A DNA stretch of 64,000 nt, taken from Brachyhypopomus gauderio. Lineage: Eukaryota > Chordata > Actinopteri > Gymnotiformes > Hypopomidae. The DNA lies in the NCBI RefSeq assembly GCF_052324685.1, contig NC_135220.1:2524716-2588715 (forward strand). The letters are read 5' to 3'. Under the pieces are notes generated by a model. The model made no database searches and had not been told where the DNA came from. It saw only the letters and a program-made list of their open reading frames with translations. The translations under genes were made by a program, and so were the position numbers. Below, one piece after another: positions 1 to 64,000 of this stretch (the first letter of the stretch is position 1; each line of letters begins with the position of its first letter).

Positions 1-478
1 TTTTGAATGGACGGGACGCGCTCGCGCTCGGCTGAATTCGAATGCATCATGAAACGATGATCTTTGCTTATCCAAGTATGTAATTCGCTCATAAACTGGA
101 TGTATCGTTTGCCCCCTGAAATTTCCTTCCCCCGAAAATAGACGGCTTTACCATGCTATGCTAACGCTATGGATTGCAGTGTAATAAGTAGCAGAGTTGC
201 AGTGTTGGTGTTTAGGTTGCAAAACTCTCAGCGTGACTTTGGTGCAAATATCGGAACCAGTGGTCACTGCTGTAGAGCATACCGAGCTATGATATTACAT
301 TTGGTACATATCTTTCCCTTATTGTATCATTGCTGTTAGCTAAGCAGCTAATGTTATTCGTTGTTGTCTGGACCAGTCCATTTTATCTGTGTAGATAATG
401 TCTATGTACATCTGTACAATTTCGACTGTTTGATGCTTTAAGGCGTGTTCGTCACATTTGTCCCGTAGCTTTCTCATG
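1..478 (+). promoter_or_regulatory. pan2: pan2 upstream region / 5' UTR
   Basis: This stretch precedes the pan2 start codon and has no convincing coding exon. The first ~60 bases are CpG-rich (several GCGC steps), as expected near a housekeeping promoter, and the rest is AT-rich. There is no clear TATA box. Transcription start and any upstream non-coding exon cannot be fixed from sequence alone. Confidence 0.4.
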
Positions 479-3400
479 ATGAACTTTGAGGGTCTGGATC
501 CTGGCTTGGGCGAGTATTCGCCCGGCCTGCATGGAAGTCTGGAGCCCGGCTTGGAGTCTGCCCTTGATTCGCGACTTGACCCTGCATTGCTTCAAGGAGT
601 GGAGCTGGACCCCGAGGCCATGGCGGTCCCCGTGTCCGAGTCGGTGCACCTCCTGGAGGGAATGTACTCCGAGCTGCATAGCGTGGCTGCGGAAGTCGGC
701 ATCCCCGTCACCTCGACGCACTTCGACCTGCAGGAAGAGCTTCTGTGGATGGGGAACCACAGGGTATGACTACACACTCACCACAAATAAGGATGTCCAT
801 TGTTATCACTGCGACCGGTGTTGTGAAATGAGGCAGTGTTATCTGACCGTTCGTGAGGTTTCTAAGAGACACTGGGAAACCATGTGGAAAACGTCGGAAG
901 GTACATCACGTGTGATTAGAGTACCTTTGAAATTCAGTTCATGAATGAATGCTGTAAGTTAAGTGACGTCATTCAAAGTGTCCTGGTCGTTCTGTGTTAT
1001 TCACTGTGGTGAGTGTGAATGTGTGTGTTTCCCTTTTTTTTTCTCCCACAGGGGCATGCAAGCTCCTTCTTTGGTCCAACGATGGGTCGCTATTCATCTT
1101 TCCAGGTGCATCCGACCGACGACGTCCGGCACATGCAGAGCTTGGACACGGGCGTCCTGTTTCTGACCAAGAGTAACCTCAAGTGCCTCACGCGCGGGGG
1201 TCTCGTCATGTTCGACTATCCGTCAGTTTCACAAAAGCGTCAAACTGCATGAGATGTTTGCTCTATGAGTGTGAAGTGCACAGTGCCTTATGCAAAACAC
1301 AGTAAAAAAAAAAAAGAAACAAGATGCACATTTCTGTTAAGTTGCTAGTTAATATTGTGTGGGCAGAAATATGTCACTGGCTGATGTGTGTGTGTGTGTG
1401 TCCATGCTCCAGAATGGAAGAAGGTGCTGACATGCACTGTTTGTTGCTGACTGGCAACAACAACCTTCTCCTGGGGGGCCTGCAAAACTATGTGGCTGAG
1501 GTGGACCTGAACACTGTGCAGGAGACGCAGAAAGTACGATCAACCTAGACAGAATGAATGAAAGAATTACATGTACAGTTAAATGCATTAAACACACTGA
1601 GATGTGTACTTAATGAACAGTGAGTGTAGGTGCAACTTAACATTTTACATTCTATGGCTGAAAATGCTGTACGTACATGCCCTATTAATTACTACCATAT
1701 TCATTTGTGTGCCGTATTCATCATTTTTGGGTGAATACTTTTCATAAATATCTTATAACACTGATTTTGTATTATTTAAATACTTTACATGACTGTGTGG
1801 TTTCCGTGCATGAATATGTGTTTGTTCTTTGATGGACTCTCTTGCTGACCTGTGTCTTGTGACGTAGTTCACGGTGGAGGTCCCAGGCGTGGCTATCATG
1901 AGACAGTCTAGCCGGTTCTTCTTCTGTGGTCACACGTCTGGCAAAGTAAGTAGAAACTGAAACAGGAGCTTGCACATAATGCTTTGAGAATGGTCCCCAA
2001 AGGACTGCATAGAATTGAGAATTGTAACAAAATAGGTGGGATTTCCATGGTTTTGGTCTAGTTACCTCCAGAATTTTACAGAGTTTATTTTCGTATTTTT
2101 AATTCATACAGTAAAATGCCAGTGTTTTTTCATCTCCTGCTGTCGTTTCTCATGCCTCTTCTGTTCTCGTGTGACAGGTGTCTCTGCGAGACCTGCGCAC
2201 ATTTAAACCGGAGCACGAGTTTGACGCCTTCTCCGGCAGCCTGTCTGATTTCGACGTTCACGGGAATCTGCTAGCGGCCTGTGGCTTCTCGAGCCGCGGG
2301 CTCAGCGGTCTGTCGTGCGACCGGTTCCTCATGGTGTACGACCTGCGCATGATGCGGGCGGTCACACCACTGCAGGTGCATGTGGACCCCCTGTTTCTCC
2401 GCTTCATCCCCACCTACACCTCTCGCCTGGCCATCATCTCCCAGACAGGTGAGAAGCGTGTCCGGCTCCCCAGATGTGGTCTGCTGGGATGACGCACTCG
2501 TGCCCAATTAGCTTCTTTCTTCCATGTTTGTGCGAAGCTGCCGACTTCTGCGATGTCCGTTAGCACCTGCGTGGCTCACAGGAGCACGCTTGTATGCTGG
2601 TATGGTTCAAGCTTTGCACGGCATCGAATTTCTAAATTGTCCAGTGTCTCCCCCTGCAGGCCAATGTCAGTTCTGCGAGCCCACAGGCCTGGCTAGCCTG
2701 GCTGATGTCTTCCACGTGAACACGGTGGGCCAGTTGATCATGAGCTTCGACGTGTCATCCAGCAAGCAAGCCCTGGCCTTTGGAGACTCAGGCGGTTGTG
2801 TGCACCTGTGGTCCAGTGCCCCAGAGGTCTCCTTCAATGATTACTCCCGAGAGACAGAACTGGCTCTCCCCTGTCTGGTGGACTCTCTGCCCGAGCTGGA
2901 CTGGAACCATGAACTGGTGCCTCTGTCTCTGGTGCCCATGCCCCTCACCAGTACCGAGCCCTTGCTATCGGACTGGACCAGTAACCTCGCCATCCCCCGT
3001 CCCAGGTACATCTCATCCACACACAGCTTAGAGGTGTGTGTGTGTGTCTGTGTCTGTGTCTGTCTGTGAGTGTGTGTGTAAAGGTCGCAAACTACTTCTT
3101 AGTTTGTTAATATTTAAGATCGCCCAAACTACACCTGGCTCTTTTGCTGTCCATGTTTGCTCTCTGCTGCCCACTAGTGGCTGAGAGTGCTCATACAGTG
3201 CAACGTTTCTCTCCGTTCCTAGACGAGCGCCACCAGTGGACCCAGAGATCCTGAGGACGATGAAGACAGTTGGCTTTATTGGATATGCCCCGAACCCTCG
3301 CACACGCCCCAGAAATCAGGTGCCCAGTTTCATTCATCTCTTACATATTATTAGTTTATATGTTATTTCTTAATATTCACTGCCTGCCTATATCACCTGG

Positions 3401-5081
3401 AAATCAGCAATCAGTTTCTTTAAAAGATATAAATGATCATTTAATTTGTTTGTTTAATATCGCTATACTCATTCATTATATTTAAGAGATTAAATCTCAT
3501 AATTGTTAAGCAGCTGTTTGCGCTTAACTGTATGTGTGTTTGTCAGGTCCCCTACAAAATAAAGGAGGTGGAGCTTGAGTATGACAGCTACAACCAAGTT
3601 CCCGAGTCTCCCATTGGCCGAGACGAGGAGCCCCATCTTTACATGGTGCCAAAGAAGTACAGGAAGGTATCTGATTGTGGAGCTGTCATGCTGACTGTGT
3701 GCCACAGCCCTCATTTCATTACTGAGCTCTGGTGTCAGGGCATCAGTGACGTGGTTCATCATTGTCCCTGTTCCCGCAAATCTCATTCAACTCGTGAGTT
3801 TACTATGGAGATTGTAATGACCCGAATCAGGTGTCTGACCGCAGGGCGTGTTGGGTGTTTTGTGATCTTGATGGATGGCTTGTTGCTGTGGTGTAATGTC
3901 AGAGTGCAGAGTATAACTGTGCTTATGTCCACCAGGTCACCATCAAGTACTCCAAACTTGGTCTAGAGGATTTTGACTTCAAGCATTACAACAGAACGCT
4001 GTTTGCCGGTCTGGAGCCCCACATACCCAACGCTTACTGTAACTGTATGATCCAGGTGGGTGCCAGGGTCGTTTGTGTTGTTGAACAGTTACTTAAAAGT
4101 TGTTAAGGTAAAGTAAGAAAGAAAAGTAATGTTATGAAAGTAAAGTAAAAACATGATGTAAAAAGTAATGTGAACAGAGGAATGAAAAAAGTAATGCAGA
4201 TTTGTGTTCTTTTGCCATCCTTGACCCGAGGAACTGCCCAGAAAAGTTTTACAGTCTTCCCCAAAATCACTTTAGAATTGTGTCACTTCGTGAGGGATGT
4301 TGGTTAATGGTTAATTGGCTTGTGTTTGATGTCCAGGTCTTGTACTTCCTGGAGCCAATTCGATGCCTGGTGCAGAATCACCTGTGTCAGAAGGAGTTCT
4401 GCTTGGCCTGTGAGCTGGGGTTTCTCTTTCACATGCTGGACCTGAGTCGAGGAGATCCCTGTCAGGTGTGACACATCGCTGACACATCATACTGTCCAAT
4501 CGGGGAGTTTTTTTGGTTTGTTGTCTTCCAGGGCATATCATTTTACTGTCCTTGCCCCAAACCTAGTAACACTGGCCACTGCCGAGACATTGTGTCATAT
4601 TCGTTGAATGTTCCAGAATATTCCGGCTTGGCGTTAGCGCAGAAAGTCTGCAGAAATGATATTGTGTTTCATGTCCAGGCCAGTAATTTCCTACGAGCCT
4701 TCCGGACCATTCCAGAAGCGTCGGCGCTGGGTCTGATCCTAGCCGACTCGGATGAGCAGACGGGCAAGGCCAGGCTGGGCCGTCTCATCCAGAGCTGGAA
4801 CCGCTTCATCCTCACGCAGCTGCACCAAGAGACCCTGGAGCAGGAAGGACCCCAGGCCTACAGGGGCAGGTGAGAGGACCCTGGCCACAATACTGCACAG
4901 GTGGCCCTCGTGTTTAAAAATCCTGTGCTGTGGGTCACTTCTTCACCAGCCTCTGCCCACAGGCATCGTGAGAGGTGTCGGAAACCACCCGAGAACATCA
5001 TCTCTGTTTTGTGATTTGAATGGATGCATTCAAAGCGTGTCCTGAAGTGTTGCAACCTAGTCAAAGCCACCTGACACTTTG

Positions 5082-5118
<37 letters not shown>

Positions 5119-6019
5119 TGCTCCACAGTGCGCTCGGCTCATCGGGGGAGTCCGTGATTGGCCGGCTGTTTGGTTGCGAGGTGGAGAACAGCAGTCTGTG
5201 TCGCTGTGGGAAGGAGACGGTCCGGTCCTCGCTCACCCTCCTCTTCACCATGCACTACCCCGAGCACAGCTCCCTCGGTTAGAACACACGCTGCTGTCCC
5301 CCAGTGCACCACGGGGGAAGGGACAGGAGTGTTAAAGTCTTTATGAGTAGACGAAGACCAGCAGTATATCCAGGCACAGCACCTTAGAGCAGAAGTCAGA
5401 CTTTACATCAGCTGTGTTCAGCCCCACTTCCCGTCATTCCCTGTATTTTCTTGTAATCCCCTTATTTGCCGTGAGTGACTTGTAACACATTAAGAACTGT
5501 TATTATATTATATTACAGTATTAAGTTATTGATTGGTGGTGTTTTATAGACAAGGTAATCCAGGAATATGACTTCACTGAGATCCTGAAGAAGAGTATCT
5601 GTCTGGAGCAGAGCACACAAGCCTGGTGTGAAAACTGTGAGAAGTACCAGCCCACAGTAAGTCCATCCGTCTCTCTCAGCCGCTTCCTCACAAGTGTCCA
5701 ATGCCTGTTTTTCGTGTATGATTATGAACTCTTTCTTGTCTTGTAGGGAGGCAAAATTCAAAATGGGTTCCAGCAGTACTTTGTATAACTTTGCAGTTTC
5801 TGCTATTTTGCTACTGATATTCGAGATGTGTGTGTGTGTGTGTGTGTATTTGTGCACAGGTGCAGACGAGAAACATCCGTTGTCTGCCTGACGTACTGGT
5901 GATAAACTGTGAGGTGAACAGCGTCAAAGAGGCAGAGTTCTGGAAGACCCAAGCAGAGGTCAGCCCTGCACACACCAAATCTACACACACACACACACAC
6001 ACCCACACACACACACCAA

Positions 6020-6094
<75 letters not shown>

Positions 6095-6098
6095 AAAT

Positions 6099-6145
<47 letters not shown>

Positions 6146-6390
6146 CTTTCTCTCAACACATCTACACAGACCAAATCTACACACCCAACACATCTACACA
6201 CACTACATCTACACACACACTGCATCTCCACACACTGCATCTCGACATTCTCATCTTGTCGCGTTTCACGGCTGGACTGAGCAGATGACTGTAGGTCATA
6301 GTTGTTGTCTCTGCCCTCTGTATTTGCTGTTGTGCCTATTAGTCTGTTTTAACCCCCCCGTGTGTCTTCATGTGCTGTTTTACCCCCACC

Positions 6391-6463
<73 letters not shown>

Positions 6464-9400
6464 TTTGCAGTATGCGTTCAACAAGGCTCTGAAGAAGGAA
6501 GCTGCAGAACCCCCAAAGCCCAGGGATCCCCTTCCATCGGAGTGGTGTGTAGAGTAAGAGTCACCTCCCCCGCATTCCACTACCAACTCACCTGTGCTTC
6601 TCTCACCTGTGCTCAACTCACCTGTGCTTCTCTCACCTGTGCTTCTCTCACCTGTGCTTATCTCACCTGTGCTTCTCTCACCTGTGCTTCTCTCACCTGT
6701 GCTCATCTCACCTGTGCTCATCTCACCTGTGCTTATCTCACCTGTGTTTCTCTCACCTGTGCTTCTCACCTGTGTTTCTCTCACCTGTGCTTATCTCACC
6801 TGTGCTTCTCTCACCTGTGCTCATCTCACCTGTGCTTATCTCACCTGTGTTTCTCTCACCTGTGATTCTCACCTGTGCTTCTCTCACCTGTGCTTCTCTC
6901 ACCTGTGCTTATCTCACCTGTGCTTCTCTCACCTGTGCTCATCTCACCTGTGCTTATCTCACCTGTGTTTCTCTCACCTGTGCTTCTCTCACCTGTGCTT
7001 CTCTCACCTGTGTTTCTCTCACCTGTGTTTCTCTCACCTGTGCTTCTCACCTGTGCTTCTCTCACCTGTGCTTCTCTCACCTGTGCTTCTCTCACCTGTG
7101 TTTCTCTCACCTGTGCTTATCTCACCTGTGTTTCTCTCACCTGTGTTTCTCTCACCTGTGCTGACGTGTTGTCTGTTTTGTGATGTTTTGGCTACACAGC
7201 TTTTATTTGTTTCTTTTTGTAAAATGCCTACATAGTTACCAAACAATGTACAAAAGCTACCAAAGTTACCACAGTTACAAACAACATAAGGAAGCTGTAT
7301 CGCTTTTCCCGCCACATTCCGCTCTTTTATCCGTCCCCCGCATTCATCTGTGTGATCCTTCGTCTTTTCCATTTCCCATGGCGTGAATAGGGACGAGCTG
7401 GGGGGCGTGGAGGGCCTGACCTTTGACACGTGCGCCGAGGACCTGAGGCACGTGTGGATCCCTCTGTGTGTGAGAATGCGCATCAGTAAGAGCCACGGCC
7501 TGGAGGTGTGCAGCTGGCCCGAGGCCGAAGAGGTGAGGCCGCTAGCGCGCAGAAGCGCCCCCTGCTGGCTGTAGGGAAACGTACTGCATTCATTGCATTT
7601 ACATTTATATTTACATTTTGTGCATTTAGCAGACATTCGTATTCAGAGTGACTCACAAAGTGTTTTGCATTTGTTCACAGAATGCATCCTAGATAGTAAC
7701 ATAGATAGGTCAGAATCCAAGATACCCATGACCCAGACTGCTACTAAACTACAGGAATCAAAGAAGCACAAATAACCAAACAGATAAACATTCAATTTAA
7801 GAATGAGGAAGTGTTATTGAGTGCTCTTGAGTTAGTGGTCATTTAAGTACTCAACAGGTGACTTTTTGCAGGAATAACATTCAAACTTTGTGCTTCATAT
7901 CTTTTATCAGACTTTAATGGTATACAAGTGTGTATAAATCTGACAGAGCACCTTTTGTAGCTGGTTTTGTTACACTTTGTTACAACTCTCTGCTTGCTCT
8001 TTGCACCTTGGTCTTGTGAGCGGATTGGCTGAGACCAAAATGTGGTGTCTGTGTTGACTTGTGTGTGACTGTATAGAGTAGAAACACTGTTAGTTAGCTC
8101 AGGCTCCCGGGCAGACGTGGTAGATTAAGTGTTGGTGAATACTGTGTTCTTGTCGTAGATTAAGTGTTGGTGAATACTGTGTTCTTGTCGTAGATTAAGT
8201 GTTGGTGAATACTGTGTTCTTGTCGTAGATTAAGTGTTGGTGAATACTGTGTTCTTGTCGTAGTTAAGTGTTGGTGAATACTGTGTTCTTGTCGTAGTTA
8301 AGTGTTGGTGAATACTGTGTTCTTGTCGTAGATTAAGTGTTGGTGAATACTGTGTTCTTGTCGTAGATTAAGTGTTGGTGAATACTGTGTTCTTGTCGTA
8401 GATTAAGTGTTGGTGAATACTGTGTTCTTGTCGTAGATTAAGTGTTGGTGAATACTGTGTTCTTGTCGTAGATTAAGTGTTGGTGAATACTGTGTTCTTG
8501 TCGTAGATTAAGTGTTGGTGAATACTGTGTTCTTGTCGTAGATTAAGTGTTGGTGAATACTGTGTTCTTGTCGTAGATTAAGTGTTGGTGAATACTGTGT
8601 TCTTGTCGTAGTTAAGTGTTGGTGAATACTGTGTTCTTGTCGTAGATTAAGTGTTGTTGAATACTGTGTTCTTGTCGTAGATTAAGTGTTGGTGAATACT
8701 GTGTTCTTGTCGTAGATTAAGTGTTGGTGAATACTGTGTTCTTGTCGTAGATTAAGTGTTGGTGAATACTGTGTTCTTGTCGTAGTTAAGTGTTGGTGAA
8801 TACTGTGTTCTTGTCGTAGTTAAGTGCGGAGGACGAGGCGGGCGGCGCTGCCATCTACGACCTGGTGGTCACGGTGCCCCACATCCTGGATGCTCGCACG
8901 GGGGGGAATCTTGTGGCCCATATCAAAGTGGGCGAGACGTACCACCAGAGGAAAGAGGTCAAACCGCGTGGCTTCGCCAACTTTCAGCTCAGGATGAACT
9001 TGGTTTTTTAATTCTAAGTGGATTTAATGAAAAGCCTTATTATTCTATGCTTGATCTGAAAGTGAGAGCTGGGTGGAAATGAATACACATTGGCCTCGAA
9101 TGTGTGTCTGTTCACTGCAGTAACCCCGTAATTGTGTTCCTGTCCAGGGAGTAACACATCAGCAGTGGTACCTCTTTAATGACTTCTTGATCGAGCCCAT
9201 TGACAAGGTAAAGATGGACGCGCACGTTAGCTCGAATTCAGCTGATGTTTCTGCTCCTCTCTGTTTTTGCTGAGAAAGTCTTTATGTGTCTCCCAGACTG
9301 AAGCAGCTCAATTTGACGTGAACTGGAAGGTGCCTGCTATAATTTACTACGCCAAGAGGAACTACCACTCCAGATATGACCTGCGCAGTAAGACCTCACA

Positions 9401-11672
9401 AGCTCAAGTGTTTCCATTTTGTGCATATAATAATAATAATAACATTTTATTGGTAATGCGCCTTTCTGGACACCCAAGGACACTGTACACATAAGATACA
9501 ATTAAAAATACAGATAGATATGCATAAAAATATAGGATAACACTACAATTTACAAATCTCATCCATAAGCCACTTTAAAAAGATGAGTTTTAAGTCCTGC
9601 TTTAAAAATATCTAAAGATGAACAAGCCCGTATGTTAGACAGTGTTTAATGTTAATCCGGCGTGTTTGGTCACTGTCAGACTTCGTTCCTGCATGTTCCT
9701 CCACAGTTAAGAACCCTATTGAAGCCAGTGTGCTGCTCACCGAGGCTTCGCTTGCTCGAAAACAGAGGAAGAGTCATGCCACCTTCATCCCCCTGATGGT
9801 CAGTGAGATGCCCCAGCCAGGAGACCTCGTGGGCCTGGATGCAGAGTTTGTCACGCTCAATCAGGTGGGTGAAGAAAACGGACCTCCGCCTGGGCCTTCC
9901 ATACATCTCACAACCACCATTTGTCAGAATTACACAGGACATTGTTCAGACAAGCAGATTTGCAATAACTGGGTCGTTGCCTGTTTAGTGGCCCTCAGCC
10001 ATTACAGCCATTAAACCATTGATCTATTCCACCAATCGTATGTGCCTGTGACCAAACAGGAAGAGGCAGAGCTTCGGAGTGACGGCACCAAGTCAACCAT
10101 TAAGCCCAGTCAGATGTCTGTGGCTCGCATCACCTGTGTGAGAGGACAGGGGCCTAATGAGGGCGTTCCTTTCATTGATGACTACATTTCAACACAAGAG
10201 CAGGTGAGGCTTCCTCCTGCCTGTACTTTAGTGTAGAGGGAGATTGTGAATGCATGTGTAGATGTGTGTGTGAGAGAGCATTATGTCATGGATTTGGAAA
10301 TATTTTAAATATAGGTATAAATATAATATTGGTATAATAAAGTATAAAAAATTTCTTCTAAACCAGCTTACCTTTCATTGAATATTCCTGTAATACAGAT
10401 CTAAAAGCAAGAATATATGAGGATATATCATAACCTAACCTGTCCAAATTTTTCATCCTTAATTGCATAGCATGAAAGGAGCGTACAGTATATATAAAGT
10501 TCTACACAGTGGAGATAATAGTTGTCTTTCACAAACTCAGCCTGTGTGCTGTCTACCAGGTGGTTGACTACTTGACCCAGTACTCGGGCATCAAACCTGG
10601 GGACCTGGATGCCAAGATTTCTTCGAAACACTTGACCACTCTGAAGTCCACTTACCTCAAGCTCCGCTTCCTCATCGACACTGGAGTACGGTTCGTTGGC
10701 CATGGGCTACAGAAGGACTTCCGGGTCATTAACCTGTTGGTGGGTTCTCTTCTCGGGTCAGATAAGGACCCTTGTGCTTTGTGAAGGGCACTGCTACCTT
10801 TAGAGTAGTTTCCCGGTCTCAGTACAAAGACTGTGGAACGTTGGGGGTGCGTCTGGGGTGGAAGGGTGGCACCATATAAATTTGTTCCCTGCACGTAGGT
10901 TCTGAAGGACCAGGTGATCGACACCGTCTACCTCTTCCACATGCCCCGTAAAAGGATGATCTCGCTGCGTTTCCTTGCCTGGTTCTTCCTCGGTGGGTGC
11001 TTTGCTTTGTCACACCTGTCTCTCACAGATTCTCTGTGTTCGTATAGAGCCATTGCTCTCGCTGTCACACAACAGGATCGCTCCACTTCTTCATTATCGA
11101 TTCATTGACATTTTGGACGGTGCTCTTGTTCAGATCTAAACATTCAGAGTGAGACCCACGACAGTATAGAAGATGCCCGGACCGCCCTGCAGCTGTACAG
11201 GAAATACTTGGAGCTGAGCCGTGCGGGACAGGACGAGTTCCGGAAGGTTCTGAAGGGGCTGTATGAAAAGGGCCGTAAGCTGGACTGGAAGGTGCCGGAG
11301 ACTGACTCCACAGATGGGCAGGGAAGCCCGAAAGGTACGAGACCACCACCCGAACACGACAGGGAACTTGTCGAAGGTGTCCAAGGAGATGAAGGTTCTT
11401 TGGAGTATTGTAAGAAATGTGTTTGTCCATTTTTAAAAAACATATAGCGATGTGTAGTATCACTTTGTAAATTACAATACATGCCAATACAGTATTATAT
11501 TCTGTGCAAGGCATTGCAAATGTTGCTTTGATTTATTAAAATCATGTTTCCGTACTGTGAAAATGAAGTGCTGGCTGTAAAGTGAGCTCTGTTTGAGCGC
11601 CACCGATTCACCTCACTGTTGTTCATGTGTTTACCAGGTGCTGCTGTGTTTCCCTCAGTGTTGGGCTTGTGA
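479..11672 (+). CDS. pan2: PAN2, catalytic subunit of the PAN2-PAN3 poly(A) deadenylase (25 coding exons)
   Basis: PAN2 removes mRNA poly(A) tails in the cytoplasm together with PAN3. Exons: 479-763, 1052-1221, 1413-1533, 1868-1945, 2178-2448, 2660-3005, 3223-3319, 3547-3666, 3936-4055, 4337-4465, 4679-4869, 5129-5277, 5550-5656, 5860-5958, 6471-6544, 7391-7532, 8820-8957, 9148-9207, 9297-9387, 9707-9864, 10060-10203, 10560-10739, 10899-10992, 11134-11334, 11638-11672. They sum to 3600 nt (1199 residues; vertebrate PAN2 is about 1200) with every phase matching. Order: N-terminal WD40-like propeller (exons 1-6), linker, pseudo-ubiquitin-hydrolase region (exons 9-19), and a C-terminal DEDDh exonuclease. 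The nuclease motifs LDAEFV (exon 20), GHGLQKDF (exon 22) and THDSIEDAR (exon 24) are present, so it looks active. A second ATG at 476 lies directly upstream; 479 fits the family start MNFEGLDPG. Exon 17 has a weak donor (gag|gtcaaa) and its acceptor lies in a minisatellite. Confidence 0.95.
5983..6140. repeat. (CA)n microsatellite in pan2 intron 14
   Basis: Interrupted (CA)n tract of about 158 bp, broken by short CAAATC steps, just downstream of exon 14 (ends 5958). Open frames reading HTHT or VCVC through it are artefacts of the repeat. Confidence 0.95.
6393..6463. repeat. (GT)n microsatellite next to the exon 15 acceptor of pan2
   Basis: About 70 bp of pure (GT)n ending directly in the polypyrimidine/acceptor tctttgcag of exon 15 (starts 6471). 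Length changes here would alter the branch point to acceptor context. Confidence 0.95.
6587..7161. repeat. 15-bp minisatellite in pan2 intron 15 (about 38 units)
   Basis: Tandem units of consensus CTCACCTGTGCTTCT, with variants ending in TTAT, TCAT or TTTCT and a few units shortened by 3 bp. The array sits between exon 15 (ends 6544) and exon 16 (starts 7391). Every unit holds the E-box CACCTG. On the minus strand every unit reads CAGGTGAG, a consensus-like 5' splice site. The long Ser-Pro-Val-Leu open frames are translations of the repeat. Confidence 0.95.
7576..7870. repeat. Fish dispersed-repeat fragment in pan2 intron 16
   Basis: Contains the motif around GCATTTAGCAGACATTCGTA followed by a CAGAGTGACTCACAA-like end. 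A closer match to the usual fish form (GGCATTTAGCAGACGCTCTT) occurs at 30486-30535. This is a degenerate dispersed repeat; boundaries are uncertain. The rest of the intron up to 8123 shows nothing I can name. Confidence 0.6.
8124..8819. repeat. 35-bp minisatellite running up to pan2 exon 17 (20 units)
   Basis: Twenty direct units, sixteen of 35 bp and four of 34 bp (16x35 + 4x34 = 696 bp). A unit starts ATTAAGTGTTGGTGAATACT and ends TGTTCTTGTCGTAG. The array stops exactly at the exon 17 boundary, so the final GTAG is the acceptor dinucleotide context of exon 17. The first bases of the exon (TTAAGTG) are also the start of each unit, so each unit carries a copy of the intron-exon junction. One unit near 8655 has a G to T change (GTTGTTG). 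Confidence 0.95.
9425..9645. repeat. Degraded retroelement tail in pan2 intron 19
   Basis: Begins with (AAT)n, then a stretch resembling the complement of a fish L2-type 3' end (ATTTTATTGGTAATGCGCC, ACCCAAGGACACTGTACA). The same motif appears in the opposite orientation at the 3' end of the L2 copy near 42530-42580. Old and coding-incompetent. Confidence 0.6.
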
Positions 11673-11827
11673 TCAGACTGCACATTGCTTGGAGACCATG
11701 GCATTCCTGCCGCAGTGTAGCCCGGCGAATCCTGCCAGCACTCCAGCATTGTGGCTTTAGTCCTGCTCTTACACGTGCTTCAAAGCCAGAGAGATCATCA
11801 CAGCAAAAAACATCCTGGCGAGGCACC

Positions 11828-11869
<42 letters not shown>

Positions 11870-12870
11870 AACGTGTGCAGTTCGCGAACAGTATGACGGA
11901 GGAGGACATACTTATCCAAAAATTATTTTGGTTTTCTCAGTGAGGCTAAGCTGAACGTAATCAAAATATTCAGACAGTGTTTCTCTCTACAGCTTTTATA
12001 GGACCAGGACTCACCCAGAGGGCCAATACTGCACATAATTTCATCTGTTCTTGTTCATTCCCTAGCTATTCATTCACTAGTGGTATCACTAGTGTGGTAT
12101 TTCTGAACTGCTGCAGTCATTTTCTGGTAGGCAAACTGGTGAGCTTTCAGAAAGCTTCACAAAAATACATTAACTACGGAGACCTAAATGTGTTCTCAAT
12201 TATCAGTGTCCGCATTTTGATGGGGACAGATACCTATGCGTCTTTTTGGACAGTATTTATGCATATGACCCATTTTCGGAAATCATTTCAATTTCCCAAA
12301 ATGTGTCCATATACATCATCCATGTTTGGATTTTTTATCTGCAGCATCCCAGCCATCACATAAGGTGTAAACGCCCCCACACAGAGTAGATCAGCACGCA
12401 GGTTTGGACGCAGTCCCGCGTGTGTGTACATCTGATATTCCTTGAAACGGCAATCATTGCTTCTCAATTGCTTCTTGAATTCTGGGCTAAGAGTGATCAG
12501 CTAGTTGGAAGCAAATTAAGTGCGATTTGTTGGTTCATGTGCTTGTTTGTTTTTTTTTTGTAACACTTTGATAAGGCAGCTGAATAAAACATTGGATTCT
12601 TTGGGTTTGGGTCATTGTTCATTGTCACTTCTCTCATTGCTGGCAGGACTAACAGCATCAAAACTATTGAATTTGAAAAACTGCAAAGAAAAAAAAAAGA
12701 GTCAGTGACTCAGAAACAGCAGATAATACCTTGTCAGGTATATTGGACAGACAGTGTCAAAAACAAATCAATTGACTCCCATGCACATATAAACTGAATG
12801 TTGCACAGTTACCCCCGTGGACAACAGATAACGAGCAGACTGGATCAGAATAAAAGGCCAAAAATTACAC
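11673..12870 (+). other. pan2: pan2 3' UTR and polyadenylation region
   Basis: No coding exon is seen after the pan2 stop codon. The region holds a (CA)n tract at 11829-11863. It has candidate polyadenylation signals AATAAA near 12585 and at 12849-12854. The second lies only about 40 bp from the polyadenylation signal of the convergent gene on the other strand. Confidence 0.55.
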
Positions 12871-12892
12871 ACAAGGTCATTTAGAGAAAATC

Positions 12893-12898
12893 TTTATT
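12893..12898 (-). terminator. Polyadenylation signal of the minus-strand gene
   Basis: TTTATT on the plus strand, AATAAA on the minus strand, about 110 bp downstream of the stop codon of the 13008-15886 gene. This makes the two 3' ends tail to tail and nearly overlapping. Confidence 0.6.
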
Positions 12899-13007
12899 GA
12901 AATATTTAAGGGTCTGTATCAGGCATTGTGCATTAATCAGTATGCACATTTTCTACATATCATGCATATCCTATTTAATGCAAATGTAGAATTGGCTATA
13001 CTCTTTC

Positions 13008-15886
13008 TTAACCATCATATGAAAGGCAAAAGTCCATCTTGATACAATCTTTTAGTTTGAAAATTACAGAGTCTATTAAGTCTTGAATGATGGTTTCAGA
13101 TGTCAAGTTCTCACAAAGTTCATTCAGCATTCCATCTGAAGCTGCACTGTGAACATCTTGTATGAGAGGTTGATCGTTCTGAAGAATCTCTACTAGTTTG
13201 TCAAAAACCATCTCAACAATGTCCTCAGCTATGGACGTAAAGGGGATACAGGACTGGCTGAACTTTATTTGTCCGACATCACTGGAATTCATGTCCGCAG
13301 CTTCTGTTTCATCAACCTTCTGAAAAGAAGTGCACGTTAAGCTCAACGCTAGCTGATGAATAATTCTGCACACAGATTCCACTAAATCTCTCGATCTCCT
13401 TAGAGAACCAAAAACTATAGGGACACAAGGACAGATCTGTGTCCTCAACTGTTGAATGCAGACATCTTTTCGGCACTGAACAGTCTGGAATTTTTCTTTT
13501 AAACCTGCCAGCAAAACTGGGAGTTGATGGACATGCAGGGCATCTGACTCGCTGGGAGAACCCGTTCGTTCTGTTTTCAAAATGTGTGCCACATGTTGGT
13601 CAGCAGAACTGGGAAAGAAGGTTTTACGTTTTTGGAAAACGGGTGCTTCAATGTGTTTTGTGTTTTTGATAAAAGTTGGACTAATAGAAGAACGGTAGTT
13701 GGGCTTTGTCTTTAAATCCTTGAGCAAATCCTTTTGCCTAGTTAAATCATCTTGATAGTGCTTCACATGTGAAAGTATAGTTGATGTGACTGGCAGTGTT
13801 TCAGTAGTCTTCTCTGGTCTCACAGGAGGCAACTTAAACCTTGTGCTTGACCCTGACATGCCTTTACTGACAGATGATTTGGATGGCTTATCTCTGTCAA
13901 GTTTATCCTGAAAATCTTCCACTGAGACATACAGAACATGCTGCTGATTCCTTTTGTATGCTTCAGTATGGGTTATGTTTACGGTAGACTTTTTGCTACT
14001 GAAATGGTGAAGGTCTGAACATACTAACTCAGATTCCACCCGATGCTCCTTACAAGAACTTGTTGAGCTCTCATTCTCTCTATTCAAAACTGTTTGTAAG
14101 TTGTCAAGAATAACATTCTCATCTGATACTACTTCCCTGCTTCCAGCTTGTACTGTTTGAGCTATTATACTTTCATGTCCATCATTTAACACCATTAATT
14201 TTTCAAAAGTTGATTCAATGAGCTGCAGGGCTAGGGAGTCTAATTTTGAATTTGGCTGCCAGATGCCTGGATGTGTGTTTTCTGTATGTGGCACAAGTGG
14301 TGGAAAGGAATCAGCCAGACTCTCACCAATTCTAGGAATCATTTTAGCATCAGAATAGGCTGTTGTGTGTTTTCCAAATATATTGTTATTGACACTTTCT
14401 ATTCCTTTTGATTTGGGAGAGATACTAAGTGAGGAGAATGTCCTGAGCTCTTCAGAGGACCTGCTGGCAGGACCACAGCCTGACGGGGCACACTTTTGCT
14501 CTGCTTGTGTAGAGGACTCTAGAGTTCCCTGGTTTGTGGGTAATTCATCATGCTTTATTTTCTTGTCCTCTTGTAGTCTTTCAAGACCATCATCATTTGA
14601 ATTTAAGAAGACATTTGTTATTTCCAGCATAATGGTTTTGATAATGGCTACTGTGAAATTGTTAATTTTCGAATCCATGCTTTCATGGCGTCCTGCAGAG
14701 GAAGTCAGTAATGGTCCGATTGTCCAGTTGCTGTAGCCCCCTAAAAGGCCACACACCTTATGCATATTTGATTTGCATGGACTTATTCGAGTCGCCGGCC
14801 GTGAATTTGTTCCAGCTGAAGGCAGGACCCAGCTTTGGCGAGCATGCCAGTCATTCTCTCCATCAGGCCTGCCTTTGTGTTCAGGCATCACACTGTGTGA
14901 AATGGGTTTCTCCGGTTCGGGATCTGCATGTGTCTCTGAAACCCCCAATCCTGTGTATGATTGGCACCCTTCACTCTGTAGAGTCTTTTTTGGAGAGATA
15001 TACAGTGTTGATGAGCCGTGAGTTGACGTGTGGTCACAGATGTTACTTTGATTATATACTACAGGAAACTGTGTTGGTAAGATTCTCTTAAGAGACAAAA
15101 ATGAGAACACATTATAATAAGATTAGATCATTAGCTTTCTGGAGATGTTCATCCACACCATGTCCGTAATACTCACTTCAGATCCCTGCACACCTATGCT
15201 GGTTTCTTTAGTACTGTACAGTAGTTCAGTAATATCATCACCACCTGCAAATATTAATGCAGAATATTAATACATGTGTATATTCATACAGTTTTAGTAG
15301 CAAACAAAAAAACAACTGTAGTCCTTATACACAATAGTTATCTTGCTTACATCTAAGGAAAAAAATTATTCTTGCCCATAATTGCATTGGATCAGTTGTA
15401 CCGTTAATCCGTTAATTATTTAACCTAACAAAACAACAGTTCCTCATAAATATCTTACCTAATGTTACTTTGAACACAAGTCTGTGCATCATATTTTGTT
15501 GGAGGACTATTTGTTTCTTTATCATTCGTATCGCCTCCTTTCTGTCATTCAGCTCCTTTAAGCTCTGTTCATATATGGTGCGTTTGTTTCTGTAATAATA
15601 CTGTAACTACAGGGAAGACCAGGGTTATCATCTCAGTGGTGTGGCAATTTACATGGCACTACTAATGCATGATCCAGATATATTCCTTCACAGCACATGA
15701 GGTGGTGGACACACTCTGAGTTGAGACTAAAACCTTTTTATGTCTCTCCTCTGTAGCCCTGTCTCTTTTTTTCTGTCGGTTGAGTTCCAGTTCCAGCATC
15801 TCACGAATGTCTTGTCGTAAAGCATCCTCCCTTTCTTCCCACAGTTTGCTTGAAATTTCAGACGACTGGTTCATGTCATAGATAGT
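13008..15886 (-). CDS. Unrecognised gene: short coiled coil plus long disordered C-terminal exon (5' end incomplete)
   Basis: Four phase-consistent exons on the minus strand: 15734-15886, 15459-15606, 15177-15244 and 13008-15086 (2448 nt; 815 codons and a stop). The first two encode charged helices (KLWEEREDALRQDIREMLEL; YEQSLKELNDRKEAIRMIKK) typical of a coiled coil. The last exon, 692 residues, is Ser/Thr-rich and low in structure. It contains scattered amphipathic helices such as VEMVFDKLVEILQN and LQLIESTFEKLMVL. Such helices recall fibrous-sheath/AKAP-like proteins (FSIP2), but I cannot confirm a family. The first listed exon opens with TIYDMNQ in frame, so an upstream exon probably exists; alternatively ATG 15874 is the start. 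The donor of that exon (aag|gtttta) is weak. An X-box at 19499 lies upstream and would fit a ciliary gene. Confidence 0.6.
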
Positions 15887-15931
15887 CTGGGGGGTGGGGG
15901 GGTGTCAGAGATACATTTAATCACTATATTA

Positions 15932-15978
<47 letters not shown>

Positions 15979-16045
15979 ACTTACAATTACATGATATTGT
16001 CTCAAGTCTTCACTTTAATGCAATTAATATAATTTAATATGCTTT

Positions 16046-16129
<84 letters not shown>

Positions 16130-16505
16130 TACTTTATCCTAGAGTTCTCTCTTTAACCTAGAGAATTTTTACATTTTTAAATATAATAGCCACTGTTATA
16201 TTTTGTAATGATAGATGGTGTTGTTGTGTGTTATGTGTTGAGATGAATGGTACTGACCTCTAAACAACCTTCTGATTACTTCTGTTTACGCCTGTGGTTC
16301 TCATCGGTCAAAGTTAACCTTATAGGTTTCATGTTCTTCACCTGCTAACCCTAACCCAAGCTCAAAGAAAGTTATTCTGTTTAATCTTTGTTAATGTATC
16401 TTTAAATAACTGAATAAAACATACGCTTCTAATTTTTTCTTAGTTGTTACTGGCAAACAGATGTGCTTTGGACATTTTACTGTTTTACTCTAGTAGTTAT
16501 ATTTA
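15887..16505. repeat. (GT)n and (AT)n microsatellites upstream of the minus-strand gene
   Basis: (GT)n with an (AT)n end at about 15934-15976, and a pure (AT)n tract of about 84 bp at 16044-16127. The rest is AT-rich unique-looking sequence. A minus-strand stretch ending at a GTCAGT donor near 16258 could be an untranslated exon, but it is not supported by coding content. Confidence 0.7.
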
Positions 16506-19004
16506 GGGTTCACACACACATAGTGTGGGAACCCTATTGTAATTGTTAGGGTTTTTCTTTCTTATTATTATTCTTTGTCCCATTTTTTGACCTAAAACGT
16601 ATTGTGCAGCCTAGACCGTAATGCCTAGAAACCCCAAACTTGGCAAAAAGGTTCAGTTAACTCCAAGGACCAGATTCCCATACAGGGACCCAAATTGGCC
16701 TGATGGTGGCGCTATAGCAGACCATATTGACTTTTTGTCCATATCTCCTACACCGTAAGTCCTAGAACCAAAATTCCAGTTCCTATACATTCCTTGACTA
16801 AATTCAATAGGACAATTAATATACAACCATTAAGCTCCGCCCACTTAGATTTCGAGTTAATTTGCATAATGTGCAAAATCACACACATATTTGAGCGCAA
16901 ACTAGTCCCTGGATTTTTCACATACATGCACATATGTGGTATCAAAACGTTCAGAAGAGTCTGAACTTTAAAATCTATCCAACAAAAATGCTAATTTCTT
17001 CACTACCTAGTCAGTATAAGCCAATCAAATGAGGAGGCGTAAATTCAATAGTAAATTTTGCGCATATGGAGCTCTAACTTAAGAAAACTTGCATGTAATG
17101 AGATGGCACTTCACAGACAGCTTCCCTGTGAGGGTCTGGGGCAGCTCGCAGAGGTTGCCATACCTCACCTGCTAGGGGGCGCTATAACATGCAAAAATTT
17201 GCCCCATGCACTCAGATTGGCCGATCCACATGAAACTTGGCAGACATCATCTATGGGCCTCTGGGAACCAGGTCCTAAAGCAGACACTCCATACTTCCAA
17301 AATGGCTGACGTAATCGGCCAATCAGTGATCGGCACGCGTTTGACAGGCTTACCATTGGTCGATCTGCACGAAACCTCTTGGGTGTGGACAAGTGCACGC
17401 CCCCTATGACATAATCCAGCCAGGTGTCGATTGGCCACTGGGGGGCGCTATTGCAAAAAAAGCAAGTGTATCCCCTACATAATTCCACTTGGGAACATGC
17501 AATTGGACTCTTTTGATTCCTTGCAGTAGTGCGAACAACTTTCCCATTACATGTCCTATTAAAAAATGCACAGTTTATTTACAGTTAATAATAGTTTGAA
17601 ATCATCACTTTTCATACTCCTCCTAGGATTTTCATACTATCATGTCAAGCAAAGTCTTATAATACTCTACAGAGTGTGAAATCAAAAAACAATCTAAAGA
17701 TTTTGGATTTGAGGACACTTATACCTGCTAAATATTTTTTTAATGGACAGCATCGATACATATAATATTCATATTCTTAAAGCTCTTTCATATTTTACCC
17801 AATTCTGACCAAAATGCACAAGCCCATTCAGAATCCCATCCTGAACAAATTTGTCAAGTTTCATCTAAATCGGTTATCGTATGGCTCTACAGTGCAGTAT
17901 TATATACAATGCATAAGAATGCATGTAAAGTCCCTCTGTCACCTTCTCCTTCTCACACGCACGCAAGCTGAAACTCACACTCTCAGTCTCTCTCACACTC
18001 TCACCCACATTCCCCCTCCCATCTCTGTGCCCTAAGTAAACATTGCTCTGGCTACCTAGATCTCTCTGTGTCTATTAACCAGGCACACACACATACAGGC
18101 GCAAGCAGGCCTTCCTATAGCATTCACAATGACACTTCCCTAGCCATACCCACCCATATCTCAGTGACTAACACATGCTCATACAAACTGATATTTGGCT
18201 TCTTTTTTGTCTCTCTCTCACACAAACACAGACACACACACCTTTATACCTATATGTATGTATAGTTTCTATGTATACTTATGTATGTATGTATTAGTAT
18301 ATGTTGTCATAGTTTGAGTACATACACTACCACACACACACACACACACTTCTACCTAAATGTATGTAGTTTGTATGCATATCTATAGTATATGTATAGT
18401 ATATGTAAGTCATGCCAGTGATGTCAGTCATATCAGACATGCCAGTCATGTTCTGCCAGTCATGTAAGTCATGTCATGCCAATCATTTCAGTCCAGTCAT
18501 ATCAGTCATTTCAGTCCAGTCATATCAGTCATGTCAGTCAAATCATCAAATCATTACAGTCATGCCAGTTATGTCAGTCATATCAGTCATGTTAATTTTG
18601 TTCGTCATGGCAGTGATGTCATTCCAGTCATGCCAGTCATGTCAGTCATGTAATGCCAGGCTTTGCAGACTACATTCATACTTTGAATACATGGGCAGTC
18701 ATGTTAGGCATGCTAGGTGTGTAAAGAGTGAATTAACAAAGCATAGTCTCTGGCTCCCTCAATCTATCTCTGTCGGTGATATACAGGCCCAATCATGTAT
18801 AGACACATGCAGGCCTTCCTATATTGTTCACATAGATGCAGCCCTAGCCAGATGTGCTGTTTCTGTGTCTCCCTTTCTGACACATGCAGATGTCATTACA
18901 CACTATCTGTAGAGCACACACTGGCCAAACCCAAACAGCTTCTTTTCACTTTTAGGTCTAAAGGACCTTTTGGGCTTCCTTTTGCTTATTGTGTGTGTGA
19001 ACCC
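16506..19004. mobile_element. Repeat element with 13-bp perfect terminal inverted repeats, 2.5 kb, unclassified
   Basis: GGGTTCACACACA at 16506-16518 and its exact complement TGTGTGTGAACCC at 18992-19004 bound the region. Inside are several diverged modules that each contain a GGCGCTAT motif (near 16708, 17177 and 17443) followed by text such as GAAACTTGGCAGACATC. There is also a short-period tandem array (18408-18655). No transposase is visible, so it is non-autonomous. Target-site duplication is unclear. The right end is followed by a small hairpin (GCCGCTTGCGGC). Confidence 0.6.
18408..18655. repeat. 9-bp tandem repeat (CAGTCATGT/CAGTCATAT/CAGTCATGC)
   Basis: Roughly 25 imperfect 9-bp units alternating between ATGTCAGTC, ATATCAGTC and ATGCCAGTC within the 16.5-19.0 kb element. 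Low-complexity open frames crossing it have no coding meaning. Confidence 0.85.
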
Positions 19005-19498
19005 GCCTATCGCCGCTTGCGGCTATATTTTGTAAATTGCATTTACTATAATAAATTGGTTCACATAAAAATAAAGTTGATACAACGCATAGCTAACTGA
19101 TGAATTTTTAAATGTTTTTTAGAAAATTAAACAATCGCTTACTGAATAATTTTCACAAGACTTTTACCAGATGGCTGGAATGGAGGAATTATGTTGCCTC
19201 TTCACAGTAGCCCTTTACTAAGCAAGGGAAAAAAGCAAAATAAACAAATATTTTAAAACATTTTTAAACTCCATTTAGCACCATTTAGGACGTTTCAGAC
19301 GTTAGCATAGCCTATTACCTAAATAGATAAACTAGCTGATTCATGTAACGAGTTGATGGGAGAAACAAATATGTTTACGAAATAATATTTTACAAGTCAC
19401 ATGTGTAAGTCACATGAAAAATAAAAAAAACGTATTAAGCATATAGTTAGCTACAGATTAACCACTTTTCAACTATGCTCTTATAAAATGTCAAAATT

Positions 19499-19511
19499 GT
19501 TACCTGGCAAC
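19499..19511 (-). promoter_or_regulatory. X-box (RFX-type site), candidate promoter of the minus-strand gene
   Basis: GTTACC-T-GGCAAC matches the RFX X-box consensus (GTNRCC, 0-3 nt, RGYAAC) with no mismatch. X-boxes close to transcription starts are typical of ciliary genes. It lies 3.6 kb upstream of the first recognisable exon of the minus-strand gene. A minus-strand segment near 19150-19210 ending in CATCTG|GTAAAA could be its first exon; that part is inference. Confidence 0.45.
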
Positions 19512-19799
19512 AACGGCAACCTGTCGGTATTTAATCAAACAAGCTACTATGAAAAATAAACACTTATCTATATGACTATATTTTAGTACTTATTCAATGT
19601 ATATGATAATTCCTCTGGGGATTACAATTATTGTTTATTGGATTAGTTCCCTGGAGATTACACTAATTTATATTTTCTGAAGCCTCATCATCTGTCTGCC
19701 CAAATAAAGTAGCTGGTTAGCTAGCGACTTATGCTAGTTATCATTTTAGACCCATGATGTAAGCACAATGTTTCGAGTACCACTAAATGTGTTTATGAA

Positions 19800-20125
19800 C
19801 GTTCCCACATAGTGAAAGGGCAACAAGTGATGTGAACTAATGAACGCGATACACCCACCCTTTCCACGTCTGACGTCACGTTCCCACAATGCACGCGCTC
19901 TTCTACTCGAATGCTGCTGTGTTTAGAGGGAAAGACCTCAGGCCTAGAAAAACTACAAAATTCTTGAAAAAAAAAATCGTAAATATCCTAGGGTGAACGT
20001 TTCCGACAAATTATGCCACGAATAGCTGAGCGACGATGTTTATGCAGCGTTGGCGAACGTTTACTGATGTAATTAGACGCACGATGTGGAGTTCTGTGGC
20101 GCTTTAAAGTTTGTGGTAAGCGCAA
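19800..20125 (+). promoter_or_regulatory. Probable promoter and non-coding first exon of the PLAG-like gene
   Basis: A CpG-enriched block with a perfect CRE, TGACGTCA at 19871-19878, followed by a plausible untranslated first exon ending at a GTAAGC donor near 20115. No reading frame is needed, since the PLAG coding exon starts at 21866. A CREB/ATF site at a CpG promoter is common; no TATA box is seen. Confidence 0.4.
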
Positions 20126-21865
20126 GACTATTTTATGCAAATTTTACAGGCTTGATATAAGGTGAAACTCAATTACATTCATTCTTAAACATCAGAATTA
20201 AAAAACTTTTTTCGAATTTGAAATTAGACATGTTGCTCGACTTCCATCTTGAGGTATGATGTTGACTGAACAAACAACATGCTTCGTAAAAATAAGTTAG
20301 TTTGCGGTGTTTTCGGATATTTAGAATTCAGCAAAGTCGTTTGCCGATCCTTGCCGAGTATTGTATGCCTATGAAAGTTTTCTTTCAGCCGTGCACCTCC
20401 ACTTGTTACATTCTGATTCTTTTGGCTAGTTTTGTACCCTGTTGCATGCCGAATCTCGAGGTGATGTGTGTCTAGGGTTTTGCTGACTAAGAAGAGACCA
20501 AAAGCATTTCTACAAAATAGATCTGTTTATACTGAAATATTACACTGATATTGCTGTTATATTTTTTTCGTATTTCGTATTGGCACGTTAAACGTTCTTA
20601 TGTTAAACTTTGTTTAACGCATGTTTGTTCAGCCAAAAGGGATTAAACCGTATATTTTGTAGCTTAGTTATTATTCCTTAGTAGTTATGCAAAACTAAAG
20701 GAATTCATTTTATTATGTAACCCCGGTTATATAAGAGGTTAAATTATCTTTTTTGTTTGCATCACAAACAAATGTTTATTTACACATTTGTCAGCCTGTT
20801 TGATTAATCATTTAGAAGAATGCCTGTATTGTAACCTAGTGTTGGTTATTTGTTATTTATTAATTTACAAAACACCAAAAACCTGTTCTCACATATTTAA
20901 CCACTAAAATGTATAATCAGGGATGTACTGCAATCCAAGGAAACACCTTGATCAGCATCAAGATGCTTGAAGATTTGGAGGGGTGGTGTTGATGGTTTTG
21001 TTGTTTTGTTTGTGGAAAAAAGTAAACTTATAAACTAGCAGTCTGTAATTATTAGCAGTTACTAATGTGATTTAACAAGAGCAAATACAAAAGTTTACTC
21101 TGTTTTCTCTCTAATTCAATAACAGCCTTATAGACTACACTGCATGACCACAGTAATCATGAAGGTGAGATATCATTTATCAACCATCTTAAATTCAGTA
21201 TAGTCTCTATCTTCCAATTTTGGTGTGAACAAGCAGGTTGTCAGAGTTATTTCACATTCCTGAAATTATGTGTTGAACATTGAGCACAATAGTGAATGAA
21301 CGGGAAATGGAAAAAAGATCTAGATGAAGCCGTACGTCACGCAAATCAAGCACACCCCAGTAATGGGGAACTAGGATGTTTATGAGCACAGCTATACTGT
21401 GTTACTGGAACTGCTTGGTCCCACTTATTCCACCTCTATGCTAGTTTGGTGTCTTTACTAAATTTGCAGTATTATAACAACCAGGTCAGTCCATCCTGAA
21501 ACACTTTGAAGTAAGCAGTATAACAATTATATTAGTGTGCTATTATAGGGAAAAATGTATTTACTGTACAGTATGTAAATAACATTCTTTCAAATAAAGT
21601 TGCTTCAGTACTGTTATTCAGGTCCATGAAGACATTAAATATTTGTGTCTTTCTGCAGGACCTTGAATATGCAAAAGGACTACTTACCATCTCAGAAGAA
21701 GTTACAGATCAGAGTTGGATCTCTGGTATTTGTGGTTTTACTGTTTGCTTGGTCCTTAATTTCATTGTGTACAAAATAAATGAATATTTATTCCTAATGG
21801 TAGAACTGCCAATTGAAACCATGATGTGCATTAATGTAACTAAAACCTTCTTCGTCTTACCTTAG
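20126..21865 (+). other. Intron(s) and 5' untranslated exons of the PLAG-like gene
   Basis: AT-rich and repeat-poor. A possible exon lies at about 21660-21727 (acceptor ctgcag, donor ctg|gtattt). Its ATG would read MQKDYLPSQK and continue into the 21866 exon for only 14 more codons, so it would be an upstream open frame. No exon encoding PLAG fingers 1-2 was found here. Confidence 0.4.
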
Positions 21866-23075
21866 ATGTTCGAGCACACACTCCTTAAACACTGCCCATG
21901 TAAATGAGACGATGTTTCATGGGAAGGACCAGCTGAACAGCCCCCTGCAGACGTCTGAGTCCAGTAAGCCTGAGCTGCAGTGTGAAGAGTGTGGTAAACA
22001 CTACAACACTCGCCTGGGTCTGAGACGACACGTGGCCACCCACGCCACCTCGGCCACCGGCGACCTCACCTGCAAGGTGTGTCGTCAGGTGTTTGAGAGC
22101 ATGCCGACTTTGCTCGAACACCTGAGCACGCACACCGGCCGGCCTCCGCCGGCGGGAGTCGTGCGGGAGAGGAAGCACCAGTGCGAGCGTTGCGGCCGCC
22201 GCTTCTTCACCCGCAAGGACGTGCGACGCCACGCAGTGGTGCACACAGGAAGAAGAGACTTCCTGTGCCCCCGCTGCGCCCAGCGTTTTGGCCGACGTGA
22301 CCACCTCACCCGTCATTTGAAGAAAAGTCATGCCCAGGAGTTGGATGCCCTCACCTCTTTGCCTCCGAGTGGTGTGAAGGAAGAGCCCAGCCCGACCATG
22401 TGTACTTCTGGATCCCCTAAAGATGCCTCAGAAGCCTTTTCCATGGGCATGTTCAACCCTCAAGGTCTGCAGAGTGCCTCTACCTCAGGGGTCAGTCACC
22501 ATCATTCACTGGTGACTGGCCCCCTCTCTAACCCCATGGGTGTGGGCTGCTACCTTGAGCCAAGCAAGCCCCAGCCACATCAGTATCACGAGGCTCACAG
22601 ATACCAGCCTGGCTCCGCTACCTCATATCTGAAAGCAGAGATGGAAAGCTTCTTAACAGAGCTCCAGTGTGGGCCTATGCCACCACAAGCTTCTGCTGCA
22701 ACTTCCACCTCCAGACCAGGCGACCTCCTCCCGGAGAGTCTGGGAGGTCAGACTGCCCACTTCACACTCAGAAACTCTGCTTTTGCCACGGCCGAGCCTT
22801 CAGCTACCGCTGCTAACATGGAACTCTCGCATCTGTTGGGCTTCCTGCCGTTTGGCCTGCCACCTTACAGTGCCCCCTTGAGTTCAGGAGGCCTTGTGAT
22901 GGGGTACTCCACCACCACTACAGCCGGCTCCCCAACTGCTACCTCTCAGCTCTCTGGGCCACTTGCTTCGTTTCAACCACAGCCAACGCTTGAGCCTCAG
23001 GCCTCAGGCCATATAAACCAGCTGTCTGGTTTCTCTCCTACACTACCTCGATTTCACCAGGCCTTCCAGCAGTAA
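21866..23075 (+). CDS. plagx: PLAG-family C2H2 zinc-finger transcription factor (PlagX/PLAGL2-like), four intact fingers
   Basis: Single coding exon with acceptor cttag at 21861-21865. The ATG at 21912 gives 387 residues; upstream codons in the same frame (THS...ETMFHGKDQL) are open, but no upstream coding exon was found. PLAG proteins are nuclear zinc-finger activators. Four complete C2H2 fingers are visible, corresponding to fingers 4-7: LQCEECGKHYNTRLG, LTCKVCRQVFES, HQCERCGRRFFTRKD and FLCPRCAQRFGRRDH. The start MFHGKDQLNSPLQT matches the second half of finger 3, but its cysteine pair is missing and the LxxH positions are altered. The C-terminus has VKEE and SHLLGFLPFGLPP and ends LPRFHQAFQQ, the PLAG1/PLAGL2 ending. 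Fingers 1-3 are therefore lost or on unseen exons. The family is certain; the symbol is tentative and rests on divergence and on neighbours shared with PLAGL2. Confidence 0.85.
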
Positions 23076-24738
23076 TGCTAAGAGGACTTTGTGTTTCTTC
23101 CTAAATTGATTTAGAATCTCCTTTGCCAAATGGCTTCTAAATAATACCGCTGTGCACTGTGGTGCTGCTTGATCAAAGACTTATGCATTGCAGGTATTGG
23201 TCATATAGACTCTGTAGAAAATGATAAGATTTGTGAGTCATTTGTTCTGGATTGAGTAGAGTGTTTTTTATATAGAATAGTTTTGATTTTAGATTAGGCT
23301 TCTTGCTTCTTAGTAAGTCTTCCCTATATTTGATTGTAGTGATTTATGATTTAATTTAGATTCATTTATAGAGAACTCAACATTGAACTAAATTGGGGAA
23401 ATACCTCAGAATATTGTTTAAAAAGCAAAGATTATCACAGTGTTCTCAGTTGTACAATGAAGCACTTTCTCAGTCAGAAGCACTTCCTTGGCTAAGAGTC
23501 AGTTTGAACTGTGGTCATATTTTAAACCTCAACCTCATTTTACATAATTTACATAACCTACCTCTCTTAATAGACTCCTCATACTGGGAGCCAGTTCCCT
23601 CATGGTATTGACTAAAGACACAAAACAAATCCCCTTTATGAAATATCTTCAGATAAGTGCTTGTAGAGAACATTAATCCAGTGGGGAATTTTTTTTAGAG
23701 TGCCTTTCATTAGTAATGAAAGTAAGTTATGAGAAAATGATAGATCCAGATATTAGCAAAAGTTAGTTCATACTCATATTGTCTTTAGCCTTTTAGGATA
23801 AAGTAAAAAGGTGCTGTTGAATTCAACACATTGATAATGCATGGAAAGAAAATTGAAAGTGAAGATCAATGTGTTTCTTGTGTTTTATGATATTCTTCAT
23901 TACTCTTTGTTCATTCCATAGAGTTAATTGTTAAGACATAAAAAAACAACTTATTTTGCTGTATCTGATCTTAAGAATGGTGAGCCTATTGGTATGTCAT
24001 TTTATGTAGAAATGTAACAAAATGTAACATTGTCGAAATGAAGTAGCCAGTCCTGATTCCTGATTGACATTTTCCTGCAGTGGAGATTCAAACTGAGTCT
24101 TTATAACCTCTATCCTTATGACTTGATTCATGGAAATAGATTAATGCTCTCATTAGAATTTAATTTCCATATTTAACCTTTTTAGTCTATATCTGATATG
24201 TAAAAGGCCTTCAGTAAGCATAATTTGATTTGGTTCATTTGATCCAACAGGAAATATAGAGTATTATTTAATTAATAAATTAGTGCTGTTTCTGTTGATT
24301 TCTCCACAAAAATGTTACGTTTCAGTGGCCTGTGCAGTTTCTGTGATACAACATTAGAGATATTTCCATTTAAGTCTAATAATCAGACACCTCAGGAGCA
24401 GATTCAGTTCAGGAGATGAATCGTGTTTGTGCAGTGGAGAAAACTAAATTGCCCAGGTTGGTATGGAATGGAACCCAACATGAATGTGATGTTTGGACTC
24501 AGACGTAACTACCTCAGAGGGCACCGTGCTTGGCTGTACTGTACCTACCAGTGACAGTGAATTGTTTTTATGTGGGTATCTCACTGGAGTTAGATGGTTT
24601 ACATCTTCGTGTTCAACTTTTGCGCTTGTGTTTCAGTTGGCCTTTTGTTCAGTTTTATTTTACCTGCATTTTGAAAACAAAGGCTGAAATCATTTAATGT
24701 ACTTAGTAAGAATTTCATGGATGATACAGAGAAATAAA
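23076..24738 (+). other. 3' UTR of the PLAG-like gene
   Basis: AT-rich, without open frames of interest or recognisable repeats. A good polyadenylation signal AATAAA lies at 24733-24738, giving a 3' UTR of about 1.7 kb. Long 3' UTRs are usual in this family. Confidence 0.6.
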
Positions 24739-25764
24739 GCATCTTTTAGACTTGCGTGTCATGATGTTTTAAACCTACATATTTATTTAATAACAATATT
24801 ATGTGATATATATGAATTATGATACCTTTAAGTAAACAGGAACAGGATATTTTATGCCTATTTATAGCTTACTATACAGTTTCATTTAAATTCATGTGGA
24901 ATTGCTGTTGATATGGTGTCTTGCAGAGCAGCAAGCAGTGCTGTACCTTAAATACTTTAGTGAACACTAACCAGATGTATGTATGTGTGTGTGTATATTA
25001 GTATGAAGTCAGTTGATAATATCAGTCCCAAGCATCTGTACGTTAAGTCAACCATTAGCTTCTTTTATTGACTTTAGTTCAGTTGTCTTTAAAAAATATA
25101 TGCATACTACTTAAGTGGTTGCTAGCTTATAGGTAGGCTAAAAAAAATATCATGCGGTGTGTCATGTTGGTTTAAACATAAATGTACTTTTATCATCATC
25201 AGGACAGTAAATTGTCAGATTTAGTAGAATGTAACTTTTGAATGCAGAATCTTTGGACAGCCTCCAGCCTACAAACAGACTGAAGGGCCTAACGTTGCTT
25301 ATTCCCGCCATTGTAAAAAAAATCGAAGATGTGGAGACAGCAAGTGAATATAGTGTATCCCAAAACAACTAAGCAATCTTTCAGATATGGTGAAAGTGCA
25401 GATTTCCGTTAATTAAATGGTCGATATTTTTTTACGTGTCTGATGTACACTTAATTAAATGTTTATGTACACACAGGCAAAGGCAAGGACAGCTAAATGT
25501 ATCAGGAAGCGCAAACGAGGGACCTTTGACAAAGTCTGTCCACCAGAGAGGGGCGTTCTTGGTTTGTCTAAGCTAGCTAGCGACACTCTTGATGAATGAT
25601 GAAAACGCTTAATTCATCTGAATAGCGTATTTTTTTCTCCTCGCCATTAGTATTGTAATTCTTAATCTAAAAGCAGTAGTCCTTGTCTTAATTTCAAATC
25701 ATTAAGCACTAAGCATTAGCTTGCCACTATTCTATGTGTCCAGCTCGGGGTTCTTGCGACAGAG
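24739..25764. other. Intergenic region and trappc6b promoter
   Basis: I see no gene. The last ~250 bp have CpG steps and precede the trappc6b start, so they probably contain its promoter. No TATA box or clear motif array was found. Confidence 0.4.
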
Positions 25765-28700
25765 ATGGCGGACGAGGCTCTCTTTCAGTTCCTGCATAAC
25801 GAAGTTATCCAATATGTCAACACCACAGAAAGCGGAGAAACGGTAAGAGTAACGGATCATTAAAATGTTGGTCTTACGTGACTAACTTGTAGGCTACATG
25901 CCCAGTGTGTACTGACAAAGTATTTGTGTTCAGGAAAACGGGCGCTGTGTGTCCAAGCTGGAGAACATGGGATTCCGTGTGGGACAGGGACTCATTGAAA
26001 GGCAGGTATCAGTAATGTATAAACACCTTCCTGACCCTCTGTACATGTTGATATGTGCATTCAAGACTACCTGATCAAGAATAGAGCATACATTTATACA
26101 GCATCACTTTTTACACTCGCCCGTTCTTACACTGTGTTCCAAATTATTATGCAAGTAATTTCTCAGATTTTCCAAAAATACCTATATGAATTGCAGTTAT
26201 TGTAATTTTCCAGTCATCAACTACTAGAGTACAATTGAAAGGTTTTTGAACAATCTGCTAATATCAGTGTGTGTATATATATATATATATAAATAAAAAA
26301 CTCAAAATGCATGTTCCAAAATATTATGCACAGCAGAGTTTAACCTTTCAATTTTTATAACGGGAAAAAAAGAAAAAAGTCATTTGTGAAATCATTTGGT
26401 TATTACAAACCGAAATCAAACAGTTCAAGTCAAAACTTTATTCTAGGTAATGTTACATTTGCATATAGGACCCCTTGTTCGAAGGGAGCTTCTGAACTCT
26501 GGTCCATTGAATTTGTCAGGTTTTGGATGGTATCTGCTTCTATTGTTGTGCATGAGGACAGAATACCCTCCCAGAGCTGTTGCTTAGGTGTTGAGGTCAG
26601 GGGAGCATGGGGGCCACACCATACGTTTGTCCCCTTTTATGCTCATAGCAGCCAGAGATGCAAACGTGTTCTTTGCAGCATGAGACGGTGCATTATCATG
26701 CATGAAAATGATCTTGCAATGAAATGCACGGTTCTTCTTCTTGAACCATGGCAGGAAGTGAAGTTTGAGAAACTCCACATGCATTATGGAGTCATCTTTA
26801 ACCCATCAGGGATCCTAAAGGGGCCAACAATCTCTCTCCCCATGATTCCAGCCCAAAACACCACCTCCTCCTTGTTGGAGCCATAGCCTTGTTTGCATGG
26901 GGTGTCCATCAACCATCCATCCTCCACGCCATCCATCTGGACCATCAAGCGTTGCACGGCACTCATCGATGAACAAAACAGTTTTGAAGTCAGTCTTCAG
27001 GTATTGTTTGGCCCATTGGAGCCGTTTCTGCTTGTGTGCAGTGGATAGAGGAGGTCAACAGGATGGCTTACGCACAGCTGCAAACCTCTGAAGGACCTGG
27101 ATCTTGTTGTTCAGGGGACATTAGAAGCACCAGCAGCTTCAAAAACCTGTCTGACAAAAATTTGTCTGCTGCTATGACAAGACATTTTTGCAACTGCTCT
27201 TTTAACCCAACATAATTGCCTGTTGGAAAGAGTCCTCAATTTTCCCTTATCAGCACGCACATTCTTCATTGTGCGATGATCACTATGAAGTGTCTTGGCA
27301 ATGTTGATTGTAGTTGTACTTTGACCTAAACACGCCACAATTTGTTGCTTCTCAGCAGCCGACATCCTTTTTCTTTCCCATTTTGGCTGAAAATTTAGGA
27401 CAGCCTTCTTAAGTAGTCTTACCTTTAATTGGACACACCTGCCAAACTAATTAGCACAGGTGTCTGCAATTGATTTCAGTGATATAAAGAGCCCTTACAC
27501 ACATCACCATCAATGGGTTTAACTGACAAACAAAAATAATTCTTGTCACTCCTAAACACTTTTTGCATAATCATTTGGAACACAGTTTAGTGACATGGGC
27601 TCCCTTGATGTAAATGAAGCACTCTCCAAATGTGTCATCTCCGTGACAACTGTTAAGTGCAATGGCTCAGACCTGAAGATGCTATTAATTTTATGGGGAT
27701 TCCAGTGGGTAAATTCCTTATTAGGCAAGTATAAGTGCAGTCTACATCTTGGTCCTGTTTGAGGTACATAAAAACATTTAATTTCAAAAGCATTTAATTT
27801 CAAAAGGATTTTATTTATTTATTTATTTATTTTTTACAAAAATCTGAGAAACTGATTGGGGTGTTTGATACTTACTGATTTTCATAGGTTCACCAAAGAC
27901 ACAGCTCGCTTTAAAGATGAACTGGATGTCATGAAATTCATTTGCAAAGATTTTTGGACGTGTGTGTTTAAGAAACAGATTGATAACCTGAGAACTAATC
28001 ATCAGGTAGGTGCACTTTGCTTGACTTGTTAATGTGAAATAATGCTTTTTTAATTAAAGATTTGCACATGCATCCTAGTAAAAACAACATGAGAGTGCCT
28101 TGTGCTTTCTGTGTACATGTTTCTATATGTAACCATGGAACAGTGACATGCAGATCAGGCAATGGAATGAGTGGTGCTTCCTTACCAGCGTACAAGCACA
28201 ATGACACAGTAACTTGCCTAGTGGCTTGAAAGCATGTGAGAACAGACCTCACACTATCTGGATGAAGTCTGTCCAGTCTCCACTGTTCCAGAGAATGAAG
28301 TAACATGATACAGGAAGAGAATTACAAGGATTACACACATTGGATTCAGTATAAGGAACAGTACTTGACAGTATTTTAATTAATAGTGCTACATTTTTTT
28401 GCCTTGCACCTCCCCCCAAAAAGTATGTAACAACCATGTCTAAATTCTGTGCAGGGTATTTATGTCCTCCAAGATAACAAGTTTCGTCTGTTGACTCAGC
28501 TGTCTGCTGGTAAACAATATCTGGAGAATGCCCCCAAGGTACATATGTATGTACATCTCAGATTAGCACCAGAATCTGTTCATGGTCATGGGTTAGTAGA
28601 CCTAAGATTGAACAGTGTAGTTTAACCCTTTAAGCAGCAAATTTTGTTAGATGTGTTTTAACTGAAATTTAGTCACTGTGATTTCACGTCACCTGGTGGT

Positions 28701-29359
28701 TTGTATTGGTTGCTGTCTTGGTAGTATTTGGCGTTTCCCTGTGGTCTGGTGAGAGGAGCGTTGTCCAACCTCGGAGTGAAGAGTATCGTCACAGCTGAAG
28801 TGTCCGTCATGCCTGCTTGTAAGGGCCACCGTTTTATGTTTATCTACACCTGGGGTTTTCAATCTGGGGAAATTTTCAGATTAACACCCAACACTTGAAA
28901 ATTTATAACGTCACTGAAACTGTTCTACCAGTAATCTTAAGAAATTCACCAAGTTCTCTCTAGAGGGTGCTAGAACACCTTCAGGAACATTGCATTATCA
29001 TATCCCTCACTACACAGGTTACCGTCTTAACCTTGTTCACATTCAGACTTGAAATGAACCAGGGATAGCAACATTTACAAGGAGTAATCTAACAGTGAAG
29101 ATAAATTGTATTTTAAATTCTGTAAGTAACATGAAATTATTTGGTTTGTATTTTTGTATAATGTAAACAACTGATAAAAACCCCTGACATACACACACAA
29201 TATGGGTGTCCAGTCCTATGCAGGGGCTGGTGTGGCTTATGGAATGAATTGTCTCATCAGGCTACTGGAAATCTGCACTAATTGCTCAGATTGTGCTGTC
29301 TGTTCATACCATTTCTTCCATCCACAGGTAAATTCCAGGTCATGATTCAGAAGATGTAG
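25765..29359 (+). CDS. trappc6b: TRAPPC6B-type subunit of the TRAPP vesicle-tethering complex (6 exons)
   Basis: A TRAPP core subunit of the Bet3/TRAPPC6 fold acting in ER-Golgi and Golgi trafficking. Exons: 25765-25842, 25934-26001, 27888-28005, 28455-28538, 28725-28818 and 29328-29359 (474 nt, 157 residues; TRAPPC6B is about 158). The protein starts [14 protein letters not shown]. It contains [58 protein letters not shown] and the C-terminal [10 protein letters not shown], all close to vertebrate TRAPPC6B and nearer to 6B than to 6A. It may be the teleost paralogue called trappc6b-like. Intron 2 needs a GC donor (gaaag|gcaggt at 26002) to keep the reading frame IER-FTK, and hosts a mariner. 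Exons 4-6 have a broken duplicate near 39.8-40.7 kb. Confidence 0.93.
26130..27587 (-). mobile_element. Tc1/mariner element in trappc6b intron 2, transposase broken
   Basis: Terminal inverted repeats ACTGTGTTCCAAATTATTAT (left) and its near-complement (right, GGAACACAGT), flanked by TA at 26128-26129 and 27588-27589. The transposase is on the minus strand in several frames. It begins near 27365 with [15 protein letters not shown], an HTH-like start, and includes HDNAPSH and PPCSPDLN, typical of the DDE catalytic region. Frame breaks make it inactive. It is about 1.46 kb, the usual size for an intact mariner. Confidence 0.9.
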
Positions 29360-31592
29360 AACCCTGTAAAGAACAATTTCCTCAATTTGTTGCTGCGGGC
29401 TGATTTTTGTTGTATTTTATTTGTTTTATGATTGTTTCCATTTAAGAGATTTGAGAATTCCTTGCAAAGCAGTGTGGCATGTCAGGAGCTAGGCTTGCTG
29501 TATTGTAATTAATTTGTACTGTAGTTTTCAATTTAATATAGCATTCACACTAATTGTATCTCAAATATTTTCAAATCATGTTTGCACTGAATACTATTAA
29601 ACCTCAACATGTCATTTTAGTCCATGCCTTTATTTGAATGTGTAGAATTGTTTTGAACGACAGTTTATGAAATAGCAACTAATACATTTCCAAATGAACT
29701 CCAGTCTAGTGGATTTGTATGCATTCCAGCTTTGTGTTCAATGCCTTCTTTCAGTGTTTGCCGAGAAAGATGAAACGTCAGCTCATTGGCATTGTATTTG
29801 TTAGACGCTAAAAATGTTATAGGTGCCTAGCACACCTACGATCATTAACAATCAGGCCCCAGTTTGCCCAATGCTCTGCGGTGCGTTTCGCAAAACATTT
29901 GTAACCAAGTGCTCGGTAACCACCTCCTCAAGAATATTCTTACATTTACGAGTGTTGCCCGAAACTCTTCTTAACGTAAGTCGTTCGTAAATTAAGAGTA
30001 TTCGGACGTATTCGTAACTCACAGTACTACATCATGTGCAGTTCTACCTCAGATCGGATAGAGGCCGCTCATATTTATTTAAAAACTCGCGCACGGCATT
30101 AGCGCATGTGCTACTATAAAAACATGAAATTAGGGAAATTCAGAGGAAGGAATTCAGAGCGGAGGAAACCGAGGAAGCTGGCAGCAGGCAAACGCTGCGA
30201 CAAAACACCTCCCAAAATAAAAGAAACTGATAGGAAGATAAATAGCTGGAGGAAAACTTGAGGGAGGCCAGTAAGCGGGGCAGGAGAAAGACACTCGAAT
30301 AAGAAAAGCGAGACACCTTAAAACAGAACGCAACAATGAGATCGAGAGACAAGAGAAAGGGTTGAGGACGAACCTACAACGATCCGGCTCCACAAGCTTC
30401 CCTAAGAAGACATGGCAACAGGTGAAACGGATCACTTGCTGATTGCGCCGATTCAGTCTGAATGACTCGGGTGCCTCTTACATTTACATTTACGGCATTT
30501 AGCAGACGCTCTTATCCAGAGCGACTTACAAAAGTGCCTCTTGTGGAGGTAGAAGCCCTGACAGAACATGTTCCCACCCAGTAATTCCTGCTTAAACTAC
30601 AAAAATGTGAGTGGTGCTCACCCCCCCCCTTCCCCCAGTGAAACAGGTTAAATGAAACCACCGCATAAAGGGGTACCTGCAAGTCTTAAATGAGCAGGAG
30701 AGAATGACTTTGCCAGGCTGGCTTGGAAACACAAAGGCAAATGATGATCATAGTTTACATGAAACCTTAATTTCGTATAGTGATGCGTGTGTTTTTTTCA
30801 TTATATGTTGTAAACATAATATACTCTTCTATGAACTTGCGTTCATTGGGGTTCACTCACCACATGTGTGTTAGGTTGATTCCCCCACCCGACCTCGACT
30901 AGCGGGATTAAGTGGTAATGATAATGGATGGGTGGAAGTTACGAGGTTTTCATTATATATTGTTATCAAATTAATACAACATAGTGTAATATATAAATAT
31001 ATAATTTTTTATATTTCATTTATAGTTATACAAAAATATACTGTTATCATATTAACCAGCAGCCTTTAGGTACAATTCTTTCATGAAACATTCTAATTAG
31101 TAATTACTTCTGATACGTTTAAATGCCCGGAAGTAAAAGTTGATCAAGTGACATATCGCCGTTTAATACTTATTGGCCAATAGGACACCGAGTACGTCGT
31201 TATTGTCGTTGCGATTGGATGCCTTATAAAAGCAAGACCAACGGCGCTGATATTTAACACCTTTTCCAGCTAGAATAAGAGTGACTGCTTTGAAAGGTAA
31301 GTAAAGCTTACAAAATGTATTTTTATACATCGTGTGATGTAGTATTTTGTCACTTTTTAAAATGTCCTGGGATATAATTTTCTGACTAACGTTAAGTTAG
31401 CCTATTTAGCGCCTTTCATAGCCTTTTGGAAATAATTCTAACATAAGTAAGATTAACCGACTATGAAGTTACTGACATTAAGATGGCGTACTAACTAGTG
31501 CCAGGCTGATTTCTAACCACAGACTAGCGGTACTATGTAACTAACGGAGCTAATATTGTTGGCTAAATTTTCAGACGCTTCAGACTTGGAAG
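29360..31592. other. Intergenic region between trappc6b and tpx2 copy A
   Basis: Contains the trappc6b 3' UTR with ATTAAA near 29595. A Harbinger-like or similar element remnant lies at about 29850-30450. A fish dispersed-repeat tail (GGCATTTAGCAGACGCTCTT) is at 30477-30535, and a retroelement-like tail (GATAATGGATGGGTGG) lies near 30910-30940. The tpx2 promoter is at about 31130-31300 (CCAAT-like GGCCAATAGG, GATTGGATG). Most of the interval has a diverged counterpart at 42583-43590 and 47090-47841, which belongs to the tandem duplication. Confidence 0.5.
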
Positions 31593-36436
<4,844 letters not shown>

Positions 36437-36640
36437 AATGTCTTTTTCTCTTTTTAATCTTGCTGTAAAATTTTGCTATTAATTACTTTTTCATAATAAA
36501 AAGTCTTTAATGTATAGTTCCACTCTATACATTTGTTAATTTGAACAGGTTTCCACCAAAACTCAGATTTTCAACAGAATCCAATGCATCACCCCTTACT
36601 CTGTCCTAAACTGCATACTAATGATTTGAAATCCAGTTTA
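36437..36640 (+). terminator. tpx2: tpx2-A 3' UTR with polyadenylation signal
   Basis: AATAAA at about 36495-36500, with a closely matching counterpart after copy B (near 57125). The duplicated sequence continues downstream into the Tc1-like element. Confidence 0.7.
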
Positions 36641-37175
36641 TACTACAAAGTTGGGACACTAAACAAATTGTGAATAAAAACAGTCCTGCAATGATGTGGA
36701 GGTGCCAACATTTAATTTTATTCAGAATAGAACACAAATCACAGATCAAAAGTTTAAACAGAGAATTTATCCTTTTAAGGGATGAATGTTGTTTCAAGGC
36801 CATTTTTACCACTGTGTGGCATCCTCCGTTCTTCTTACAGCACTCAACAGATGTCTGGGGACAGGAGACCAGGTTCTCAAGTTTAGAAATAGTAATGCTC
36901 TTGTCCCATTAATGGAATAGGAATCCCATTCATGTCTAATACAGGCCTCTAACTGTTCAATCGTCTTGGGCCTTTGTTGCACCTTCTTCTTTATGATGCA
37001 CCAAGTGTTCTCTATAGGTGAAAGATCTGGACTGCAGGCTGGCCATTTCAGTACCTGGATCCTTCTACATAGCCATGATGTGATTTGCTGCAGAATGTGA
37101 TCTGGCATTATGTTGAAAAATGCAGGGTCTTCCCTGAAAGGGATGACCTCCTAGATGGGAGCATATGTTCTAGAA

Positions 37176-37486
37176 CAGGGATGCACAACTTGAAGGAGGA
37201 GCTGGGCCACAAATTAACTTAAAGCTGCCCGATGGGCCACCGTGAGGTAGCGATTGAGGTGTTTTTATTTTTTGGGGGGGTTGGAGAGTGTAAAATGGAC
37301 ACTAAGTATATCGCGATCGATTCTTAGTGTTGAATTATAACTCCCGCGGTAGCCCCACTCAAAAGTAGACCAAAAACAACACTGTTGGTTCGTCGTTCAA
37401 ATTCAGGCACGAAGACAGAAGGCGGGCCAAATTATTTATCAACCGGCGGGCCGCAAATGGCCCGCGGGCCGTATGTTGTGCGCCCG
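37176..37486. mobile_element. hAT-type short element, TSD TTCTAGAA
   Basis: A 311-bp element with ends CAGGGATGCACAACTT and TATGTTGTGCGCCCG. It is flanked by the identical 8-bp duplications TTCTAGAA (37168-37175 and 37487-37494). It is missing from the matching point of the Tc1 copy after tpx2-B (57811-57824). Internal text GGGCCGCAAATGGCCCGCGGG is typical of this fish hAT group. Confidence 0.9.
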
Positions 37487-37517
37487 TTCTAGAACCTGAA
37501 CATGGTTCTCTACATTA

Positions 37518-37854
37518 AGCTGGGCATACACTGTGCGGTTTTTGGCCCATTTTCAGCCGATTTTTCACTCATGCGACTATTTTTGCGATCGGGCCCAGTT
37601 TCGGCTCAATCGCGTGTCATGCCTCGTATAGTTTACACAGGTAAACGAGGAGCGATTTCACAGTTCACGACCAACTCCCGATCAGAAATTGCAGCGTCGC
37701 AAGAATATCAAACATGTTTGAAATTCAAATCGCTCCTCGTGAGTATCGCACTGTTGAAGCAGCTCCACGAGCCGACTCTCCCTGCGATTTAGTCATACAG
37801 TTTGAGCTGGAGCTGAGTACACGATTTAAAATATCGTACAGTGTACGCCCAGCT
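37518..37854. mobile_element. PIF/Harbinger-type MITE, TSD TTA
   Basis: A 337-bp element with inverted ends AGCTGGGCATACACTGT and ACAGTGTACGCCCAGCT, flanked by TTA (37515-37517 and 37855-37857). The matching sequence near 57838 has the uninterrupted site. A related copy is at 50034-50334. The TTA duplication and lack of coding capacity fit a Harbinger MITE. Confidence 0.85.
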
Positions 37855-38632
37855 TTAGTGGTGCCTTTCCAGACATACAAGCTGCCCATGCCACAAGCAC
37901 TCCTGCAACCCCATACCATCAGTGATGCAGGCTTCTGAACGGAGCACTGATAACTTGGTTATCCTTGTTCTCTCTGGTCTGGATTACATGGTGTCCCAGT
38001 GTTTTCATAAAGAACTTCAAATCGTGACTCATCTGACCACAGAACAGTCTTCCATTTTGCCACACTCCATTTTAAATGACCCCTGGCCCAGTGCAAATAT
38101 TTGAGCTTGTGGAGCTTGCTTAGAAATGGTTTCCTCTTTGCACTGTAGATTTTCAGCTGGAAATAGTGCATGGCATGGTAGATTATGTGCACTGGCAATG
38201 TATTCCTGAGCCCATTCTGTTATTTCCTTCACTGTGACATTCCTGTTTGAGGTGCAATGACTCGGAGATCACGAGCATACAGTAGAGTTTTACGGCCTTG
38301 ACCCTTGCGCACAGAGATTGTTCCAGATTCTCTGAATCTTTTGATGGTTATGCACAGTTGATGCTGGGTAAAATACCATTCTGGTATTGCTGCCATATCT
38401 TTTTGCAAAGCAATGGTGGAATTGGTGATCTTACCATCTTGGTTTCAGAGAGACACTGACACTCTGAGAAGCTCTCTTTATAGTCATGTTGTCAATTGAC
38501 CTAATTAGTGTTAATTGGTCTTCCAGCTCTGCGTTATATGCTCAATTTCCTTTTTCCAGCCACTTGTTGCTACTTGTCCCAACTTTTTTGGGATTTGTTG
38601 ACACTGAACATTTTTCCTTTAAAATGTTACAT

Positions 38633-39119
38633 TTAATCAGATTAAACTTTTGATCTGTCACAAAACATCAAATATCTGACAAACAAATATCTGTCTGACT
38701 GAACAGTTCTCTTGTATTACGTTAACAAATACGAGCCTCTTGTAATTCCAGGACGAAACACGAGAGAACGTGAAGGCGTTACGATTGGGCGTTTTGAAAA
38801 TAAACCATCATTAAATAATGTGATTAAAAGCTAATTATTTTGAGTGTATGTATAAATATTTACCTTTTAATTAGGTTTAATATGCTGGGAAATATTGAAA
38901 TGGACCTTGAAAGTGACGTACAAGTCCTTGAATTCCACCTTATAAACCCTGCAAACATGACTTTGTTCATTGCGCTGAGGCGCGGCGTGCGCGAAATTAC
39001 AAAGTTCGAGAGGCGCATGACCTCCTGAATCGACAGCGCGCGAGGCCCTCGCGCACGGGCGAAGCCACGGCGATTACGTCATTTTCGCCGTTCGCGACGC
39101 GTCAAGTATAAACCAGGCG
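38633..39119. mobile_element. Fragment of the hAT family seen in tpx2-B intron 12
   Basis: From about 38690 this matches the interior of the hAT at 54165-54603. Shared parts include TATTACGTTAACAAATACGA, the GC-rich GAATCGACAGCGCGCGAGG block and a final TAAACCAGGC. It has no terminal repeats here. It directly abuts the truncated tpx2 3' fragment at 39120, so it probably marks a deletion or recombination endpoint. Confidence 0.75.
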
Positions 39120-39780
39120 GGTTCAGATGGAGGAGCGTCAGGTCCGAGAATGTGAAGAGAAGGAGGAGATTGCCCGGATGTGACACGAGCAGGTAAACCT
39201 GCTACACGATTACTGCTTCGTCGCTGGACGCTAGCGTGTTGGTGCGAGAAGAACTGCCCTCCAAACCCAGCAGGTAAACTTGCACCTTTCGTCAGTGTCT
39301 TGCTGTTACAAGCATCAGTAAAACGTGCAGTATTTAAATGTTTACATGCGTAAGGTTTCTCTTTGCTGGTTTGTCACCAACTCATGATCCTGTGTGCAGG
39401 TGCATAAAGCCCAACCAGTTCAACGCTCAGTGGCGGAGCCAAAGGGGGGGGCAGGGGGGGCCTATGCCACCCCACTGGAAATGGTAACTTTAACCACTGG
39501 CGACCAGTCGATCGCGACATAATATTTAATTTGTGTCCATTTTACACTCTCCACCACTGTCGACAACTTACACACACACACACACCCGTCGAGATCTTAC
39601 ACTCGCCACCCACCCACAGCCGTCGACAAACCCCGTGGACCCCTCTGATAAAGCTTTGGTCACCCCTTGAAAAAAAGTCTAGCTCCGCCACTGTCAACGC
39701 TACAAACCTGTTGAGCTGAAGCACAGTGAGGCCACGCTCACCTTGCCCCAATCTCCCAACTTCTCTGACCGCTTGTGAGG
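39120..39780 (+). pseudogene. tpx2: Truncated third copy of the tpx2 3' end (exons 16-17)
   Basis: Starts inside exon 16 (GTTCAGATGGAGGAGCGTCA). It shares the copy-B spelling GTCAGGTC, where copy A has GCCTGGTC. A premature stop (CGGATGTGACAC, where the intact copies have CGGCTGCGACAC) and small deletions disable it. Intron 16 and exon 17 follow. Exon 17 is split by a hAT at 39428-39693. The end reads GACCGCTTGTGA, so the ancestral stop codon is kept. This is a relic of an additional array unit. Confidence 0.9.
39428..39693. mobile_element. hAT-type short element inside dead tpx2 exon 17, TSD TCAACGCT
   Basis: A 266-bp element with ends CAGTGGCGGAGCC and AGCTCCGCCACTG. It is flanked by identical 8-bp duplications TCAACGCT at 39420-39427 and 39694-39701. 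Both intact tpx2 copies show the uninterrupted site (TCGACGCTAC). It contains a G-run and a short CA tract. Confidence 0.92.
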
Positions 39781-39820
39781 ACTAGTAGCGAATTGTTAAA
39801 AATTTGCTACTAGTCCTCAC
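39775..39820. repeat. Palindrome at the tpx2/trappc6b duplication junction
   Basis: A perfect 15-bp inverted repeat, GTGAGGACTAGTAGC (39775-39789) and its complement (39806-39820), with a 16-nt AT-rich loop. A second short partial copy, CCTCACAAG, follows at about 39823-39831. The left arm is the tpx2 stop-codon region; the right arm is a templated inverted copy of it. The trappc6b fragment starts right after. Confidence 0.9.
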
Positions 39821-40239
39821 TTCCTCACAAGTGGAGAATGCCCCCAAGGTACATATGTATGTACATCTCAGATTAGCACCAGAATCTGTTCATGGTCATG
39901 GGTTAGTAGACCCAAGATTGAATAGTGTAGTTTAACCCTTAAAGCAGCAAATTTTGTTAGATGTGTTTTAACTGAAATTTAGTCACTGTGATTTCACGTC
40001 ACCTGGTGGTTTGTATTGGTTGCTGTCTTGGTAGTATTTGGCGTTTCCCTGTGGTCTGGTGAGAGGAGCGTTGTCCAACCTCGGAGTGAAAATGTATAAC
40101 GTCACTGAAACTGTTCTACCAGTAATCTTAAGAAATTCACCAAGTTCTCTCTAGAGGGTGCTAGAACATCTTCAGGAACATTGGATTATCATATCCCTCA
40201 CTACACAGGTTACCGTCTTAACCCATCTGTGCAGTTAGA

Positions 40240-40440
40240 ACACACACACACTAGTGATTACTAGGGGGCTGTGGATCACATGTCCCCAGAGTGGTGGGCA
40301 GCCCTAGCCCAGCACCCGGGGAGCAGTTGGGGTTAGGTGCCTTGCTCAAGGGCACCTCAGTCATGGCCTCAGGTCTGGGAATCGAACCCACAACCCTCCG
40401 GTCACAAGACCAGCTCCCTATCACCAGGCCATGACTGCCC

Positions 40441-40442
<2 letters not shown>
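40240..40442 (-). mobile_element. tRNA-derived SINE
   Basis: On the minus strand it starts GGGCAGTCATGGCCTGGTG (A-box-like) with a B-box GGGTTCGATTCCC about 50 nt later. The typical fish SINE body follows (TGCCCTTGAGCAAGGCACC, AACTGCTCCCCGGGTGCT). It lies inside the duplicated trappc6b fragment and is missing from the original intron 5, so it inserted after the duplication. Confidence 0.85.
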
Positions 40443-40498
<56 letters not shown>

Positions 40499-40525
40499 TA
40501 ATAATAATATAATAATAATAATAAT
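40443..40525. repeat. (AAT)n microsatellite
   Basis: About 83 bp of (TAA)n with two AT interruptions, adjoining the SINE. Confidence 0.95.
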
Positions 40526-40802
40526 GTGAACAACTGATAAAAACCCCTGACACACAGTATAGCAGGGGTGTTCTGTCCTATGCAGGGGCTGGTGTAGCTT
40601 ATGGAATGAATTGTCTCATCAGGCTACTGGAAACCTGCACTAATTGCTCAGATTGTGCTGTCTGTTCATACTATTTCTTCCATCCACAGGTAAATTCCAG
40701 GTCATGATTCAGAAGATGTAGAACCCTGTAAAAAAAAAAATTCCTCATAATTTATTGCTGCAGTCTGATTTTTGTTGTCTTTTTATTTTGTTTTATGATT
40801 GT

Positions 40803-42582
40803 CTCTAGAGGGTGCTAGAACATCTTCAGGAACATTGGATTATCATATCCCTCACTACACAGGTTACCGTCTTAACCCATCAAAAATATTAACCAAGCTC
40901 CTGATTCTCTTTTTCTCAGTGTTCACTCAGCTGATTTCTGTAACTCTGTTTTTCGTCTTTTTATCTTCCCACTTATGTAGAGATTTCTGACCTAATCCAC
41001 AAGGCCAAGTCATCCACCTGTCAATTGGATCCCCTTCCTACAGTACTCATCAAAGCTTGTATCCCTTCTCTGATTTCTCTAATCTCTAACATAATTAATT
41101 CTTCTCTTATGACTGGAACGTTTCCTCCTTCCCTCAAATCCGCTGTAATAACCCCAATACTCAAAAAACCTGGTGCCGACCCAACTAACTTCAATAACTT
41201 GCGTCCTATCTCAAATCTTCCTTTCATATCCAAAATTCTGGAAAAAACTGTAGCTGCTCAACTTCACTCCCACCTAACTTATAATAACTTGTATGAACAG
41301 TTCCAGTCTGCTTTCCGCCCTCTTCATAGTGTAGAGACAGCTGCTCTTAAAATTACTAACGACCTCCTTATGGCAGCTGATTCTGGACTAGTTACCATTC
41401 TCATCCTTCTCGACCTGAGTGCGGCCTTTGATACCATTTGTCACACCACCCTTCTCAATAGGTTATATTCCATCGGTTTACGTCATATCGTACTCAAATG
41501 GTTTAAATCTTACCTCTCGGGCCGCACTTAGGTCATCCAAGTTAAATCGTACATATCCCAGCCTTCCTCCGTTACATCAGGTGTGCCCCAGGGCTCTGTC
41601 CTGGGCCCCCTTCTTTTCATTATCTACCTCCTTCCCCTTGGCAATATCTTCCGTAAATATAATATCAGTTTTCATTGCTATGCGGATGACACCCAGCTCT
41701 ACATCTCCAGTAAACCGTCCCCCAGCCTCCAGACTTCCACCCTCACAGACTGCTTGGCAGAAATAAAATCCTGGTTTACTACAAATTTCCTTAAACTAAA
41801 CAGTGATAAAACTGAGGTTCTTCTCATAGGTACAAAAGCATCACTATCCAAAGTTAACATCATTTCAATCGCACATCAATAACATAACTCGGTCTGCTTA
41901 TTTCCACCTTCGTAATATTAACCGCCTCTGCCCCTCGCTTACCCCCCATACCACTGCCATTCTTATTAAGTCTTGTCACTTCCCGTCTGGACTACTGCAA
42001 CTCTCTTCTCTCCGGCCTCCCCAACAAATCCCTCCATAAAATCCAACTAGTCCAGAATGCAGCTGCCCGAATTATCACCAGAACCCCCTCCACGCACCCC
42101 ATCACTCCTGTTTTACAACAGCTACACTGGTTACCCATCAAGTTCCGCTCAGATTACAAAATTCTTCTGCTTACATTTAAGGTGATCCACAATCTTTCTC
42201 CTTCATATCTGTCAGATCTACTTCAAGTCACCACTCCTTCCCGTACTCTCAGATCCTTCCATACAGTTAACTGTACCCTCTGCTCGTCTTGTCATTATGG
42301 GGAGCAGAGCATTCAGCCGCTCTGCTCCCCGACTCTGGAACTCCCTACCACCTGCACTCCGGAATACAGACTCACTCACAGAATTTAAATCCAGACTCAA
42401 AACTCATCTGTTTAAAATTGCATTTTCTTTATAAAACTTCCCCTGTCTTGATTGGAATATTTTATTTAATTTAGTTTTATCTTTAATGTTTATTTCCTTT
42501 GTCTAATTTTATGATTGTCTTTTATTGTACGGTGTCCTTGGGTGCTAGAAAGGCGCCATTAAATAAAATGCATCATCATCCA
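40803..42582 (+). mobile_element. L2/CR1-like LINE (5'-truncated), with a 79-bp host sequence copy at its 5' end
   Basis: 40884-42582 holds reverse transcriptase segments: [49 protein letters not shown] and the catalytic YADD ([12 protein letters not shown] near 41680). Frame breaks and an in-frame stop (CGCACTTAG near 41530) disable it. The 3' end (CTAGAAAGGCGCCATTAAAT) is typical of fish L2. It splits the duplicated trappc6b 3' flank between GATTGT (40802) and CCATTTAAGAG (42583). Bases 40803-40883 repeat 40149-40227. Confidence 0.88.
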
Positions 42583-43084
42583 TTTAAGAGATTTGAGAAT
42601 TCCTTGCAAAGCAGTTGTGGCATGTCAGGAGCTAGGCTTGCTGTATTGTAATTTAAATTTGTACTGTAGTTTTCATTTTAATATAGCATTCACACTAATT
42701 GTATGAAAAATATTTTCAAATCATACTGAATACTTTTAAACCTCAATATGTCATTTTAATCCATGCTTTTATTTGAATGTGTAGGATTGTTTTGAATGAC
42801 AGTTTATGAAATAGCAACTAATACATTTCCAAATGAACTCCAGTCTAGTGGATTTGTATGCCTTCTTTCAGTGTTTGCCGAGAAAGGTGAAATGTCAGCT
42901 CATTGTCATTATTTGTTAGAAGCTAAACATGTTATAGGTGCCTAGCACACCTACGATCATTAACAATCGGGCCCCAGTTTGCCCAATGCTCTGCAGTGCG
43001 TTTCGCAAAATGTTTGTGACCAAGTGCTTGGTAACCTCCTCCTTAAGAATATTCTTACATTTACGAGTGTTTCCAGAGTGGGGT

Positions 43085-43116
<32 letters not shown>

Positions 43117-43626
43117 CGTGTGTTTGGTGTCACAACAAACCACTATGAAGGTCTTTTTAGTTCAAATTTGAGAATAACCATTTCATATTATTCATTTTAT
43201 TCCAGGGTTTGTCATTTTATTCACATCAAACGAACAGTGATGATGATGTGATGTAAGTGCATGAGATATTTGTTGATGTACACATTTTATTAAATAATTT
43301 CAATTGAATAAAATGCCTTTTCCAATGTAGTTTTAGAATTAATTTGGTACAATTATAAAAACAACCTAATAAATGAATGTATTCTCTGCAAAGAAATGAC
43401 TACACATTCTCAGCTTCTTGAATCCTATTATAAAGGCGTAAGAGTACATGTCCCCACCCAATAATTCCAGACTAACATACAAAACTATGTGAGTGGTGCT
43501 CACCCCCCCCCCCCCCCCCCCGTCCCACAGTGAAACAGGTTAAATGAAACATACACCACTGCATAAAGGTGTATGTGCAAGCCTTATGCAACCACCAAGT
43601 CATCTTTATGTACAATGTAACCTGAG
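42583..43626. other. Duplicated trappc6b 3' flank
   Basis: Matches 29441 to about 30700 of unit 1, with a poly(T) run at 43084-43109 and a poly(C) run near 43504. The Harbinger-like remnant of unit 1 is largely missing here. No gene. Confidence 0.8.
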
Positions 43627-43810
43627 TACCCATCCATCCATCCATTTTCATCCACTTATCCAGGTGTGGGTTGAGGGGGCAGTAGCCTAAGCAAAGAGGC
43701 CCAGGTTTCCCTCTCCCCAGCCACCTCTTCTAGCTCTTCTGGGGCGATACCAGGGCGTAAGGAGGCGTACCCATGACTAATCTGCTCTGGTCCCATCCCA
43801 ATGCGGCGCG
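43627..43810 (-). mobile_element. Non-LTR retroelement 3' fragment (Rex/RTE-like)
   Basis: CATCCATCCATCCATTTTC at its start is the complement of a (GGATG)n-type LINE tail. It is followed by text (AAGCAAAGAGGCCCAGGTTT, CCAGCCACCTCTTCTAGCTC) characteristic of a common fish LINE group. No intact frame. Confidence 0.6.
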
Positions 43811-44502
43811 GCGATGAGCAATACAGCAGGCGTTAAACCGCTAGATGTCCAAGTGATGCGCCGAAAATCAGCTGGGCTATATTGATGATTATTAAATTTT
43901 CGAGGGCAAGCCTGGTCTCTTAGGCAGGGATTGTGTCTCTTCTCCCCTCAGACTTTAGCACGTAAAGTGTTAGAGCGGAAATGACAATCTACTAAGCTAG
44001 AAGTATTCCACTGTGCCTGGAAGGATAGCCTTGGATACAAACGGGCACTCACTAAAGCACGCTCCGCATACTTGGTCTCACTGATTGAGAATAATAAAAA
44101 CAATATTAGATTTCTTTTTAGTACTATTTCCAAACTTCAAACAAAAAAATCAAGCAGGCATTGAACCTCAGATTGCAGGAAACCTAATGTCTTTATTGAT
44201 TTGATATAGAGAAATCTCATGCACTTCTATCAAGTTATCATCAGTTTGTTTGATGTGAATGAAATGACATAAACCCTGGAATAAAATATAAAACCTTTCA
44301 TAGGAAATCCAACTGGTCTGTCATCTGGTGTGGTTGATATTGAACTAAATTTTACATTAGGATAAACACTTGAAGCTTTTCATGCACTCCCACAATCAGA
44401 ATTGGGGAAAATAATTTCATCATTAAATTTTACTACTTGCATACTAGACTCGGTTCCCTCAAAATTACTAAAAGAGGTATTACCAGTTGTGACTGAACCT
44501 CT

Positions 44503-45129
44503 TGTTACGACTACTCTAGGCTATAGCCCTAACAGAGAATGAGTATATTATGAAAGAGAGACTGTGATAGATATGATGAAAATGATTGATATTTATTCAA
44601 ATTATGGCCAAGGGATGTAACTCCAGGACACGTTTTTAAAGAAATGAAAGTAAATGACAATAACCTACCCTAACTACCTATAACAAAACAAAGAGAACGG
44701 TATAACCAAAAGAGCGTCGTGTCCTTTCTTCCCGTCTGGACCGAATTAACAAGCAAGATTATTTACACAGATATTTACACTTACACACTATTTATATACA
44801 TATACACATAAATTATATCCATCAGCTACCAAGACCAAAAGGGGCAAATCCAGACTCAAGTTCAGGGACGAAATAATTCAAAGTCAAAGAAACCAGAAAA
44901 CCAACCACACAATCGAACGCTACCAAATCCCACCAAACAGCAATATGGAGAAAGATCTCCTCGTCTTGCTGATTTGTCGGTCTTTTAAATGCAGGACTGT
45001 GGGTCTTGGGCGGAGAACAACCAATCCACAACAACCAGGAAGAGGGAGAGTGACATGGTTGGAGGAGAGACACGTCTGGACCTGTAGCGTCAGATACCAG
45101 CAATGCAACGACCAGCAGTGGTCGTAACA
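44503..45129. mobile_element. Insertion with GTTACGAC/GTCGTAAC ends in the second L2, unclassified
   Basis: Inverted ends TGTTACGACTAC (44503) and GTGGTCGTAACA (ends 45129) bound about 627 bp that separates two L2 segments. The target duplication is not clear; CTC on both sides is possible. No transposase. The open frame 44822-45130 is not homologous to anything I recognise. Confidence 0.6.
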
Positions 45130-45550
45130 CTCCTAAAGGTAGTTAACTCATCCATTACAATAGGTCACATGCCCAAATCCTATAAATTAGCAGTCATTAG
45201 ACCTCTGATCAAGAAACAAAATCTTGATCTAATTATAGACCCAATTAGAAAACATAATTTATATCCAAGGTCATAGAAAAAGTTGTAGCCCAGCAAATAT
45301 GCTCATATCTGCATAGGAATCACATATTTGAAAAGTTCCAATCTGGATTTAGGCCCCACCACAGTACTGAAACAGCCCTAGTTAAAGTAACAAATTATCT
45401 CCTTCTTGCCTCAGATCAAGGCTATGTATCTCTGGTAGTGCTTCTGGATCTTAGTACAGCTTTTGACACAATAGATCACAGGATATTGCTAGAACAGTCA
45501 GAAAGCTGGGTTGGAATCTCAGGCATAGCACTTTCATGGTTTAATTAACT

Positions 45551-46340
45551 CAGTGGTTCCCAAACTTTTTCTGCCGTGCCCCCCTTTAGTAGATGAGAAT
45601 ATTTTTGCGCCCCCCCTACACCCCCCCCCCCCCATATTGACTAGGGATGTGTTGAAAACTTACAAAAACAATAGGTTCACAACTTTGGTCAAACATGAAA
45701 AAAATTACCTGCAAGAAACATTTTAAATGGTTCAAGAATTCTAAATGTAATTTAAAATAAATAAGGAGATGAAATAAGAGAAACAGCAATACATATGCGG
45801 CTAGTTTGCAAGCGCAGACATCACGCAGAGCACAAAGCATGTAACGGCCAGAAATATGTGTACTGTCTCTTTAAGGGAGCGAGTTGAGCGTGCGTATGGA
45901 ATATTGTTTTTTTAGCTTTCCGCCGTAGACCGAGTCAGACCACTGCTCTTTAATTTATTTCTGTAAGTAACGCATTAAATGAGCTTTGGACAACTCACCA
46001 GTTCATGTATGAACAGTGAAGTATTGCTGGAGCCCAGGTTTATTTTGGTCAACCAGCAAATAAACGGACTAAGTGGAATACCACCAGCGCGAGTATTAGG
46101 GTTGAACTAACTCCGAAAAGCAAGCAATACAAGCATATAATTAGAGTGAATAGATCTGTTTTTATGGATCGGTCACATTGTCCCCGATACCCGATCTAGA
46201 ATTTTTTCAGATATTAATATCGGAATCGGTGCATCCCTAATATTGACACATGTGCACGTTTTACTTTCAAGCTCCGCGCCCCCCCTGCAATAGCTCCGCG
46301 CCCCACCTAGGGGGCGCGCCCCCCACTTTGGGAACCACTG
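45551..46340. mobile_element. hAT-type element in the second L2, TSD AATTAACT
   Basis: A 790-bp element with ends CAGTGGTTCCCAAACTTT and CTTTGGGAACCACTG. It is flanked by identical 8-bp duplications AATTAACT (45543-45550 and 46341-46348). Interior has C-rich blocks (CGCGCCCCCC) near both ends. The L2 frame resumes right after the element. Confidence 0.93.
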
Positions 46341-47090
46341 AATTAACTAATCGCTATCAGTTTGTAGAGCCCAATAATATTCCGTCCAAACACACGAAAG
46401 TGAAATATGAAGTCCCGCAAGGCTCCATCTTAGGATCACTATTATTTACATTATATATGCTACCATTGGGCATAGTTATAAACAAACATGGTGTCAACTT
46501 TCACTGCTATGCATATGACACTCAACTTTACATATCAGCCAAACCTGATGACAAACTCAGTTTAGGAAATATATTGGCCTGCGTAAGAGATGTTAAATGC
46601 TGGATGTTGCTAAACTTTCTCCAACTTAATAGGGACAAAACAGAAGTTCTCCTCCTGGGCCCTATGGCCTCAAAACAGAAAATACCAGATCTAATGCTTA
46701 ATCTCGCAGACTACCCCATTACATCTGGCGCAGTAGCCAAAAACCTAGGCGTCATACTCGACTCCGACCTATCATTTGATAAATACATAGATAATACTAC
46801 TAGGATAGCTTTTCAACATCTCCGCAACATTGCCAAGTTAAGAAATGCATTATCACAGCATGATGCAGAAAAATTGATACACGCCTTGTTAGCTCCAGAT
46901 TAGACTACTGTAACTCATTACTGTCCGGATGCTCATATAGGAATCTAAATAAACTTCAAAAAGTTCAAAATGCCATAGCCAGAGTTCTGACTAGAGCTAG
47001 AAAATTTGATCATAACAGGCCAGTTCTATCAGCCCTGCATTGGCTCCCAGTTAAATTCCGTATTGATTAAAAAATTCTTCTACTCCCCCC

Positions 47091-47841
47091 TTGTTATCAA
47101 ATATAATACAATATAGTGTAATATATAAATATATATATTTAATTGATAGATATACAAAAATATACTGTTATCATAATAATCAGCAGCCTTTGAATTATTT
47201 CAAGAAGCATTCTAATGACTTCTGATACGTTTAAATGCCCGGAAGTACGTAAAAGTTGATCACGTGAGATATCGTCATTTTATACGTATTGGCCAATAGG
47301 AAACCGAGTACGTCTTTATCGTCGTTGCGATTGGCTGCTTTTTAAACGCGAGACCAACGGCGCTGATATTCAAACATTTTTTTTTTCTGCTTTGGACAGT
47401 TTGTAAGTTTTGGACTCGTTCGTGGAGGCGTAATATCTATTTTTCTCGTGTTTGATTTCTGGCTAGAATAAGAGTGACCACTTTGAGAGGTAAGCAGAGC
47501 TTACAAAATGTATTTTTATACGTTGTGTGATGTATTTTTGTCACATTTTAAATTGTCCTAGGGTATATTTTCCTGACTATCGTTAGTTAGCTAACTCTCG
47601 CTAACTCTTATTTAGCGTTGTTAACGTTAGCGTTAACGCTTTCGGTTGTTAGGTTAGCCTATTTAGAGCCTTTCATAGCCTTTTGGAAATAATTCTAACA
47701 TAAGTAAGATTAACCGACTATGATGTTACTGACATTAAGATAGCGTACTAACTAGTGCCAGGCTAATTTCTAACCACAGACTAGCGGTACTATGTAACTA
47801 ACGGAGCTAATATTTGTTAACTAAAGTTTCAGACTTGGAAG
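47091..47841 (+). promoter_or_regulatory. tpx2: Duplicated promoter and 5' UTR of tpx2 copy B
   Basis: Matches 30955-31592 of unit 1, with shared CCAAT-type boxes (TTGGCCAATAGG, GATTGGCTGC). Copy B has about 90 bp extra in the first non-coding exon region (near 47385-47460) and a block of GTTAGCTAAC-like repeats near 47590-47640. The core promoter is retained, so copy B is probably transcribed. Confidence 0.6.
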
Positions 47842-50800
47842 ATGGACGTGCAGCAGCAAGGAGAATCTTCTGATCCTTATGCGTACGATGCTCCATCTCA
47901 TGTAATGAATTTCGCCTTGGATCATGAAGATGATGCTGATCAGTGGTTTGGTAAGCAAGTTAACTAGTATTGTAGCTGTTTTGTGTGTTTCCATAAGTGT
48001 ATCCCCTTATCTATACATATTGTATATTTTACTTGAGTCATATTTTCACAGAAATGTCTAAAGCCATTAGCATTGGGTTGAAGAGTCATATCTGTCTGGC
48101 TAGGCTGATGTCCGTTAGGGTTAACTTTAGGGACTCTTCCCTTTAGATCTGATGGCTGAACCTAAATATGGTGAATTGGAGCAGCTCACAACTCCATTGA
48201 GGGTGTCCAAGCCGTTTGATGGAACACGCAATGAAAATCTGCCCAAAGCTGTAGTCTCACCTATGGTCACGGTAGAGACTGTAACCACAGGTGGGCATGT
48301 GGTGTCTTAGCTAATGTAGAAAATGTAATTTAATGTCATGTTTACAGCATTTCAAAGATAGTGACTTATGGCGGCTTGGGACAGTTACACAGTCCTGACC
48401 TTTTAGTTACCTCAGTTCCACTAACTGTCAACTTTGACTTCACCTCTGATGTCCCAGGTTATACTGAACACCCATCAGAACCCCCATCTAACATAGTGAC
48501 ATCATGGGGTACCAGCAAGCCAGCTGCAGGCCCTGGTCAGGGTCCTAAGAACGTTCCAGCACAGCCACGCAGGTACAAGTGTGCCTCCAAATGTGCAAGA
48601 TTATATTTTGCAGTAACTTACAAGTGCAGATTTGCATCCATTAAAAAAAATGTAAAGTGCTTTATGCAATATTGAACTGTACTCATTTAGTCTTTACCCT
48701 TATCTTGCAGGGTGTCAAAGCGTCCAGTGGTCAAAAATCAGCAACCTCAGCCTCCTTCAACTCCACCTGTGAAGAAGAAGCGGAGGTAAGAACCTGTTGG
48801 GGGTGTAGATATTTTGGCTGTCTTAGTGTTTGTGTTTGTATTTGTATTTATTTGATTTAAACAGGGGCAATACACATTAATCAACATTATTTCATGATCT
48901 AAATGCGCCATATTTAGCCAAATGACAAATTTTCATCTGCTGTCCCGGGGCAGGTTGATGTTCTGAAGGAACATCACAATACACAGTAGTAATAATTAAG
49001 AAAGAAGTAGGAAAAAAATGTATACAAAAATGCAGCATAAAACAAAATCAACCATTATGCTTACATGTCATGTACTCAATAACCAGACTTTCAGTCGTCT
49101 GTAAAACAGACCGACAGCTGTTAACCCTTTTATCTCAGGTGGGAGAGAATTCCAGTCATGTGAAGCACGAAAAGAAAAAACAGTCTGACCGAAAAACACT
49201 TTTCCTTAATGGAATAGTACAGTCACCTCTTGTGCTAGACCTTGTCGACCTATTTGTGGCCCTATGCACACATTTGTCAAGCACTGGCGGCGCTAAGACA
49301 TTTAAGATTTTAAAGACCAGTACTACATTTGTTGAGTCAGTGGTCCATCTCCCTGCTTGTAGGGTTGTTCCAACTCCAAAAAAGACAGTTTTCCAGCCCC
49401 AGCGAAGGTAAAATTTTGTAATGAGCTGATTCACAGTAACTGGTGGTTTTTTTATTTGACAGAATATCACTGGTGACATTAGTAACAGAGAAACTGCTTT
49501 TAGACAATGGTCTTTCATCAACTGTGTAAGCAAAGTACTCCAGATTTATTTGAATATATACCTATACAATAATGTCTTCCTTCAACAGGAGCTCTAAAGG
49601 CCCCAGGTCTGCTCGCCGCAACAGTGCTGCTAACAGGAGTAGCATAAAAAAACCCAGACGGTCAGCAGCTACCAGTGTTGACCAGTGAGTGATGGCATTG
49701 CAATGCGTCGTCTAGCCTGAGCTTCAGTAGCACTGCTTTTTGGCTCATGTCCAAGTTGTGTTGTGACCTGCAGGCAGAAGAGCACAGAGCAGCAGGAGAT
49801 GGAGCGCATCGAGGCGTTGCAGAAGGAGGTTGCTGAGCACCGGAGGAGGAACGAGGCTAGCTACCGAGCTGCTCTGGCAGGCAGTGAGTATGACGGACCG
49901 CACTACACAACTAGTGCTGCCACTAACGACTATTTCTATCGATTCAACTATCGACTATTTTATCGATTGGTTGACTAGTCTAAACGATTAATTTTCTGCA
50001 GAACAAAAACCAAAGAAACTGGCTCTCTTGTAAAGCTGGGCCCATTTTCAGCCGCTTTTTCACTCGTGTGACTATTTTCGCGATCGGGCCGAGTGTCGTG
50101 CATCGTATAGTTTACACAGGTAAACGAGGAGCGATTCACACCTCACAACCAACTCCCGATCAGAAATCGCAGAGTCGCAAGAATATCAAACATGTTTGAA
50201 ATTCAAATCGCTCCTCGTGAGAGTATCGCACTGTTGAAGCAGCTCCACGAGCCAACTCTCCCTGCGATTTAGTCGTACAGTTTGAGCTGGAGCTGAGTAC
50301 ACAATTTAAAATAACATACTGTGTACGCCCAGCTTTAATTACATATATTCCGACAACATAATACAGAACAAAAAATGTAAAACAGCTTTATAGTGCAAAA
50401 TGTTAGTGCAAAAGTTTACTCTCCAGCATAGTAAACATAAAGAGGGCTTATTCAGTGATGTAACTTGAAATTCACATTTTCCTTTATTAAATTCAAGCTT
50501 TTTATATTAAACAAAGTTCATACTATTAAACGGCCTCTTCAGCATAGTAAACAAAAAAGAGTGCTTAAGTCGACTGTGCAACTGCTACCAAATCATTGCC
50601 TTTTCTGGTGGCCCATCTTCTAGATCAGCCATGCTGATTTTGCTTCCGTTTAAGGTGTTCATGCATCGCCCTAGTGCTGCCATTATACGCCAATAAAGAT
50701 TTGCATAGTGTACAATTAACCATTTTTATTCAGCCAATTTCAAGTAACACCATACTTTGGATGCTTTTGGTCTTTGTAGACCAGGAGTCTGCAACCCTTA

Positions 50801-52060
50801 AAACATGGAGTGCCAACTTCAACATTTCTAGTCAATGAGTGTGCCACTATCAACAAATAAAATTGGAGGGGGGGGGGGTGGGGGGGTGGGTTTGTTGCAT
50901 GTTGCGTACTGACAGTCACGATTAAGTCACTACATTCTGATTAAGAACAGGGCTGCCCTCACTTTAGCATAAATTCCAGCGCTTTTCAAACCTGAAACAC
51001 AAAGCAACATTAACATTCGTCAGGTAAATGTTCCTTCCCCTGTTTTCGATGGGTGTTTCTTTATACTACCACATATCGTTTCAGACAACACTGCAAAGAT
51101 TGTGACGCGGCAAGTTTAAACGCCTCCTCTGCTCGCGCAGGTTCGCGCAAGGTGTGCGTAGTCGTGCGCTACGGTCACTCGTGAAAGTATAATAAATAAT
51201 CTGAGATTTTTATTATTATTTTTTGCTGATGCTGGTCCAACATGGCGCGTACCAGTGATTATGCCTCGGCATGCCGTAGGTTGCCGACCCCTGCTGTAGA
51301 CTTTTGCGAAGCTCCTTTGGCTCCGCTGCAGCTGACTTTTTTGGAGTGGCGCTGACCAATGATTGGAGACTCTGTCACGCTTTGAGCAAAAACATTTCGT
51401 TGAACGGACTCATTTTAAAAATTAAAATGGAACATGAATAAACATAAAAAAAAAACACAAAACCGATGCGTCGACGTATTTTCGGCGTCAACGTCATAGA
51501 CCGTATCGACCGATCGCGGCAGCCCTATACACAACACTGGCCCGCTCTCCCAGAAGGTCCGTCTTCAACAGGGATAACAGACGGGGTTCATTCTAGAGTT
51601 GCTGATTTACTCTAGTCTAATCTGCTGTTATGGATGAGTGCTGTCTTGATGTGGGTAATTTTTGTTCTTGTATTATAATGAGGTGGTGACTGTTGCTTTT
51701 AAAGGTCAGCCTCCAAAGAAGCACGTGTTGTCCACCACCATTCCCAAAGAGTTCAACTTCCGCTCGGACAGCAGACTGAAAAACCATGCCGACGTTCCAG
51801 ATGTGTCTCACAAAGAGGCAGATTTTACATCCCAGCTTCGCAAGCACCCTGCCTCACATGTGAGCGTCTCCTTGAAATGTCCGCATCTTGACACTTTGTT
51901 CCGTTACAGAATGGACCATGTCTATCGCCACCACTGTTATTCAAAACAGTGTTTCTCATGCAAGCTGTTTTATTTTTCATGGGGTGGTGGGTCAAATCAA
52001 TACAAGTAGCTATTTCATACATGATGGGGTGACCAAAGCTTTTCTCTTCTTTTTTTCTTT

Positions 52061-52119
<59 letters not shown>

Positions 52120-55100
52120 TATATCTCTGTCTTACTATAACACTGAAGGCCCATAAAGGCACCACAGTCCCCAAGCCCTTCAACCTCTCTACTGGCACCA
52201 AGAGAAGGCAAGAGGAGACTGATACCTACGTGCCCATGGCCCAGCAGATCGAGCAATTTGAGAAACGCACACCCAGGCGATATCACCTGCGTAGTCGGCA
52301 GAGGCAGGAGAAAGGTCAGGCTCCGCTTTCTCCCTGTCTCATGTTATGGTGTTTTGGTTGTTGGGTAATTTGGACAATGTCATTAGTGTGTCTGTAGGAA
52401 ATGGCGACATTTTATTTAATAGTGGTATCATCTTGGCCATTGACTTCTCTTTAATCCTTTAAATGGGTTGAGATGCATGTTGAGGTGTACATTAAGGGTT
52501 TCTCCTGCTTTGCCCTCAGGACCGTCACCGGTGAAGGGTGAGAAGCTGAAGCTCACCCATCCTCACACTCCCCAGCTGCTGACACGTCAGAGGAGCCGGC
52601 CTGTCGTGGTGAAGAGTGCGGCTGAGATCGAAGCTGAAGAACTCGAGAAACTGCAACAGTATGTAGTGATGCCGTCTGGCATCTACACACTGACACCCAC
52701 ATCCAACATGAGAGGCTTAGGGTGTGGGGTGGGTGTGGGGTTTTTTTATATTCATCTGGATATAAAGATGATAAAATTAAGTACATTTGTGTGCATTTTG
52801 GGAAATTGTATCCATGTAAAGGTCCCATATGGCTGTACCATAACTTCTTTCCTTTTAGGTTTAAATTTAAAGCTCTGGAGCTTAACCGGAAAATCCTTGA
52901 AGGGGCCCTGGCTCCTAAGAAGCCAGCCCCCAAAGAAGTTACACAGCCACAGGCCTTCCAGCTGGAAGTGGAGAAACGTCTGCACGAGAGACATGCCAGC
53001 AAAAAACCAGAAGAACCTGAACAGCACACCTTCCACTCCAGACCCCTGCCCACTCGTATCCTCGAGGAGGTGGTGGTAAGCTGCTCTTCACCCTGTCGTT
53101 TCTTCTGTATCTCCAGGTGTCACCTGTGTTGTGCGCCACTGGCTGATTCCATGGTATCATCTACATGTCTGACTCCTTCTTTTTGCCTTAACTAGGGTGT
53201 CCCAGAGAAGAAAGTGCTGAATCCTACTGTCCCCGAATCTCCTGCTTTTGCACTCAAAAACCGTGTTCGTGTAGAACGCAAGACGGAGGAGGTACGTCTT
53301 GGCTGATTTGCATAGTTCTTTCTAGGGGTGCACGATATGGACTAGAATTGCGATGTGCGATAACCTTGTTGGATATCCCGATATCGATGTGAACCACGAT
53401 AAATTAGGATTAAAATGCAGAAATATGGTGTCTCTCTGAACAGCAGCACGTTAATTTGTTTTGTTTTTTACTGTGTAATGAATCCAGAATAGTTCCAAAT
53501 ATTTTGCAGGTTTATTCAACAATAGATTCAATCTAGGTTTATACTTTCACGAGTGCCTGTAGCGCGCGACTCCGCACACCTCGCGTGAACCTCTGCGAAC
53601 GGCGGAAGCGTTTAATCTTGCTATGTCACATTCTTTGCAGTGTTGTCCGAAACGATATGTAGGCCTAGTAGTTAGGGGTGCACGATATGGACTAGAATTG
53701 CGATGTGCGATAACGTTGTTGGATATCCCGATATCGATGTGAACCACGATAAATTAAGATTAAAATACAGAAATGTAGTGTCTCTCTGAACAGCAGCACG
53801 TTAATTTGTTTTGTTTTTTACTGTGTAATGAATCCAGAATAATTCCAAATATTTTGCAGGTTTATTCAACAATAGATTCAATCTAGGTTTATACTTTCAC
53901 GAGTGAGCGACTCCGCACACCTCGTTAACCTCCGCGAACGGCGGAAGCGTTTAATCTTGCCGTGTCACATTCTTTGCAGTGTTGTCCGAAACGATATGTA
54001 GGCCTAGTAGTATAAAAAAAACACCCCTCAAATACAGGGGAATGAACTTTTACCTGACCAATTTTAATGTTGCTTTGTGTTTCAGGTTTGAAAAGTGCTG
54101 GAATTTAGGCTAAAGTATTTGAAAAGGCTTGAAATTGTAACTACTTCGTTTCACAACAAATATCTGTCTGACTGAACAATTCTCTTGTATTACGTTAACA
54201 AATACGAGCCTCTTGTAATTCCAGGACGAAACATGAGAGAACGTGAAGACGTTAAGATTGGGCGTTTTGAAAATAAATATCCATTAAATAATGTGATAAA
54301 AAAGCAAATTATTTCGAATCATTTAGAGTATATGTATAAATATTTAATTCAATAACGTGCTGGGAATTATTGAAATGGACCTTGAAAGTGACGTACAAGT
54401 GCTTGAATTCCACCTTGTATAGGTGTATGAACCCTGCAAACATGACTGTTCTCATTGCGCCGAGACGCGGCGCGCGCGAACTTACAAAATTCGAGAGGTG
54501 CACGACCTCGTGAATCGACAGCGCGCGAGGCAATTGCACACGGGCGAAGCCACCGCGATTACGTTATTTTTGCCCCCCGGACCCTCGCGCCGCATCAAGT
54601 GTAAACCAGGCTTAAACCAAATCGCGTGTCTGATGAGCGTGTTCACCCCACTCCAGGGTTGCCAGGTCCTACAAAAGCTTTCCGCACAAAATCTGCGAGT
54701 GTAAGTTGTCGGCGGGGGGGGGGTGTTGCGAGTGTGAACTGGAGACAAATTAAGTATTATATCGCGATCGATTCTTAGTGTTGACTTGTAACTTCCGCAG
54801 TAGCCCAACTCAAAAGTAGCCCAAAAAAACCGCACCCCGCGGCCCCAGAATTTTTACCCACGGCTGGATTTTCAAACAAGCCCAATTTGGCATGAAAACC
54901 GAGAACCTGGCAACTCTGCCTCACTCTGCCTCTTGCCTACTTACGGCACGTGATCATAGTCTGCAGCGCGAATAGCTCCCTCTATTGCTGGACGAGGATA
55001 ACGCAATTTGAGTTTGCTGTTATTCAAGGAGTTATCGTGGCTCTTTCGATGTGTTTATTGTGAAACTTCACATCGCGATAACGATAAAAATACGATTAAT

Positions 55101-57030
55101 CGTGCAGCCCTACTAGTAGTATAAAAAAAAAAACACCCCTCAAATACAGGGGAATGAACATTTACCTGACCAATTTTAATGTTGCTTTGTGTTTCAGGTT
55201 TGAAAAGTGCTGGAATTTAGGCTAAAGTACTTGAAAATGCTTGAAATTGTAACTACTTCGTTTCACAACAAATAGCTGTCTGACTGAACAGTTCTCTTGT
55301 ATTACGTTAATTCCAGGACAAAACATGAGGGAACGTGAAGACGTTAAGATTGGGCGTTTTGAAAATAAACAACCATTAAATAATGTGATTTAAAAAAGCA
55401 AATTATTTCGAATCATTTCGAGTATATGTATAAAAAACGAGGATAATGCAATTTGAGTTTGCTGTTATTCAAGGAGATATCGTGGCTCTTTCGATGTGTT
55501 TATTGTGAAACCTCACATCGCGATAATGATAAAAATACGATTAATCGTGCAGCCCTAGTTCTTTCTGAGGTGTCCCTGATCACTGGAGTAGTGGTGCTTC
55601 TGCAGTCTTTGAGCCTGTGTGTGCATATGCAGGCAAGGCCTCCAGCTCCACTCAAGGCGCTTCCGGTTCCCCACTTGCTGCCATTTCACCCTAAGCCTGT
55701 GGTGAAGAGCTCCGTCGAGATGTGCCCTTTCTCCTTCGAGCAACGTGAACAGGAGCGCAAAGCCCATAAGGAGAAAAAACTCGAAGAGCAAAAGCATGAG
55801 GTATGATGCCTCGAATAACAACGTCTCCTCTAGTTTGGAGGGTTTGTGCTGCTATTTGATGTACGCAACCTGATGTCTCGTTCCCACTGTGTTCCCAGGC
55901 GCCCAAGTTCAAGGCTCGGCCGCTGCCTGACTTCCATGAGGTGAAACTTCCAGACAAGAAGGTGATCGAGCCAACCAAACCGGCTCCTTTCCGTCTGAAC
56001 GTGGACGAGCGTGGGTCTGTGAAGAGTGAGCGCTGGGAGCAGATGGTGAGCCTTTTCCCTGCTCTTGACTTGTGCTTCAGCTCCTTGTATGAGATTGTGT
56101 GGACCGGTCTTGGCATTTGGGCTTTAATGTGGTGGTTTACTTCCTGTTTCCTTTAGATAAAGGAAGAACTGAAGCAGCAAGCTGACGCAGCCTGCTTCAA
56201 AGCACGGCCCAACACGAGCACGCACAAAGAGCCCTTTGTGCCCAAGAAGGAAAACCGTTCTATCTTGGGTATGTTGCAGCAGCACGTGTGTCGTGCACAA
56301 GAGTGTCTGGCTGACCTGGTCTTGACCTCCACTGCTGGTGCTGCTTCATCCCCTCTGCTTCACTGGGCCCTGTGTGCTTCACATTAGTGTTGATGCACTG
56401 AAAGCTCTCAACTGTTCACCTCTGTTTTGCTCTCTTCCCACTCTCACGGCTGATGTCACTTGGCCTCCCTCTTTGGTCCCATTTTTATTTATTTTTGTTA
56501 CACCTCTTTCGGCGCTGTCTCAAGCCAATGCTACCCATTCTGCAGTTCCCGAGGGCTTCCAACTGGCGACTGAAAAGCGTGCCACAGATCGTATGGAGTT
56601 TGAGCGAGTCTTGAAGGAGAAGGAGACTCTGAGGGTTCAGATGGAGGAGCGTCAGGTCAGAGAACGTGAAGAGCAGGAGAAGGAGGAGATTGCACGGCTG
56701 CGACACGAACAGGTAAACCTGCTGCACGATTGCTGTTTCGTTTCTGGGCCCTAGCGTGTTGGTGGGAGAAGAACTGCCCTCCAAACACAGCAGCTACACT
56801 CGTACCTTTCGTCAGTGTCTTGCTGTTGCAAGCATAAGTAAAACGTGCAGTATTTAAATGTTTACATGCATAAGGTTTCTCTTTGCTGGTTTGTCACCAA
56901 CTCGTGATTCTGTGTGCAGGTGCATAAAGCCCAACCAGTTCGACGCTACAAACCTATTGAGCTGAAGCACAGTGAGGCCACACTCACAGTGCCCCAGTCT
57001 CCCAACTTCTCTGACCGCTTCCGCCTGTGA
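47842..57030 (+). CDS. tpx2: TPX2 spindle assembly factor, tandem copy B (17 coding exons)
   Basis: Exons: 47842-47950, 48147-48290, 48407-48572, 48711-48785, 49363-49407, 49589-49684, 49774-49883, 51705-51859, 52149-52314, 52520-52658, 52859-53075, 53196-53291, 55633-55800, 55899-56045, 56157-56268, 56525-56712, 56920-57030 (2244 nt, 747 residues). All splice sites and phases equal those of copy A. Protein differences seen include [16 protein letters not shown] (L to P and I to M next to the Aurora motif), an in-frame HPSE insertion in exon 3, an extra Ser in exon 4, an extra Lys in exon 13 and F to L at the exon 15 end. It stops after FSDRFRL at TGA, the ancestral end. Three introns carry copy-specific insertions (introns 4, 7 and 12), which nearly double its length. 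It looks functional. Confidence 0.95.
48825..49330. mobile_element. Copy-B-specific insertion in tpx2 intron 4 (about 506 bp, unclassified)
   Basis: Present between GGCTGTCTT and GTTGAGTCAGTGG, which are nearly adjacent in copy A (32500). It has no terminal inverted repeats, and a moderately AT-rich interior with GGTGGGAGAGAATTCCAGTC. It may be a retroelement fragment. The class is not determined. Confidence 0.6.
50034..50334. mobile_element. PIF/Harbinger-type MITE nested in the intron 7 hAT
   Basis: Same family as 37518-37854: ends AGCTGGGCCCATTTTCAG and TGTGTACGCCCAGCT. Flanks are TAA on the left and TTA on the right, so the duplication has drifted or the terminus is shifted by one base. 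Confidence 0.85.
50782..51293. mobile_element. hAT-type element nested in the intron 7 hAT
   Basis: Ends CAGGAGTCTGCAACCC and GGTTGCCGACCCCTG, flanked by TTGTAGAC and CTGTAGAC (one mismatch). Its interior (about 50990-51195) is a reverse-oriented copy of a part of the intron 12 hAT family (compare 53535-53665 and 54010-54090), which implies yet another layer. Confidence 0.85.
52064..52128. repeat. (AT)n microsatellite in tpx2-B intron 8
   Basis: About 65 bp of (AT)n next to the exon 9 acceptor region. The matching place in copy A has only ATATATATAAC. Confidence 0.95.
53323..55557. mobile_element. Outer hAT element in tpx2-B intron 12, TSD GTTCTTTC
   Basis: A 2235-bp element with ends TAGGGGTGCACGATAT and ATTAATCGTGCAGCCCTA. 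It is flanked by identical 8-bp duplications GTTCTTTC (53315-53322 and 55558-55565). Copy A intron 12 (about 34950) carries the single uninterrupted GTTCTTTC. Without the nested element the outer copy is 787 bp. No transposase frame. Confidence 0.95.
53673..55112. mobile_element. Inner hAT element of the same family, TSD CTAGTAGT
   Basis: A 1440-bp element with the same ends as the outer element, inserted into it. It is flanked by identical 8-bp duplications CTAGTAGT (53665-53672 and 55113-55120). Its first ~335 bp and last ~100 bp match the outer copy. The extra middle part (about 54440-55000) includes the GC-rich block also found at 38980-39118. Confidence 0.95.
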
Positions 57031-57269
57031 GGATACGAGTACTAAAAAGAAATATCTTCAGTCTTTTTTTAATCTTGCTGTAAAATTTTGCTGTTTATTG
57101 CTTTGTTTTTAAGTCTTTTTCATAATAAAATGTCTTAAATGTGTAGTTCCGCTCTATACATTTGTTGATCTGAATGGGTTTCCACCAACACTCAGATTTT
57201 CACCTTTTTCCAGAATCCAATGCATCACCCCTTGCTGTGTCCTAAACTGCATACTAATGACTGTAGTAT
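57031..57269 (+). terminator. tpx2: tpx2-B 3' UTR with polyadenylation signal
   Basis: AATAAA near 57124-57129 after the copy-B stop, as in copy A but with a short extra segment (TTGCTTTGTTTTTAAG). Confidence 0.7.
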
Positions 57270-58635
57270 AAACTGGATTTCAAAAAAGTTGGAACACTAA
57301 ACAAATTGTGAATAAAAACAGTCCTGTAATGATGCGGAGGTGCCAACATCTAATTTTATTCAGAATAGAACTCAAATCGCAGATCAAAAGCTTAAACTGA
57401 GAGAATATCATTTTAAGGGAAGAATGTTGTTTCAAGGCCATTTTTACCACTGTGTGGCATCCTCCGTTCTTCTTACAGCACTCAACAGATGTCTGGGGAC
57501 AGGAGACCAGGTTCTCAAGTTTAGAAATAGGAATGCTCTTGTCCCATTAATGGAATAGGAATCCCATTCATGTCTAATACAGGCCTCTAACTGTTCAATC
57601 GTCTTGGGCCTTCTTTGTTGCACCTTCTTCTTTATGATGCACCAAGTGTTCTCTATAGGTGAAAGATCTGGACTGCAGGCTGGCCATTTCAGTACGTGGA
57701 TACTTTTACATAGCCATGATGTGATTGCTGCAGAATGTGATCTGGCATTATCATGTCGAAAAATGCAGGGTCTTCCCTGAAAGAGATGACTTCTAGATGG
57801 GAGCACATGTTGTATAGTACCTGAACATAGTTCTCTACATTAATTGTGCCTTTCCAGTCATGCAAGCTGCCCATGCCACAAGCACTCCTGCAACCCCATA
57901 CCATCAGTGATGCAGGCTTCTGAACGGAGCGCTGATAACTGGTTATCCTTGTTCTCTCTGGTCCGGATGACATGGTGTCCTAGTGTTTCATAAAGAACTT
58001 CAAATTGTGACTCATCCGACCACAGAACAGTCTTCCATTTTGCCACACTCCATTTTAAATGACCCCTGGCCCAGTGCAAATGTCTGAGCTTGTGGAACTT
58101 GCTTAGAAATGGTTTCCTCTTTGCACTGTAGAGTTTCAGCTGGCAATAGTGGATGGCATGGTAGATTGTGTTCACTGGCAATACATTCTGGAAGTATTCC
58201 TGAGCCCATTCTGTTATTTCCCTCACTGTGGCATTCCTGTTTGAGCTGCAGTGACCCAGAGATCATGAGCATACGGTAGAGTTTTACGGCCTTGACCCTT
58301 ACGCTCAGAGATTGTTCCAGATTCTCTGAATGTTTTGATGATGTTATGCACAGTTGATGCTGGGTAAAATACCATTCTGGTATTGCTGCCATATCTTTTT
58401 GCAAAACAATGGTGGAATTGGTGATCTTCTTACCATCTTGGTTTCAGAGAGACACTGACACTCTGAGAAGCTCTTTTTATAGTCATGTTGTCAATTGACC
58501 TAATTAGTGTTAATTGGTCTTCCAGCTCTGCGTTATATGCTCAATTTCCTTTTTCCAGCCACTTGTTGCTACTTGTCCCAACTTTTTTGGGATTTGTTGA
58601 CACTGAACATTTTTCCTTTAAAATGTTACATTTTT
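57270..58635 (-). mobile_element. Tc1-like element after tpx2-B
   Basis: Duplicate of the element at 36640-38632 without its two insertions. Minus-strand transposase pieces include 57444-57806 (IFRHDNARSHSAAITSWLC, PACSPDLSPIENTWC) and 57858-58226 (WSDESQFEVL). Several frames are needed, so it is inactive. The duplication unit ends about here: 38632 and 58635 share AAAATGTTACATTT, then diverge. Confidence 0.9.
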
Positions 58636-60055
58636 GGAGTTTTTATGTTTGGAATCTGCATTTTTTTGGAAATTTTTTCCCCACACATTTTCATAGTAAA
58701 CATCAGGCATAGCTATTTATTTATGCCCAAAACATTGAGGTTTAATTTTTAATTTCAATTTAGCTCATTTTCAGAGTGTCATTATTTGAATTAAATATAA
58801 ATATCAATGCATGTAGCCAGAAAAGATGAGTAAGTTGGTGGAACAATCACTCCACATTGATAGTAACGCACATCTCTAACATTAATAAACAAGATTAGGA
58901 CACCCACAAATTGAATCAGCAAATAAACAAAAATGAACAGTCTGAAAACTATTTAAAGAACTCTGCAGTGACGCATGGCATCGTGGGAGTTCTTGACATG
59001 CTTCCTCTCTGCTCTTCCATTGGTCAACAGCCTAAGTCTGCGGTGGAAGCATATCACACAGCTGATAGCGCATGTCTACCTGAAATGTCCTTTTACTCAG
59101 ATAACCTTGTACACTTCAATTTTTACCATCCCCGTTTGTTGATACAGAAATACTTTGGTCACAGGCCTGTGTCTGCTGGACTCTCCCAAGAGAGTCTCCC
59201 CCACGCACACACACCTCACAGGTGCCAGCTCATTACCCTGGGTCTGTGGTCTTCCTATGGTTTGCCTGATAACTCCCCCAGGTCTGTGGTCTTCCTAGGG
59301 TTTTCCTGATAACTTCCATAGGTCTGTGGAAAAACTGTCTGTCCCTTACATGACTGCCCATGCCAGCTTTGCATTCCTCGGTAATCGGTTACTATTCACA
59401 AACCCCCCCCCACCTCCCCCTGCACGGACAGCCTATTTCTGGTGTGGTGGCAACGAGACTCAGATAAAGAAGGAATCTGACAGGCTGTTACTCCAGGAGC
59501 CCCAGTGGGTGTACCAGTCCCTGTCCCTCTGGCCCCTGTCTCTACCGTTCCACCCGGGCTCCTGATACTAGGCTGACCGCTCTCTTTACAGGTAAGGGCT
59601 TCAGCTTTGGACGCACGTTTTTTGTATTATCACAAAACATAATGTACTCTTGTGAAAGAGTTGATTTGTTTAGAGGTCTCAATGTTTTGCTTGATTACCC
59701 ATTGTTTCTTTTTGAATAATGTTTTCAAAGTACGCCTGGTCAATTTGGCCATTGTCTGTACGTCTATGTGTCTTTGTGTATGAACCAATGTGCTTAGTAG
59801 TGGGTGACAACAAACCAGTGACCTCCTGCTGTATAGTTGAAATCAGGGAATGTTTTCTTTCTGGAATTAAAGGTCAAAAGGATAGGGTTTCCTGTGACAC
59901 CTCTTTGTGTAATTGGATTAGAAAATGTTTAAAGGTTCAAAGGTTAGAGGTTATAACAGTTAAAGACCCTGTTGTGCCACTAACACCTGTTTGCTTCATC
60001 ACTGCCTATAAAAAAAGCCCTCACTGCTGCCAGTTCTGCTCTGCACTCGCCGATC
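58636..60055 (+). promoter_or_regulatory. Upstream region of the kinase-like gene
   Basis: Mostly unique sequence with no supported exon. It holds a tandem repeat of about 39 bp at 59240-59330 (GGTCTGTGGTCTTCCTA). Close to the start codon are an E-box CACCTG at 59984-59989 and a TATA box TATAAAAAA at 60007-60015, about 45 bp before ATG 60056. A TATA box with an E-box would fit muscle expression; that link is inference. Confidence 0.5.
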
Positions 60056-63001
60056 ATGCGTTCCACAAGGTGGCCCCCTCCGCCCGCCCGTGACCTGGAC
60101 TCTCTGGAAGCCAAGATGGATGACCTGCATCGTAAATTGGACCAGCTCTTGTCCCGGAGCTCCACAGATGGAGGGGGGGGCTGTCCCATGTGCACCATCT
60201 GCAGCCAGCACACCAGGGAACAGGAGGCTACGGCCAGCCGGCTGTCAGCTCAGGCCAAGCTCCTGGAGTCTTTGGACAGGAAAGTCATGGAGGTGAGAAC
60301 TTCACTGGAGGAGCTAGCACGCGGTATGTTGACTGAAGAGACGCAGTGCTCTCTACCATTCATTTTTACCCTCGGTGTACAGAAGTGTAGGATTTACTTG
60401 CCTTTGTCAGTGAGAGTGTTTGCATGTTGGACTCAACTTCCAGCTAAGTTGGGTGTGTTCCAATAATGAGATGGAATATAACTATCTTTGTATACATGCT
60501 GAATACAGTTTTAATAGATAATTATGCTTGTGCATTTATTCATGGTATTGCTAAAATGGCCACGTGTTTTAAACTTGTTTTTGTCTTTGTATAAGATCAT
60601 TCAGGAGTAAGTTTTCTAATGCCGATATGTTGTGCTTTTAATGTTGTTTTGTCTCTCAAACAATAGAGAGACTATATGACAATATGTCAGTGCCAGTTGT
60701 GGCTCTGCAGAGAAGGAAATCTTTGCCTGTTAGAGCCTCAGTGGTGAGTTCAGACTCATTACACACATTAAATTGGTTTTTGACTCTCACTGTGTTTTTG
60801 AACTGTAATCAGAGCTACACTCAAGCGAACGTACTGCTGTGTCAATTCAATCATAACTTCAATCATAACAGATGTTAAAGTATCCTACCAAAAAATGAAG
60901 CTGAATTGGAGTTAAGATGTAACAGGCAAAAAAGTAATATACTTAACAGTAATGTATTACTGTTAAGTACTGGGATATTACAGTGCAATTTTTCTATCAC
61001 TATATAGAATAAAGCTTGTTAACAGTTCATTATCTTAAGATGCACAAAACGTATGGTAAAATTATGAAGCTTAAAAGCAAGAGGCATATACAGAAACCTC
61101 TGTTACCAACAGAGGTAATGACAGTTAACAAAAAAAGAATGAGTACTTCAATGTGATTGAATAAACATAACCAATTAAAAAGTGTGTACAATGTACAATG
61201 TTTGAAAAGTACAAATCCTATCCTTCAACACTTTGTTACTAGTTCTTCTGATCATAATTCAATCTGTAATTGCAGACTGCATGTAACATGCTTTGCTCAC
61301 TGGTCATGTCTCTCCTCAATAACAGGATGAAGTATATATGCGGTTCGATATGCCCAGAGATCAGAAAGTAATGCAGCATGCTATTAATGTGCCCTGTGGA
61401 AGAGGTCAGACAGGTACTGTTTTGTTCATTAGCACCTTGCCTGTCTGGCACCATTAGATTGGAAAGCTGGAACAAACCCACTGTCTTCCCATGTCGATGG
61501 AATTTGACACAGGAATGTTTAACCACAAAACTATTTTTTGTCCGCCTCCCCACACCGTTGCCACGGTGAGATCCATCATTCACACCTCTGGGGTATAAAA
61601 GGCAGTTGTAATAATTAATAGCTAGCATGCATGCATCATAATGCTGTGCAGAAGAGAGGGTCTGTCTGGTTCTCCTTCACATAAAGGATAAAATGTTAGA
61701 TGGCAGCTGCAGTGTTTGTCTCTCTTTGCAGGCATTCTGATTGAAGACAGCGAAAACGAGGGAGTTAAAGAAGTTGGGTGCTCATTCAGTGGTGATCCAG
61801 CAGAGGTCAAAGTTAGGCATGAGCCTAAGACCCAAAAAGATGTTAAAAAAGATGTACGAGCATTGCCACATATGGCTCTGATAGATGAAGCAACACTGTC
61901 CTCAAGCCCCAAAGGTTCCATAACAGCGGGGGTCGGTCTAACAGCGGGGGTTGGTCCTTGTGCGTCTGCAGTGACCTCAAAGGCGGCAACATCTCCACCA
62001 GTGGTTGTACCAAAAATAGCAGGTGCAAACATGGCAAAAACAATCGTCACATCATCGCAGCCGCAAATGGCACCCAAGGTGACGGCGGCGCTTGCTCCTG
62101 GTAAATGTGATGCATCTTCTCCTAATGATACAGCCACAAACACAGGACCTAAAGCACTGGCGCCCAGTCAGAAGATGCCAAAAACACTACAGTTCACAGT
62201 AGGAGACATCACAGCAGCGCCACCATCTGTCCCTCATGTGCAAACAAGTTTGGGTGTTTCTCTTTCAAAATCCCAAGTCACGGGGATGTCTTCGGCTAAT
62301 GTAACGTCATCCCAAACATTAGCAGCGGACTCAAAATCAGCCCAGCTGAATGGCATGGTACAACAAATGACAGCAGCTGGAGATAAAACATTATGCCCAA
62401 GTCACCTCCCAAAGACAGTGGGGCTCACTCCTCCACTGACACCAGTGGCTGCAGCATCAGTCAACTCCAAAGCCAGTAACACGCCCCTGCCGTCTGTGAC
62501 TGAGTTTGCGTCAGCAAGTTTTAAATCTCCCAAGGCGACAAACATGGACGCCTCTGTGGCAACATTGCAATCCTTCAACAAGTCTGCAGCAAATTCTCAA
62601 ACAGCAAAACCACTGGCAACAAAAAGTCCCATGTCATCACCATCGAACCCTTTTGCCGTGGTAACCCCTAGGGCAGTGGCTGAAGGTGTCTCCCTCAGGT
62701 ATGTGCCCAGTTGTCCTAAAACCCTACGATGGTTAAGTGAAAAATCAAGAATAAATTTAGATGGAACAAAATTTGTAAAACATTGCTATCAACTGGAAAA
62801 AAAACTACCCTTTTCTATGACACAGGTTTCAAGGCCTCGAAGGGAAACCCGATTCTGCTCACTCAGCAACGGCACCACTGGTGAAGCCTGCTGCAACTGA
62901 GGTCACCGTGCTTGGTGGTATTCAGATTAGAATAAACCCAGCAGAAGACAAAAGCAAAGTTCTGACCAAGACGCCCCCCAAAACATGCTTTAAAATGATA
63001 G
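60056..63001 (+). CDS. N-terminal part of a probable muscle myosin light chain kinase (MYLK2/MYLK3-like); continues past the window
   Basis: Five phase-consistent exons: 60056-60323, 60667-60743, 61326-61413, 61732-62698 and 62826-63001 (525 codons so far). Exon 1 encodes a short coiled coil (DLDSLEAKMDDLHRKLDQLL; LLESLDRKVMEVRTSLEELA), similar in kind to the N-terminal helix of MYLK3. Exon 4 (967 nt) is Ala/Ser/Thr/Pro-rich and disordered, as in the N-terminal halves of MYLK2 and MYLK3. Exon 5 ends TEVTVLGGIQIRINPAED... KTCFKMIG. No kinase domain lies in the window, so the identification rests on architecture and on TPX2 and MYLK2 being neighbours in human as I recall. A weak further acceptor is at 63981-63982. 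It could be an unrelated disordered protein. Confidence 0.55.
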
Positions 63002-63090
63002 GTAAATGGTTAAAACCGTCACAGTTCATTTTCCATCTCTGGCAGGATTATTCACGTCCGCGCCGTTTTGGACTTGTTTATCCTTTAGGT

Positions 63091-63383
63091 CAGGGGTGGC
63101 CAACCCGTTATAGACCAAGAGCCACTTTTCTTACTGTGTTACGGCAAAGAGCCACATTGTACATGGGCGAGTGTAATCTGTTGAGCGGGGGGGAGTGTAA
63201 ATTATTAGCTGTGAAGACAAAGTCAAATGCGTGTTTAAAAGTATTAGCGGCTCGCTAGGCTTGTAAACTAACCGCGCACCACGAAAATGTAGCAGTGTGT
63301 CGCCTCGTTTGTGCAGGTGAGCCCGCGGACCGGCTGGGAGCCGCATGAAACCAGGCAACCGAGCCGCGGGTTGGCCACCCCTG
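63091..63383. mobile_element. hAT-type short element in the kinase-like gene's last visible intron, TSD CTTTAGGT
   Basis: A 293-bp element with ends CAGGGGTGGCCAACCCG and CGGGTTGGCCACCCCTG, flanked by identical 8-bp duplications CTTTAGGT (63083-63090 and 63384-63391). Non-coding. Confidence 0.95.
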
Positions 63384-63391
63384 CTTTAGGT

Positions 63392-64000
63392 CCTACAATC
63401 CAATAAATTCCTGACTTTCTGAACTGTCTGCATTCAGAACTGCATTCAGAACTGTCTTAGGAATGGTGATCTTGTACCACTGCATTTCTGAGAAAAGCAA
63501 CAGAGCCAAGTTCTGCACAATAACGGTGGTGTGTTTCCACACACACATCTAATTGCCACTAATTAACCATATAGCAATGCATCATGGTTGATGTTCAAAG
63601 AATTTAGTCTGTATATTTAACTGTGGGTCTGACTAACTGTAAAACCGAAAGATCAAGTGGATTGTAACTTTTTTGAGATGGTAACCCTGCACAAAATGTT
63701 GGATCATAGAATGTCAGTGTGCTGTGTAAATGTGCGTGTGTTTTTTCTGGCTAAAGAAATGCAACTCGAGGGCGAGGTCGTTTTTTGAGTTTGACCTTAA
63801 AGGCGTGTGGTATCCAGAACAGGGTAATCCATTTTCCCTAGCCACATGTACTGTCCTGTGAACGTTACCTGCAGCTGTTCACGTACTGTGACAACAGATG
63901 AGATGGATCGCGAGTCCTAGATCGGGTGTCAGCTATCCAACGTGTCACTTAATTTTTCCCTTCACACAAAGCCCCACTACAGAAGACATGAACAGCAATG
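63392..64000. other. Intron of the kinase-like gene up to the window edge
   Basis: No repeat or exon can be named with confidence. A possible acceptor (CCACTACAG) at 63974-63982 in suitable context would open a short exon reading in phase EDMNSN; it is cut by the window edge. Confidence 0.35.

Follow-up and report, generated by a model that had tools for sequence, protein, structure and literature searches.

The pan2 gene of the gymnotiform fish Brachyhypopomus gauderio raises a question about 3′ splice site choice: where a minisatellite repeats the border between intron 16 and exon 17, so that equal acceptors stand in a row, which copy is joined to exon 16, and how did the row come about? 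The window analyzed here comprises 64,000 nucleotides of contig NC_135220.1 (RefSeq assembly GCF_052324685.1, positions 2,524,716–2,588,715 of the forward strand), and all coordinates below refer to it. Exon ends of pan2 were picked with human PAN2 as a guide and then checked by alignment to 9qtu_C, a PAN2 chain that we take to be human. The parts of the model that matter here are as follows.

479–11672, plus strand: pan2 coding region, 25 coding exons encoding 1202 aa, hand-made model with GT–AG introns.
7391–7532, plus strand: coding exon 16, followed by the donor GAG/gtgagg.
8820–8957, plus strand: coding exon 17, 138 nt, starting TTA AGT GCG, followed by the donor GAG/gtcaaa and aligned to 9qtu_C.

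In this model, 1202 codons stay open across the 25 coding exons, so that the exactly 1200 codons summed for the whole gene by the first-pass annotation were slightly off; its 138-nt exon 17 entered in phase 0 holds. The predicted protein carries PAN2_N (PF20770, 1.1e-167), UCH_1 (PF13423, 1.1e-97) and RNase_T (PF00929, 5.5e-16) by Pfam. The joint presence of the N-terminal, UCH_1 and exonuclease domains identifies it as the PAN2 deadenylase. 9qtu_C matches it over its full length (2133 bits, residues 1–1202). The first residue of exon 17 is number 837. Intron 16 is 626 nt long when counted to the first full acceptor and 1287 nt when counted to the last; intron 17 measures 190 nt. Downstream of pan2, a 700-aa open reading frame lies on the minus strand at 13008–15110.

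The repeat itself was delimited with Tandem Repeats Finder and by cutting into units.

8120–8826, plus strand: minisatellite, mirage-type by its anatomy, 20 units of 34–35 bp at the end of pan2 intron 16.
8120–8123, plus strand: GTAG marking the array's left edge, a poor acceptor (−4.1 bits) that lacks a preceding pyrimidine tract.
8786–8819, plus strand: last unit, 34 bp, with the tract TGTGTTCTTGTCG and the acceptor TAG.

Tandem Repeats Finder reports a period of 35, 20.3 copies and 98% matches, and its limits, 8120–8826, replace the 8124–8823 given at first pass. Cutting at TTAAGTG yields 20 units running from 8125 to 8819, after which exon 17 contributes its own TTAAGTG at 8820; the 20-unit minisatellite claimed at the exon 17 acceptor is thereby borne out, with the junction lying inside the repeated stretch. 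Fifteen units are 35 bp long and end in GTAGA, and five are 34 bp long and end in GTAG. Apart from this presence or absence of an A after GTAG, the units differ by a single G-to-T substitution (unit at 8647). Each consists of 27–28 nt resembling an intron end plus the TTAAGTG of exon 17, and the right end of the array is formed by these seven exonic bases, the first 7 nt of the exon. The near identity of the units and their ±A variants suggest recent turnover of the array.

The unit appears private to this junction when up to three mismatches are allowed. At that threshold, it has 20 matches in the 796.5-Mb assembly, all 20 inside the pan2 array, and its best match elsewhere in the window reaches 20 of 34 letters, compared with 21–23 in three shuffles; both results argue against an origin of the unit from a dispersed repeat or transposon. 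Because the unit matches only at the pan2 locus, the array would have arisen in place. A genome-wide search with the C-terminal 366 aa found no second pan2 copy or haplotig (8 matches, all at pan2). Nor did a query of exon 16 plus the intron reveal a second copy, since the matches listed outside the locus cover only a dispersed repeat. Intron 16 holds a piece of dispersed repeat at 7587–7866, probably a SINE-like element, with at least 49 other matches, of which 39 main ones show 75–88% identity (40 of 1553 candidates were scored).

Acceptors, named here by the first base after AG, were scored with a small matrix built from the 23 other acceptors of our own pan2 exon model rather than with a trained splice predictor. 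Twenty acceptors, from 8159 to 8820, share one common 20-base intronic sequence and score 4.65 bits each, the real one included, which upholds the earlier description of about 20 near-identical candidate acceptors in a row; only the tractless left-edge site, 8124, falls away from them. By leave-one-out scoring, the 23 other pan2 acceptors range from 0.61 to 14.54 bits, 18 above 4.65 and five below; among 276 other intronic AGs, 5.4% score at least as high. Branch-point candidates were scanned in the last two units, and the remaining units have the same letters except for one base. The last unit offers TTAAG (A at 8789, 30 nt before AG) and GTGAA (A at 8799, 20 nt before AG). Both fit the branch-point consensus only partly, whereas a full-score candidate is present at 15 of the 23 other pan2 acceptors. 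Judged by sequence, every unit is a whole yet mediocre 3′ splice site.

A donor-like TTG/GTGAAT is also present 10–11 nt past the acceptor, at 3.56 bits within a range of 0.75–11.24 for the 24 real pan2 donors. This score comes from the first two units, and the unit at 8647 carries one altered base at this site. Recursive splicing through it was considered and set aside: the 10 or 11 nt left behind would throw off the reading frame, and the ~24 nt separating neighboring units fall below a workable intron length. A role for RNA structure in the array was likewise set aside; two units fold somewhat better than shuffles (z = −2.27, 6 of 200), with z-scores of −1.06 for one unit (24 of 200) and −0.12 for an array stretch with the exon (85 of 200).

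The reading frames separate these equal sites. All GTAG sites upstream of 8820 (n = 20) were translated, and none leaves an intact frame; only 8820 yields the full 1202-aa protein, so the claim that the last unit carries the acceptor keeping pan2 intact stands. According to the first-pass annotation, an earlier 35-bp unit stops after four codons; of the 20 sites, 16 do so, three stop after 12–15 codons and the nearest, 8786, after 67. Its further statement that only the last acceptor gives the correct frame needs qualification: 8820 alone avoids a stop, but eight of the 20 upstream sites add a multiple of three, and all eight still run into one. Among the in-unit AAG sites, 8791 was translated and also leads to a premature stop. 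Use of the upstream GTAG sites would extend the exon to 172–799 nt and place the stops 896–1747 nt before the last junction. Under the usual 50-nt rule, the products of upstream acceptors are therefore candidates for nonsense-mediated decay. Skipping of exon 17 preserves the frame and would give 1156 aa.

Repeated intron–exon boundaries of this kind are known from amphioxus as mirage minisatellites, found in Adh3 and in the globins BflGb6 and BflGb9, with troponin C added, and imperfect PGBD5 repeats likened to mirages, in the PGBD5 paper (PMC3902484); the parts of PMC3087553 and PMC3902484 that describe them report regular splicing. Two anatomical features indicate that the pan2 array is a mirage-type minisatellite. 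It lies across an intron–exon boundary with both intronic and exonic bases in its unit, and it retains AG and GT signals, namely the 20 acceptors at 4.65 bits and the donor-like TTG/GTGAAT. As in the amphioxus mirages described in those parts of PMC3087553 and PMC3902484, many units keep splice signals and the genuine border counts among the copies.

Among known mirages, the array is unusual in having 20 almost identical units and a vertebrate host. In the descriptions available for amphioxus, BflGb6 has three or six units of 150–160 bp with 81–100% identity, in contrast to 20 almost identical units of 34–35 bp here, and Adh3 units span 10–72 bp; the pan2 unit includes only seven exonic bases. 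Length polymorphism belongs to the amphioxus mirages as described there, whereas the pan2 array is known from one assembly. A repeat at intron 4/exon 5 of rainbow trout irak3, as far as its description goes, is a similar case, with four copies in genomic records that contain gaps. In the passages that concern them, Sparus MSTN-2, prawn lectins and one intron review deal with a different phenomenon. Turri et al. reportedly described, in 1995, a minisatellite with multiple splice donors, probably in the gene 6-16/G1P3, in keeping with its citation by a paper on G1P3. That minisatellite also multiplies a splice site, but on the donor side, whereas the pan2 array does so on the acceptor side. In the literature searched, with most subscription journals outside its scope, we found no report of a pan2 minisatellite. 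In a vertebrate, the array appears to be a long and young case of a repeated intron–exon border.

We hold with moderate confidence that the array is a tolerated mirage-type minisatellite that arose by duplication at the 3′ end of intron 16 and that the last acceptor is the favored one. The founding event would have been a tandem duplication of a unit comprising a possible branch point, the pyrimidine tract, TAG and the first seven exon bases, which slippage or unequal exchange would then have expanded to 20 nearly identical units. Productive splicing would pair exon 16 with 8820, the last acceptor, mostly bypassing the upstream copies; transcripts that used one of those would meet an early stop and be degraded, and the array would be retained as nearly harmless, without a function.

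Published splicing data bear on this choice in two ways. According to section 9 of Carranza et al. (PMC9225289), sites more than 12–20 nt apart are recognized separately rather than by late AG choice; given a spacing of 34–35 nt, each pan2 unit would be recognized through a tract and a branch point of its own. The same section reports that, for competing human 3′ splice sites at least 20 nt apart, the upstream one is preferred overall, less strongly under exon definition; this general preference counts against the tolerated-minisatellite reading, as it would divert some transcripts to earlier units. Within that source, the upstream preference diminishes when the introns on either side are both long, and an LS class behaves like exon definition. 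The pan2 pair of introns 16 and 17 (1287 or 626 nt, and 190 nt) would fall into the LS class. GC content is 62% for exon 17 but 37% for the array, and with this contrast the last acceptor should be favored, because the exon it adjoins is GC-rich, 138 nt long and followed by a donor, as in exon definition. Splicing is expected to leak to some extent into the last few upstream units. Skipping of exon 17 could occur as well, its acceptor lying in the weaker range and its branch-point candidates being partial.

The junction itself may have had either of two origins: a duplication of the native border, as above, or an intronic array that replaced the native exon start. In the second scenario, the array would first have grown within intron 16 and then been joined to the exon by a deletion, with TTA AGT and a repeat-borne acceptor taking the place of the native acceptor and the first few codons of exon 17. 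We regard this as a serious though less likely alternative. TTA is used once among the 143 leucine codons of pan2, precisely as the first codon of exon 17, in a gene whose third-position GC is 0.71 (0.78 in exon 17), and at precisely this place 9qtu_C is longer by four residues (fish LS----AEDEAGG versus MQWGPARAEEEHG). Both are weak signs, a single codon and a single four-residue gap in a poorly conserved stretch. The gap may, moreover, be old in fishes, and the second stretches of other long PAN2 chains begin at residue 845 or later, whereas exon 17 starts at 837. The 20.3 units of the array, with the partial unit lying at the exon, would also suit a take-over of the boundary. Minisatellites often start from short direct repeats, however, and such a start would leave a partial copy too.

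A second alternative gives the upstream units work to do: they would be used often, array length would set the share of productive pan2 transcripts, and copy number would tune PAN2 dose. The first-pass annotation had suggested that copy-number polymorphism could shift the balance between productive pan2 transcripts and those bound for nonsense-mediated decay. The other 19 full acceptors do share the intronic sequence of the real one, each of them leads to a stop well ahead of the final junction, and the overall preference for upstream sites in the human data of PMC9225289 points the same way. Against this, the amphioxus mirages are reported without splicing disturbance in the corresponding parts of PMC3087553 and PMC3902484, and extended exons of 172–799 nt should be disfavored under exon definition, as judged from the abstract of PMC9225289. 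We therefore consider frequent upstream use unlikely. Its heritable form, in which each extra unit would act as one more poison acceptor and lower productive pan2, with the faulty products cleared by mRNA decay, seems just as improbable. Very improbable is a true acceptor slightly downstream, at 8825, 8832 or 8838, with the array end merely resembling a junction: 8832 and 8838 keep the frame but score −2.55 and 0.02 bits, 8825 is out of frame at 1.01 bits, against 4.65 for 8820, and the TAG at 8817–8819 closes upstream starts in the exon 17 frame.

How surprising is an array at an acceptor? Minisatellite density was sampled in 20 stretches of 10 kb (200 kb in total) at typed, nonrandom positions on contigs C1–C15, 1–9 Mb from the contig start; Tandem Repeats Finder rows outside the stated limits were removed and overlapping rows merged before counting. 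With units of 10–100 bp, at least five copies and 80% matches, the 200 kb contain 24 arrays, in 11 of the 20 stretches and covering 8.2% of bases. Eight arrays have units of 20–70 bp, at least 10 copies and 90% matches, and three are as long and clean as the pan2 array (at least 15 copies, 95%). One sampled stretch (L008) holds a single array of 132.8 copies over 4.2 kb. From this 200-kb sample, the genome looks unusually rich in minisatellites.

Assuming an even spread, a 14-nt stretch at the acceptor in which an array end would have to fall, and a round number of 200,000 acceptors, the three array classes lead to 336, 112 or 42 acceptors expected to be met by an array end; the expected share of genes with 24 acceptors, like pan2, is 4.0%, 1.3% or 0.5%. 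An acceptor of at least 4.65 bits occurs in six of 48 strand readings of the 24 sampled consensus units. The pan2 array is thus beyond chance as a repeat, and its meeting with an acceptor hardly so: by this rough estimate, an array at an acceptor is uncommon for one gene and expected in the genome. Dense minisatellites genome-wide would thus explain the meeting without selection.

Pan2 contains further simple repeats next to coding exon 15. In the intron upstream of exon 16, a second minisatellite at 6587–7162 (15-bp unit CTCACCTGTGCTTCT, 38.8 copies) starts 34 nt past the end of coding exon 15, and the units shown contain, on the minus strand, CAGGTGAG, a consensus-like donor. The last base of a perfect (GT)35 run at 6393–6462 lies 9 nt upstream of the start of coding exon 15 (6471), and the run stands in the place of the pyrimidine tract.

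The locus puts on record a long mirage-type array in a vertebrate, and many more are expected in the same genome. Its 20 equal acceptors, in their natural place and separable by product length, constitute a natural test of 3′ splice site choice, addressing whether the spliceosome picks the site nearest across the intron or the one nearest across the exon. If array length varied with pan2 output, an mRNA-decay gene would be shown to have a splicing VNTR.
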